Source: a bacterium ADurb.Bin236 (GTDB lineage: Bacteria > UBP15 > UBA6099). From it: a DNA stretch of 44,305 bases. A program made the translations under genes and the position numbers. Positions 1 to 44,305 of the stretch are shown here, in pieces. The stretch's first letter is position 1. Each line of letters begins with the position of its first letter. The DNA is taken from contig MWCD01000031.1 in the NCBI GenBank assembly GCA_002069885.1, positions 1 through 44,305 of the forward strand, read 5' to 3'. The notes below the pieces were generated by a model. The model was not told the origin of the DNA, ran no database searches, and saw only the letters and a program-made list of their open reading frames with translations.

Positions 1-105
1 CACGACGCCGTTATCAGGCAATACTTCGGACAACTCGGCGGCATACCGCTGGACTGGATGGAGGTGCCGCCCCCCGGCAACCTGCCGTTCCTGCCCTCGA
101 ACTGA
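1..105 (+). CDS. C-terminal fragment of an unidentified protein
   Basis: The window opens inside a reading frame that runs from base 1 to a TGA at 103-105, giving 34 residues ending ...GNLPFLPSN. The piece is rich in proline and aromatic residues near its end (PLDWMEVPPPGN). It is too short for me to assign a family. It lies on the same strand as the pilus operon, but about 275 bases, a likely terminator and a likely promoter separate the two, so it probably belongs to a different transcript. Confidence 0.5.
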   Translation, partial: HDAVIRQYFGQLGGIPLDWMEVPPPGNLPFLPSN

Positions 106-174
106 ATCACGAAGAATAGGTTTTCTGCTAGAAGAAATTTGCTAAAATCTCCCATGTTTAATTGCAGGAGAGAG

Positions 175-191
175 CCGCCGCGCGGTTTTTT
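175..191 (+). terminator. Possible intrinsic terminator after the partial first gene
   Basis: A short GC hairpin (CCGC, loop CGC, GCGG) is followed at once by six T residues. The stem is only four base pairs, so termination may be weak. The rest of 106-320 shows no gene that I can support. Confidence 0.35.
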
Positions 192-320
192 CAAAAAAAA
201 GAGAGAAGAATAAGGCGTATCGTGATAAAATCCCGCTTGAGAATATGAAAGCGCGGCAGTCGCGGGGAAAAAGAATCCCGGCGCGGCGCGCGCTATTTAT
301 ATATATTCTTGTGATGCCAA

Positions 321-347
321 TTTACAAATTATTGTGATTTGTATAAT
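321..347 (+). promoter_or_regulatory. Likely promoter of the pil operon
   Basis: A perfect -10 box TATAAT lies at 342-347 in an AT-rich stretch, 33 bases before the pilM start. The best -35 candidate is TTTACA at 321-326, with a short 15-base spacer, so the -10 element is more certain than the -35 element. I see no sigma-54 type GG/GC elements. Confidence 0.45.
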
Positions 348-379
348 AATACAGCGTAAATCGGAACTGGAAAGAACAG

Positions 380-1579
380 ATGGCCAAATTCAAATTATTG
401 TCCAGAGGGCCGCAGGCGAAGCTGGGGTTGGATATAGGGTCCCGGTTCATCAAGCTGGCTCAGTCGGGAACCAGTTCGCAGGGACTCCAGCTTGTGAACG
501 TCGGCTACGCCGCGACACCGCTCGGTTCGGTGACTGACGGCGTGATTAACAACGCCGAGGCCATCGGAGAAGCCCTCACGCAGATAGTGAAGCATTTTCA
601 CTTTAAGGAAAAGAAAGTGGTCTGCTCCCTGCCGGGCAGGGCGGTGGTTATCCGGCAGGTGTCCGTGCCCGGAGTGAATCTGAATGACAAGGAAATAAGA
701 GGCGCGGCGTTAAGCGAAGTGGAAAGGTTCCTGCCGTTCCCGCTTGACGAGATGGAATACGATTACGAAGTGCTGGGAGAAATGCAGCAGGGAGATGTGA
801 AGCAGACAAGCGTGTTGTTCGTGGCGGCGCACAGGGAAGCTGTCCAGAGGCGGATAGAGGCCGCGCATGTGGCCGGGCTTGAATCCGTAGAAATAGACGT
901 GGACCCGTTCGTGCTGCTGCGCTCTGTGGTCGAGTCGTCCCTATTCGACGATCAGGACACTTTCACTCAGACCTTTCTGCTGATAGACATGGGAGCGACA
1001 TCGACGAGCCTGAATATATTGAAGAACGGCGTTTTAAGATTCACCCGAGTCTTTGCGGTCGGGGGCGACACTCTAACCCACGCGATAGAGTCGGGTTACG
1101 GGCTGACATATCTTGAAGCTGAGAAACTGAAGAGGGAAAAAGCCGTCGCTTTCATCGACGAAGAGAGGGCGCCGATTACCGAAGAGGAGAGGGATGCGCA
1201 CGAGTTGGTGCGTCCGCACATCGAAACCCTCGCCCTAGAAATCAGAAGGTCTCTGGCGTACTACACTTCCAAGTACCGGGGCGAGGGAGTAACCAAGATA
1301 CTCCTCACCGGCGGCGGCTCGCTTCTGAGGGGCGTCGCGGCGTTCTTCGAGGAAGACCTCGGCATACCGGTGGCGCACGCCAACCCTCTGAAGAACATTT
1401 TTTACATCGGCGACATGAAGGACGAAGCGGTCGCGAAGATGGCTCCGTACATGGGCGTGGCCCTAGGTCTTGCGATGAGGCAGATGCCTCAGAAATTTCT
1501 CGGAAGACACTGCCTGAACGTCACTGTCGAGCCGACATACGAGTTCGGAAGCGCGACTCAGGCCGGTTCCCTGAGCTAG
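380..1579 (+). CDS. pilM: Type IV pilus assembly protein PilM
   Basis: This is a 399-residue actin-like ATPase of the type IV pilus alignment complex. In known systems PilM sits on the cytoplasmic face and binds the N-terminal tail of PilN. The phosphate-1 motif D18-I-G-S is followed by RFIKLAQ, close to the usual LDIGSSSIKL of the family. A second phosphate loop is visible as LLIDMGATSTSLNI, and the adenosine motif as LLTGGGSLLRG. The length is slightly above the usual ~350 residues, mainly from a short N-terminal addition and a C-terminal tail. It is the first gene of a five-gene operon in the classical pilMNOPQ order, which makes the assignment firm. Confidence 0.95.
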   Translation: MAKFKLLSRGPQAKLGLDIGSRFIKLAQSGTSSQGLQLVNVGYAATPLGSVTDGVINNAEAIGEALTQIVKHFHFKEKKVVCSLPGRAVVIRQVSVPGVNLNDKEIRGAALSEVERFLPFPLDEMEYDYEVLGEMQQGDVKQTSVLFVAAHREAVQRRIEAAHVAGLESVEIDVDPFVLLRSVVESSLFDDQDTFTQTFLLIDMGATSTSLNILKNGVLRFTRVFAVGGDTLTHAIESGYGLTYLEAEKLKREKAVAFIDEERAPITEEERDAHELVRPHIETLALEIRRSLAYYTSKYRGEGVTKILLTGGGSLLRGVAAFFEEDLGIPVAHANPLKNIFYIGDMKDEAVAKMAPYMGVALGLAMRQMPQKFLGRHCLNVTVEPTYEFGSATQAGSLS

Positions 1580-1597
1580 CGGAGAGGCATTGACCGG

Positions 1598-2287
1598 ATG
1601 ATTAGAGTAAACCTGCAACCCAAGGTTCTGATAGAAGCTGGAGAAGGCTTTAAGATGCCACTCTGGCCCCTGATATTGCTCACGATAGTTTTGGCGGCGG
1701 GAGTTCTGGGCGTCATGTATGTCACCAGCGACAGAATCAGCGCCGCTGAAGCCGAAATAAGAGACCTAGATTTCAAGCTGAGGGATTTTCAAAAAACGCT
1801 CGACGCATTCGAACAGGCAAAAGCCGAAAAAGACTATCTGCAGGGCAAACGCGATTTCGTCAACAGCATATCGAGCAACCAAAGACAGTGGGTCGACTTT
1901 TTTGACGAGGTGAGAGCCAAGATTCCCAAAGACGTGTGGCTCACGAAGTTTGAAGGAGAAAGAAGCGGCGCGTATAGCCTTGAAGGAAAAACCTTCAGCT
2001 ATTCTTCAATAGGTTTCTTCATGCTTCAATTCAATTCCATACCCTATGTGACGACCGTAACGCTTGAACAGGCGACCGCTCAGAAATCAGGCTCAAAAAG
2101 CGGGGAAACTGACTCGTTTGCGAAATCGTTTAAAATCACCGGAGACATGAAGCTTTCGGCAAAAGACGCCAAGTCCGAGGAAGAAGAAAAAGGAGCCGCC
2201 TCGGCCAAGGCGGCGGCGCGGCGCGGCGCCAAAGACGACTCTAAAAGCAGAAAAGACAAAGACGAACTTTCGCCAGAGGATTTATAA
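1598..2287 (+). CDS. pilN: Type IV pilus inner-membrane protein PilN
   Basis: A 229-residue bitopic inner-membrane protein. The first eight residues (MIRVNLQP) match the conserved INLLP-type tail with which PilN docks to PilM. One transmembrane helix lies near residues 21-42, followed by a coiled-coil segment and a periplasmic domain that pairs with PilO. The last ~45 residues are highly charged and rich in Lys, Asp, Glu and Ala (a run of AAARRGAKDD type), probably disordered, and longer than in typical PilN. A GAGAGG ribosome site lies 11 bases before the ATG. The stop codon overlaps the pilO start by one base (TAATG), which suggests translational coupling. Confidence 0.93.
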   Translation: MIRVNLQPKVLIEAGEGFKMPLWPLILLTIVLAAGVLGVMYVTSDRISAAEAEIRDLDFKLRDFQKTLDAFEQAKAEKDYLQGKRDFVNSISSNQRQWVDFFDEVRAKIPKDVWLTKFEGERSGAYSLEGKTFSYSSIGFFMLQFNSIPYVTTVTLEQATAQKSGSKSGETDSFAKSFKITGDMKLSAKDAKSEEEEKGAASAKAAARRGAKDDSKSRKDKDELSPEDL

Positions 2288-2994
2288 TGGAAATCGGCTC
2301 GCTGTCGGCTAATAAAAACCTTCTCATAATCATCGGCTTGATTGCCGAGATAGCCCTCGGCGCGGTGTTTTTCATTTATTACTATCAGCCGAGGCAGGCG
2401 CGAATAACGGAGTTGGAAACAATCGTCGCGAAAAAACAAAAACAAGTGAGAGAAATACAAGTCACACAGAAACTGCTCGAGGAGACAAAACAGGAAATCG
2501 CGCGGCTGAAATCCGAGATCGTGAGAATCGAAAGATTTTTTCCGGAAAATGTGTTCATACCTCGCGTGCTGGTGCTTGTGGAGAATCTGGCGGAAGCCAC
2601 CAACATGAACGTGGAATCGCTAAAACCGTCCACCAAAGGAAGAAAAGGATCGAAAAGCAGCGTGGCCAGAGAAGGCGCTTCAAGACCCGCGCCGGCCGCC
2701 GCGACGAAGGATCCCGCAAAAATCAAATTCGACGAAAAGAAAGAATACTCCACGAGCGATATAGAATTCAAAGCTTCAGGGACGTTCCGCAATTTGCACA
2801 ACTTCATGAATGAGCTGACGACTTTCCCGAAACTCGTCGTCGTGGACAGCTTGTCGCTGTCTCCCGGAAAGATTGACTCAGTAGACGGCGGAGCGGAACA
2901 GGAAATTGAAATAGGCGAACATGTGATGTTGAAAGTGGATATGCCGTTGACATTCTACATACAGAAACAGCAACAGCCGGAGTTTGATCAATGA
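2287..2994 (+). CDS. pilO: Type IV pilus inner-membrane protein PilO
   Basis: A 235-residue partner of PilN. A transmembrane helix near residues 11-33 is followed by a strong coiled coil (about 38-85) and a ferredoxin-like periplasmic domain. A low-complexity Lys/Ser/Pro/Ala insertion around residues 115-145 interrupts the periplasmic part. PilN and PilO form the periplasmic ring link between PilM inside and PilP/PilQ outside. An AGAGG ribosome site lies seven bases before the start, and the end overlaps pilP by four bases (ATGA). Confidence 0.93.
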   Translation: MEIGSLSANKNLLIIIGLIAEIALGAVFFIYYYQPRQARITELETIVAKKQKQVREIQVTQKLLEETKQEIARLKSEIVRIERFFPENVFIPRVLVLVENLAEATNMNVESLKPSTKGRKGSKSSVAREGASRPAPAAATKDPAKIKFDEKKEYSTSDIEFKASGTFRNLHNFMNELTTFPKLVVVDSLSLSPGKIDSVDGGAEQEIEIGEHVMLKVDMPLTFYIQKQQQPEFDQ

Positions 2995-3845
2995 CACTGC
3001 CTAAACCGGCAAAAATGAAAAGAATAATGCGAGGCTCGGCGGCATCGGCGGTTTTTGCAGCCTGTTTAATTCTGGTTTTTATGGCGTCCGGTTGTTCGTC
3101 GCGGACTCCGGCCGCAAAACCCTCCGCGCCGGCGGCAAAGACGGATCAGAAGAGAGACTCCGCCCCCCGCGCGTCGAGAGACTCTAGGGACAGAGGCGTG
3201 ACCTCTTCCAGAAGACCGGACGAAGGCTCTCCTCTAAGAGAGACCGGAAGCCTTGACTGGGATCCGGAAAAAGACGGCGAGCAGTCGGAAAAGAAACCTG
3301 AAGAGCAGAAAGACGACGCCGCTTCGGAACTGATCAAGCAGGCCGGTTTCGATATGATTTATCCGAATTTTAGAAAAGACACGGGAAGAATGGACCCGTT
3401 CGTTCCCGTCACAATGACCGGCGGTCCGATAGATGTGATGAAGCGCAGCAACCCGGAAAAGTTCAGGGTTATTGGGACTGCCATGACCCCTACAGGCCAG
3501 ATCGCAATGGTCGAGGTCGGCGAACTCATCAAAATAGTACGCGAAGGCGACATCCTTGAGAATGAAGCTGTCGTCAAAAAAATATCTCAATACGAAGTTT
3601 TGCTTGAAAAAGACGCCCGGCAGGTTCAACTCACTATGTTCACCAGAAAAAGGATCGCCACTCTTCCCGAAGAAGCGATGTATCCCGAACTGCCGGGGTT
3701 GAATATCAACGACCTTTACAAACAATATCTGGAACAGAAGTTCGGCACGGAGATCGAAGGGGAAGAAGGCGAAAAGAGCAGACCCGGAACGTTCAACGAC
3801 TACCTTCAGGCGCAGGAGAAACAAACAAGCGAAAGGCAGGATTGA
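2991..3845 (+). CDS. pilP: Type IV pilus lipoprotein PilP
   Basis: A 284-residue lipoprotein that in characterised systems connects PilN/PilO to the N0 domain of the PilQ secretin. The N-terminus carries basic residues, a hydrophobic helix and a lipobox ending at Cys35 (MASGC). A long disordered Pro/Ala/Lys/Asp-rich linker (about 36-115) precedes the folded domain. The family hallmark MDPFVPV is present, and after it the beta-rich PilP core (VIGTAMTPTGQIAMVEVG, VREGDILENEAVVKKI). I chose the ATG at 2991 because it overlaps the pilO stop and has GGAG upstream. The later ATG at 3015 would also keep the lipobox. Confidence 0.92.
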   Translation: MTLPKPAKMKRIMRGSAASAVFAACLILVFMASGCSSRTPAAKPSAPAAKTDQKRDSAPRASRDSRDRGVTSSRRPDEGSPLRETGSLDWDPEKDGEQSEKKPEEQKDDAASELIKQAGFDMIYPNFRKDTGRMDPFVPVTMTGGPIDVMKRSNPEKFRVIGTAMTPTGQIAMVEVGELIKIVREGDILENEAVVKKISQYEVLLEKDARQVQLTMFTRKRIATLPEEAMYPELPGLNINDLYKQYLEQKFGTEIEGEEGEKSRPGTFNDYLQAQEKQTSERQD

Positions 3846-3854
3846 TCTGAAAAT

Positions 3855-6767
3855 ATGAAAATCATATTGAAAACAATCGCTTTGGCGATGCTCGCGACAT
3901 TGGCAGGTTCGACGGCTTTCGCGCAGTCCGTCATCGAGCTGAACAGAGTCAATTTCCGCGAGCAGGACGGCAAAGTCGTCTTGGAATTCAAGGCGTCCGG
4001 AAAGATTCGCTACAGGGTCAAGGAGTACGAAACTCCCCCGCACCTGCTTATTCAATTCTATGACACGCGCTCAAGCCTTCCCTATCAGGACTTGGACGTC
4101 AATAGAGGAAACGTCAACAAAGTGTCCGTAAGGGAAGTTTCGGTTAATTCTCAGACATCAACGTTCGTGACGGTGCGGTTGAACTCCAACGTGGATTATG
4201 ATTTCGATCTTTCAGGAGACGGACAGACATTCCAGATGTACGCCGGCGGAGCGAAACAGTCCGCTTCTTCTTTCTCTTTCTCCCCGCAATCCCAATCCCA
4301 ATCTTTTCCAGACACATTTAAATCCCTGCCTCCCGAAATAAAAGTTCCCGGCGACCAGAAGACTGGGACAACTCAGATCCCATATCCCAAAGCTACAATG
4401 GGGAAGGCGGGCGAGTTCGTAGTTCCGGCCAGAGTCAAAGGGATGGACACGTCGCCTTATATAGTCGGACCTGTGATTTTGCAGGACGCGGATATATCCC
4501 AGACCATAAGGCTGCTTTCGGAAGCGGCGGGAGGAGCCAATATTGTTGTCGAAGCCGCTTTGGTTCAGACACAGTCGACGACCGGCGGCGCGGGAGCCAA
4601 CGCGGGAATCACCATCACTCTTTCGCACATCACGCTTGAAGACGCGCTTGACATTATCACATCTTCCAACAACTGGTCGTGGAGAAAATTCGGCGACTAC
4701 TACGCGATTATGACAAGATCGACCGCTGAAAAAGGAGTGATCACGCAAGACACGGCAAGCGTCTATAAGGACACCGCAACCCCGACGGATTTCGTGGTTG
4801 TGCAGCCGAGGCACTCGTTCGCTTGCGATCTGGTCACAAAAATTAAAGCAGTCGCCCCAGATGTCACCTGTGACGCTTCAGCCAACCTTCTGTTCATGAG
4901 AGGAATCGAAAAAGACCTAAGCAGGGCAAGAGAGCTTATCGCCACACTGGATGTGCCGGTCAGAGAAATTACTAAGAAGACGTCGCAAGTGACGAAGATA
5001 ATAAGGTTGAAGTACATACAGTTGGATTCCACAGGAACTTTTGCTACCGAACTGCGGCAGATGACGGTGAATCCGTATTTCGGAGGGCTGTCAATTGCGG
5101 GACAAGCTCCATCCATGTATTCAGGCAACAGCGCCAACGAGGTCGCCATAAACACCGTAACTCTGGATTTTCATAGCAACTCAATCATATTCGTCGGAGA
5201 AGAGGAAATATATAACAGGTTCTATAACCTTATTCAGGGAATCGATGTTCCTTTCCGAGCCACGATTATCAAGACCATACCGCTCAAATACATCAGCATA
5301 AGGGACCTATACGGCTCGGACAACCAGTCATTTATCGAGCCTCTTGAGAAATACTATAACAACTTGCTGTTCAGCGAGCCGACCAATTCGATAACATACA
5401 CCGGGAGCGAATCCGGATACGAGCGCTTGATGCAGATTCTGGGCGGGCTTGATGTCGAAGACAGACAGTACATCACGAGAGTGGTGAAGTTGAAATATCT
5501 AAGCGTGACTGATTTGATGGAATCAAAATTTCTCGACAATCTTGTTAAGCAGCCCGGACTCGGGTCGGAAGCCCAGTCAGGCAATATGAACAGAATTACA
5601 AAATTCTCCTATGAGTATCAGACTAACTCAGTTGTGATATCCACCCAGAAACAGTTCATGGAGAGGGTTGTCGATCTTCTCAAAGCGGTGGACACCAGCG
5701 TCTTCGACACATATTCACTAGAGACGATTAAGCTGAAATACGTGTATTCCATAAGAACGGCACAGTTGGTCGACAACATAATGCAATCGAAGCCGTACAA
5801 GGAAGGCGTGGTGGACGGAGGCTTCTTTGCGATGCCTTCTGCCAAGCTGGTGGGATCAGGCGAGAGGCTGAGCGGAGAGAATCCTTCTCAAGGCCACAAG
5901 TGGGTCATCACCCCGGACACCCAGCAGAATGCGGTGATGATTCTTGCCCGACCGCAGGAAATGGAAATAATCAAAAAAATCATCGCCGGAATAGACAAGC
6001 CGTATCCGCAGCTTAAACTCGACGTTCAGATTGTCGAGCTTATGCAGACGGATGTTGACAGATATAAGCTTGCTTACGTGGCGGCGGACGGCAAATTCGT
6101 AACAGGCGGAGACGTGGCCGAATCATACGGGGATTTTTCGCTTAGCAGAGGCGGCGAAGACGACAACACGACATTCATCGACGGAGGAGCGCCGGACCTT
6201 GATCAGATGAGCGGCATGTTCATGATATACAACACTCTTACGAACCACGTCGCTTCATTCGCCTCGTCTCTTCAGGTCGCTGTCGAGAAGGTCAACGGAC
6301 GCGTTGTGGCCAACCCGACCATGATTGCTCCAGAAGGCTCTTCGGTCTCATTCGATTTTTCTGACCAGCGGCCTTACATCGTTTACGGAACAGCCACCCG
6401 GGAAGACGGAACCACGATGCAGACTCAGGAGACGAGGTATGCGACGGAGGGATTCACATTCACCGCGTTGCCTCATTTTGTTGACGACTATGTCGTGCTG
6501 GACATCTCCATATCAGCCAACCAGATTAAGAGCATTGAAGGCCCTATACTTGGAACGCGGGAGATAAATACAGAGGTGAAGTGCAAGGACGGCCAGCCCA
6601 TCATTCTTGGAGGCATGGTCAGATCCAGTGAAAGCCTCACCTCAGTGTCACTGCCGCTAGTTTCAAAACTCCCGGTGATCGGCTCGCTTTTCAGGCGCAA
6701 ATACAAAGAAATCACGGATTCTGAAGTCGTGATAATCATCACCCCGACGATAATGAATGTGGAGTAG
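3855..6767 (+). CDS. pilQ: Type IV pilus secretin PilQ with expanded N-domains
   Basis: A 970-residue outer-membrane secretin forming the channel for the pilus. It starts with a Sec signal peptide (cut likely after AFAQ, residue 24). An AMIN-type domain (about 25-132) and a Ser/Gln-rich linker follow. A secretin/TonB short N-domain sits near 195-300. Then come about five repeated N1-type modules, each opening with a strand like IIRLKYI, IPLKYIS, VVKLKYL or IKLKYVY and closing with a (G/A)(I/L)D turn (roughly 305-370, 380-465, 468-535, 538-622, 625-718). The C-terminal secretin domain (about 720-970) ends in LPLVSKLPVIGSLFRR and VVIIITPTIM, typical of the family. The number of N modules is higher than in proteobacterial PilQ. 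Confidence 0.95.
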   Translation: MKIILKTIALAMLATLAGSTAFAQSVIELNRVNFREQDGKVVLEFKASGKIRYRVKEYETPPHLLIQFYDTRSSLPYQDLDVNRGNVNKVSVREVSVNSQTSTFVTVRLNSNVDYDFDLSGDGQTFQMYAGGAKQSASSFSFSPQSQSQSFPDTFKSLPPEIKVPGDQKTGTTQIPYPKATMGKAGEFVVPARVKGMDTSPYIVGPVILQDADISQTIRLLSEAAGGANIVVEAALVQTQSTTGGAGANAGITITLSHITLEDALDIITSSNNWSWRKFGDYYAIMTRSTAEKGVITQDTASVYKDTATPTDFVVVQPRHSFACDLVTKIKAVAPDVTCDASANLLFMRGIEKDLSRARELIATLDVPVREITKKTSQVTKIIRLKYIQLDSTGTFATELRQMTVNPYFGGLSIAGQAPSMYSGNSANEVAINTVTLDFHSNSIIFVGEEEIYNRFYNLIQGIDVPFRATIIKTIPLKYISIRDLYGSDNQSFIEPLEKYYNNLLFSEPTNSITYTGSESGYERLMQILGGLDVEDRQYITRVVKLKYLSVTDLMESKFLDNLVKQPGLGSEAQSGNMNRITKFSYEYQTNSVVISTQKQFMERVVDLLKAVDTSVFDTYSLETIKLKYVYSIRTAQLVDNIMQSKPYKEGVVDGGFFAMPSAKLVGSGERLSGENPSQGHKWVITPDTQQNAVMILARPQEMEIIKKIIAGIDKPYPQLKLDVQIVELMQTDVDRYKLAYVAADGKFVTGGDVAESYGDFSLSRGGEDDNTTFIDGGAPDLDQMSGMFMIYNTLTNHVASFASSLQVAVEKVNGRVVANPTMIAPEGSSVSFDFSDQRPYIVYGTATREDGTTMQTQETRYATEGFTFTALPHFVDDYVVLDISISANQIKSIEGPILGTREINTEVKCKDGQPIILGGMVRSSESLTSVSLPLVSKLPVIGSLFRRKYKEITDSEVVIIITPTIMNVE

Positions 6768-6813
6768 CATCATTTAGGACGCCGTATAGAAAAAAGGATT
6801 TGCAATTTCGAAG

Positions 6814-6843
6814 CTCCCCTCGATACTCGAAGGGAGTTTTTTT
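6814..6843 (+). terminator. Intrinsic terminator of the pil operon
   Basis: A ten-base-pair stem with one mismatch (CTCCCCTCGA, loop TAC, TCGAAGGGAG) is followed by seven T residues. It lies 47 bases after the pilQ stop and before the converging Yip1-family gene. The T-run is only on the plus-strand side, so it serves the pil operon. Confidence 0.85.
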
Positions 6844-6863
6844 ATGTCTGTGAAATTGGGATT

Positions 6864-7442
6864 CTATATCGACACGAACACAAGCTTCAGCAGATATGCG
6901 GGAAGGAACAGGAACAGAAGGTAAAGGACGGCAGTAAACACGAATGAAAAGAAAAGAGCAAGGGCCGAGGATATCCAGTCCACGTTAAAGACTTCTCTTA
7001 CCCCGATAATCAGAAGGACTATGGCGTAAATGTGGGCTATTGTTCCGATCACGGGTATGAACTGGAAAAGAGAAAGGAACAGAACGAAGGCGAAAATTTT
7101 ATACGCGGCCTCAAGGTTGGCCGTGCCGCCGAAAAAGTTCGCGATCCGATATAGGAAAATCGACTGAGAGTAAAGAATGAGCAGAAGCAGAAAGGGGATC
7201 AGGGATAGCGCTATGATGGCGGCGGCGGAAACCGGGGCTATCGCCTGAAAACGCGGGTCGAAGAAATAGCCCTGACGGTAGCTTCCGATGAAAAAGAACG
7301 CGCATCTGAAGTAGTAAATGAGCAGCGCGAAATAAGTCGCCTGCCTTATTCCCTCGGTAATGGACATGCCCCTGAAGAAAGACACAGGCGCGAGCAACAC
7401 CTGCCGCGCTATTGATAGATATGCCAATGCCGATGAACGCAT
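6864..7442 (-). CDS. Yip1-domain family membrane protein
   Basis: A 192-residue integral membrane protein with about five hydrophobic helices. The segment FFGGTANLEAAYKIFAFVL, followed by FIPVIGTIAHIYAIVLLIIGVREV, closely resembles the conserved core of the Yip1 domain (PF04893) in bacterial proteins. The role of bacterial Yip1-type proteins is largely unknown. The gene points toward the pil operon and has its own GGGGAAAG ribosome site. It sits 78 bases downstream of the DUF2851 gene on the same strand, so the two may share a transcript. Confidence 0.75.
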   Translation of the reverse strand: MRSSALAYLSIARQVLLAPVSFFRGMSITEGIRQATYFALLIYYFRCAFFFIGSYRQGYFFDPRFQAIAPVSAAAIIALSLIPFLLLLILYSQSIFLYRIANFFGGTANLEAAYKIFAFVLFLSLFQFIPVIGTIAHIYAIVLLIIGVREVFNVDWISSALALFFSFVFTAVLYLLFLFLPAYLLKLVFVSI

Positions 7443-7520
7443 CCGCTTTCCCCGATTTTCATCATTTTATAACGGACGGCGCTCCCGCACAATAGTTTGG
7501 CTCATTTGGCGAGGCGGCTG

Positions 7521-9050
7521 TCAGGCGGAGAAGTCCAGCATGTTCCGCATGGAACACTTTTTGCAATCCTGAATATTTTCGTCGCAGAAATCGAAGAACA
7601 GTTGGATGAGTCCCTGTCTTCGCATCTCGACGGATAGGATGTCGCGGTCTCCTTTTTCGGACCCCCATAGTCTGTGGCACATTATCTTCGCGATGCCGTG
7701 GGACTCCAGTCGGGGGAACACGGAGTACAAATCGATGAGCCTGTCTCGCAGAACGGAGTCATCCTGTTCTAGAGCGCGGCAGAGCAACGCGGGGATGATG
7801 ATGTTGAGGACAATGGAATCCGCCAGAGGTTTGCCGATGAGGGGCGGGGTGGAATCGAGGCGTTTGCCGCCGGGAACCATGTATTGAGACCAATATCTGT
7901 CGGCTTCTACCCGGAAAATGGAGGATATGCCGTCGGCGAGTTTCTTCATGGATTTGATATCGCGCGCGGATTTGATTTTTTCAGCGAAACCAATAGCGGC
8001 GGCGGCAGGGTCGGCGTCGAGTTTTTCTGCAACAAGGCGGGCTGCTCCGGCCATGCGACGCAGAGGGAAGTTCGCCGGCCGGACGCCTTTCATCGTCCAG
8101 TCGGCGCGTCCGAGGCGGCCTCGTACGAGATGCCCGTGTTTCACCCATGCCTCGTTTATCGCCGCGCAGTACGCCCTTGTTTCTTCGTCCCACAATTCGG
8201 CTTCGATGTTTGAGAACAACCCTGAAGCGCCGAAGTAAAGAGACTGAAGGACAAGGCCCCTGTCGAGCGCCGGAGAGGCGGAGAGAGCCTTCCTTATTGC
8301 TTTCAGGGGAACGGCGTCGGCCAGTCGTCTGAACGGCGCTTTGTTGTGCCTGTAGCCCATCGCCTTCATCGTGCCCATGTATAGTACTTCGTCGAAGCCG
8401 CGTTTTCTCAGTTCCAGTCGGAACCTCGTTGATTTGGAAAACAGCCGTTCGCGGCCCGCCATCTCAAGCAGTTTGGCGAAACCATCCGGATTATGCTCGA
8501 CCGCCTTTTTGCACAGGCCTGTTTTGCTGTCGCAGTTGTACGGATAGTTCTCCATGTCGATGTCGTTTTCAAGCGATTCGATGTCCGATTCAAGAAAGTC
8601 CGCGAGGATTATCTGAGGAATCGCCTCGCCTCTGGAGTTGAGGACGAATGGCTCAGGATAGTCGTTCCAGAGGGCTACGTGTAGAGCGACCGAACAGTAA
8701 GCGGGGTTGCGGTCATGGCCGTGTCTGCGCCAGTCGGCGGAGCGCACATGAAGTTCGACGTCGCCTCTGGCAAGCTCCTCGCCCTCGATTATAAAAGCGC
8801 CGTCGAAGAAATCAGGTCCCGCGCCGCTGTTCCACTCGCCTTGAGACAGTATGCGGACGCGTCTGCCGTCGGCAGTTTTAAGCCGGGTCGCGTCCAGCCG
8901 CTGGTCGTACCACACGCATCTTACCAAGCGTTCAGGCACAAGAGCCATATTGCCGGTGCGGTAAGACTGAGCGCGCGACTCCCCGACGCGAAGCGCCTTC
9001 TCTCGGACCTCTCTGTATCCGGCGTCAAAGAATGTCATAATCGGCGGCAT
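7521..9050 (-). CDS. DUF2851 family protein
   Basis: A 509-residue protein. The N-terminal part carries GEWNSGAGPDFFDGAFIIEG, then GDVELHVRSADWRRHGHDRNPAY and VALHVALWND, which I recognise as the conserved block of the DUF2851 family. The block recalls a PD-(D/E)XK nuclease-like arrangement (D..G.E.H), but that is inference. The C-terminus holds a cysteine cluster (FCDENIQDCKKCSMRN), typical of the family and possibly metal binding. The function is unknown. The ATG at 9050 has only a weak GAAAG close upstream; a second ATG four codons later is possible. Confidence 0.8.
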   Translation of the reverse strand: MPPIMTFFDAGYREVREKALRVGESRAQSYRTGNMALVPERLVRCVWYDQRLDATRLKTADGRRVRILSQGEWNSGAGPDFFDGAFIIEGEELARGDVELHVRSADWRRHGHDRNPAYCSVALHVALWNDYPEPFVLNSRGEAIPQIILADFLESDIESLENDIDMENYPYNCDSKTGLCKKAVEHNPDGFAKLLEMAGRERLFSKSTRFRLELRKRGFDEVLYMGTMKAMGYRHNKAPFRRLADAVPLKAIRKALSASPALDRGLVLQSLYFGASGLFSNIEAELWDEETRAYCAAINEAWVKHGHLVRGRLGRADWTMKGVRPANFPLRRMAGAARLVAEKLDADPAAAAIGFAEKIKSARDIKSMKKLADGISSIFRVEADRYWSQYMVPGGKRLDSTPPLIGKPLADSIVLNIIIPALLCRALEQDDSVLRDRLIDLYSVFPRLESHGIAKIMCHRLWGSEKGDRDILSVEMRRQGLIQLFFDFCDENIQDCKKCSMRNMLDFSA

Positions 9051-9120
9051 CTTTCAAATGCTATTTTAGCGCTGATAAGCGAATTATGGAAGGGGCGCTC
9101 GCGCGATATTGACAAATATG

Positions 9121-9129
9121 TGGTAAAAT
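9121..9129 (+). promoter_or_regulatory. Possible extended -10 promoter for the LOG-like gene
   Basis: TGGTAAAAT fits the extended -10 pattern TGnTAnAAT, 41 bases before the ATG at 9171. A TTGACA at 9109-9114 is too close (nine bases) to serve as its -35 box, so the call is tentative. Confidence 0.35.
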
Positions 9130-9170
9130 ATGCCTGCTAAGGTCTTCTCTTATATGACGGGGGCGGAAAC

Positions 9171-9656
9171 ATGAAACGCGCTGTTAGAATCGGAGTGATG
9201 GGGCCGGGGGACGCCGCCCCGGATGAATTGGAAATGGCCGAAGCCGTCGGGCGAGGAATAGCCGGGCGCGGCGGGATATTGGTGTGCGGCGGTCTGGGTG
9301 GAGTAATGGAGGCGGCGGCGAAGGGCGCGGCTCTCGCCGGGGGGGTGACGCTCGGCATACTTCCGGGGCATAGCCCTGACAGCGCAAACCCTTATATTTC
9401 TATTACGGTAGTGACCGGAATGTCGCATGCCAGAAATCTTGTCAACGTTCTCACGTCTCAGGCGGTGATAGCGGTGGGCGGGGCATACGGCACGCTGTCG
9501 GAGATAGCTCTTGCGCTGAAGTCGGGGCGGCCGGTTGTGGCCTTAAAGAGCTGGCGGCTGAAGGAGATGGGGTGCGACGACGCTCTGTTCGTCGACGCGG
9601 AAACTCCTCAGGAGGCGGTGGAGAAGGCGTTTCAGGCGGCAGAGGCCGCGCTGTAA
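9171..9656 (+). CDS. TIGR00725/LOG-like Rossmann protein
   Basis: A 161-residue protein of the SLOG/LOG Rossmann superfamily. GGLGGVMEA at residues 40-48 and GGAYGTLSE at 103-111 are the two nucleotide-binding and catalytic motifs of lysine-decarboxylase-like or LOG proteins. The overall form (IGVMGPGD start, ILPGHSPDSANPYISI) matches the TIGR00725 subgroup. LOG enzymes cleave nucleoside monophosphates to a base and ribose phosphate, but members of this subgroup are not well characterised. The gene appears monocistronic, with a GGGGGCGG ribosome site and a weak terminator overlapping its stop codon. Confidence 0.8.
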   Translation: MKRAVRIGVMGPGDAAPDELEMAEAVGRGIAGRGGILVCGGLGGVMEAAAKGAALAGGVTLGILPGHSPDSANPYISITVVTGMSHARNLVNVLTSQAVIAVGGAYGTLSEIALALKSGRPVVALKSWRLKEMGCDDALFVDAETPQEAVEKAFQAAEAAL

Positions 9657-9670
9657 TCAAGCGGTTTTTT
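9646..9670 (+). terminator. Weak intrinsic terminator overlapping a stop codon
   Basis: CCGC and GCGG form a four-base-pair stem around an 11-base loop that contains the TAA of the preceding gene, followed directly by six T residues. Confidence 0.35.
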
Positions 9671-9747
9671 GTCTAATCCTGCAACTTAACACACGCCCGG
9701 CGGATTATATTAATAAGAAATATCGCCCGAAAGGCGGGGATGAACAG

Positions 9748-10008
9748 ATGGCCGATCAGACTTTTTACAGGGACGAAATAATAGCGATGTCCCCGCGCAA
9801 TTTCGACGAAGCTAAAATTGCCGCAGAAGAACTGAAAGACGGAAATCCGACTATTGTCAATTTCAGCCAGTTGACCCCGGAAGAGCGGATTTGGGCGATA
9901 CACTATTTAAACGGAGTTGCATTCGCGCTGGACGGGACTACGCGCGAGATAGGCAGCCAAGTGTTTCTGTTCGCCCCCGCGAATGTGACGGTAGATTTCG
10001 ATAAATGA
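9748..10008 (+). CDS. sepF: SepF-like cell division protein
   Basis: An 86-residue protein consisting of just the SepF/DUF552 core: PRNFDEAKIAAEELKDGNPTI, then a helix (ERIWAIHYLNGVAFAL) and the closing strands (GTTREIGSQVFLFAP, NVTVDF). In Gram-positives and cyanobacteria SepF polymerises and tethers FtsZ to the membrane through an N-terminal amphipathic helix. That helix and its linker are very short here. No ftsZ or division cluster is visible nearby. A GGGGATGA segment precedes the start. Confidence 0.85.
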   Translation: MADQTFYRDEIIAMSPRNFDEAKIAAEELKDGNPTIVNFSQLTPEERIWAIHYLNGVAFALDGTTREIGSQVFLFAPANVTVDFDK

Positions 10009-10151
10009 CAAAGGTTTAAGGCATATTCCTCATCGCGCATTAGATGTTTTCTAGATAGGCATTATTCATCGGTATATACATCAAATTAAAAGCGCGGATT
10101 CTAATTCCGGTTCTGCATGCCAAGCGGGCGAGGCGGCGCTAGAATTTTCGC

Positions 10152-10805
10152 ATGGACGGCGCGACGGGATTTCTGGCTCCTGATTCTTCTGTGGCATTTG
10201 AATGCGAATGCTGCGGGGTATGTTGCGCGAGCGGTCTGGAAATATTTCTCAACACAGTGGACATGCTAAAGCTGAGGGCGCATTTTAAGCGGCCGACGCG
10301 CGAACTGATAGATAAATATCTTATTCTCGAACAACGGGCGGAGTACGGGGCGTATCCTTTATGTCTTATCCGCATGGGCGAGGGGGGATGCCCTTTTCTG
10401 GACGGGCGGCTGTGTTCGGTTCATCCCGCGCGGCCTGCGGGATGCCGTCTGTTTCCGGTGATCCACTATCATGACGCGTCAAGGGGCGAAGTATTCGCGT
10501 TCGCGGAGGATATGGATTTTTGTCCGGGGAAGCGGAGGACGGAGGAGAGGCCGCTGACAGATTGGCTCAAAGAGAATGTTTTTCGGGACTATGAGAAGGC
10601 GGCGCTGTTTCAGAAAATGATGGTTCCGTTGTCGCGCCGGAGAGCGCCGGATGAAGTGACGAGGGGATTGTTTGAGACGCTGTTTGATTTTGATTCGGCG
10701 GCGGATTTTCCGCTTGCGGGAGTGTACGACGACGGAGCGGACGCGATGGCAGAGGTGCTTGAATGGACTGAGAGAAGGCTCAAAAGTATTCTTGAGAAAC
10801 TGTAG
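10152..10805 (+). CDS. YkgJ-type cysteine-cluster protein
   Basis: A 217-residue protein with the CxxCxxxCC-type cluster FECECCGVCC (Cys18, 20, 21, 24, 25). A second set follows at Cys71, Cys80, Cys88 and Cys98 (GCPFLDGRLCSVHPARPAGCRLFP), and a final FCPG at Cys124. This is the pattern of the YkgJ/PF03692 family, thought to bind zinc or an iron-sulfur cluster; the role is unknown. No ribosome site is obvious before the ATG, but the next Met would remove the first cysteine cluster, so I keep this start. The following gene starts 40 bases later, suggesting co-transcription. Confidence 0.8.
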   Translation: MDGATGFLAPDSSVAFECECCGVCCASGLEIFLNTVDMLKLRAHFKRPTRELIDKYLILEQRAEYGAYPLCLIRMGEGGCPFLDGRLCSVHPARPAGCRLFPVIHYHDASRGEVFAFAEDMDFCPGKRRTEERPLTDWLKENVFRDYEKAALFQKMMVPLSRRRAPDEVTRGLFETLFDFDSAADFPLAGVYDDGADAMAEVLEWTERRLKSILEKL

Positions 10806-10845
10806 GCGCGCGAACTGAGCGCCGTTGAGCGCGGGAGGGGATGTA

Positions 10846-11247
10846 ATGTTTGAAGCAACGCTGATAAAGGAAATCTTCGCTGTGGTTTTTCATCCCGAAG
10901 GGGAATTTGTGGATCCGAGGGAGAGCGCGGAAAGGGTGTTCGTGTGCGGGTCGCTGATGGACCCGGCTTTTCTATCGGGCAGGATAGGGCGGGCGGCGGC
11001 AATGGTTCCTGCGACGGCAAGAGGGCACAGCAGGGGATGGGGAGAGGCGGATGGCAAGAGATTTCATTTTTTGCGGGAGGACGCTGAGGGGACGACTCAG
11101 GGGATGGCACTTCTGGGGTTGACAGGCGACGATATTAGGGAATTAGAGAAGTTTGAACAGGTTCCGGAGGTCAGGCGGCGCGCGGACATCGAGATATGCG
11201 TAGGAGACATTGTTCTGTCGGGGATAACTTATCTGGCTAATAAATAA
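10846..11247 (+). CDS. Gamma-glutamylcyclotransferase-like protein
   Basis: A 133-residue protein with the GGCT/AIG2-like opening RVFVCGSLMDPAFLSGRIGR, where GSLMD is the substrate-loop motif (YGSL in classical members). The rest follows the fold, including TQGMALLGLTGDDIRELEKFE, whose acidic residue corresponds to the catalytic Glu region. Such proteins cyclise gamma-glutamyl compounds or act on related amides; the substrate here is unknown. I chose the ATG at 10846 over an in-frame TTG at 10825 because GGGAGGGG lies just upstream of the ATG. Confidence 0.75.
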   Translation: MFEATLIKEIFAVVFHPEGEFVDPRESAERVFVCGSLMDPAFLSGRIGRAAAMVPATARGHSRGWGEADGKRFHFLREDAEGTTQGMALLGLTGDDIRELEKFEQVPEVRRRADIEICVGDIVLSGITYLANK

Positions 11248-11272
11248 ATCGCGCCGCGCGGACGGCGGCGGG

Positions 11273-11301
11273 TTGACACTCGGCTTCGAGGGTGATAGAT
11301 T
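11273..11301 (+). promoter_or_regulatory. Sigma-70 type promoter for the PhnD-like gene
   Basis: TTGACA (11273-11278) and TAGATT (11296-11301) are separated by 17 bases. Transcription should begin near 11308, giving a leader of about 56 bases before the ATG at 11364. Confidence 0.7.
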
Positions 11302-11363
11302 CAACATGCCTCTGTAAGAACACTCGGTTTGACGGCATTAATTGACAAGGAGGACTTCCTGCC

Positions 11364-12317
11364 ATGAAAACTCGAAGAATGACTATGATAGCGATGGTCG
11401 CGGCTTTAATTATGGTTTCGGCGGCGGCTTTGTCTCAGCAGAAAGTGTTCATCGCTCCAGTGGCGCAAGGTCTTGCGGATTCCACAGTCAACAAGATGAT
11501 AATCGACTTGGTGGAGATAGTTAGAACCAAGACCGGGGCGGACTTGAAATCGACGACCGTGGCGTATGCGCCGGGAGAACTGGCGACGGAGATAACTCTG
11601 AAGGAGATGAAGGCGGGAAGGGCGGACATGGGATATGTGAACGCTCTGGAATACGCTGACATGACGAGCAAGTATCCGAATCTGTTCGAGCCGGCGTTTA
11701 TATTAACGATGGGCGGAAAAAAGAACGAGGACATGTGCCTGTATGTGTCTGCTAAAAGCTCGGCGAAGACGGTCGCGGACACTAAAGGTATGGTATGGGG
11801 CGGCTCTGACACGCTGGGCACAAGGTTCATCCTGCATGAAAACGGCATTAAGGAGCCGCTGGCGTCATTCTACAAGGAAGTTAAATATGTGGGCACAAGC
11901 CCGATGACGATTCTAATCGATTCTTTGAGGGCGGGAAATTTTGAGGTGTTCGCGGTTCCGAAGCATCTGCTTCTCATTGGCGGCGGAGCTCCGGGTTCGG
12001 TGGATAAAGCGTCTCAATCGTCCGGGATTCCATATAGGCAGATATATTGCACGACGTACCAGAGCAACTGGATATTCGGATACAAGAAGGGATTCCCGCC
12101 TGAGCTTTCGTCGAAGACGACCAAGATTCTGCTCGGGGCGCACAAGGACAGGGATTTCGCGAGATTCCACTTTATGTTCACCGCGCTGAAGGGCCATTTC
12201 GTGGAATACAAAAAAGAGGACTTGGCGCGGACGCTGGAGATTAAGAAGCTGAAGGACTCGCTGGGATGGGACAAAGAGAGGAAAGAACACAACGCGAAAG
12301 CCAAGACGGCGAAGTAG
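11364..12317 (+). CDS. PhnD-like periplasmic substrate-binding protein
   Basis: A 317-residue exported protein. A Sec signal peptide spans about residues 1-24 (ending AAALSQQ). The mature part follows the phosphate/phosphite/phosphonate binding-protein family (PhnD-like, PF12974): GELATEITLKEMKAGRADMGYVNALEY near the first lobe and the serine-rich SDTLGTRFILHENGI stretch lining the usual ligand site. The C-terminal tail is Lys-rich. No permease or ATPase for it is visible in the window, so it is an orphan component or is used for sensing. AAGGAGG lies 10 bases before the start, and a good promoter is upstream. The isomerase gene follows after 25 bases, so the two probably share a transcript. 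Confidence 0.75.
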   Translation: MKTRRMTMIAMVAALIMVSAAALSQQKVFIAPVAQGLADSTVNKMIIDLVEIVRTKTGADLKSTTVAYAPGELATEITLKEMKAGRADMGYVNALEYADMTSKYPNLFEPAFILTMGGKKNEDMCLYVSAKSSAKTVADTKGMVWGGSDTLGTRFILHENGIKEPLASFYKEVKYVGTSPMTILIDSLRAGNFEVFAVPKHLLLIGGGAPGSVDKASQSSGIPYRQIYCTTYQSNWIFGYKKGFPPELSSKTTKILLGAHKDRDFARFHFMFTALKGHFVEYKKEDLARTLEIKKLKDSLGWDKERKEHNAKAKTAK

Positions 12318-12342
12318 GCGGGCGCGCGGAGGCTCTGACTGA

Positions 12343-13263
12343 ATGAAGGGGAACAAATATTACTGGGGAATAGCGATGAACCCGGTGGCGTTTCCCGCGC
12401 GGGCCGGAGAGACCGCGGAGGGAGTGGAGAGGTGCAGGGGGATTTTGGCGGACCCGTTTTTCGACGCGGTCGAGGCGGGGTGGATTAAGACTCCGGAATA
12501 CCGCAAGAAGGTCAGGCGGGCGGCGGAGGAAAGCGGCAAAGAGATAGCGTACGGTTGCGGGCCGGAAATATTCGCGGAAAACTTAAATATTAATTCAAGA
12601 GACGAAGCGGAGAGAACGAGGGCGGTGTCGCGTCTGAAGCAGCTTGCGGACGACGCGATGGATTACGGGGCGAAGACGCTCGTGTTCTGCGGCGGTCCGA
12701 ATGTAGCCGCCGAGTTGAAGGGCGAAGCTTTCAGGTTTCTGGTGGATTCAATCGGGGAGTTATGCGCTTTCTGCCGGGAAGCCCGACCACAGAAGCCGCT
12801 AGTCGTTTCGTTGGAGCTTTTCGATTCTAAAATTGATAAAAAGAGAATAATAGGGTCTTCAGCGGACGCCGCGCTGATAGCGCGGAGGGTGGTTAAAGAC
12901 CATCCGAATTTTTCGCTGACACTGGACTTGAGCCATCTGCCGCTGATGGGAGAGACGGCACAGGGGGCGGTATCGCGATGCCGTCCGTTTCTTCAGCACG
13001 CGCATGTCGGCAACTGCGTGATAAAGGACGCCGCGCATCCTTTATACGGGGACAAACACCCTCCGTTCGGGATTGAAGGAGGGGAAATAGGGGCAGAGGA
13101 GTTGGCGGCGTTTCTGGCGGCGCTCGACGCGGGCGGCTACGCGTCCGCGAGGACGCCGTCGCGGCGGCCTCTGGTCATCGCAGAGGTTTTTCCGCGAGCC
13201 GGCGAAAACCCGCTCGACGTGGTGAAGAACATCAAGGAAACGCTGTCCGCCGCCGCGCCGTGA
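12343..13263 (+). CDS. Sugar phosphate isomerase/epimerase (AP-endonuclease-2 type TIM barrel)
   Basis: A 306-residue TIM-barrel protein of the xylose-isomerase-like superfamily (PF01261). Metal-ligand positions can be followed through SLELFDSKIDKKRIIG, LTLDLSHLPLMGE, HAHVGNC and a final IAEVFPR, which together supply the Glu, Asp, His and Glu that bind the divalent metal in this family. The stretch GDKHPPFGIEGGEIG resembles the loop around the active site in sugar isomerases. The substrate cannot be read from the sequence. It follows the PhnD-like gene closely and converges on the next gene with an eight-base gap. Confidence 0.75.
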   Translation: MKGNKYYWGIAMNPVAFPARAGETAEGVERCRGILADPFFDAVEAGWIKTPEYRKKVRRAAEESGKEIAYGCGPEIFAENLNINSRDEAERTRAVSRLKQLADDAMDYGAKTLVFCGGPNVAAELKGEAFRFLVDSIGELCAFCREARPQKPLVVSLELFDSKIDKKRIIGSSADAALIARRVVKDHPNFSLTLDLSHLPLMGETAQGAVSRCRPFLQHAHVGNCVIKDAAHPLYGDKHPPFGIEGGEIGAEELAAFLAALDAGGYASARTPSRRPLVIAEVFPRAGENPLDVVKNIKETLSAAAP

Positions 13264-13270
13264 CGCCGCG

Positions 13271-13657
13271 TCACTTCTTGCGCATCTCAAAGAACATCAA
13301 AAAAATCTCTTGGCCGAAAAGCTTGTAGTACAGCTTGCCGATGAGTCTGCCGTCGGGCAGACGGCGCAGCCGGTCCACCACGCCGCGCATTACAACGCTG
13401 TTTTCGGACTGATCGTAATCAATGAGAAGCGAATCCGAGCCTTTCTCAAGCCTGAATTTGCCGAAGCTTATGCCATCGAGGATGAGATTTTCCCCGTCTC
13501 CAGCGATGTCCGCAGATTTCCTGTGCTTGAGCAGTTCGAGCGAGAACCACGGGAACCACGGCACGACAACGTAGAATTCCCCTTCGAGTTCTTCCGGCTC
13601 AGGGACGGAGCCTTCTTCGTAAAGACTTTCGATTTCTTTCAATTCGTCAATGAACAT
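13271..13657 (-). CDS. Conserved hypothetical protein, probably beta-rich
   Basis: A 128-residue protein that I do not recognise. The N-terminal 30 residues are acidic (IDELKEIESLYEEGSVPEPEE). The remainder alternates hydrophobic and polar residues in strand-like blocks (EFYVVVPWFPWFSLELL, LILDGISFGKFRLEKG, LLIDYDQ, LIGKLYYKLFGQEIFLMFFEM), which suggests a small beta barrel of lipocalin type. No signal peptide or transmembrane helix is present. AAGGGGGG precedes the ATG at good spacing, which supports the start and that the gene is real. Confidence 0.65.
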   Translation of the reverse strand: MFIDELKEIESLYEEGSVPEPEELEGEFYVVVPWFPWFSLELLKHRKSADIAGDGENLILDGISFGKFRLEKGSDSLLIDYDQSENSVVMRGVVDRLRRLPDGRLIGKLYYKLFGQEIFLMFFEMRKK

Positions 13658-13731
13658 GGCGGCCCCCCTTATAATGGCGATGATATATTTATTTAGAAAA
13701 AAAGTCTATCTTGCGTGGCGGGATGCGGGAC

Positions 13732-13770
13732 AAAAAACAAGCCCGGCGGGCGCTAAGGCGACCGCCGGGC
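13732..13770 (-). terminator. Strong intrinsic terminator of the ferredoxin gene
   Basis: On the minus strand GCCCGGCGG pairs with CCGCCGGGC, with an inner CGC/GCG extension and a CTTA loop. TTGTTTTTTG follows at once. The structure begins 21 bases after the ferredoxin stop. Confidence 0.85.
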
Positions 13771-13791
13771 GGTATGTTCGATACTGAGTTG

Positions 13792-14028
<237 letters not shown>

Positions 14029-14030
14029 TC

Positions 14031-14058
14031 AGTATAAGCGACGCGTTGATTTTATCAA
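14031..14058 (-). promoter_or_regulatory. Promoter of the ferredoxin gene
   Basis: On the minus strand TTGATA (14053-14058) and TATACT (14031-14036) are separated by 16 bases. Transcription should start near 14024, about 60 bases before the ferredoxin ATG. Confidence 0.65.
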
Positions 14059-14107
14059 TACCCGGTGGGCAAGAATGTTTTGCCGCCGGTATTGTCGTTC
14101 GGCGCGC

Positions 14108-14749
14108 TCAACGCCCGATTTTAATGTGGATTCGCTCTCCTTTTTTTCCGCCTTTGAGGGATGACAGCATCCCTTTTATAGTCTGGCCGATGAAAGCCTT
14201 GACGAAAGGTTTGACCGGAAGGAATTTTCCGTCTATCCAGACGCGCACTTCGCTGCGCGAAACGTTTTTGAGATATCTGTTTTGAATAAAGTCGGATATG
14301 CCCTTGGCGTCGTTTCGGTCGAAGACTGGGACGCCTGCTTCGAATTCCGAGGGGGAGGCGACGGCTATCATGTCTTCAGCGTTGAAACCTCTCGGTTCCG
14401 GGCCGTCTCCTTTGACCCAGATTTTATCGCATTCCTGCTCTTTGCCGCCTTCGACGATTACGATATCCGCTAGGGTGAAATACTGATAAACGATTTCATC
14501 CAGAGTGGGAGCAGGGTCGGAAGGAACGAAGAGAGCAGTTTTTCTGGGGGCGACAAGCGCGGTGGCGAAAGCGCCGGCTGCTGTGTGACGGAAAGTGTCT
14601 TTTCCCTCGGTGTCCGGATCGAAGTCGCACCGGGTGAATTTTGCGGTTCCCACTTTGCATCCTCGCGATGACAGTTCCGCGACAACCTTCTCGACGAGAG
14701 ATGTTTTGCCAGTGTTCGAGTCTCCAACAAAAGAAACAACAGGAATCAT
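14108..14749 (-). CDS. mobB: Molybdopterin-guanine dinucleotide biosynthesis protein MobB
   Basis: A 213-residue P-loop GTP-binding protein. The Walker A loop is G9-D-S-N-T-G-K15-T16, followed by SLVEKVVAELSSRGCKVGTAKF and the typical KDTFRHTAAGA. A Walker B-like IVIVEGGKEQ is near residue 100. MobB assists MobA in adding GMP to molybdopterin. After the GTPase part there is a C-terminal extension of about 50 residues (VRVWIDGKFLPVKPFV, IGQTIKGMLSSLKGG), also found in some archaeal and bacterial MobB proteins. GGAGG lies seven bases before the start. No other molybdenum-cofactor gene is visible in the window. Confidence 0.85.
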   Translation of the reverse strand: MIPVVSFVGDSNTGKTSLVEKVVAELSSRGCKVGTAKFTRCDFDPDTEGKDTFRHTAAGAFATALVAPRKTALFVPSDPAPTLDEIVYQYFTLADIVIVEGGKEQECDKIWVKGDGPEPRGFNAEDMIAVASPSEFEAGVPVFDRNDAKGISDFIQNRYLKNVSRSEVRVWIDGKFLPVKPFVKAFIGQTIKGMLSSLKGGKKGERIHIKIGR

Positions 14750-14914
14750 TTTCGCGCCTCCAAACCTTGTGGAATCATTTTAATCGCGGATGCGGAAAAG
14801 GCAAACGCCGAGGGCGCAGGGGGCCGGCGCGCGCGCCTCTTCCATTATTCCTCCGTATGGTGGTAGACTTATTGCCTGTGCGGTACGTTCAAATTTAACG
14901 CGGGCGGTAAACCG

Positions 14915-16597
14915 ATGGCCGAAGAGGCGAAAAAGAAAAAACGCGGGGATGTGTTCAGCGCGGGGACGACGGACGAGGAAAAGAAGAAACGGTTCAACGC
15001 GGGCGGAATAATCGCGATGGCCGGGTTTCTGGCGGGGGGGGTGTTTCAGGCCATGTGGATGGCGGTAACTCCGAGGCTTCTTGGAGAGCAGGGCATGGGG
15101 CTTTTTTCCCCGCTGTTTCAAGCGGCATACGCCGTGGCCACATTGATCGCTCTAGGCATACCGCAGACCATAGTTACTTTCGTGTCGAAGCATTATGAAA
15201 ATGAATTCGACGAATCGTTGAAATTCATGACGGACGGTTGCCGGCTGATGTTCGTGGTCGCGTTGGGAGTGGTGGCGGTCTCGACGGCGGCCTCTCTGTT
15301 TGCGGCGTCGGCAGGCGCGATGAGCGCTTTCGCCGCGGCATTGACGATTGTGTTCATGATAACGATAGCATTCATGGCTCTGTTCTGGGGGGTGAACGGA
15401 ATTCTGAACGGATTCCAGCGGCTCGATTTAATGACGATAGGCAACATAGTGTATCCGATAGGGATATTCGCGGCGTCAACGGCGCTGATAGTGGCGGCGC
15501 AAAGGACGATGCCGGGCGCGGACAGATGGGATGTCGTAGGCGCGGTGGCGGGAGTGGGGATCGGACACCTTATCGCTCTTGGGGTCGCCATGGCGGTGGT
15601 GGCGAAGACGGGGCTAGTCCCGGTTAAGAGGCTCATTGCGTTCAAGTCCGCGCACGGGTTGTACGGTCGGATATTAAAGTTCGGCGGAATCACGGCGGTG
15701 GCTTTCTTCAGTATGACTCTGGCTCAGAACCTGACGACGATAATAGTGCGCGTGGTCGGGATGAACGGGCTGCCGTTTGAGGGAATGAGAGGGCCGCTTT
15801 TCAGTTCGGCGCGCAATTGCGTTTATGAAACCGCATCGAAAAGCTGCGAGGCGGCTATAGGACATTTCGGCAACGCGCTCATTTACGGGCTTGCCCCGAT
15901 GTTGATCACCGGCATTGCCGTGGCGGTAATCCCGGCGATGTCGGAAGCGGAAGACAGGGGCAGACGCGACCTGATGCAGCACTATTATACTTCCGCGATG
16001 TCTCAGTCGATGGCCATAATCGGATGCTTTATCGCGCTGTTCGGAGTGATCATCGGCCCGCTGATCGAGATAATGAACGGCAAGGAGTTCCCCGCCGAAG
16101 TCATGCACCCGCTAGGCGTTCTCGGCGTGATAGGCGGCTCCGGGCTTGCTCTTCTGTTTGTGCTCATCAACATGTTTACAGGACTGAAGAGACCGCAGAT
16201 ACCTGCGGTCATACTAGTGGCGGTGGTGGTTGCGATGACGGTGTCGATAACGGCGCTGTCGTACACGAGGAACATACTGTGGCCTATGGCCGGATTCATA
16301 GGGCCGGTGTGGATCGGGTGCGCGGTATGTTTTGTGATGGCGGTCAGAGTGTTCGGACTGAAGTTCCCGTGGAGCGCGTTTTACGAACCGGCAGCGGCGG
16401 CGATTATTCCGGTGGCTCTCGTGCTGTTCGCGCTTCCCCCGGTGATGCCGGTGGCGGGCAGGGAGTGGGCGACAGGCTTGGCGACGCTGGTCGTGCTCGC
16501 GCCTTACTGGATCGTAATCCTGCTGTTTGAAAAACGCAGGAAAAAGGCTGTCCCGCCGGCGGACTCCGACGAACTGATGAAAGAATCCTCAAGTTAA
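14915..16597 (+). CDS. Oligosaccharide flippase / MATE-superfamily membrane protein
   Basis: A 560-residue polytopic protein with about 13-14 hydrophobic helices and a Lys-rich cytoplasmic N-terminus (EEAKKKKRGD). The pattern of helix pairs, the early GVFQAMWMAVTPRLLGEQGMGLFSPLFQAAYA and the DLMTIGNIVYPIGIF region resemble polysaccharide flippases (Wzx/MVF branch of the MOP superfamily), which move lipid-linked glycans across the inner membrane. No glycan cluster is adjacent, although GT-C and sugar aminotransferase genes lie elsewhere in the window. A long soluble loop (about 285-315, PFEGMRGPLFSSARNCVYETASKSCEAA) separates the two halves. GGGCGG precedes the ATG. Confidence 0.75.
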   Translation: MAEEAKKKKRGDVFSAGTTDEEKKKRFNAGGIIAMAGFLAGGVFQAMWMAVTPRLLGEQGMGLFSPLFQAAYAVATLIALGIPQTIVTFVSKHYENEFDESLKFMTDGCRLMFVVALGVVAVSTAASLFAASAGAMSAFAAALTIVFMITIAFMALFWGVNGILNGFQRLDLMTIGNIVYPIGIFAASTALIVAAQRTMPGADRWDVVGAVAGVGIGHLIALGVAMAVVAKTGLVPVKRLIAFKSAHGLYGRILKFGGITAVAFFSMTLAQNLTTIIVRVVGMNGLPFEGMRGPLFSSARNCVYETASKSCEAAIGHFGNALIYGLAPMLITGIAVAVIPAMSEAEDRGRRDLMQHYYTSAMSQSMAIIGCFIALFGVIIGPLIEIMNGKEFPAEVMHPLGVLGVIGGSGLALLFVLINMFTGLKRPQIPAVILVAVVVAMTVSITALSYTRNILWPMAGFIGPVWIGCAVCFVMAVRVFGLKFPWSAFYEPAAAAIIPVALVLFALPPVMPVAGREWATGLATLVVLAPYWIVILLFEKRRKKAVPPADSDELMKESSS

Positions 16598-16640
16598 ATC
16601 AGACAGGGAAGGCTCGCGCTCTCTTGCGGGATAATTTAAG

Positions 16641-17363
16641 ATGGATAACTTCTATGAAATTCTCGGCGTTCCGGAAACGGCCGGAGCCGACGAGATAAAA
16701 AAAGCGTATTACAGGCTTGCCAAACAGCTACACCCCGACACCGGGAACGGCGACGAAAAGGCGTTCCGGGAAGTGAACCGCGCGTACAACATACTGTCGC
16801 GCCCCGAATCCAGAAGCGACTACGACAAGACGCTAAGCAATTTCAGGAATCAGACGGGCGATTTTAACGCGTACGCGGCGGATGTTTACGAGGTCAGCGG
16901 CAGGCAGATACAGAACTTGCTCAGAGAGCTTGTGAGGCAGACGAACCTGACGCGGGTGAGGATCAAGAGCAATGGTCGCACTCTGGTGGATGTGCCGATC
17001 GCCACTGCGGTCGCCCTCACCACCGCCGGGTTCATCTTCGCTCCGATCGCGACTCTCCTCATAAATGTCGGCATAGACAGGTTTTTCGAAATGGAAGTCG
17101 GAAACGTGATCCTCGATATGTACGAGGAAACCGCAAAGAAGCACGAGACGGGGTTGTTGCAGGAAGCGGAACTCGGATACAAGAAGATAATAGAGATGAG
17201 CGAATATTTTGTGCCCGCCCACATGAATCTGGGCATGTTGTACAGGCAGTTGGGGGAGAGCCGGAAAGCGGAAGAGGCGTTCCGGAAAATTCTGGAGATA
17301 GCTCCGTTCGGGGAAGTGGGCGCGATGGCCAGAACGAACTTGGAAGAGTTGCGGGGATTTTAG
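16641..17363 (+). CDS. DnaJ-domain protein with membrane segment and TPR
   Basis: A 240-residue protein. The N-terminal J domain (about 3-66) has the catalytic tripeptide His31-Pro32-Asp33 (QLHPDTG), which stimulates Hsp70 ATPase. A middle hydrophobic segment (about 115-140, ATAVALTTAGFIFAPIATLLIN) should insert in the membrane. The C-terminal part carries at least one clear TPR (VPAHMNLGMLYRQLGESRKAEEAFRKILEIAP) preceded by a degenerate one. It looks like a membrane-anchored co-chaperone with a protein-binding tail. It starts 43 bases after the flippase and may be co-transcribed with it. Confidence 0.85.
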   Translation: MDNFYEILGVPETAGADEIKKAYYRLAKQLHPDTGNGDEKAFREVNRAYNILSRPESRSDYDKTLSNFRNQTGDFNAYAADVYEVSGRQIQNLLRELVRQTNLTRVRIKSNGRTLVDVPIATAVALTTAGFIFAPIATLLINVGIDRFFEMEVGNVILDMYEETAKKHETGLLQEAELGYKKIIEMSEYFVPAHMNLGMLYRQLGESRKAEEAFRKILEIAPFGEVGAMARTNLEELRGF

Positions 17364-17413
17364 GGAAAGGCGAGCCGCAGGCTCTTCGCGGCGGCGACGA
17401 GGGGGGAACCGCG

Positions 17414-17974
17414 ATGGATTCTCTGATAGCGTTAATCGCCGGTGCGGGGCTTGGGACAGCCGCCGCGTGGATGCCGTACAGCAACGCCGCTCTGGCGTTG
17501 TTCATCCTCCTTCCCGTCGTTTTCGCGATTAGACTTCTTTTCGACGTCAGATTCAGAGGGAGCCGCAAGGCGTCCCGCCGCATGGCCCTGTTTGCGGGTT
17601 TTTGGATGGCGGTCGCTTTTTTTCAGTTGAGGCCGTCCGGTTTGAACGCGATGCTGGCCCCGATGTCGGTAGACGGAGCGAGGGTTGGCGACATGCTCGA
17701 AGCGTGGAGCGAAAAAGCTCCGAACGTGGACTTCGAATGCGCGCCGGAAATTGTCGACAAAAGAATATCTATTCACACGATAACGAGGGTGTCTATCGCC
17801 GAGGCTGCGGACATGGCCGCGAGCAAGGCGGACGCCCGAGCGACATACGAGCGTGACGATAGAGGAAGGTCTATAGCCGCCGGGCCGCATGTAAAGGTCG
17901 TCATTGCGCCGCACGCCGACGGAGCGGAGAGCGAAGAGGGCGATTCGAAATTCTTCAGGTTCGAGGTATACTGA
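17414..17974 (+). CDS. Uncharacterised membrane protein
   Basis: A 186-residue protein with about three hydrophobic segments in the first 75 residues (SLIALIAGAGLGTAAAW, AALALFILLPVVFAIRLLF, MALFAGFWMAVAFFQL), then a soluble domain of about 110 residues. The soluble domain includes VGDMLEAWSEKAPNVDFECAPEIVDKRISIH, whose helix-strand pattern recalls secretin/TonB short N-domains; this is only an impression. I do not recognise a family. GAGGGGGGAACC precedes the start. It sits 50 bases after the DnaJ-like gene and 34 bases before the WYL regulator, so the three may form one unit. Confidence 0.6.
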   Translation: MDSLIALIAGAGLGTAAAWMPYSNAALALFILLPVVFAIRLLFDVRFRGSRKASRRMALFAGFWMAVAFFQLRPSGLNAMLAPMSVDGARVGDMLEAWSEKAPNVDFECAPEIVDKRISIHTITRVSIAEAADMAASKADARATYERDDRGRSIAAGPHVKVVIAPHADGAESEEGDSKFFRFEVY

Positions 17975-18008
17975 TTTGCGCCGCGCGCGCGGCGGCGCGG
18001 GAGGCCGC

Positions 18009-19037
18009 ATGGCGAAACACCTCAGACTCGCAAGGCTTCTTGAGCTTCTCACCGTCATCAAATATCACCCTGACTGGGGTCCGAAGAAACTCGCCAAATA
18101 TTTCGAGATATCCGAGAAAAGGTTGTACGACGACCTGAACGAACTGAACGCGGCCAATATCCCTCTTGTGTACAACGGAAAAGGTTATTCGTATCTGAGC
18201 ATGAGCGCGCTGCCTCCGGTGAGGTTCACGATAGACGAGGCGCTCGCGCTTGTCATGTGCGGAACCATGCTCGAAGGGCAGAAGGATGACGTGTATTCGA
18301 GGCTGGCGCGAGGAGCGGCGGCAAAGCTGCTCGAACTCCTTCCGGAGGAATCCCGGCGGATGGTTATGGCTCTCGAAGGCAAGGTGAGCGTTCGAGGCAA
18401 GGGAAGCTCGGAGCTTAACCACGCGCTCAAAGCGATGAACGAAGCGGTGGCATCGCGTTCGACCATCGAGTGTTCGTACTACTCCTACAGCAGCGGCAAG
18501 ACAACGCGACGGAAGATTGACCCGTACGGCCTGATCTTCAGAGGCAATTCATGGTATGTGTTAGGCGGATGCCATAGCAGGGGCGAAGTCCGCACATTCC
18601 GCGTGAACAGGATGAAGGACATAGAGGCGACCGGGGAAAAGTTCGAATATCCGGAAGGGTTTTCAATCGAGGACCATGTGAGAAGAAGCTGGGCGGTTTT
18701 TCAGGGAGCGGAGACTGACGTGGAGGTTTTGTTTTCTCCAAAGCTGGCTCCACTGATTGAAGAGCATAAATGGCAGCCCGAACAGGAAATCGACAAGTTG
18801 GAAGACGGCTCAATAATATTCAAGACAAAAGTTGCCGGGACACTGGAAATCCGCCGCTGGATAATGAGTTGGGGAGAAGGTGCGGAGGCGCTCGCGCCGG
18901 AGAGTCTCAGACATGAGATAGCCGGGATCGCGGCGGGAATGGCAAAGAGTCACGCGAGGGCGAAAAGAATCCCGGGCGGCGCGAAAAAGCAAGCCGCGCC
19001 TGCGGCAAAGAAAAAGAAACCGCGCAAGATGAAATAA
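18009..19037 (+). CDS. WYL-domain transcriptional regulator
   Basis: A 342-residue regulator. The N-terminal winged helix-turn-helix (about 5-60, LARLLELLTVIKYHPDWGPKKLAKYFEISEKRLYDDLNELNAANIP split over HTH_11-type helices) is followed by a WYL domain (about 150-215) with DPYGLIFRGNSWYVLGGCH and EVRTFRVNRMKDI. A WCX-type C-terminal extension comes next, then a Lys/Ala/Pro-rich tail. WYL domains bind nucleic acid or nucleotide ligands and control many stress and defence loci. The open frame continues upstream of 18009, but GGGAGG directly before this ATG and conservation from MAKHLRL onward support it. Confidence 0.85.
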   Translation: MAKHLRLARLLELLTVIKYHPDWGPKKLAKYFEISEKRLYDDLNELNAANIPLVYNGKGYSYLSMSALPPVRFTIDEALALVMCGTMLEGQKDDVYSRLARGAAAKLLELLPEESRRMVMALEGKVSVRGKGSSELNHALKAMNEAVASRSTIECSYYSYSSGKTTRRKIDPYGLIFRGNSWYVLGGCHSRGEVRTFRVNRMKDIEATGEKFEYPEGFSIEDHVRRSWAVFQGAETDVEVLFSPKLAPLIEEHKWQPEQEIDKLEDGSIIFKTKVAGTLEIRRWIMSWGEGAEALAPESLRHEIAGIAAGMAKSHARAKRIPGGAKKQAAPAAKKKKPRKMK

Positions 19038-19066
19038 AGCGCGGCGGTTGCTGGCGCGGCAAAGCG

Positions 19067-19094
19067 TTGCCCTCGCGGCGCAAAGGGATATAAT
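19067..19094 (+). promoter_or_regulatory. Promoter of the zinc-ribbon/CD225-like gene
   Basis: TTGCCC (19067-19072) and a perfect TATAAT (19089-19094) are separated by 16 bases, 42 bases before the ATG at 19136. Confidence 0.6.
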
Positions 19095-19135
19095 AAGCAT
19101 CAGGGCGAATCGTCGCCGCGAACGGAGGGAATTTC

Positions 19136-19684
19136 ATGTACTGCTCGGAATGCGGGAAGATGAACGCGGATGAGTCGCGGTTCTGCTACGCGTGCGGCGC
19201 TAGGCTTTCCGCAATGGCGCAGGAAGCCGCCGATGCGGTTCCGCCAGAGAATCAGACTGCGACCGGCTCCGGCGCGGCTCCCGGCGGTTACTATGCAAAT
19301 GCCGCTCCCTCGCGCGCATACCACCGGCTTGATTTCAGAAGCGTGGGAATTCCCGATTACATGGCGCATGGAACGCTTATGACAATCTTTTCTCTCATGT
19401 GTTGCTGCGCTCTGAACTTTATGTTCCCAGTCGTGCTTGTTCTGGGAATAGTGATAATGGTGAACGCGTCGAAGATTAGGGCTCTGGCGATAGCCGGAAA
19501 CATAGAGGCGGCGCTGGATGTGTCGAACACGAACCGGTCGTTGTTCATAGCGGCGATAGTCGCGTTCTGTCTGGGAGTGGCGTTGTTCGCGTTCTCTACA
19601 ATTATGAGCGGCCTGACCGGACTCCTCGGCGGTCTGGGCGCGATGGACGGAATGAACTTCGAGTGGAGTCCCGGAAAAATCTGA
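19136..19684 (+). CDS. Zinc-ribbon protein with CD225/dispanin-like membrane part
   Basis: A 182-residue protein. Residues 1-25 form a zinc ribbon with two CxxC knuckles (YCSECGKMNADESRFCYACG; Cys3, 6, 17, 20). An Ala/Pro/Ser-rich linker follows. Then come two hydrophobic helices (MTIFSLMCCCALNFMFPVVLVLGIVIMVNA and LFIAAIVAFCLGVALFAF) around a polar loop with SKIRALAIAGNIEAAL. That arrangement closely resembles the CD225/dispanin family (PF04505), in which two membrane segments flank a conserved basic/Ala-Gly loop. The bacterial role is unknown. GGAGGG lies close before the ATG. Confidence 0.7.
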   Translation: MYCSECGKMNADESRFCYACGARLSAMAQEAADAVPPENQTATGSGAAPGGYYANAAPSRAYHRLDFRSVGIPDYMAHGTLMTIFSLMCCCALNFMFPVVLVLGIVIMVNASKIRALAIAGNIEAALDVSNTNRSLFIAAIVAFCLGVALFAFSTIMSGLTGLLGGLGAMDGMNFEWSPGKI

Positions 19685-19802
19685 CCGCGCGGGCGCAATG
19701 GAATTAAATCGCGTCGCAGTCATTAAACGGTTGTGACTTCAAATATTTTAGATGACATGATAAAATCTTTCTGCGATGGATGACGCGGAGGGAGCGGGTT
19801 AA

Positions 19803-20018
19803 ATGGCAATTTCAAGAGCAGACATCAGGATCATCTATCTTTGTTTCCGGATACTCGACAGCGCGTTGCCGTACGAGGAGGAAATGGAAGAGATAATGGA
19901 CAAGTGCAAAGAGATACTGACTTCCGACGAGATTCTTGAGATAGACGAGGAGGCGGACTCGCTGTTGTCCGGTTCCGAAAGCCTTCGCGCGCTGGCGGAG
20001 AAAATCCTCAACATCTGA
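19803..20018 (+). CDS. Small acidic hypothetical protein
   Basis: A 71-residue protein that I do not recognise. It is predicted to be all-helical and acidic (PYEEEMEEIMDKCKEIL, SDEILEIDEEADSLL), with no signal or membrane segment. A -10-like TAAAAT at 19761-19766 with a weak TTCAAA 17 bases upstream could be its promoter. The GGAGGGAGCGGG upstream is 5-15 bases before the ATG. Codon use and the ribosome site suggest a real gene, but evidence is limited. Confidence 0.5.
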   Translation: MAISRADIRIIYLCFRILDSALPYEEEMEEIMDKCKEILTSDEILEIDEEADSLLSGSESLRALAEKILNI

Positions 20019-20097
20019 CCGCGCAAAGTTCAAGCGGCGATATCCGATTCGAAACGCCAAGATATCAAAAGATTCAACCCTAATTCGATATTAGCAT

Positions 20098-21075
20098 TTA
20101 TGCGAGGAAGCATGAGGCCGAGTGGCCGGGGGCGATTTCGCGGAGCGCGGGAGATTCTTTTTCGCAACGGTCGATCTTGACCGGGCAGCGTGACGCGAAC
20201 GCGCATCCGGGAATTTCTGAATCCGGGCCGGGGACGTCTCCTGTAAGGATGATGCGCCGCCGCTTTGCCTCCACTTCCGGGTCGGGTATCGGTATGGCGG
20301 AGAGAAGAGCTTTCGTGTACGGGTGAGCGGGCGACGCGTAGATGTCCTTCGAATCGGCTATCTCGACGATTTTGCCAAGATACATGACGGCGACTCTGTT
20401 GCTTATATGCCGCACTACGCTGAGGTCGTGAGCTATAAAAAGATAGCTGAAGTGGTATTTGTTTTGCAGGTCTTCGAGCAGGTTTATTATCTGCGCGCGG
20501 ATGGAGACGTCCAGAGCGCTCACCGGCTCGTCGCAGATAATCAGCGAGGGATTGAGAGCGAGCGCGCGGGCGATGCCGATGCGCTGCCGCTGGCCGCCGC
20601 TGAACTCGTGTGGATATCTCCTTATGTAGCGCGGGTCAAGCCCGACGGTTTCTAGAAGTTCCTCGGCGCGGGCCTGCCTTTCCCGCGCGTTCATTACATT
20701 GAAACAAGCGAGAGGCTCGGTGACTATCTGGAGCACTGTCATGCGCGGGTTCAGAGACGCGTACGGGTCCTGATAAATCACCTGAAGGTCTTTGTAAATC
20801 ATGCGGAGATTTTCGCCGCGCAAGCCGGCGATGTTCTGTCCGTCGAAAGTGATTTCTCCGGCGGCCGTTTTTTCGAGGCCGAGGATGGCCTTGGCTGCGG
20901 TGGTTTTTCCGCAGCCGCTTTCTCCAACCAGTCCAAGGGTTTCCCCTTTTTCGATATCGAAAGAAACGCCATTCACAGCGCGGATGCAGCCTGTTATTCT
21001 GCGTCGGATTAAGCCCGTCCGGATTGGGAAGTGGACTTTGACGTCACGGAGCGATAGAAGAGGAGACACACTCAT
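20098..21075 (-). CDS. oppF: Oligopeptide ABC transporter ATP-binding protein OppF
   Basis: A 325-residue ABC ATPase. Walker A is G51-ESGCGKT58, the signature is FSGGQRQR, and Walker B is SLIICDEPVSALD, followed by the H-loop FIAHDLSVVRH. The C-terminal oligopeptide-transporter domain has the cysteine pattern GCAFASRCPVKIDRCEKESP, known to hold an iron-sulfur cluster in some relatives. I chose the ATG at 21075 because it overlaps the oppD stop by four bases (ATGA) with AAGGAG upstream; the open frame to 21189 lies inside oppD. It is the last gene of the oppABCDF operon. Confidence 0.93.
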   Translation of the reverse strand: MSVSPLLSLRDVKVHFPIRTGLIRRRITGCIRAVNGVSFDIEKGETLGLVGESGCGKTTAAKAILGLEKTAAGEITFDGQNIAGLRGENLRMIYKDLQVIYQDPYASLNPRMTVLQIVTEPLACFNVMNARERQARAEELLETVGLDPRYIRRYPHEFSGGQRQRIGIARALALNPSLIICDEPVSALDVSIRAQIINLLEDLQNKYHFSYLFIAHDLSVVRHISNRVAVMYLGKIVEIADSKDIYASPAHPYTKALLSAIPIPDPEVEAKRRRIILTGDVPGPDSEIPGCAFASRCPVKIDRCEKESPALREIAPGHSASCFLA

Positions 21076-22067
21076 GTGGCGCGCTCCTTTTTCGATTCGA
21101 TATCCACCCAGCAGGCGACTTTTCTTCCGGGTCCGATCTCCGTCAGGGGCGGTTCTTTGCTGAAGCAGCGTTTCACCGCGAACGGGCATCTCGGATTAAA
21201 GCTGCATCCCGGCGGGTTGTGAATGAGGTCGGGAGGCAGTCCGGGAATGGAGAAGAGGCGCTCTTTTCGTTCCGCGTCCAGACGAGGAATGGAGCGGAGC
21301 AGGCTGAAGGTGTAAGGATGAAGAGGGCGCGCGAAGAGCGGGCCGGTCGCGGCGCTTTCCACCACCCGCCCTGCGTACATCACCAGAATGTCTTCGCACA
21401 CGCTAGCCACCACGCCCAAGTCATGGGTGATAAGGATGACTGCCACGCCAGTCTCTTTTCTCATTTTCTGGATGAGTTCGAGGATTTGCGCCTGAATGGT
21501 CACATCGAGCGCCGTAGTCGGCTCGTCGGCGATGAGCGCGGCAGGCTCGCACATCAGGGCCATAGCTATCATCACTCGCTGCCGCATCCCCCCGCTGAAC
21601 TGGTGCGGGTAGTCGTGGAATCTTTTTTCAGGAGAAGGGATGCCGACGGCGCGCAGCAGTTCAAGCGCGCGCGCCTCCGCTTCCGCTCTCGACGCTCCTT
21701 TGTGAATCATCATGCCTTCTGTCATCTGGAGGCTTATTTTCAGCACAGGGTTTAGCGAAGTCATAGGGTCTTGAAAAATCACCGCGATGTCGTTGCCTCG
21801 GACTTTGCGCAACTCTCCCGGTTTCATCGCTAGCAGGTCTTTGCCCTTGAACAGCGCCTTGCCGCCCTCGATTTTTCCGGGAGGCTGGGGGATGAGTCCG
21901 AGAAAGGAGAGGTGGGTGACGCTTTTTCCGCAGCCGCTTTCGCCGACAATGCCCAGCGATCCGCCGGGCATTAGGTCGAACGAAACTCCGTCCACCGCGC
22001 GCACCACTCCGTCCGCCGTGTGGAATCTGGTGACGAGGTTTTGAACTGACAGTACCGGTTCGGCCAT
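21072..22067 (-). CDS. oppD: Oligopeptide ABC transporter ATP-binding protein OppD
   Basis: A 331-residue ABC ATPase. Walker A G42-ESGCGKS49, signature FSGGMRQR, Walker [14 protein letters not shown] and H-loop [10 protein letters not shown] are all intact. The C-terminal region has [12 protein letters not shown] and the cysteine pattern [23 protein letters not shown], typical of the Opp/Dpp subfamily. OppD and OppF form the heterodimeric motor under OppB/OppC. The gene starts 21 bases after oppC ends and overlaps oppF by four bases. Confidence 0.94.
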
Positions 22068-22088
22068 ATTAATTGTTCTTCCGAGTCG

Positions 22089-23006
22089 TTATTTCTGGTC
22101 TTTCATCTGCGGGTCGAGCGCGTCTCTCAGGCCGTCTCCCAGAAAGTTGAGGGAGAACAGGGTTATCGCGAGAGCGAGTCCCGGAAAAATCATCTGCCAT
22201 GGATAGGTGTCCAGCGATTGCCGACCGTCGGAAGCGAGAGACCCCCAACTCGCCATCGGGGCTTGAACGCCGAGGCCGAGGAAACTCAGGAAAGCTTCTT
22301 CGAGCATGACGGCCGGGACTGTTAGAGTGGCGTAAACAATCACCGGGCCGAGCAGGTTCGGGATGACATGCCGTGATATGATCCGGAACACGCCGGCGCC
22401 TGAAGTGCGCGCGGCCAGTATGTACTCTTTCGTTTTTATAGAAAGAGTCTGGCCTCTTGTTATGCGGCTCATCGTCAGCCACTGCACCGCGCCAAGCCCG
22501 ATGAACAGCAGGTACAGTTTCTTTTCCGCCGGGGCGTTGTGGAATATCACCATCATCAGGATGACAAGAAACATGAAAGGCAGGCCGTAAAGGATGTCGA
22601 CAAAGCGCATCATTATGTTGTCCGCGCGGCCGCCGAGGTATCCGGCGGCTGCCCCGTAGCTGACGCCGATTATGATGCTGACGAAAGTGGCGACGATGCC
22701 CACCGCCAGAGAAACGCGTCCACCGTACAGGATTCTGGTCAATAGGTCGCGTCCAAGATGGTCGGCTCCCAGAGGATATTCCCGCGATGGCGGATGATTT
22801 CCGTCGGAAAGGTGTATCTCGTCGAAAGCGTAGGGGGTGAGCGTCGGAGCAAGAATCGCCGCGCAGGCGATGAGGATTAGCAGCGCGCCGCCCGCCACCG
22901 CCATTCTGTTTTTCAACAGCCGACGCCACGCATCCTTCCAGAGGCTCGTGCCTTTCACCGGCTGGACATCCGCCGCCGCTCTGGTTTTTTCATTATCGTT
23001 CGTCAT
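22089..23006 (-). CDS. oppC: Oligopeptide ABC transporter permease OppC
   Basis: A 305-residue permease with six expected transmembrane helices. It has the family N-terminal half (LWKDAWRRLLKNRMAVAGGALLILI), the periplasmic YPLGADHLGRDLLTRILYGGRVSL motif and an EAA loop (EYILAARTSGAGVFRIISRHVIPN) that contacts the ATPases. The C-terminus LGDGLRDALDPQMK is typical. The open frame reaches 23039 with a TTG codon, but I prefer the ATG at 23006, which does not overlap oppB and has GAAAAG before it. Length matches E. coli OppC (302), with no sign of damage. Confidence 0.92.
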   Translation of the reverse strand: MTNDNEKTRAAADVQPVKGTSLWKDAWRRLLKNRMAVAGGALLILIACAAILAPTLTPYAFDEIHLSDGNHPPSREYPLGADHLGRDLLTRILYGGRVSLAVGIVATFVSIIIGVSYGAAAGYLGGRADNIMMRFVDILYGLPFMFLVILMMVIFHNAPAEKKLYLLFIGLGAVQWLTMSRITRGQTLSIKTKEYILAARTSGAGVFRIISRHVIPNLLGPVIVYATLTVPAVMLEEAFLSFLGLGVQAPMASWGSLASDGRQSLDTYPWQMIFPGLALAITLFSLNFLGDGLRDALDPQMKDQK

Positions 23007-23025
23007 GTCTTTTCGGTCTCGGTTG

Positions 23026-23889
23026 TCATTCGTAAACAATTCTCGGATCCAGAAACGCGTAAACGATATCCACCGCGAGATTGAATATAATCAGAAATCC
23101 GCTGTATAGAATCACCGTGCCGATGGTAAGAGTGTAGTCCCGGTTCAGCGCGGAGTTGACGAACTCGCGGCCAATGCCGGGAACGCCTGAGATGGTCTCT
23201 ATGATAAGCGAGCCGGTGAGAATGGCGGCTCCCATGATGACCAGCCTCTCGGGCAGTCCCTTCGCTCGTGCGGTCCGTATGAAGTCCTGACGGATAACTT
23301 CGAGCATCCCCGCGCGGGACAGTCTGGCGATATACGCGCTGTACATCAGGCCGAGAGCCACAACGGGGCATATCATCTGGTCCCAGCGGCCCCAGCCGCT
23401 GACAGTCAGAATCTTCAACTTCACGGCGAAGAAATAAATAAGCGTGGAGAGGACGACGAAGTTCGGCACGGAGACGCCGACCATGGAAAAAGACATCGCC
23501 GCATAATCAACGGCGGAATTCTGGCGGAAGGCCGCCAAACACCCGGCGGGTATGCCCACCAAGAGCGCGAACAGCAGTGCGAGCGACCCCAGTTGCAGCG
23601 TGGTCGGCAGCCCTGCGGCGATTATCTCGTTTACCGACCTGTCTTTGTATCTGAACGAAGGGCCGAGGTCTCCCCTGAGCAAATTGCCCATGTATCTGAA
23701 GTATTGTTTAACAAGAGGCTCGTCGAGGTGATATCGCTCCTCGATCATTTTCTGCACTTCCGCCGGCATGACGCGCTCTCTTGAAAAAGGCCCGCCCGGA
23801 GCCAGACGCATCATGAAAAAAGTAATGGTGACGATGATCCAGAGGACCGGGATGGCGGTCAGCAGCCGCCGGGCGACATATCTAAGCAT
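23026..23889 (-). CDS. oppB: Oligopeptide ABC transporter permease OppB, with an apparent internal deletion
   Basis: A 287-residue permease. The N-terminus (MLRYVARRLLTAIPVLWIIVTITFFMMRLAPGGPF in pieces) and the GDLGPSFRYKDRSVNEI region match OppB very well. The EAA loop starts normally (RTARAKGLPERLVIM, to about residue 219) but jumps directly to GAAILTGSLIIETISGVPGIG. In canonical OppB about 19 residues of the type RHALKPALLPV... lie between these blocks, and the total length difference from E. coli OppB (306) is also 19. The frame is intact and the C-terminus (LNRDYTL, YAFLDPRI) is normal. The missing part includes the end of the coupling region and the start of a transmembrane helix. GAGG lies four bases before the ATG. 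Confidence 0.88.
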   Translation of the reverse strand: MLRYVARRLLTAIPVLWIIVTITFFMMRLAPGGPFSRERVMPAEVQKMIEERYHLDEPLVKQYFRYMGNLLRGDLGPSFRYKDRSVNEIIAAGLPTTLQLGSLALLFALLVGIPAGCLAAFRQNSAVDYAAMSFSMVGVSVPNFVVLSTLIYFFAVKLKILTVSGWGRWDQMICPVVALGLMYSAYIARLSRAGMLEVIRQDFIRTARAKGLPERLVIMGAAILTGSLIIETISGVPGIGREFVNSALNRDYTLTIGTVILYSGFLIIFNLAVDIVYAFLDPRIVYE

Positions 23890-23910
23890 TCGTCCTCGGA
23901 ATCCGTTCCT

Positions 23911-25566
23911 TTATTTTCCGGTCTTCACAGCGTAGCCCGCTTCCCGCAGGAGTCGGCGCGCCTCTTCGGGATTATAGTCCTCGCCTTGAGGCGGCTCGTA
24001 GTCCTTCATGTGCATGTGAGGCACAAACGTCGTCGCCGTTTTCTCTCCAGACTTCGTCACGAACTTCACCAACTCATCTTTGTTAATCGCAAGGTTGAGC
24101 GCGCGGCGCACGCGGGGATCGTTCAGCGGCTCTTTCGTCGTGTTGAACCTGTAATAATAGACCGCAAGAAAATCCGTCTTCTTCGCCTGCGGGTCGTTCA
24201 TGTATTTCTCCGCGTAAGGCAGCGGGATTGTGTTCACCCAGTAAGACTGTCCGGCCTCGAACATGCTCACCGCCGTGATGTTGTCCTCAACGGAGTACGC
24301 GACCAGTTTCGACAGGCGGACATTTGCGGCGTCGTAATAGCCGGGGTTTTTCGTCATTACGAGTTTGCTTTTGGGCTTCCATTCAGTCAGCTTGAACGGC
24401 CCGTTGGTCACGATATTCTCCGGCCTCGTCCATTTGTCATTGAATTTCTCGACGCACTTTTTGTTGACCGGCATCAGGGTGTGGAAAGCGAGCAGGTCGA
24501 GCCAGAAGTGTGTCGGGGAATCAAGCGTCACCTTCAGCGTGAAATCATCCACCGCCTTCAATCCCACCTGCGAGAAATCGGAAATTTCCTTGTCATAGTA
24601 TTTTTTCGCGTTTTTGATGTAAAAGAGTTGATACGCGTATTCGGCGGTCGTTTCCGGTTCGAGAACTCTTTTCCATGAATAAACGAAGTCGCCCGCCGTA
24701 ACCGGGTCGCCGTTCGTCCATTTGGCGTTGCGGCGCAGATGGAAAACGAATTCGGTGTGCTCGTCGTTGACCTCCCAGCTTTCCGCCATCCCCGGGATTG
24801 GTTCGAGAGTGTCCGGGTCGTACTGCACGAGCCCCTCGAATATCTGCGTCGAAATAGTGAACTCCACGCTTCCCGTCATTAGTCCGGGGTCGAGCGTCTC
24901 CGGCTCGGCCGAAAGGTTGAAGTGGAACACCTGCTCCTGCGGTGGCAGAACTTTACCATTTTTCTCAAGATAGACATATTTGAGAATGTGAAGGTCGCGC
25001 ATATTGAAATGCATTCCCTTGACGAAGTCCTTCACGAGGTTTTTGTTCACGTAGAAATATATCGGCATTATCGGCATTTCTTTCATCAGAATTTCTTCAG
25101 CGTCGTGGAACATCTTCATGCGTTCGTCGGCGTCTCCCTCCATCGCAGCCGTTTTTATCAGCCTGTCGTATTCAGCGTTGCTCCATCCCGTCTGATTGTT
25201 TCCTCCGTCGGTGACGAACATGTCGAGGAATGTGTTCGGATCGGGGTAGTCGCCTATCCAGCCAGCGCGGGCTATCTGATAATCTAAAGATTGGAGAGAC
25301 TTAAGATATGTTTTCCATTCGACGTTGGCTAGGTCGACCTGTATGCCCAACTCTTTTTTCCACATCTGTTGAAGGGTTTCGGCAATTAGCTTGTGGCTTT
25401 CCGAGATGTTGTAGAGAAGCTGAAGCTTTGGGAAAGGCTTGCCTGATGAGTCGTCGCTCTTGGGCTTGCCCGAACACCCGGCGAGCATCGCAATCGCTAG
25501 CGCCGCGACCACAAGTTTCGCTGAAGCGCTTCTTATTCCGTTCGCCTTGCGATTCCTCTTCATCAT
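23911..25566 (-). CDS. oppA: OppA-family peptide-binding lipoprotein, apparently circularly permuted
   Basis: A 551-residue lipoprotein with a signal ending in the lipobox LAGC (Cys31). Residues about 43-200 carry FPKLQLLYNISESHKLIAET, LDYQIARAGWIGDYPDPNTF, GWSNAEYD and MPIMPIYFYVNKNLV, all of which belong to the C-terminal part of the SBP_bac_5 family. A short linker (NGKVLPPQEQ, about 203-212) follows. Then comes what is normally the N-terminus: NLSAEPETLDPG, FEGLVQYDPDTLEPIPGMAESWEV, the signature KWTNGDPVTAGDFVYSWKRVL, and on to EEARRLLREAGYAVKTGK, where it ends. In ordinary OppA that last helix runs straight into the FPKLQLLYN strand. All expected blocks are present once and in frame, only rotated. 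The start at 25566 has GGGAG seven bases upstream. Confidence 0.93.
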   Translation of the reverse strand: MMKRNRKANGIRSASAKLVVAALAIAMLAGCSGKPKSDDSSGKPFPKLQLLYNISESHKLIAETLQQMWKKELGIQVDLANVEWKTYLKSLQSLDYQIARAGWIGDYPDPNTFLDMFVTDGGNNQTGWSNAEYDRLIKTAAMEGDADERMKMFHDAEEILMKEMPIMPIYFYVNKNLVKDFVKGMHFNMRDLHILKYVYLEKNGKVLPPQEQVFHFNLSAEPETLDPGLMTGSVEFTISTQIFEGLVQYDPDTLEPIPGMAESWEVNDEHTEFVFHLRRNAKWTNGDPVTAGDFVYSWKRVLEPETTAEYAYQLFYIKNAKKYYDKEISDFSQVGLKAVDDFTLKVTLDSPTHFWLDLLAFHTLMPVNKKCVEKFNDKWTRPENIVTNGPFKLTEWKPKSKLVMTKNPGYYDAANVRLSKLVAYSVEDNITAVSMFEAGQSYWVNTIPLPYAEKYMNDPQAKKTDFLAVYYYRFNTTKEPLNDPRVRRALNLAINKDELVKFVTKSGEKTATTFVPHMHMKDYEPPQGEDYNPEEARRLLREAGYAVKTGK

Positions 25567-25612
25567 ATATTCACGCTCCCGATATCTTTTTAATGAGACC
25601 GCATTGGAACTT

Positions 25613-25641
25613 AATATATCAAAACCCAATCGGCAGGGCAA
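25613..25641 (-). promoter_or_regulatory. Promoter of the opp operon
   Basis: On the minus strand TTGCCC (25636-25641) and TATATT (25613-25618) are separated by 17 bases. Transcription should start near 25606, about 40 bases before the oppA ATG at 25566. This also excludes the longer open frame to 25644 as a real N-terminus. Confidence 0.7.
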
Positions 25642-25667
25642 CAATATTCGGGTTTTACTTAATGTTA

Positions 25668-25673
25668 TATAAT
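25668..25673 (+). promoter_or_regulatory. -10 box for the divergent membrane protein gene
   Basis: A perfect TATAAT lies 24 bases before the ATG at 25698 in an AT-rich stretch. No convincing -35 box is visible. It stands back to back with the opp promoter, so one regulator could affect both. Confidence 0.4.
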
Positions 25674-25697
25674 GTCATATATAAACGGGAGCCGGAA

Positions 25698-27248
25698 ATG
25701 GATGGAATGAAACCGACATTAAGCGCGGGCGCTAGGACGCTGATAGTCGTCCTTTGCGGCGCGCTTGTGGCCGCCGGACTCCGACTTGAGTCTCCCGGAG
25801 ACATAGCGCATGCGGAATCATCCTTGAGCCTGTACGCCGCCGGGCGTCTTCTGCAAGGGGGGCTTCCCTACGCCGATGTGTGGTACGACCGCCTTCCGGG
25901 CACGATTATCGTAAACGCCCTCGCTCAGTTTATCGGGCCGACATTCATCACTTCCACCGTGTTGGAATTATTGTGGCTGGCGGGAGCGGGCGCGGCAGTG
26001 TTCTTCATATTGAAAGGCATAGGGGCGGCGTCTTCAGGAGCAGGGACGGCGGCTTTGTGGTTCTTTATGGCGTCGGCGGCGCTGACAAGCTTCGGCGCTC
26101 CCAACTCGCCGCATTCTTGGGCGGCATTGTTTTCGGCTCTGTTCTTTCTGTCGGTTGTGAGGCGCTCCGGGCGAGACGGAGCGGGCGCGGCGTTCGTTTC
26201 GGGCCTAGCGGCGGGGGCGGCTGCCTGTTTCATCGGGCGCGAAGCCGCTCTGGTTGTTGTGGGGCTTATCGCCGTTCGGGGCAGGGCGGGCGCTTTCATC
26301 GCCGGTTTTATCGTTCCGCCTGCGATGCTCGCCATCGCGTTGTTCGCGTCCGGGGTAGCCGCTCCGTTCGCGCAGGCGCTAGGCTCGAACCTGCATGTAA
26401 TTGCCGCCGACGGGGTGCTGCCGCGACTCGATTTCTGCTTTTCGTGCGCGGTAAAAATCGCGGCGCTGGCTTCGCCTCTTATTCTGTTGTTTTTTTCCGG
26501 CGCAAAGCGCGCGGCGGATGAACCCGGTTCGGCTCCTCTCAGACAGTCTCTCGCGGCATGGTTGTTTTTTGAGATTGCGGCAATTTCGGTGTCTGGATTT
26601 CTCACCCCGTCGTCGTTCATGTCTCTTCTGCTTCCGGCGACCGTCATGCTTGGAGCCGGAAGTCTTTGCGACGAGAGCCGCATTTCCGCTCCTGCGCTCC
26701 GACGCCGCGCGGCGCTGGCGTTATTCATGATAAGTTTCATGGCGGTGGCATTCCATGCTGTTGTCCCGGCCCATTCTCACGGCAATTCAGGATTAGCGCG
26801 TCCCGGCGGCGGCCCGATGGAATGGTTCCACAAGAAATTCGTCGCGGAACTTGTGGCGCGGAATGCGACCCCGGACGAGCGGGTTCTGGTCTGGAGCGAT
26901 TCGGCGCTTTTGTACGCGCTTTCGGGCCGCGCCGCTCCCACTAGACACGCCACCATCAAGCCGCTCTTCATTAAAGGATACGCGGACGAACGAATAAGAG
27001 AATTCATTTACGAAGTAGCCGAAAATCCTCCCAAGCTGATTGTCGTCGAAGCCCCGCTTCTATCTGAAGGGATGGAGGCGGCGTTAAAAGACAAACCGCA
27101 ATACGAGGTCGCAGCGGCGCAGAAACCCCTCTTCGCTTTCATACAGAAACTTGTCAGGGATGACTACGACCTGATCACCGCTCATGATGGAATCTTGATT
27201 TGCGCCAGAAAAGACGACGGCGCGACGGGTGAAAAAACGAATCCGTAG
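25698..27248 (+). CDS. Polytopic membrane protein, probably GT-C (GT39/ArnT-like) glycosyltransferase
   Basis: A 516-residue protein with about ten hydrophobic helices in its first 370 residues and a soluble periplasmic C-terminal domain of about 140 residues. The first loop after helix one (PGDIAHAESSLSLYAAGRLLQGGLPYADVWYDRLPGTIIVN in pieces) has the acidic residues and the YxDxWYDRLPG form seen in dolichyl-phosphate-mannose or ArnT-like lipid-linked sugar transferases. ATPDERVLVWSDSALLYALSGRAAPT resembles the C-terminal domain of these enzymes. Donor and acceptor are unknown. I chose the ATG at 25698, with GGGAG upstream; the frame before it overlaps oppA and its promoter and is not coding. 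Confidence 0.65.
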   Translation: MDGMKPTLSAGARTLIVVLCGALVAAGLRLESPGDIAHAESSLSLYAAGRLLQGGLPYADVWYDRLPGTIIVNALAQFIGPTFITSTVLELLWLAGAGAAVFFILKGIGAASSGAGTAALWFFMASAALTSFGAPNSPHSWAALFSALFFLSVVRRSGRDGAGAAFVSGLAAGAAACFIGREAALVVVGLIAVRGRAGAFIAGFIVPPAMLAIALFASGVAAPFAQALGSNLHVIAADGVLPRLDFCFSCAVKIAALASPLILLFFSGAKRAADEPGSAPLRQSLAAWLFFEIAAISVSGFLTPSSFMSLLLPATVMLGAGSLCDESRISAPALRRRAALALFMISFMAVAFHAVVPAHSHGNSGLARPGGGPMEWFHKKFVAELVARNATPDERVLVWSDSALLYALSGRAAPTRHATIKPLFIKGYADERIREFIYEVAENPPKLIVVEAPLLSEGMEAALKDKPQYEVAAAQKPLFAFIQKLVRDDYDLITAHDGILICARKDDGATGEKTNP

Positions 27249-27257
27249 CGTTTGACA

Positions 27258-27286
27258 TTGAACTGAGGCGCGTTAGGTGATAGAAT
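27258..27286 (+). promoter_or_regulatory. Promoter of the HTH-STAS gene pair
   Basis: TTGAAC (27258-27263) and TAGAAT (27281-27286) are 17 bases apart. A TTGACA at 27252-27257 overlaps upstream but would give a 23-base spacer. The ATG at 27319 is 33 bases after the -10 box. Confidence 0.6.
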
Positions 27287-27318
27287 AGCCAAAACACTCG
27301 CGGCGAGGTGAACAAGGG

Positions 27319-27540
27319 ATGGCCCGCAAAAAGAACGAACCGCCCAAAGAGCGGCTCTACTCCATTCCCGAGATGAGCAAGATGATACAGGTTGACGAAC
27401 GCACTCTCGTCGAATGGGTGCAGTATCGCCGTATACCTCATGTCAGGGTGGACAATAAGTTAGTGCGCTTCAAGTTGTCGGACATCGCAAAATGGGTGCG
27501 CGACAAAAACAAGCCGCTTCAGAAATACGAAATAAAATAA
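27319..27540 (+). CDS. Excisionase/MerR-like helix-turn-helix protein
   Basis: A 73-residue DNA-binding protein. Residues 12-64 (ERLYSIPEMSKMIQVDERTLVEW, then the wing YRRIPHVRVDNKLVRFKLSDIAKWVRDK) form the winged helix-turn-helix of the HTH_17/excisionase family. Such proteins regulate promoters or assist site-specific recombination. There is no recombinase or phage gene beside it, so a regulatory role is more likely. GAGGTG lies eight bases before the ATG. The STAS gene follows after 24 bases, so the two probably share a transcript. Confidence 0.8.
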   Translation: MARKKNEPPKERLYSIPEMSKMIQVDERTLVEWVQYRRIPHVRVDNKLVRFKLSDIAKWVRDKNKPLQKYEIK

Positions 27541-27564
27541 ACGCGCGGAGCGGCAGCCCACAGC

Positions 27565-27948
27565 ATGGACAGAAACCTTCCCCGAGTCGACGAGCCGCCG
27601 GTCATTCTTGTCAGGTTCGGCGGCAATCTCGCCAGACACGAAGACCCAAGCTTTGAGATAATCATCCAAGAGATACTCGACAAGATGTGCCTAAATTTTA
27701 TATTCGATTTCAACAGGGTGAAATTTCTCGACAGCGCCGGTATCGGGCTTGTTATCAAACTCGCCTCCATGATAGAAAAAAGGGGCGGCTCTCTTTTGTT
27801 GTGCAATCCTCAGAAAAATGTCCGAAGCGTTTTCTCCATGCTTGGGATAGACAACAGGTTCAGGATATTCGACGATTTGGGCGGCGCGCTGGAGAACTTC
27901 GGACGGCTCTTGCGGCTTGAAATCATAAACATCAACTACGAGCTTTGA
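27565..27948 (+). CDS. STAS-domain protein (anti-sigma factor antagonist type)
   Basis: A 127-residue single STAS domain. The key motif FLDSAGIGLVI places Ser57 at the position phosphorylated in SpoIIAA/RsbV proteins, where the unphosphorylated form binds an anti-sigma kinase. The remaining pattern (FDFNRVKFLD, then GGSLLLCNPQKNVRSVFSMLGIDNRFRIFDD) fits the family throughout. No partner kinase, anti-sigma or sigma gene is visible in the window, so the switch partners must lie elsewhere. The ribosome site is weak (GGAG about 15 bases upstream), and translation may depend on the upstream HTH gene. Confidence 0.85.
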   Translation: MDRNLPRVDEPPVILVRFGGNLARHEDPSFEIIIQEILDKMCLNFIFDFNRVKFLDSAGIGLVIKLASMIEKRGGSLLLCNPQKNVRSVFSMLGIDNRFRIFDDLGGALENFGRLLRLEIININYEL

Positions 27949-28012
27949 ATTTTCGGCGGCTTGCGGAGCGACCGTTCCGCTTCTTCCGCCTTACATCCTG
28001 CGAGGTTCGACA

Positions 28013-28717
28013 ATGGCGACGGAACTGTACTTTGTGAGGCACGGAGAATCGCTCGACAACGTGGCGGGCGTCTCTTTCGACGAGATGAGCGTCAACGACG
28101 AGGGCTTCCTAGACAACCCGCTTTCCGAACTGGGCGAGATGCAGGCGCGCGCCGCCGCCGAATGGTTCGAAGCCAGACGCATCAAGCCGGATATGATTTA
28201 TTCCAGCGGGCTTACGCGCTCCACCCTGACTGCTCAGCCGCTGGCGGAAATGCACAATATGCCGATTCAGTTCATGCCAGAACTCCGCGAAGTTCACATT
28301 GAGAAAGGCACTCTCGGCGGCCTTAAAACTGAAAACAAGATGTCCCAGACCATGTACAACATCCCCGGAGGAAAAGCGATTCGCGACAGGATGATGGAAG
28401 TCGGGGTGGGCGTAGCGTTCAATATCTGGTCAAAGTTCGGCTTGCCGGGCTTCGAGTCGCGGGCGGATTTGACAGGGCGCGCCGGATACTGTCTGGACAC
28501 TCTCGGCGCTCTGCCCTGCAAGCGCGTCGTGGCTGTGGCGCATAACTTTTTCCTTGCCGCTCTTCTCTTGGAGCTTGTCGATCGCAACCCGCTTAACTAT
28601 CTTATCGCCGCGCCTCACATCGGCTTCATGCCGAACTGCTCGGTCACGTGCGTGATTGCCCGCCCGCCCAAATTCAGAATCAGATTCGTCGCTAGACCGA
28701 CGAATGATTTTTCCTGA
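28013..28717 (+). CDS. Histidine phosphatase family protein
   Basis: A 234-residue branch-1 histidine phosphatase (phosphoglycerate mutase-like). The catalytic motif is R9-H10-G11 (YFVRHGES), the second arginine block is YSSGLTRSTLTAQPL, the acid is in MPELREVHIEKG, and the second catalytic His is in VVAVAHNFF. An insertion of about 40 residues follows the acid motif (TENKMSQTMYNIPGGKAIRDR), a common place for substrate-specific caps. The substrate is unknown. GAGG lies close before the ATG, 64 bases after the STAS gene. Confidence 0.85.
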   Translation: MATELYFVRHGESLDNVAGVSFDEMSVNDEGFLDNPLSELGEMQARAAAEWFEARRIKPDMIYSSGLTRSTLTAQPLAEMHNMPIQFMPELREVHIEKGTLGGLKTENKMSQTMYNIPGGKAIRDRMMEVGVGVAFNIWSKFGLPGFESRADLTGRAGYCLDTLGALPCKRVVAVAHNFFLAALLLELVDRNPLNYLIAAPHIGFMPNCSVTCVIARPPKFRIRFVARPTNDFS

Positions 28718-28737
28718 TTCCACGCTTCGGAGGACAG

Positions 28738-29556
28738 CTACTTCTTTTTAACGCACCGGAAGAAATGAAATTGCCCTGCGATTTTGAGCAGAGGAAGCTT
28801 GCCCGCGCGTCTTTCAAATTCTCTCCACGCCGTCACAACAGAATCCGCAGCGAAAAGCGAGAACTCAGCGCGCTTTGCGACCTTGAGGAAATAGGGGATG
28901 TATGGAAAAAGATAAACCGGGGCGTCGCTTGCAACCGACAACCCGTTTCCCTCCAACAATCCTTTCCATCTTTTAGGAGACATGCGCGTTATGTGTGTTG
29001 TGTGCGTGGAAACGTTATCTCCGCCGCGCGCCCGCTCTGCCGTTTTGTACAACGCGGATACCGCCCCCGTCGCTCCATCTATTGAATCGAGCGAAAAAAG
29101 ATTCGGGACAGTTATGAAGGCCGACCCGCCGGGCGCGAGGACTCTTGCGATTTCTCTGGCCGCCTCCGCCGGGTCGAAAAGATGCTCAAGGACTTCCGAG
29201 CATACCACCGCGTCGAAAGAATTGTCGCCGAAGGGCAGGGCGGCAATGTCCGCCGTCTTGAAATCCACACCGGGAACCGGGCGCGCAAGAGGCGCGACAT
29301 CCACGCCGGAAACCGAACAACAAGGCAGTTTTTCCGAGATGATTGATGCGATGACACCCGATCCGCATCCTGCGTCGAGCGCGGTCGCGGGAGCCTCCGC
29401 GCAAATTCCCTCTACTAGAATTTCAACTCTCAGCCTGTTTGCGGGGTCCCTGAGGAACTCTTCTTTCGGAGCCTGCCACGGCATCCCCTTCGAGTCAGCG
29501 TAATACTTTTTTAGGAATTCGGGGGAAATCTCGCCGGGGTCGAAACCTATTGGCAT
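28738..29556 (-). CDS. Class I SAM-dependent methyltransferase
   Basis: A 272-residue methyltransferase. Motif I is LDAGCGSGVIASII, motif II is SVSGVDVAP, motif III/post-I is LPFGDNSFDAVVCSEVLEHLFDP, and RVLAPGGSAFITVPN is the usual later strand, all of Methyltransf_11/25 type. The C-terminal ~90 residues form a separate cap with a YLFPYIPYFLKVAKRAEF stretch. The acceptor is not known, but the operon suggests a sugar or surface-lipid product. Its ATG shares a base with the stop of the upstream aminotransferase (TGATG), which implies coupling. It is the last gene of the four-gene operon. Confidence 0.87.
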   Translation of the reverse strand: MPIGFDPGEISPEFLKKYYADSKGMPWQAPKEEFLRDPANRLRVEILVEGICAEAPATALDAGCGSGVIASIISEKLPCCSVSGVDVAPLARPVPGVDFKTADIAALPFGDNSFDAVVCSEVLEHLFDPAEAAREIARVLAPGGSAFITVPNLFSLDSIDGATGAVSALYKTAERARGGDNVSTHTTHITRMSPKRWKGLLEGNGLSVASDAPVYLFPYIPYFLKVAKRAEFSLFAADSVVTAWREFERRAGKLPLLKIAGQFHFFRCVKKK

Positions 29557-30746
29557 CAGGAGCCGGCCTTTTCACCGAGGAAACCTCGCAGCCGCCTCAT
29601 CCCCTCGGCGATGTTTTCTATCGAGTTGGCGTAGCAGAACCTTATGAAGCCTTCGCCGCCGGAGCCGAAATCAATCCCCGGGGTGACCGCCACGCGCGCT
29701 TTCTCCAGAATCTCAAACGCGAGTTTATAAGAGTCAGTTTCGATATGTTTCATGTTGACCATAATATAAAAAGCGCCTGTCGGATCCACAGGTATGTCGA
29801 ATCCCATGGATTTCAGTTCGGAAAGCATGAAGCGGCGGCGCTTGTCGTAAGTTTCGACCATGAGCTGGACATCTTCGGCAGTCTGTTCGAGCGCGGCTAT
29901 CGCGCCCCATTGCACGAACGAGTTTGCCGATATGAAAAAGTTCTGCTGAAGCTTCTGCATAACGCGCACGCATTCCTTCGGCCCGATTACATATCCGACC
30001 CGCCAGCCTGTCATCGCGTACAGCTTTGAAAACCCGTTTATCACAAACGCGTTGTCCGTATATTCCAGAATCGAGCGCGCTTTATCGCCCCCGTACTCAA
30101 GCCCGTGATAGATTTCGTCGGATATCGCTGGTATGCCGAGTTCCGCTATGTCTTTAAGCCCGCGCTCGTTGATGATTGTTCCCGCCGGGTTCGACGGCGA
30201 GTTGATTAATACTCCGCATGTTTTGCTGTTTATCCGCTCTTTCAGCGCTTCCGTCCTGAACTGGAAACCGTCCCGCTCGTCGGCGGGAACCATCGCGGGG
30301 ACTCCGTCGGCGAACCTGATGAAGTTCGGATAACAAGCGTAATGCGGGTCGGTTATCATAACTTCTGAACCGGGCTTAATTAAAACCGAGAAGACCAAGC
30401 TCATCGCAGCGGATGTTCCGGAAGTCACGATTATACAGTCCGGGTTGATATCGACGCCGTAGTTTTTGTCGTAGTGCGCGGCGATGGCTTCGCGCAGTTC
30501 CATTAATCCCATGCTGTGGGTATAATGGGTTTTTCCGCCGCCGAGCGCGTTTTTTGCCGCCTCGATTACCGCCGCAGGCGTGTCGAAATCCGGCTCGCCC
30601 ACCTCCAGATGGATGACATCCGCGCCCGCCCGCTCCATCTCCTGCGCTTTCTCCATTATCTCCATCACGAGGAACGCTTTTACGTTCTTCGCTTTTTCCG
30701 GCATGTCCACGCAACAATCGAGCTTTATTTTCTTTGAGTCTTTCAT
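29556..30746 (-). CDS. Class I/II PLP-dependent aminotransferase
   Basis: A 396-residue fold-type I aminotransferase of the aspartate aminotransferase family. Hallmarks are LEVGEPDFDTP near residue 50, SPSNPAGT (183-190), the PLP-ring aspartate in ISDEIYHGLEY (Asp210) and the Schiff-base lysine Lys241 in GFSKLYAMTGWRVGY. A C-terminal FIRFCYANS supplies the substrate-binding arginine. The amino donor and product are not defined. I chose the ATG at 30746 because it overlaps the upstream stop by four bases; the open frame to 30839 is inside the neighbour. Confidence 0.9.
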   Translation of the reverse strand: MKDSKKIKLDCCVDMPEKAKNVKAFLVMEIMEKAQEMERAGADVIHLEVGEPDFDTPAAVIEAAKNALGGGKTHYTHSMGLMELREAIAAHYDKNYGVDINPDCIIVTSGTSAAMSLVFSVLIKPGSEVMITDPHYACYPNFIRFADGVPAMVPADERDGFQFRTEALKERINSKTCGVLINSPSNPAGTIINERGLKDIAELGIPAISDEIYHGLEYGGDKARSILEYTDNAFVINGFSKLYAMTGWRVGYVIGPKECVRVMQKLQQNFFISANSFVQWGAIAALEQTAEDVQLMVETYDKRRRFMLSELKSMGFDIPVDPTGAFYIMVNMKHIETDSYKLAFEILEKARVAVTPGIDFGSGGEGFIRFCYANSIENIAEGMRRLRGFLGEKAGS

Positions 30747-31282
30747 TTGATTACCCGCATTTGAATTGTCATGTTCCTCGCCGGGAAGATGTGGCAGAGG
30801 TATTTCTCCCATGAGCGCGGCATCCTGTTCGCCAGCCATTCGATTCCCAGCCTCCGGTATCTTCCGAAGAAATCGAGCTTCTTTGAAACTATCTCGAACC
30901 GGGCGTCCGTGTAGAAGCCGATCCGTCCTTCTCCGCCGCAGAAAAATTCAAAAGTGTAGAACCCAAGATGCTGCTTGTGTGTCGGGTCGGTCCATGAATT
31001 GCTCGACGAGTAGTGAGGAGTGATGATTAGAACCTTCGCCCCGTTTTTTCCGACCCGGTGTATCTCTTCCATGGTTTTGACCACATCCGAGACATGCTCG
31101 ATGACGTGCTTGAGCAGAACTCTGTCGAAAGAGCAGTCCTCGAAAGGCCACGGAAAACTGTCTATATCGTGCAGCACGTCCGGGCGCACCGACGCCACGC
31201 GGTCCATCCCGACGGAACCGGGTTCCTTGCTTGTCCCGCAACCGACGTCAAGCGTTTTTATCTCATGTTCAGTAGCAGACAT
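30743..31282 (-). CDS. SAM-dependent methyltransferase, small
   Basis: A 179-residue methyltransferase. Motif I is LDVGCGTSKEPGSVGMD, then WPFEDCSFDRVLLKHVIEHVSD (post-I and motif II) and a TPHYSSSNSWTDPTHKQHLGFYTFEFF region that resembles methyltransferases of lipid or glycan pathways. It is shorter than most class I enzymes, with a compact C-terminal half. It lies between the DegT-type aminotransferase (28 bases upstream) and the class I/II aminotransferase (four-base overlap), so it almost certainly works in the same pathway. Confidence 0.85.
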   Translation of the reverse strand: MSATEHEIKTLDVGCGTSKEPGSVGMDRVASVRPDVLHDIDSFPWPFEDCSFDRVLLKHVIEHVSDVVKTMEEIHRVGKNGAKVLIITPHYSSSNSWTDPTHKQHLGFYTFEFFCGGEGRIGFYTDARFEIVSKKLDFFGRYRRLGIEWLANRMPRSWEKYLCHIFPARNMTIQMRVIK

Positions 31283-31310
31283 GCCTATTTCTCCGTCCGC
31301 CTGCGCGGCG

Positions 31311-32483
31311 TCACATTTTCAGGCTTTTTCTCACTGCGGCGATAACGTCCTCGACATCGGAGTCCTCAAGCTTTGCCGAGAGAGGCAGGCTGACCGTTCT
31401 TCTTCCGGCGCTCATGGCCGCAGGGTAGTCCTCCGGTTTCCATCCGTATGTTTTCTGATAGAACGGATGCTCCGGAATGCTCATGTAATGCACGCCGACG
31501 CCGATGTTCTCGGCGGTCATCGCGTTGAGGAAGGAGTCTCGGCTCACGTCCGCCGCGTTTTCATTAATAAGAATTGTATAGAGATGATACGCGTGATTGG
31601 TGTCAGGTTCAGGTTCCGCAGGAATCTCCACGGGCAGCGAACTGAAAGCGTCGTTGTAACGGTTCCATATTTCGCGCCTGCGTTCCCAGTATTTCCCGAC
31701 GCGTTTCAACTGATGTATGCCGATAGCCGCCTGAATGTCCATCATGTTGTATTTGAAGCCCGCTTCCACGACCTGATAGTGTTTGAATCCTTCGTCGCCG
31801 AAGCGTTTCCACGCGTCCTTGGACATGCCGTGAAGGGCTAGAGTCTTGAGGCACGCTGCGTCTTCCTCGCGGCTTGCGAGAATCATGCCGCCCTCTCCCG
31901 TGACGATGTTCTTGGTCACGTAAAAACTGAAGCAACCGAAATCGCCGAACGTTCCGGCCTCCCGCCCTTTGTATCTGGTCTCGATGGCGTGCGCGCAGTC
32001 TTCGATGAGTTTCAACCGATGTTTATCGCACAGCGCCGTCAGAGCGTCCATGTCGCATGGCCTTCCGGCAAAATGCACGGGAAGGATGGCTCTGGTTTTT
32101 TTAGTTATCAGTTTCTCCACGTGGGCGCAGTCGATATTCATCGTCGCCGGATCGATATCCGCAATGACAGGAACAGCCTTCGAGTGAATAATTGCGTTGA
32201 CGGTGGCGCAGAACGTCATTGCGGTGGTAATGACCTCGTCTCCAGGCTGAAGCCCGGAGGCGAGCATGCTGAGGTGAAGAGCAGCTGTGCATGAGTTGAC
32301 GGCTACGGCGTGCCGCGCGCCCTTGTAGTTCTTGAAGTCCTCCTCGAAACGGGCGGTCTTGGGGCCTGTGCCGAGCCAGCCGCTTTTCATGCTGGCCACA
32401 ACTTCCTCAATCTCGTCGTCCTCTATCGCGGGAGCTCCGAACATCAGGAACTTCTCTTTTGGTCTTATCGGGTCGTCCTGCAT
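31311..32483 (-). CDS. DegT/DnrJ/EryC1/StrS-type sugar aminotransferase
   Basis: A 390-residue PLP enzyme that transfers an amino group to a nucleotide-linked keto-sugar in related systems such as ArnB or PseC. SGWLGTGPKTARFE, VNSCTAALHLSM, AMTFCATVNAI, LPVHFAGRPCDMDAL, IEDCAHAIET (Asp162) and SFYVTKNIVTGEGG (Schiff-base Lys191) follow the family block by block. The end HPFYQKTYGWKPEDYPAAM recalls the ArnB group. AAAGGA lies before the ATG. It is the first gene of the minus-strand operon, with a -10 box at 32516-32521. Confidence 0.9.
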   Translation of the reverse strand: MQDDPIRPKEKFLMFGAPAIEDDEIEEVVASMKSGWLGTGPKTARFEEDFKNYKGARHAVAVNSCTAALHLSMLASGLQPGDEVITTAMTFCATVNAIIHSKAVPVIADIDPATMNIDCAHVEKLITKKTRAILPVHFAGRPCDMDALTALCDKHRLKLIEDCAHAIETRYKGREAGTFGDFGCFSFYVTKNIVTGEGGMILASREEDAACLKTLALHGMSKDAWKRFGDEGFKHYQVVEAGFKYNMMDIQAAIGIHQLKRVGKYWERRREIWNRYNDAFSSLPVEIPAEPEPDTNHAYHLYTILINENAADVSRDSFLNAMTAENIGVGVHYMSIPEHPFYQKTYGWKPEDYPAAMSAGRRTVSLPLSAKLEDSDVEDVIAAVRKSLKM

Positions 32484-32515
32484 CGCGCTCGTCCTTTCAT
32501 ACGTTTTACGGCGGA

Positions 32516-32521
32516 ATTATA
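32516..32521 (-). promoter_or_regulatory. -10 box of the aminotransferase/methyltransferase operon
   Basis: A perfect TATAAT on the minus strand, 33 bases before the ATG at 32483. A weak -35 (TGGAGA, four of six matches) lies 17 bases upstream. Confidence 0.5.
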
Positions 32522-32605
32522 ATCCAAAAAACGACGCGTCTCCATAATGAAGCCAAAACGGGCGGAAGGAATCACGGGACCGGAATGATTTCCCGCGCTT
32601 CCTCT

Positions 32606-32635
32606 TTTACATCTTGCCTGGGGTTGTGTTAAAAT
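32606..32635 (+). promoter_or_regulatory. Extended -10 promoter of the exported-protein gene run
   Basis: TTTACA (32606-32611) lies 18 bases before TAAAAT (32630-32635), which has the extended TG (TGtTAAAAT). The expected start of transcription is near 32642, immediately before the ATG at 32643, so the mRNA could be leaderless. Confidence 0.55.
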
Positions 32636-32642
32636 GTCGGCG

Positions 32643-33575
32643 ATGAAACGCGAAACGAAAAAAATCTTTGCGGCGATTGTTGTGGCGGCGGCGCTGGCCT
32701 GTTGCGTTTCGCGCGCCTTATCCCAGTCCGACCCCCGATATCTCGGATACGTGAAACCGGAACTCAGGGACGCTTTAAGGATAACTCCGCAAATGCTCGC
32801 TCCTGTAAGGCTGAATCCACAGGAGCAGTATTTTACTGTGTCAGTCACAGATCCGAGGTCGGGCACTTTCAGATACGGCTATATCATCCATAAGTTCGAG
32901 ACGGACCCGGCAGGCAATCAGGTCATCACCATAACCAGCCGCACAGAGCAGAACTATCACGATATGAATCTTCAAAAAACCGAGACCATAGTGTCTGAAA
33001 CCTTTCACCACTCGACCGGAAGAGTTATGCGAACCCACATCGAGAGCAACGCCCAATTCCTTACGCAGTTCTGGTCTCTTTACTCAAGCTCGACGAAATC
33101 ATACGCGCCGCCGTCATCCGTGAGAATAAACAAAACCGTCTATTACGATTGGACCAATAGAGTGATTTCGATAAAGTACGAGGATGCTCCGGCTGTGCCT
33201 CCGAGGACATTCCCCATGAGAGGCGAACCTCTGGGGCTTCTCGCGGAGATAGTGTTTCTTCTCAAGGGCAAATGGACGGAGCGGGACAGGATATATTATC
33301 TTCCCATGTTCAGCGTTCAAACCGAGAAGAGCGAAGACTATTATCTGAAGTTTTCTGGAACGAGAGAAGGCGGACAGTTGAAGTACGACACAGTCTGGCA
33401 CGGGTTCGGAGATGCCGCTGAAATCAACTCTTACTGGGTGGTCCCGCCGGGGTCTTCCGCGTTCAACGGACACTTTAGCAAAATTCTGGTTAATCCTCAG
33501 GTTTACGAATACACGACTATCGTCCCGGCCACCAAGGAAGAAGCTTTGAAACCGATTCCTCCATGGGCAAACTGA
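32643..33575 (+). CDS. Exported protein of unknown function
   Basis: A 310-residue secreted or periplasmic protein. A clear Sec signal peptide (KKIFAAIVVAAALACCVSRALSQ, cut near residue 27) is followed by a beta-rich domain with many aromatic and Thr residues (FTVSVTDPRSGTFRYGYIIHKFE, VIKYED-like strands, YYLKFSGTREGG). The general form resembles DUF3108-type periplasmic proteins, but I cannot confirm a family. An ATG three codons upstream (32634) overlaps the predicted -10 box, so I chose the second one. Neither has a ribosome site. The GT-C gene follows after one base, so the two are probably coupled. Confidence 0.7.
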   Translation: MKRETKKIFAAIVVAAALACCVSRALSQSDPRYLGYVKPELRDALRITPQMLAPVRLNPQEQYFTVSVTDPRSGTFRYGYIIHKFETDPAGNQVITITSRTEQNYHDMNLQKTETIVSETFHHSTGRVMRTHIESNAQFLTQFWSLYSSSTKSYAPPSSVRINKTVYYDWTNRVISIKYEDAPAVPPRTFPMRGEPLGLLAEIVFLLKGKWTERDRIYYLPMFSVQTEKSEDYYLKFSGTREGGQLKYDTVWHGFGDAAEINSYWVVPPGSSAFNGHFSKILVNPQVYEYTTIVPATKEEALKPIPPWAN

Positions 33576-33576
33576 G

Positions 33577-35160
33577 ATGGGAGCGCCGGCGTTCGGCAAC
33601 AGCGAAAGAAATAGCCGGGCCACGTTTTTTTTCCTTCTGCTCTTCGGTGTTTTCATCCGAGCATGGCGGCTCGGCGAAAAACCATTGTCATGCGACGAAG
33701 GATTCATCTATTTTGCTTCCAAGTTCGACGCTCCGCGTAAAATAATTGAACATTACAGGCTTGAACAGCACACGCCTTTTCCCAATCTTGTTTCTCACTA
33801 TTGGATGAATATTTTCGGCGATTCCGCTGTGGCGCTTCACGCGGAACCGCTGACGTGGTCTCTGATTTCCATGATCGTTTTCGCGTGGGCGGCATGGACG
33901 TGTCTGCCGCGCAGAGCGGCGGTTGGAGCCGTCGCGACGTATGCATTTAGCCCGTTTCTTGCTGAGTTCGCGCAGACTTTAAGGTATCCCGCGTTCGCGC
34001 TATTGTTCTCAACCGTCTGGATAACGTCATTGCTGAAACTGAGCAAGGGAGGCGGGCGTTGGTGGCTGCTCACATGTTGCGCGGGCGCGACCCTCGCGGT
34101 ATTCGCCCACTTGTTTAATCTTTTAGCTGTATTCTGCGCCGGGTGCTTCGTTGTCGCCACCCGCAAACAATGGGGCGGAAACTCCGTAGGCGTCGCTGTT
34201 TGCCATCTGATTCCAGCCGTCGCGATAGTTCCGAAAATTCTCTCTATGACAGAGAACGGCGTGACGGCTCTCGCCGGAGCCGCGCCGTTCGGAGAAGCTC
34301 TGGCGCATCTTTTAACAGCGCCCGTAGGCGGGCTTGCCGGGGTTTTATTCGACTTCTGCGTCGGGCGCGCGGTTGATGAGAAAACGCTCCCGCTCGCCGC
34401 AGTCGCTGCAGCGCTTTTGTCGTTCTCAGCGGTTATAGCCGTAGCTCTGACAGGCTCTCATAACAGGTTTGAGGCGGCTATGTGCGCGGCTATTCTCGGC
34501 GGAGCCGCCGTCTTGGGCTGGCTGGCCATGTTGTTCCGTTCCGTCGATTACACCAGTCAATACTATGTTCCTCTTGTTCCCCTGTTCTGTGTTTTGCTTG
34601 GAATTGGCGCGGACAAGATTGGCAAGCGCGCGCCTTTCGTCGCGACTGCTCTGCTCATTCTTTTTTCTTTATTTTCGTTTTCCTGCTTGTATGTTTACTG
34701 GACTCGAATTGACAGACCTCACAACCTGAAAACAGCTACGGAATATATTGAAGCGAATGCGAAGCCCGGAGACTTTATGGTTATGTCTCCTCCTTACGGA
34801 TATTTCATTTATTACTATTGGAATGAAACAATCCCCGCGAGCAGATTCAGTCCGGATTATAACCTTTGGAGCGCCCCTCAAAACAATTTCTACAAGCTGA
34901 ACGCGGACAAGATTCAACTTACCGAGGCTGATATCGGGCGATGGCATAGCGAAACGGCTTCCGACCGCAAGAGGGTCTGGGTGTTCTGGATTCTCGGCCA
35001 TGTCAACACGGAGGACAAACAAGCGTCGGCTTATAAGTGGCTTGAAAATAATTACATAAAAGTCTTGGAGATTCCGGTGCGCAACAATTCTTATGAGACC
35101 GGCCACATCGGCTTTTTGGCATTGTATGAAATACCTCGGACTTCGGAAGACAAACCCTGA
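33577..35160 (+). CDS. GT-C glycosyltransferase (GT39/PMT-like) membrane protein
   Basis: A 527-residue protein with about ten transmembrane helices and a C-terminal soluble domain. After the first helix the loop KPLSCDEGFIYFASKFDAP holds the Asp-Glu pair (DEG) that is catalytic in GT39/PMT and ArnT-type enzymes. HTPFPNLVSHYWMNIFGDSAVALHAEPL fits the second conserved loop of the family. These enzymes use polyprenyl-phosphate sugars and act on the periplasmic face. The protein acceptor or lipid acceptor is unknown; the exported neighbours are possible targets. It begins one base after the stop of the previous gene. Confidence 0.8.
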   Translation: MGAPAFGNSERNSRATFFFLLLFGVFIRAWRLGEKPLSCDEGFIYFASKFDAPRKIIEHYRLEQHTPFPNLVSHYWMNIFGDSAVALHAEPLTWSLISMIVFAWAAWTCLPRRAAVGAVATYAFSPFLAEFAQTLRYPAFALLFSTVWITSLLKLSKGGGRWWLLTCCAGATLAVFAHLFNLLAVFCAGCFVVATRKQWGGNSVGVAVCHLIPAVAIVPKILSMTENGVTALAGAAPFGEALAHLLTAPVGGLAGVLFDFCVGRAVDEKTLPLAAVAAALLSFSAVIAVALTGSHNRFEAAMCAAILGGAAVLGWLAMLFRSVDYTSQYYVPLVPLFCVLLGIGADKIGKRAPFVATALLILFSLFSFSCLYVYWTRIDRPHNLKTATEYIEANAKPGDFMVMSPPYGYFIYYYWNETIPASRFSPDYNLWSAPQNNFYKLNADKIQLTEADIGRWHSETASDRKRVWVFWILGHVNTEDKQASAYKWLENNYIKVLEIPVRNNSYETGHIGFLALYEIPRTSEDKP

Positions 35161-35216
35161 TTTTTTCGACGAAAAACTAGAGTTGAAACTGATGAAGCTA
35201 TTGCGGAGGAACAAAA

Positions 35217-36956
35217 ATGCCAGTTTTGAAAAAGGCGGTTTTGCTGATAGCGGTTTTCCAGACAATAATTGCCGTGAACGCGCTACTTTGCGTCGCTTCC
35301 GGCGCGCTGGAAGACATAGATTTTGTTGTCGATTTTCCATATCTTCAATGGGCGCGAGGCGAAGCAGATGGGGCCGCTGGCTCTGTTAGCTGCAAGAAAT
35401 CAGCAGCCGAGCCGGACGGCTCGATTTGGGCCGCTTCCTCCGCCGGGATAATCGTGTCTTTTCCCGATGGTTCCACTAAGACGATAACCGGAAAGCAAGG
35501 GCTTCCTTACGAGGACGTCACATGCGTCGATTTCGGGCCGGACGGCGTTTTCTGGGCAGGGACAACAAGAGGCGTGGTTCGCTTTGACGGCAGTGGCTGG
35601 AGATATTTCGCGGGCCGCAGATGGCTGCCCGGTGACAACGTGTCGGCTCTCTCCGTCTCCGCCGACGGGCGTTCCGTCTCAGTCATCACGGACGGCGGCC
35701 TCGGAAGAATAGAGCAGCGCGAAATGACCCTCGAACAGAAGGCTCTCTTGTTCAGCGATATAATGCAGGCCCGCCACAACCGCGACGGCTTCATCACTGA
35801 TTCTCCGCTTCGCTCGCCCGGCGACGTAAACTCTTTTTTTCTCACCGACGATGACAACGATGGGCAATGGACGGAGATGTATCTTGCAGCCGAATGTTTC
35901 AGATACTCCGCGACGGGCGACCCGCAAGCTCTGGCGAACGCCCGTCGCTCTCTTGAGGCGATGCTGCTTCTTCTGACCGTCTCCCCCGACGAGTTCGGCG
36001 GACTGCCCGCGCGTAGCGTCCTGCCACCTGAACGATGCCCCGGCGGCGACCCTCACAACTGGCATTTTCTCCCCGACAAGTCCCTCTGCTGGAAAAACGA
36101 TACCAGCGTGGACGAGGTGGTGGGGCATGCGTTCGGTCTGCCGATATATTACGACCTTTGCGCCGACGAAAACGAAAAGGCGCGCATCGCCTCCGCCTTC
36201 GCACGCATGATGGATCACATTATCGACAACGGCTACCGATTAGTCGGCGTGGACGGAAAAACAACTAGCGACGGCCACTTCGAGCCTGAATGGGTAAACC
36301 GAGGCTCCGGCCCGCTCGGCGATCAAGGCCTGAATTCCGCGGAAATCCTCAACGCCCTTATCTCCGCTCACCACATCACCGGCGACGAAAAATATCTCGA
36401 ACACTACAAAAACCTCGTCAAAGAGCATAACTACCACCGCAACGTCCGCGAATGGAAATCTATCTGCGACCGCAACCAGATAAACCACGACAGCTACGAA
36501 ATGGGATACCTCAGCTTCTACAATCTGCTGCGGTATGAGAAAAACGAAAAACTGAGGAGCGACTACTATTTAGAAGGGCTTCGCAGGTCGCATGTAGAAC
36601 TGCTACCCAACCGCAATGCCGAGCAGATAGTTATCTTCGGGGCGTTCGCGCGGAAGGATTACGGCCTCGACGCAGCGGTCCAGACGCTACGCGAGCTTCC
36701 TTTAGACCTAGTCAAACATTCCGTTTTCAACAGCGTCCGCGCGGACGTCAAACTCTCTCCCAAGAACGACAGGTTCCGCTCGGCGCAAATGGCTTTCATT
36801 CTCCCTTACGAGGAAGCGCGGACGATTAGATGGTCTGAAAACATGCTTGCGCTAGACGCCGACGACGGCGGGCGCTCCGAGGCTATGGCCCAGTTCTTCC
36901 TGCTCCCGTACTGGATGGCGCGCCACCACGGAATGATATTACCGGAAGAGCGCTAA
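35217..36956 (+). CDS. Exported protein with partial beta-propeller and helical barrel domain
   Basis: A 579-residue protein with a signal peptide (about 1-30). Residues about 65-165 contain two to three regulator-propeller-type repeats (GIIVSFPDGSTKTITGKQGLP, FGPDGVFWAGTTRGVVRFDGSGWRYF, VSALSVSADG), too few for a full seven-bladed propeller. The remaining ~400 residues are helical, with TDDDNDGQWTEMYLAAECFRYSATGDP, HAFGLPIYYDLCADENEKARI and NSAEILNALISAHHITGDEKYLEHY, which suggest an (alpha/alpha) toroid as in glycan-active enzymes. No family can be named with confidence. GGAGG lies seven bases before the ATG. Confidence 0.7.
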   Translation: MPVLKKAVLLIAVFQTIIAVNALLCVASGALEDIDFVVDFPYLQWARGEADGAAGSVSCKKSAAEPDGSIWAASSAGIIVSFPDGSTKTITGKQGLPYEDVTCVDFGPDGVFWAGTTRGVVRFDGSGWRYFAGRRWLPGDNVSALSVSADGRSVSVITDGGLGRIEQREMTLEQKALLFSDIMQARHNRDGFITDSPLRSPGDVNSFFLTDDDNDGQWTEMYLAAECFRYSATGDPQALANARRSLEAMLLLLTVSPDEFGGLPARSVLPPERCPGGDPHNWHFLPDKSLCWKNDTSVDEVVGHAFGLPIYYDLCADENEKARIASAFARMMDHIIDNGYRLVGVDGKTTSDGHFEPEWVNRGSGPLGDQGLNSAEILNALISAHHITGDEKYLEHYKNLVKEHNYHRNVREWKSICDRNQINHDSYEMGYLSFYNLLRYEKNEKLRSDYYLEGLRRSHVELLPNRNAEQIVIFGAFARKDYGLDAAVQTLRELPLDLVKHSVFNSVRADVKLSPKNDRFRSAQMAFILPYEEARTIRWSENMLALDADDGGRSEAMAQFFLLPYWMARHHGMILPEER

Positions 36957-36957
36957 T

Positions 36958-38028
36958 ATGATTTTCATGCATGGTTCGTCTGATAAAAATGCGGCGCAAC
37001 GCGCGCGGTTCATAAGCGTGTTTTTGTTGTCCGTTTTTTTTACGCTTGCCTTCGCCTGCCGAGCTTTCGCTGAAACTAAAGACTACGCCGAACTTATTAT
37101 CTCAGAGCGCTCGCTTCCGCTGCGAGAAGACCTAGCTTCCCGCGTAGGCCCCGCCCCTGAATCTGTAATTAAAATACTCTCGCTTAACGACAAAATATTT
37201 ATTCAGCCCGACAAACCGTATCGCGCGCGCACCCCCGCTCCCGAACACATCGAAGACATCAGGGCCGCAATCGACTCATTGCCGCCTGTTGTCCGAGAGA
37301 CCGCCGAGTCTTGCCTTCTTGGGATTTATTTCGTAGAGAACTTGATAGGTAGCGGCTTAGTCTCGCGTCTTGCCGGCCCTGATTACAAAGAATATTTCAT
37401 AATAGCCATCAACCCCGAAACACTCGACATGAACGCCTCCGAATGGATTACGAAGAAAGAAAAAACAGCATTCATTATTGACGATTCATCCATCGACGTC
37501 AGCATCGACATCGGAGCGGACAGAACTGGGTTATACTACATTTTTTATCATGAAATCGCGCATGTGTTCGACTACGCAAAGAGAATAACTCAAGGCGAAG
37601 AGAAAAAAGGCCCGGCTAAACTGTACGATATAATAGTGCAGCGAAGCAAACCGCCGCGCAAAAAACTTGCTTGCATTGATGAATTTTGGGAGTCATACAG
37701 CAAACCCGCGCGCAAATATGATTTCGACGGGCGAGACGGCATAGTGTTTTACAGGCTTGGCGGCCCTAACACAAAAATATCCGAAGCGACCGCTCTTTAT
37801 CGCTCCCTTTCAGAAAGCCCTTTCGCCACACTTTACGCGTCAATGAATTGGATGGATGATTTCGCAGAATTATTCGCCATGTGGATGAGCGTTGAAAACC
37901 TAGGCCGCCCATGGCGGCTAACGCTATCTCAAAACGGCGACACTCTTTTCTCCATATACAACCCGTTGAAATCAGAGCCTCTCGCCGCCCGCGTCGGATT
38001 GATGAAATCTGAATTGTTCGAGGATTGA
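36958..38028 (+). CDS. Exported HEIAH zinc metallopeptidase-like protein
   Basis: A 356-residue exported protein. The N-terminal hydrophobic segment (about 18-38, ending RAFAE) is a signal peptide. The zinc motif H198-E199-I-A-H202 lies in YYIFYHEIAHVFDYAKR, and a likely third ligand Glu304 lies in MDDFAELFAMW, a gluzincin-type arrangement similar to anthrax-lethal-factor-like or Mtf-type peptidases. The substrate is unknown. Its ATG is one base after the stop of the propeller-barrel gene, with GGAAGAG nine bases upstream, so the two are co-translated and probably act in the same compartment. Confidence 0.8.
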   Translation: MIFMHGSSDKNAAQRARFISVFLLSVFFTLAFACRAFAETKDYAELIISERSLPLREDLASRVGPAPESVIKILSLNDKIFIQPDKPYRARTPAPEHIEDIRAAIDSLPPVVRETAESCLLGIYFVENLIGSGLVSRLAGPDYKEYFIIAINPETLDMNASEWITKKEKTAFIIDDSSIDVSIDIGADRTGLYYIFYHEIAHVFDYAKRITQGEEKKGPAKLYDIIVQRSKPPRKKLACIDEFWESYSKPARKYDFDGRDGIVFYRLGGPNTKISEATALYRSLSESPFATLYASMNWMDDFAELFAMWMSVENLGRPWRLTLSQNGDTLFSIYNPLKSEPLAARVGLMKSELFED

Positions 38029-38089
38029 GCATTTTCGCATTTCCTCCCATCCTTTTTTACCAAAAAAACGCGCCTTTTCTGAAAAAGGT

Positions 38090-38095
38090 TATAAT
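38090..38095 (+). promoter_or_regulatory. -10 box of the acyl-CoA synthetase gene
   Basis: TATAAT in an AT-rich gap, 67 bases before the ATG at 38163. No good -35 box is present at normal spacing. Confidence 0.4.
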
Positions 38096-38162
38096 GAACT
38101 TCTAAAAATAACCGGAGTATGTTCCGGAGGCGAAAGAATACGGGAGCGAGGGGCTTCATATC

Positions 38163-40247
38163 ATGCAAAAACTTTTTTATCCTGAAAGCATAGCGGTCAT
38201 AGGAGTTTCGGAATCTCACGACAATTTCGGCAGGAATATCGTGAAAAACCTGCTCGATTTCCAGTATCAGGGGCGCATATACCCGGTCGGGAAAAAAGGC
38301 GGCTCGGTCTTTGGTTTGAAGATATATGAGAGCGTGGAGGACATAAGCGGCAACGTGGGGCTGGCAGTCATGCTGATTCCGTCCCGCGCGGTGCCCGAAC
38401 AGTTCGAAGCCTGTGCGCGCAAAGGAATAAAGAGAGTGTGCATATCCAGCGGCGGCTTCTCCGAGTTCGGCGGCGAACGCAAGGAACTTGAACAGCGCCT
38501 GATAGACGTCGCCCGCGAGAACGACATCCGCTTCATCGGGCCGAACTGCCTCGCCATAATCAATCAGGACCACGGAGTATGTCTGCCGTTCGTGCGTATG
38601 AGCCGATTTCCCGTCGGCAATGTTTCCTTGATGACCCAGAGCGGAGGCGTAGGGCTGAGCTTCATATACATGTTCGCCGCGCAGAACCTCGGAATCAATA
38701 AATACGTCAGTCTCGGCAACAAGTTGAATATCGGCGAGCAGGACTTAATACCCTTCCTTGAAAGCGACGAATGCACGGGTGTAATCGGGATGTACCTTGA
38801 AGAGATAGACAAGGGGCGCGAGTTCATGGAGGCGGTGCGCGGATGCCGCAAGCCGATTGTGGTTCTCAAATCTAACACCACCGCCACAGGCGCGCGAGTG
38901 GCCGCCTCTCACACCGCCGCCATCGCCAACGACGACCGCGTAGTGGATGCTGCCCTGAAGCAAGTAGGCGTCGCCCGAATCGAAAACATGCACGACATGA
39001 CGGCGGCATGCAAAATATTCAAGATGCCCCCTATGAAAGGCAATCGGGTGGCTATCCTAACTCCGACGGGCGGATACGCCGTAATCCTCGCCGACATGTG
39101 CGAAAAATACGGATTCGAGATACCGCCGTTCAGCAAGGATTTCGTGGACGACGTATCGAAACATGTGCGCGCGGGCGTTATAAGACTGACCAACCCGCTC
39201 GACCTCGGCGACATGTTTGATCTCCAGATGGTGGCGCACACCGTCGTTCGCGCCATGCAGGAGCCTCAGTTCGACGCGCTAATACTTTCTTGGATTTTTA
39301 TGCGAGACACCGGCCTGACATCCGACAGCGTGAATATTTTTCCGATTCTCGACTCTATGCTGAAGCGGATACCCAAGCCGATAGCGCTGTCTCTCGTCGG
39401 CGCGCCGAGCGATATTTCGCAGATTCAGAAAACCACCAACTTCCCGATATTTAGCAGCCCGGAAGGCTCCCTGCGCGCGCTGTCCATCCTGCGAAACCAT
39501 CACTCCTCGGCTTACGAGCTTCGCGCGCAGAAACCAATAATAAAGGATATAGATGGAAATAGTATAAAGAGATCGCTTGACGCGGCGGGAGAGGGCGGAA
39601 GGCTTGGCGTTGAAGCGCTGGATGTCCTGCAAGCCTGCGGCATTCCCACCGTCCCCGTCAAACTAGCGGCCACCGCCGAAGAAGCTGCCGCCGTCGCTTC
39701 CGGGATGGGATATCCCGTGGCGATGAAAATAGCGTCAAAGGATATCCTGCACAAAACAGATTCGGGCGGAGTGAAACTGAACATATCGAGCGACGAGGAA
39801 TGCCGCGCCGCATTTGAAGAGATGATGAAGACGACGGCGGAAAAAGTTACCGGAGCCGTCCTATCCGGAGTTCATGTGCAGAAGATGGCCGAGCAAGGGC
39901 GAGAAATGATAGTCGGCGCGACTCTAAACGAATCCTTCGGGCACGTCGTGACGTTCGGCGTCGGCGGCGTGGCGGTGGAAGCCCTCGGAGATATGGCAAT
40001 AAGAGTAGCCCCTATAGGGCCGTTGGACGCTTCGGCGCTGCTTGCCGAAATAAAAGCAACCAAAATGCTGGGCGCTTTCAGAGGCATGCCCCCCGCCGAC
40101 CGCGACGCTCTCAAAGATGTCCTTTACAGAGTATCCACCCTCGTGACGAAGTTCCCGATGATAAAAGAACTGGACATCAATCCGCTGATAGCGTACGAGG
40201 AAGGAAGGGGATGCGCGGCGGTTGACGCGAGGATAATACTGCGCTGA
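38163..40247 (+). CDS. ADP-forming acyl-CoA synthetase (acetate-CoA ligase family, fused alpha-beta)
   Basis: A 694-residue enzyme converting acyl-CoA, ADP and phosphate to acid, CoA and ATP, or the reverse. The CoA-binding Rossmann domain comes first (PESIAVIGVSESHDNFG). The succinyl-CoA-ligase-like and flavodoxin-like domains follow, with the phosphorylated His250 in RVAASHTAAIA and the TQSGGVG loop (158-164). An ATP-grasp domain occupies about 470-694 (GYPVAMKIASKDILHKTDSGGVKLN, KELDINPLIAYEEG). Domain order is the usual fused form of the NDP-forming family. Exact acyl specificity cannot be read. It could be a protein acetyltransferase relative, but there is no GNAT domain. It is a single gene between the exported cluster and the rRNA unit. 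Confidence 0.9.
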   Translation: MQKLFYPESIAVIGVSESHDNFGRNIVKNLLDFQYQGRIYPVGKKGGSVFGLKIYESVEDISGNVGLAVMLIPSRAVPEQFEACARKGIKRVCISSGGFSEFGGERKELEQRLIDVARENDIRFIGPNCLAIINQDHGVCLPFVRMSRFPVGNVSLMTQSGGVGLSFIYMFAAQNLGINKYVSLGNKLNIGEQDLIPFLESDECTGVIGMYLEEIDKGREFMEAVRGCRKPIVVLKSNTTATGARVAASHTAAIANDDRVVDAALKQVGVARIENMHDMTAACKIFKMPPMKGNRVAILTPTGGYAVILADMCEKYGFEIPPFSKDFVDDVSKHVRAGVIRLTNPLDLGDMFDLQMVAHTVVRAMQEPQFDALILSWIFMRDTGLTSDSVNIFPILDSMLKRIPKPIALSLVGAPSDISQIQKTTNFPIFSSPEGSLRALSILRNHHSSAYELRAQKPIIKDIDGNSIKRSLDAAGEGGRLGVEALDVLQACGIPTVPVKLAATAEEAAAVASGMGYPVAMKIASKDILHKTDSGGVKLNISSDEECRAAFEEMMKTTAEKVTGAVLSGVHVQKMAEQGREMIVGATLNESFGHVVTFGVGGVAVEALGDMAIRVAPIGPLDASALLAEIKATKMLGAFRGMPPADRDALKDVLYRVSTLVTKFPMIKELDINPLIAYEEGRGCAAVDARIILR

Positions 40248-40263
40248 GCGGGCAGAGTGAAAA

Positions 40264-40281
40264 GCGCGGGATTGCCCGCGT
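40264..40281 (+). other. Hairpin after the acyl-CoA synthetase gene
   Basis: CGCGGG and CCCGCG enclose the loop ATTG, with an extra G-T pair outside. No T-run follows, so this is not a clear intrinsic terminator, but it may stabilise the 3' end of the mRNA. Confidence 0.4.
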
Positions 40282-40304
40282 GAAAACTTTAGAGTTCCGG
40301 GCGC

Positions 40305-40332
40305 TTGAAAAAACGCCGGGGATGGGTATAAT
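40305..40332 (+). promoter_or_regulatory. rRNA promoter P1
   Basis: TTGAAA (40305-40310) and TATAAT (40327-40332) separated by 16 bases. It is the upstream member of a tandem pair, as is common for rRNA units. Confidence 0.65.
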
Positions 40333-40374
40333 AGAAGAGCAAGTGGGAAGTTGAAAAAAAAGTTTTCTGAAGTC

Positions 40375-40404
40375 TTGACAGTAACGATACCCACCCGGTA
40401 GAAT
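40375..40404 (+). promoter_or_regulatory. rRNA promoter P2 with UP-like element
   Basis: TTGACA (40375-40380) and TAGAAT (40399-40404) separated by 18 bases. An A/T-rich stretch (about 40350-40370, with runs of eight A and four T) directly upstream resembles an UP element. Transcription should begin near 40411, giving a leader of about 150 bases before the mature 16S. Confidence 0.75.
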
Positions 40405-40459
40405 ATGCGATTGTCGCGTGAAGACAGGCGGGATGCCAGTCGGAACGGTGGAACTTGAA

Positions 40460-40474
40460 AATTGAATAGTGAAG
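40460..40474 (+). other. 5' arm of the 16S rRNA processing stem
   Basis: AATTGAATAGTGAAG is perfectly complementary over 15 bases to 42215-42229 beyond the 16S 3' end, with further imperfect pairing outside it (CGGAAC on the left, GTTCCG on the right). This is the expected precursor stem cut by RNase III. It shows that the 16S transcript is a complete unit. Confidence 0.8.
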
Positions 40475-40558
40475 AAGCCAGTTGCAACGAAGAACCGGAA
40501 GCCTGCTTAGGCAGGGGACCGGGGAATCACAACCCCAAGAAATCAATTTAATTTATTT

Positions 40559-42144
<1,586 letters not shown>

Positions 42145-42214
42145 AATACGCTAGGAAGCTCTGCGGAAATGCGAGCGGTCCGGCGTACTCCAGGTCGATT
42201 GCAACGGGTCTGCC

Positions 42215-42229
42215 CTTCACTATTCAATT
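42215..42229 (+). other. 3' arm of the 16S rRNA processing stem
   Basis: CTTCACTATTCAATT pairs with 40460-40474. The bases between the 16S end and this arm carry no tRNA. Confidence 0.8.
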
Positions 42230-42337
42230 GTCCGGTTCCGCCGGGTTTTAGGCGGCGGCGGCGTTCTGGTAAGCTGGTAAGGGCGTTGCTTCTCCGGTTT
42301 TTTCTTCGAAGTTCTCTTGTCGCCTTTATCAGAAATT

Positions 42338-42405
42338 CAAATCTGGGGTTTTATGGTTCTGTTTTTCGTTTTTTCGTTTTAAACGCTTTTAAAACCCCAG
42401 ATTTG
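42338..42405. repeat. 16-bp perfect inverted repeat
   Basis: The arms CAAATCTGGGGTTTTA (42338-42353) and TAAAACCCCAGATTTG (42390-42405) are perfect complements around a 36-base T-rich spacer. The right arm contains the stop codon of the minus-strand Rep-like gene. Neither side is followed by a T-run, so a classical terminator is not evident. It separates the rRNA unit from the converging gene and could be an element end or a bidirectional stop. Confidence 0.65.
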
Positions 42406-43051
42406 CTTGTGTACTCTCTTGGGGGGCGCTCTGGCCGGGACTCTGGCCGGGACTCTGTCCAGCATTCCCCAAGTTGAACCTTGATAACTGAATAAAACTG
42501 TGAAATTTTCCTTTCGGGTCGTGTTCTATTTTGACGCTGAACACGTCTCGATGTTGAAAAGTCCAGTCGTTTTGAGCGTGTTGCAAATAGGCTACAATGT
42601 AGTTTTCAACAATCGGGAAATCTAACTGTGTTGAAAACTCGTGACTCTGGCCGGGACTCTGGCCAGCATTTTTGCGGGCCGTCCGGAAGCCGGGTGTGTT
42701 TGCGGCGATCATCAGGGTTTGCGGCCAAGGTCGTGTGATCCGGAGAGGGTTTCCCTGAAGGATGAAAGACGGCAGATATACCGGGTATGTGTGCTTTGTT
42801 CGGTCTGTCGGATAAACGACAAGGCCGAGTTCACGAAGATATTGCATCTGTCGTCTAACATGCTCGATGGACGCGGCCCCGCTGGGCGCGGTTTCTTCTG
42901 CGAGGCGCCGCGCTGTTGTGTGGTAGATGGCGGTCCGGGGGTTGGCTCGAAGATGAAGCTGGACTAAAAGTCCCTGCCCGGCCAGAGATAGTCCGGCCCG
43001 GGCGGCGGCATCGAGGAGCGCGCGGAAGATTGGCTGATATCCTGAGTTCAT
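42389..43051 (-). CDS. Winged-helix, replication-initiator-like protein
   Basis: A 220-residue protein. The N-terminal half (GYQPIFRALLDAAARAGLS, AGQGLLVQLHLRANP, YHTTARRLAEETA, IEHVRRQMQYLRELGLVVYP) reads as a winged helix-turn-helix of the type found in plasmid RepA and phage replication proteins. The second half is less regular and is bordered by two copies of a Gly-Gln-Ser-Pro repeat (NAGQSPGQS near residues 128-136 and again near 196-208). No rolling-circle HUH motif is present. It starts within the stop codon of the upstream gene (ATGA overlap), with AAAGGAG five bases before the ATG. The assignment as Rep rests on fold impression and on the adjacent RHH gene and antisense RNA. Confidence 0.6.
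   Translation of the reverse strand: MNSGYQPIFRALLDAAARAGLSLAGQGLLVQLHLRANPRTAIYHTTARRLAEETAPSGAASIEHVRRQMQYLRELGLVVYPTDRTKHTYPVYLPSFILQGNPLRITRPWPQTLMIAANTPGFRTARKNAGQSPGQSHEFSTQLDFPIVENYIVAYLQHAQNDWTFQHRDVFSVKIEHDPKGKFHSFIQLSRFNLGNAGQSPGQSPGQSAPQESTQANLGF
42429..42466. repeat. Direct repeats, cluster A (CTCTGGCCGGGA unit)
   Basis: Two perfect 12-base units CTCTGGCCGGGA (42429-42440 and 42441-42452) and a diverged third (CTCTGTCCAGCATT). They lie inside the 3' part of the Rep-like gene and encode its GQSPGQS repeats. Confidence 0.8.
42645..42670. repeat. Direct repeats, cluster B (same unit)
   Basis: One perfect unit (42645-42656) followed by CTCTGGCCAGCATT, the same arrangement as in cluster A about 210 bases away. 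It may be iteron-like or may simply reflect a duplicated peptide linker. Confidence 0.8.
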
Positions 43052-43371
43052 GCGGGCTCCTTTCCGGCGGGAGATAAATCAAATCCGGGAAATCTGTCTT
43101 GCTGAGTTAAGGCGCATGGCGGCGTTGTGTTTAAGAACGCCACCAGAAACCAGCATGTTAATAGCCGCCGCTCGTCGTTAAACGAGTCGCAACTGCGGCA
43201 ACTTTTGAAAGGCTGTTCTGGCAGATCTTTGCAATGACCGGGACATCCGTAGGCGCGAATCAGGTTCGCAATGTAGTATGCGAACATGTCAACTGCTTTG
43301 CGTCTGGTGATGATGAAGTCCGGGGGTAAAAAATCTGCGTGAACGCGAAACTGAAATTCTGTAGGCTCCAT
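43048..43371 (-). CDS. Small cysteine-containing protein of unknown function
   Basis: A 107-residue protein that I do not recognise. The middle contains GCPGHCKDLPEQPFKSCRSCDSF, with four cysteines in C-x3-C and C-x2-C spacing that could bind a metal. The start MEPTEFQF at 43371 is supported by AAGGAGG six bases upstream; the frame extends to 43425 without a site. Its stop overlaps the start of the Rep-like gene by four bases, as for a leader-type protein translated just before a replication protein. In several plasmid families a short coupled reading frame in this position controls rep translation, but that role is only inferred here. Confidence 0.65.
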   Translation of the reverse strand: MEPTEFQFRVHADFLPPDFIITRRKAVDMFAYYIANLIRAYGCPGHCKDLPEQPFKSCRSCDSFNDERRLLTCWFLVAFLNTTPPCALTQQDRFPGFDLSPAGKEPA

Positions 43372-43438
43372 GTTGGGCCTCCTTGATTGGTTTTTTCGGG
43401 GGTGTGGCGTTCGGTGTGTCACCACCAGAAACGCAAAA

Positions 43439-43462
43439 CCGCCCGATTACTGAATCTGGCGG
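43439..43462. repeat. Imperfect palindrome, copy 1
   Basis: CCGCCCGATT and AATCTGGCGG flank ACTG, an imperfect dyad with nine of ten paired positions. The second copy at 43528-43551 differs by two bases. It lies just upstream of the plus-strand promoter and within the leader of the minus-strand gene pair. Confidence 0.75.
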
Positions 43463-43481
43463 GAGTGTAACCCGCGAAATA

Positions 43482-43510
43482 TTGACCTGTCAAGGATGGC
43501 GTGTTAAAAT
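43482..43510 (+). promoter_or_regulatory. Strong promoter for a short antisense RNA
   Basis: TTGACC (43482-43487) and TAAAAT (43505-43510) are 17 bases apart, with an extended TG (TGtTAAAAT). The -35 overlaps a small dyad (TTGAC-CT-GTCAA, 43482-43493). Transcription should start near G43517. Confidence 0.7.
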
Positions 43511-43527
43511 CCATCCGGCAATACATA

Positions 43528-43551
43528 CCGCCCGATTGCTGAATCTAGCGG
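43528..43551. repeat. Imperfect palindrome, copy 2
   Basis: The second copy of the dyad, with centre GCTG. It forms the first hairpin of the predicted antisense RNA. The two copies start 89 bases apart. Confidence 0.75.
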
Positions 43552-43555
43552 GAAG

Positions 43556-43584
43556 AAATCCACTCTGCCGGGTGGATTTTTTTT
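43556..43584 (+). terminator. Intrinsic terminator of the antisense RNA
   Basis: AAATCCAC and GTGGATTT form an eight-base-pair stem with loop TCTGCCGG, followed by five further T residues (a T-run of eight in all). The T-run is on the plus strand only, so it does not serve the RHH gene, whose stop codon it touches. Confidence 0.8.
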
Positions 43585-43768
43585 ATTTAAAGCCTTTTTC
43601 GGCGTATCTGCGCAATGAGTCCATTTCATCAAGGTAGTGCCTAACTGCTTTCTCGATGAGTTGTGAGCGGGATAGTTCCGGCTCTTTGTTGCTCCAGCGC
43701 TCGTTGAGTCGGATTAGTGTTTCTTCGCTGATCATTGCCTCAATGCGGATTTTCGGTTTTCTGCGCAT
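43583..43768 (-). CDS. CopG/Arc-type ribbon-helix-helix regulator
   Basis: A 61-residue DNA-binding protein. The strand KIRIEAMIS is followed by helix EETLIRLNERW and helix SRSQLIEKAVRHYLDEMD, the order of the RHH_1 (CopG) fold. Its size and place fit a plasmid copy-number repressor or antitoxin-type regulator. I chose the ATG at 43768 because GGAGG lies six bases upstream; the longer frame to 43825 overlaps the -10 box. The leader contains an inverted repeat (GCGCC, loop CGCAAAA, GGCGC, 43785-43801) that could be its own operator. Confidence 0.85.
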   Translation of the reverse strand: MRRKPKIRIEAMISEETLIRLNERWSNKEPELSRSQLIEKAVRHYLDEMDSLRRYAEKGFK

Positions 43769-43784
43769 TCTTCGCCTCCGGGAA

Positions 43785-43801
43785 GCGCCCGCAAAAGGCG
43801 C
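43785..43801. promoter_or_regulatory. Inverted repeat between the -10 box and the RHH gene (possible operator)
   Basis: GCGCC and GGCGC flank CGCAAAA. RHH repressors commonly bind such dyads near their own promoter. The place fits, but binding is inferred. Confidence 0.4.
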
Positions 43802-43816
43802 GGAAAGTATGCGTAA

Positions 43817-43822
43817 ATTATA
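43817..43822 (-). promoter_or_regulatory. -10 box of the RHH gene
   Basis: A perfect TATAAT on the minus strand, 49 bases before the ATG at 43768. No good -35 box is evident. Confidence 0.5.
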
Positions 43823-44117
43823 CACAAAAAAGCGAAGGGAAGCCGCCGGCCCGGCGGGCCGGCTCGAAGGCCCAAGGGACGGCGGCGACCGAAGCGCGCT
43901 GCGAGCAAGAGGCCGCGAGGGGCGGCGGGGGGCGTCGGACGAATGTTGTTGCAGGCGCGGAGAGGACGCGGGCGAGCGACAGCGAGCGAACGCGCAGACG
44001 GCGAGGAACAGGAGCGATTAGCGACAGTCCCGGAGCCGGCCTCGAAGCGTTTGCCGGAAACCGACATGAGGGAGACGCCCCCAGCCGCCAAGCGGCCCGG
44101 TCACGGATCTGTCATAG
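43823..44117. other. GC-rich stretch without a supported gene; contains a 19-base palindrome
   Basis: The stretch has several overlapping open frames on both strands, but their products are low-complexity Arg/Ala/Gly/Pro sequences and none has a ribosome site with a recognisable family. A near-perfect palindrome (GCCGGCCCG, G, CGGGCCGGC) lies at 43845-43863. Base composition is unlike the rest of the window. Together with the structures further right, it looks like control or origin DNA rather than coding DNA. Confidence 0.45.
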
Positions 44118-44192
44118 AAAAAAAAAGCGCGGGCGCAAGGCCAAACGTCCTGGAGGCTTCGAGGCCTCCAGAAGAGGCCGCAAGGCGCCCGC
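44118..44192 (-). terminator. Large branched hairpin followed by nine T on the minus strand
   Basis: An outer stem (GCGGGCGC at 44129-44136 with GCGCCCGC at 44185-44192) and an inner stem (CTGGAGGC with GCCTCCAG, loop TTCGAG, 44150-44171) nest together. Read on the minus strand, the outer stem is followed by GC and nine T. It could end a transcript coming from beyond the right edge of the window, or be the 3' end of a structured RNA. Confidence 0.5.
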
Positions 44193-44305
44193 AAAAGAGC
44201 GCGCGACGAGGGAGGCTCTGCATGGCCACCGCGCGACCACCGAAGATATTTCCCCCAGCGGGGAGCTGCGCAACGAATAGCCGGTGAGTTCTTTTGTGGC
44301 GGATC
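44193..44305. other. Right edge, no supported feature
   Basis: I see no gene with a recognisable product or ribosome site here. A minus-strand frame is open through it to about 44015, but the translation is Arg/Pro/Leu-rich without family features. Confidence 0.4.

Follow-up and report, generated by a model that had tools for sequence, protein, structure and literature searches.

A circularly permuted oligopeptide-binding lipoprotein of the OppA family in UBP15 bacteria

We describe a gene of a UBP15 bacterium whose product is very probably a genuine, old and selected circular permutant of the OppA type, serving as the dedicated receptor of an oppBCDF importer and most likely derived by fusion of tandem gene copies. 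The gene is contained in the window, by which we mean the whole stretch of DNA that was analysed (44,305 nucleotides). A permuted OppA-family lipoprotein had been proposed in a first-pass annotation made from the sequence alone, and that proposal is borne out by crossing alignments obtained with phmmer and Pfam as well as by the order in which a profile of canonical relatives is matched. The features of the gene and of its operon are as follows.

23911..25566, minus strand: circularly permuted oppA (SBP_bac_5, family-5 oligopeptide-binding lipoprotein), 551 amino acids plus stop (translation, Pfam, phmmer, profile)
25566 to 23914, minus strand: coding part, with the stop codon at 23911-23913 (ORF)
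25576..25580, minus strand: Shine-Dalgarno-like GGGAG, 9 bases 5' of the ATG, present also in three congeners (sequence)
25474..25566, minus strand: lipoprotein signal peptide, lipobox LAGC, Cys31
25447..25473, minus strand: residues 32-40, spacer from the lipidated Cys to the new N-terminal block
24958..25446, minus strand: residues 41-203, C-terminal block of a normal OppA (Salmonella OppA about 361 to the end)
24934..24957, minus strand: residues 204-211, GKVLPPQE, linker from the old C-terminus to the old mature N-terminus
23929..24933, minus strand: residues 212-546, N-terminal block of a normal OppA (Salmonella OppA 13-354)
23914..23928, minus strand: residues 547-551, VKTGK, new C-terminal tail at the cut
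23026..23889, minus strand: oppB permease, 18 residues shorter than in congeners
22089..23006, minus strand: oppC permease (PF00528 and OppC_N)
21072..22067, minus strand: oppD ATPase (ABC_tran and oligo_HPY)
20098..21189, minus strand: oppF ATPase (ABC_tran and oligo_HPY)

The first-pass annotation had also taken the promoter, ribosome site and signal to be in place. The last two were found, as the Shine-Dalgarno-like GGGAG and the lipobox LAGC with Cys31; the promoter did not hold up, the promoter-like match at 25641-25613 (minus strand) being at chance level (1 found, 0.7 expected).

When the window protein is compared with solved structures by phmmer, each of the best OppA chains is matched in two crossing stretches with independent E-values. 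Against B. subtilis OppA (8are_A), residues 212-526 correspond to chain residues 20-336 (E 7e-62) and residues 40-184 to chain residues 363-508, where an E-value of 7e-38 rules out a chance match or a wrong family for the first block; against Salmonella OppA (1b05), residues 212-546 correspond to 13-354 and residues 48-186 to 361-499. The Pfam profile PF00496 (SBP_bac_5), in which a crossing alignment had been anticipated, also matches in two stretches (total E 3e-91), the crossing itself being seen against the OppA chains. The better stretch covers profile positions 1-282 of 368, and the score of 306.6 bits against a curated cutoff of 32.4 places the protein in SBP_bac_5. Along the window protein, a profile derived from 30 canonical relatives runs through positions 371-532 and then 32-370 with no part absent or duplicated, in agreement with the earlier statement that each block is present once and in frame. 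The canonical block order of SBP_bac_5/OppA is found neither in the window protein nor in its counterparts in five related genomes (G001-G005). The homologies cross, the gene is contiguous and neither block has a second copy, as is characteristic of a natural permutant. With its swapped block order, the window protein is consequently a permuted member of SBP_bac_5, homologous to the family but not colinear with it.

The loop that connects LLREAGY to FPKLQLLYN, or, in the general form, an 'LLxEAGY' helix to an 'FPxLxLLYN' strand, holds the cut. The sequence across the cut in canonical relatives is LLAEAGYPDGKGFPTLTILYN, the same region being also given as AKKLLAEAGYPDGKGFPTLTILYN; the window protein ends in LLREAGYAVKTGK and carries SSGKPFPKLQLLYN near its start. 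The Gly-Lys shared by both new ends, which had been noticed at first reading, is an overlap at the cut, as judged by comparison with the canonical relatives. At the other junction, canonical proteins end in YLEK or YLER and the window protein runs on as YLEK-NGKVLPPQE-QVFHFN into the usual N-terminus, the old ends being bridged by a linker of 8 residues. So short a linker, together with a cut placed in a loop, is consistent with a structure in which the old termini, and likewise the new ones, would be near each other; a common surface point for the new ends had been put forward at first reading.

An unusual gene order of this kind could in principle be an artefact of assembly or binning, in which fragments of a single normal oppA gene, or of two such genes, were put together in a false order. 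All known UBP15 members are metagenome-assembled genomes, and tandem canonical SBP genes, which occur elsewhere, could mislead assembly. We nevertheless assign this explanation next to no probability. The permuted gene is present over its full length in three congeneric genomes (G001-G003, 97-98% identity) and as one uninterrupted match in G004 (same family, 62%) and G005 (another family of the order, 63%), so that six of the seven UBP15 genomes examined have the permuted order; the named MAG contigs L032-L034, one of them labelled UBP15 (UBA6099), have it as well. The junctions are identical in the four congeneric genomes, whose genes are up to about 130 substitutions apart, and the same order recurs in the two genomes at 62-63% identity. 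It had been suggested that related genomes be searched for the same domain order, and its presence in five of them, down to 62% identity, rules out misassembly. Moreover, a canonical OppA copy is absent from the window genome (G000; 3.87 Mb in 169 contigs), where the window gene is the sole OppA-like gene. The only other SBP_bac_5 gene found there is a distant one in canonical order (25% match), which agrees with the earlier remark that no leftover copy is visible.

When the four congeneric genes are compared codon by codon, dN/dS lies at 0.03-0.10 for the gene as a whole and is low in both blocks, and the linker has accumulated zero nonsynonymous changes among the congeners. The genes oppB, oppC, oppD and oppF follow directly downstream in this order and without large gaps, which is the arrangement of an Opp operon; the order A-B-C-D is the same in G005, and in G004 oppB and oppC follow up to the end of the contig. 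Purifying selection, the complete opp operon and the same block order in five other genomes all speak for a working gene rather than debris, as the first-pass annotation had held. One might still regard the protein as a relic, either decaying or neofunctionalised, that has ceased to take part in peptide uptake and acts, for example, as a sensor, and the window's own OppB indeed lacks 18 residues that its congeners have. However, the low dN/dS, the retained contact residues and lipobox, the operon order retained in G004 and G005, and the whole OppB of the three congeners make a relic very improbable.

The 18 OppB residues (RHSLKAGLLPVVSFLGPA) are missing in frame at 23232-23233, adjoining the conserved ARAKGLPE motif, and are present in all three congeners and in G005. 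The gap reflects a permease deletion confined to this strain or, alternatively, a small collapse of the assembly; a deletion would mean that the transporter of the window strain is possibly impaired, the OppB proteins of the congeners being whole. An accelerated divergence of OppB alongside the permuted receptors, which would hint at co-adaptation, is not supported, since canonical pairs diverge equally.

The known peptide-contacting residues His371, Arg413 and Asp419 of Salmonella OppA correspond in a gapless phmmer alignment to His58, Arg100 and Asp106 of the window protein, and all three are located in the moved block (residues 41-203). The superposition of a predicted structure on OppA, which had been proposed as a check, succeeded for one part of the protein: residues 197-551 of the AF2 model superpose on residues 1-358 of OppA 1ola (Z 31.6, rmsd 2.9), and sequential structure aligners return only this part. 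The moved block remained of low confidence. The model of the full protein, for which a shallow alignment was used, is moderate (mean pLDDT 71, pTM 0.67) with the permuted block as its weak part, and the block folded alone gives a poor and uninformative model (pLDDT 44). Since the moved block is poorly predicted, the view that it would pack as in OppA is supported by sequence rather than by structure.

We infer that the window protein keeps the OppA fold and the Venus-flytrap mode of peptide capture. Most likely, the lipoprotein would trap peptides between two closing lobes, as OppA does, and would pass them to OppBC, with OppDF supplying the power. In the related DppABCDF system, a scoop motif of DppB enters the cleft and touches both lobes as well as the peptide-holding residues (PMC12136057); by analogy, nothing in such a mechanism would depend on chain order. 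The lipid anchor is found 10-12 residues ahead of the first block and, because the start of the chain has moved, it should have passed to the lobe opposite the one with the original termini.

The UBP15 permutants are shown to have one origin within the lineage: in separate trees of the two halves, the window protein and those of G004 and G005 form one clade (support 100/99 for the N-half and 91/96 for the C-half), which in both trees is enclosed by the same broader set of canonical OppAs. The two blocks could alternatively be fragments of two different paralogues brought together by fission and fusion, rather than parts of one gene that was permuted. The identity of the C-part to canonical relatives is slightly above that of the N-part, by a mean of +3.4 points compared with +0.7 among canonical pairs, but this difference is well inside the spread (sd about 5). 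Both halves moreover yield the same three-protein clade in the same group of canonical OppAs, with G023/G170 and Anammoxibacter among the closest relatives of each, and we regard fission and fusion as quite improbable. Since the trees and the identities of the two halves agree, a single parental gene is the simple reading.

Such a parental gene would have been permuted by duplication, which is the standard model of circular permutation (PMC3320104). Tandem oppA copies would have been fused in frame, the front of the first copy being lost while its signal was kept; loss of the back of the second copy would leave the old C-terminus, linker and old N-terminus in succession. What makes this route plausible is that relatives of the family have tandem canonical oppA copies beside oppB, and the copy of Gly-Lys kept at both ends of the cut fits two copies of the cut region. 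A fused-dimer intermediate was not found in the genomes searched, and for this reason we infer the tandem-duplication route rather than observe it.

Three canonical SBP_bac_5 genes stand in tandem at L142:1-4630 (a Phyllobacterium plasmid, directly upstream of oppB) and at L037:3645-9019 (a Verrucomicrobia MAG), an arrangement that could give rise to a permutant once copies are fused and trimmed. In Phyllobacterium, the permuted protein, used as query in a translated search, matches across two neighbouring genes; this match, which extends over residues 48-546 of the permuted order, was rejected as a permutant because it consists of two adjacent canonical genes of the tandem array of three.

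A set of 386 varied genomes was searched with a junction profile made up of the old C-terminus, the linker and the old N-terminus, and the junction is spanned end to end without a stop only in six UBP15 genomes and in G127. Other junction-spanning matches turned out to be canonical, that in G325 by direct check and those in G274 and G083 with stops inside. Through the match in G127 a second permuted group (type 2) came to light, whose cut at about position 239 precedes that of the window protein by about 130 profile positions. Type-2 junction matches are present in 107 of 188 genomes of the phylum of G127 and in 26 of 398 of the phylum of G058 (loci L062 in G127, L069-L095, L110-L133 and L135), and the more than 40 type-2 ORFs examined directly (repeats of the same gene counted) all have the cut at about 239. 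The members are 33-52% identical to one another, and a permease gene is located downstream at L062, L114, L115 and L117, where the flanks were read. At one further locus (L134, G532:C1:1105500-1109500) the type-2 gene is found in two overlapping ORFs, which indicates a frameshift or a decaying copy.

A third permuted group, which has the window's own cut (about 370), was detected by a plasmid search in the alphaproteobacteria Nitratireductor, Maritalea, Neorhizobium and Roseomonas and also in the haloarchaea Halalkalicoccus and Natrononativus (loci L136-L141, all on plasmids); its proteins include WP_113156578.1 and WP_238532955.1. These genes adjoin permease and ATPase genes, and the nearest solved structures of their products are Lmo0135 and AppA. 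No permutants were found in the phyla of G023 (0 of 130), G035 (0 of 3), G184 (0 of 5) and the SBP-rich G091 (0 of 95); two scans of viral contigs yielded one canonical-like fragment and nothing, respectively.

In a tree of 54 proteins with their blocks set in canonical register, where canonical sampling is thin near the type-2 and third groups, the window clade is nested in canonical OppAs (99/99 with L008, L035, L009 and others), away from the other permutants, and the type-2 and third groups are sisters (98.2/99) elsewhere in the tree. Because the window clade stands apart from these two groups, the permutation has at least two independent origins in the SBP_bac_5 family, and perhaps a third, depending on whether the type-2 and third groups go back to a common ancestor that was a fused dimer or already permuted. 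A single ancient permutation or fused dimer, ancestral to all permuted SBP_bac_5 proteins and trimmed differently later, would accommodate the sister relationship of the Synergistota-like/Bacillota-like group (cut at about 239) to the alphaproteobacterial/haloarchaeal group (about 370), as well as the identity of the latter cut with that of the window protein. The window clade is placed within canonical OppAs far from the other permutants, however, and the cut of the large group is 130 residues from the window's, which renders a common permuted ancestor quite unlikely and favours independent origins.

The window protein resembles OppA and SBP_bac_5 in general (PF00496; cluster C, family 5) in its blocks, key contact residues, lipoprotein signal and oppBCDF operon, and differs from them in that the blocks are swapped, the termini are situated in a loop belonging to the other lobe and a linker connects the former ends. 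The type-2 proteins are also permuted family-5 proteins but are cut earlier, nearly all lack a lipobox and belong to other phyla, whereas the alphaproteobacterial and haloarchaeal permutants share the loop cut of the window protein but occupy a different part of the family tree.

Among binding proteins of another type, TpMglB-2 (Tp0684) of Treponema pallidum, a glucose-binding protein of Type I, is a natural circular permutant and led to the proposal of the class 'Type Ic/Cluster Bc'; it binds D-glucose normally, and a link between its permutation and membrane tethering was suggested (PMC4990184). Both TpMglB-2 and the window protein are natural permutants of lipid-anchored solute-binding proteins of ABC importers. 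However, the TpMglB-2 fold is of Type I (cluster B) whereas the window protein belongs to SBP_bac_5, which is cluster C by sequence, and the permuted part of TpMglB-2 has 13% identity to its E. coli counterpart whereas both blocks of the window protein are clearly homologous to theirs. In Type Ic/Cluster Bc proteins the first strands of one lobe have moved to the C-terminus, which is not the case here. With an SBP_bac_5 sequence and a different block moved, the window protein is an analogue of TpMglB-2 and not a member of its class. The tethering idea fits the window protein (lipobox in P0001 and L007) and does not fit the type-2 group, where a general link between permutation and a lipid tether is not supported.

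No description of permutation in the OppA/SBP_bac_5 family was found in the searchable literature, bioRxiv and subscription journals being outside its scope. To this extent the earlier statement that no natural permutant has been described in the family stands. It should not be taken as a claim that the protein is unique, given the many genomes with other permuted groups; the window gene is one instance of a broader and apparently undescribed pattern. It is possible, and we advance this only tentatively, that permutation in cluster C is recurrent and long-lived, with at least two, perhaps three, independent events at only two loops in UBP15, two further bacterial phyla (probably Synergistota and Bacillota), alphaproteobacteria and haloarchaea, and that the shift of the N-terminus, and in some lineages of the anchor, alters tethering or hinge motion and docking.

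Few groups of transport receptors are as large as the family-5 binding proteins. The survival of a permutant over the age of a phylum indicates that a two-lobed peptide receptor tolerates moved ends and a moved anchor while remaining part of its importer. The permuted groups can serve as natural replicates in studies of a possible effect of chain order on folding, hinge motion, docking and tethering, the question of tethering having been posed by TpMglB-2 from one case only. Because their Pfam hits are split, such permuted proteins are missed by colinear annotation pipelines; the members of the third group, where annotated, are labelled only 'ABC transporter substrate-binding protein'.
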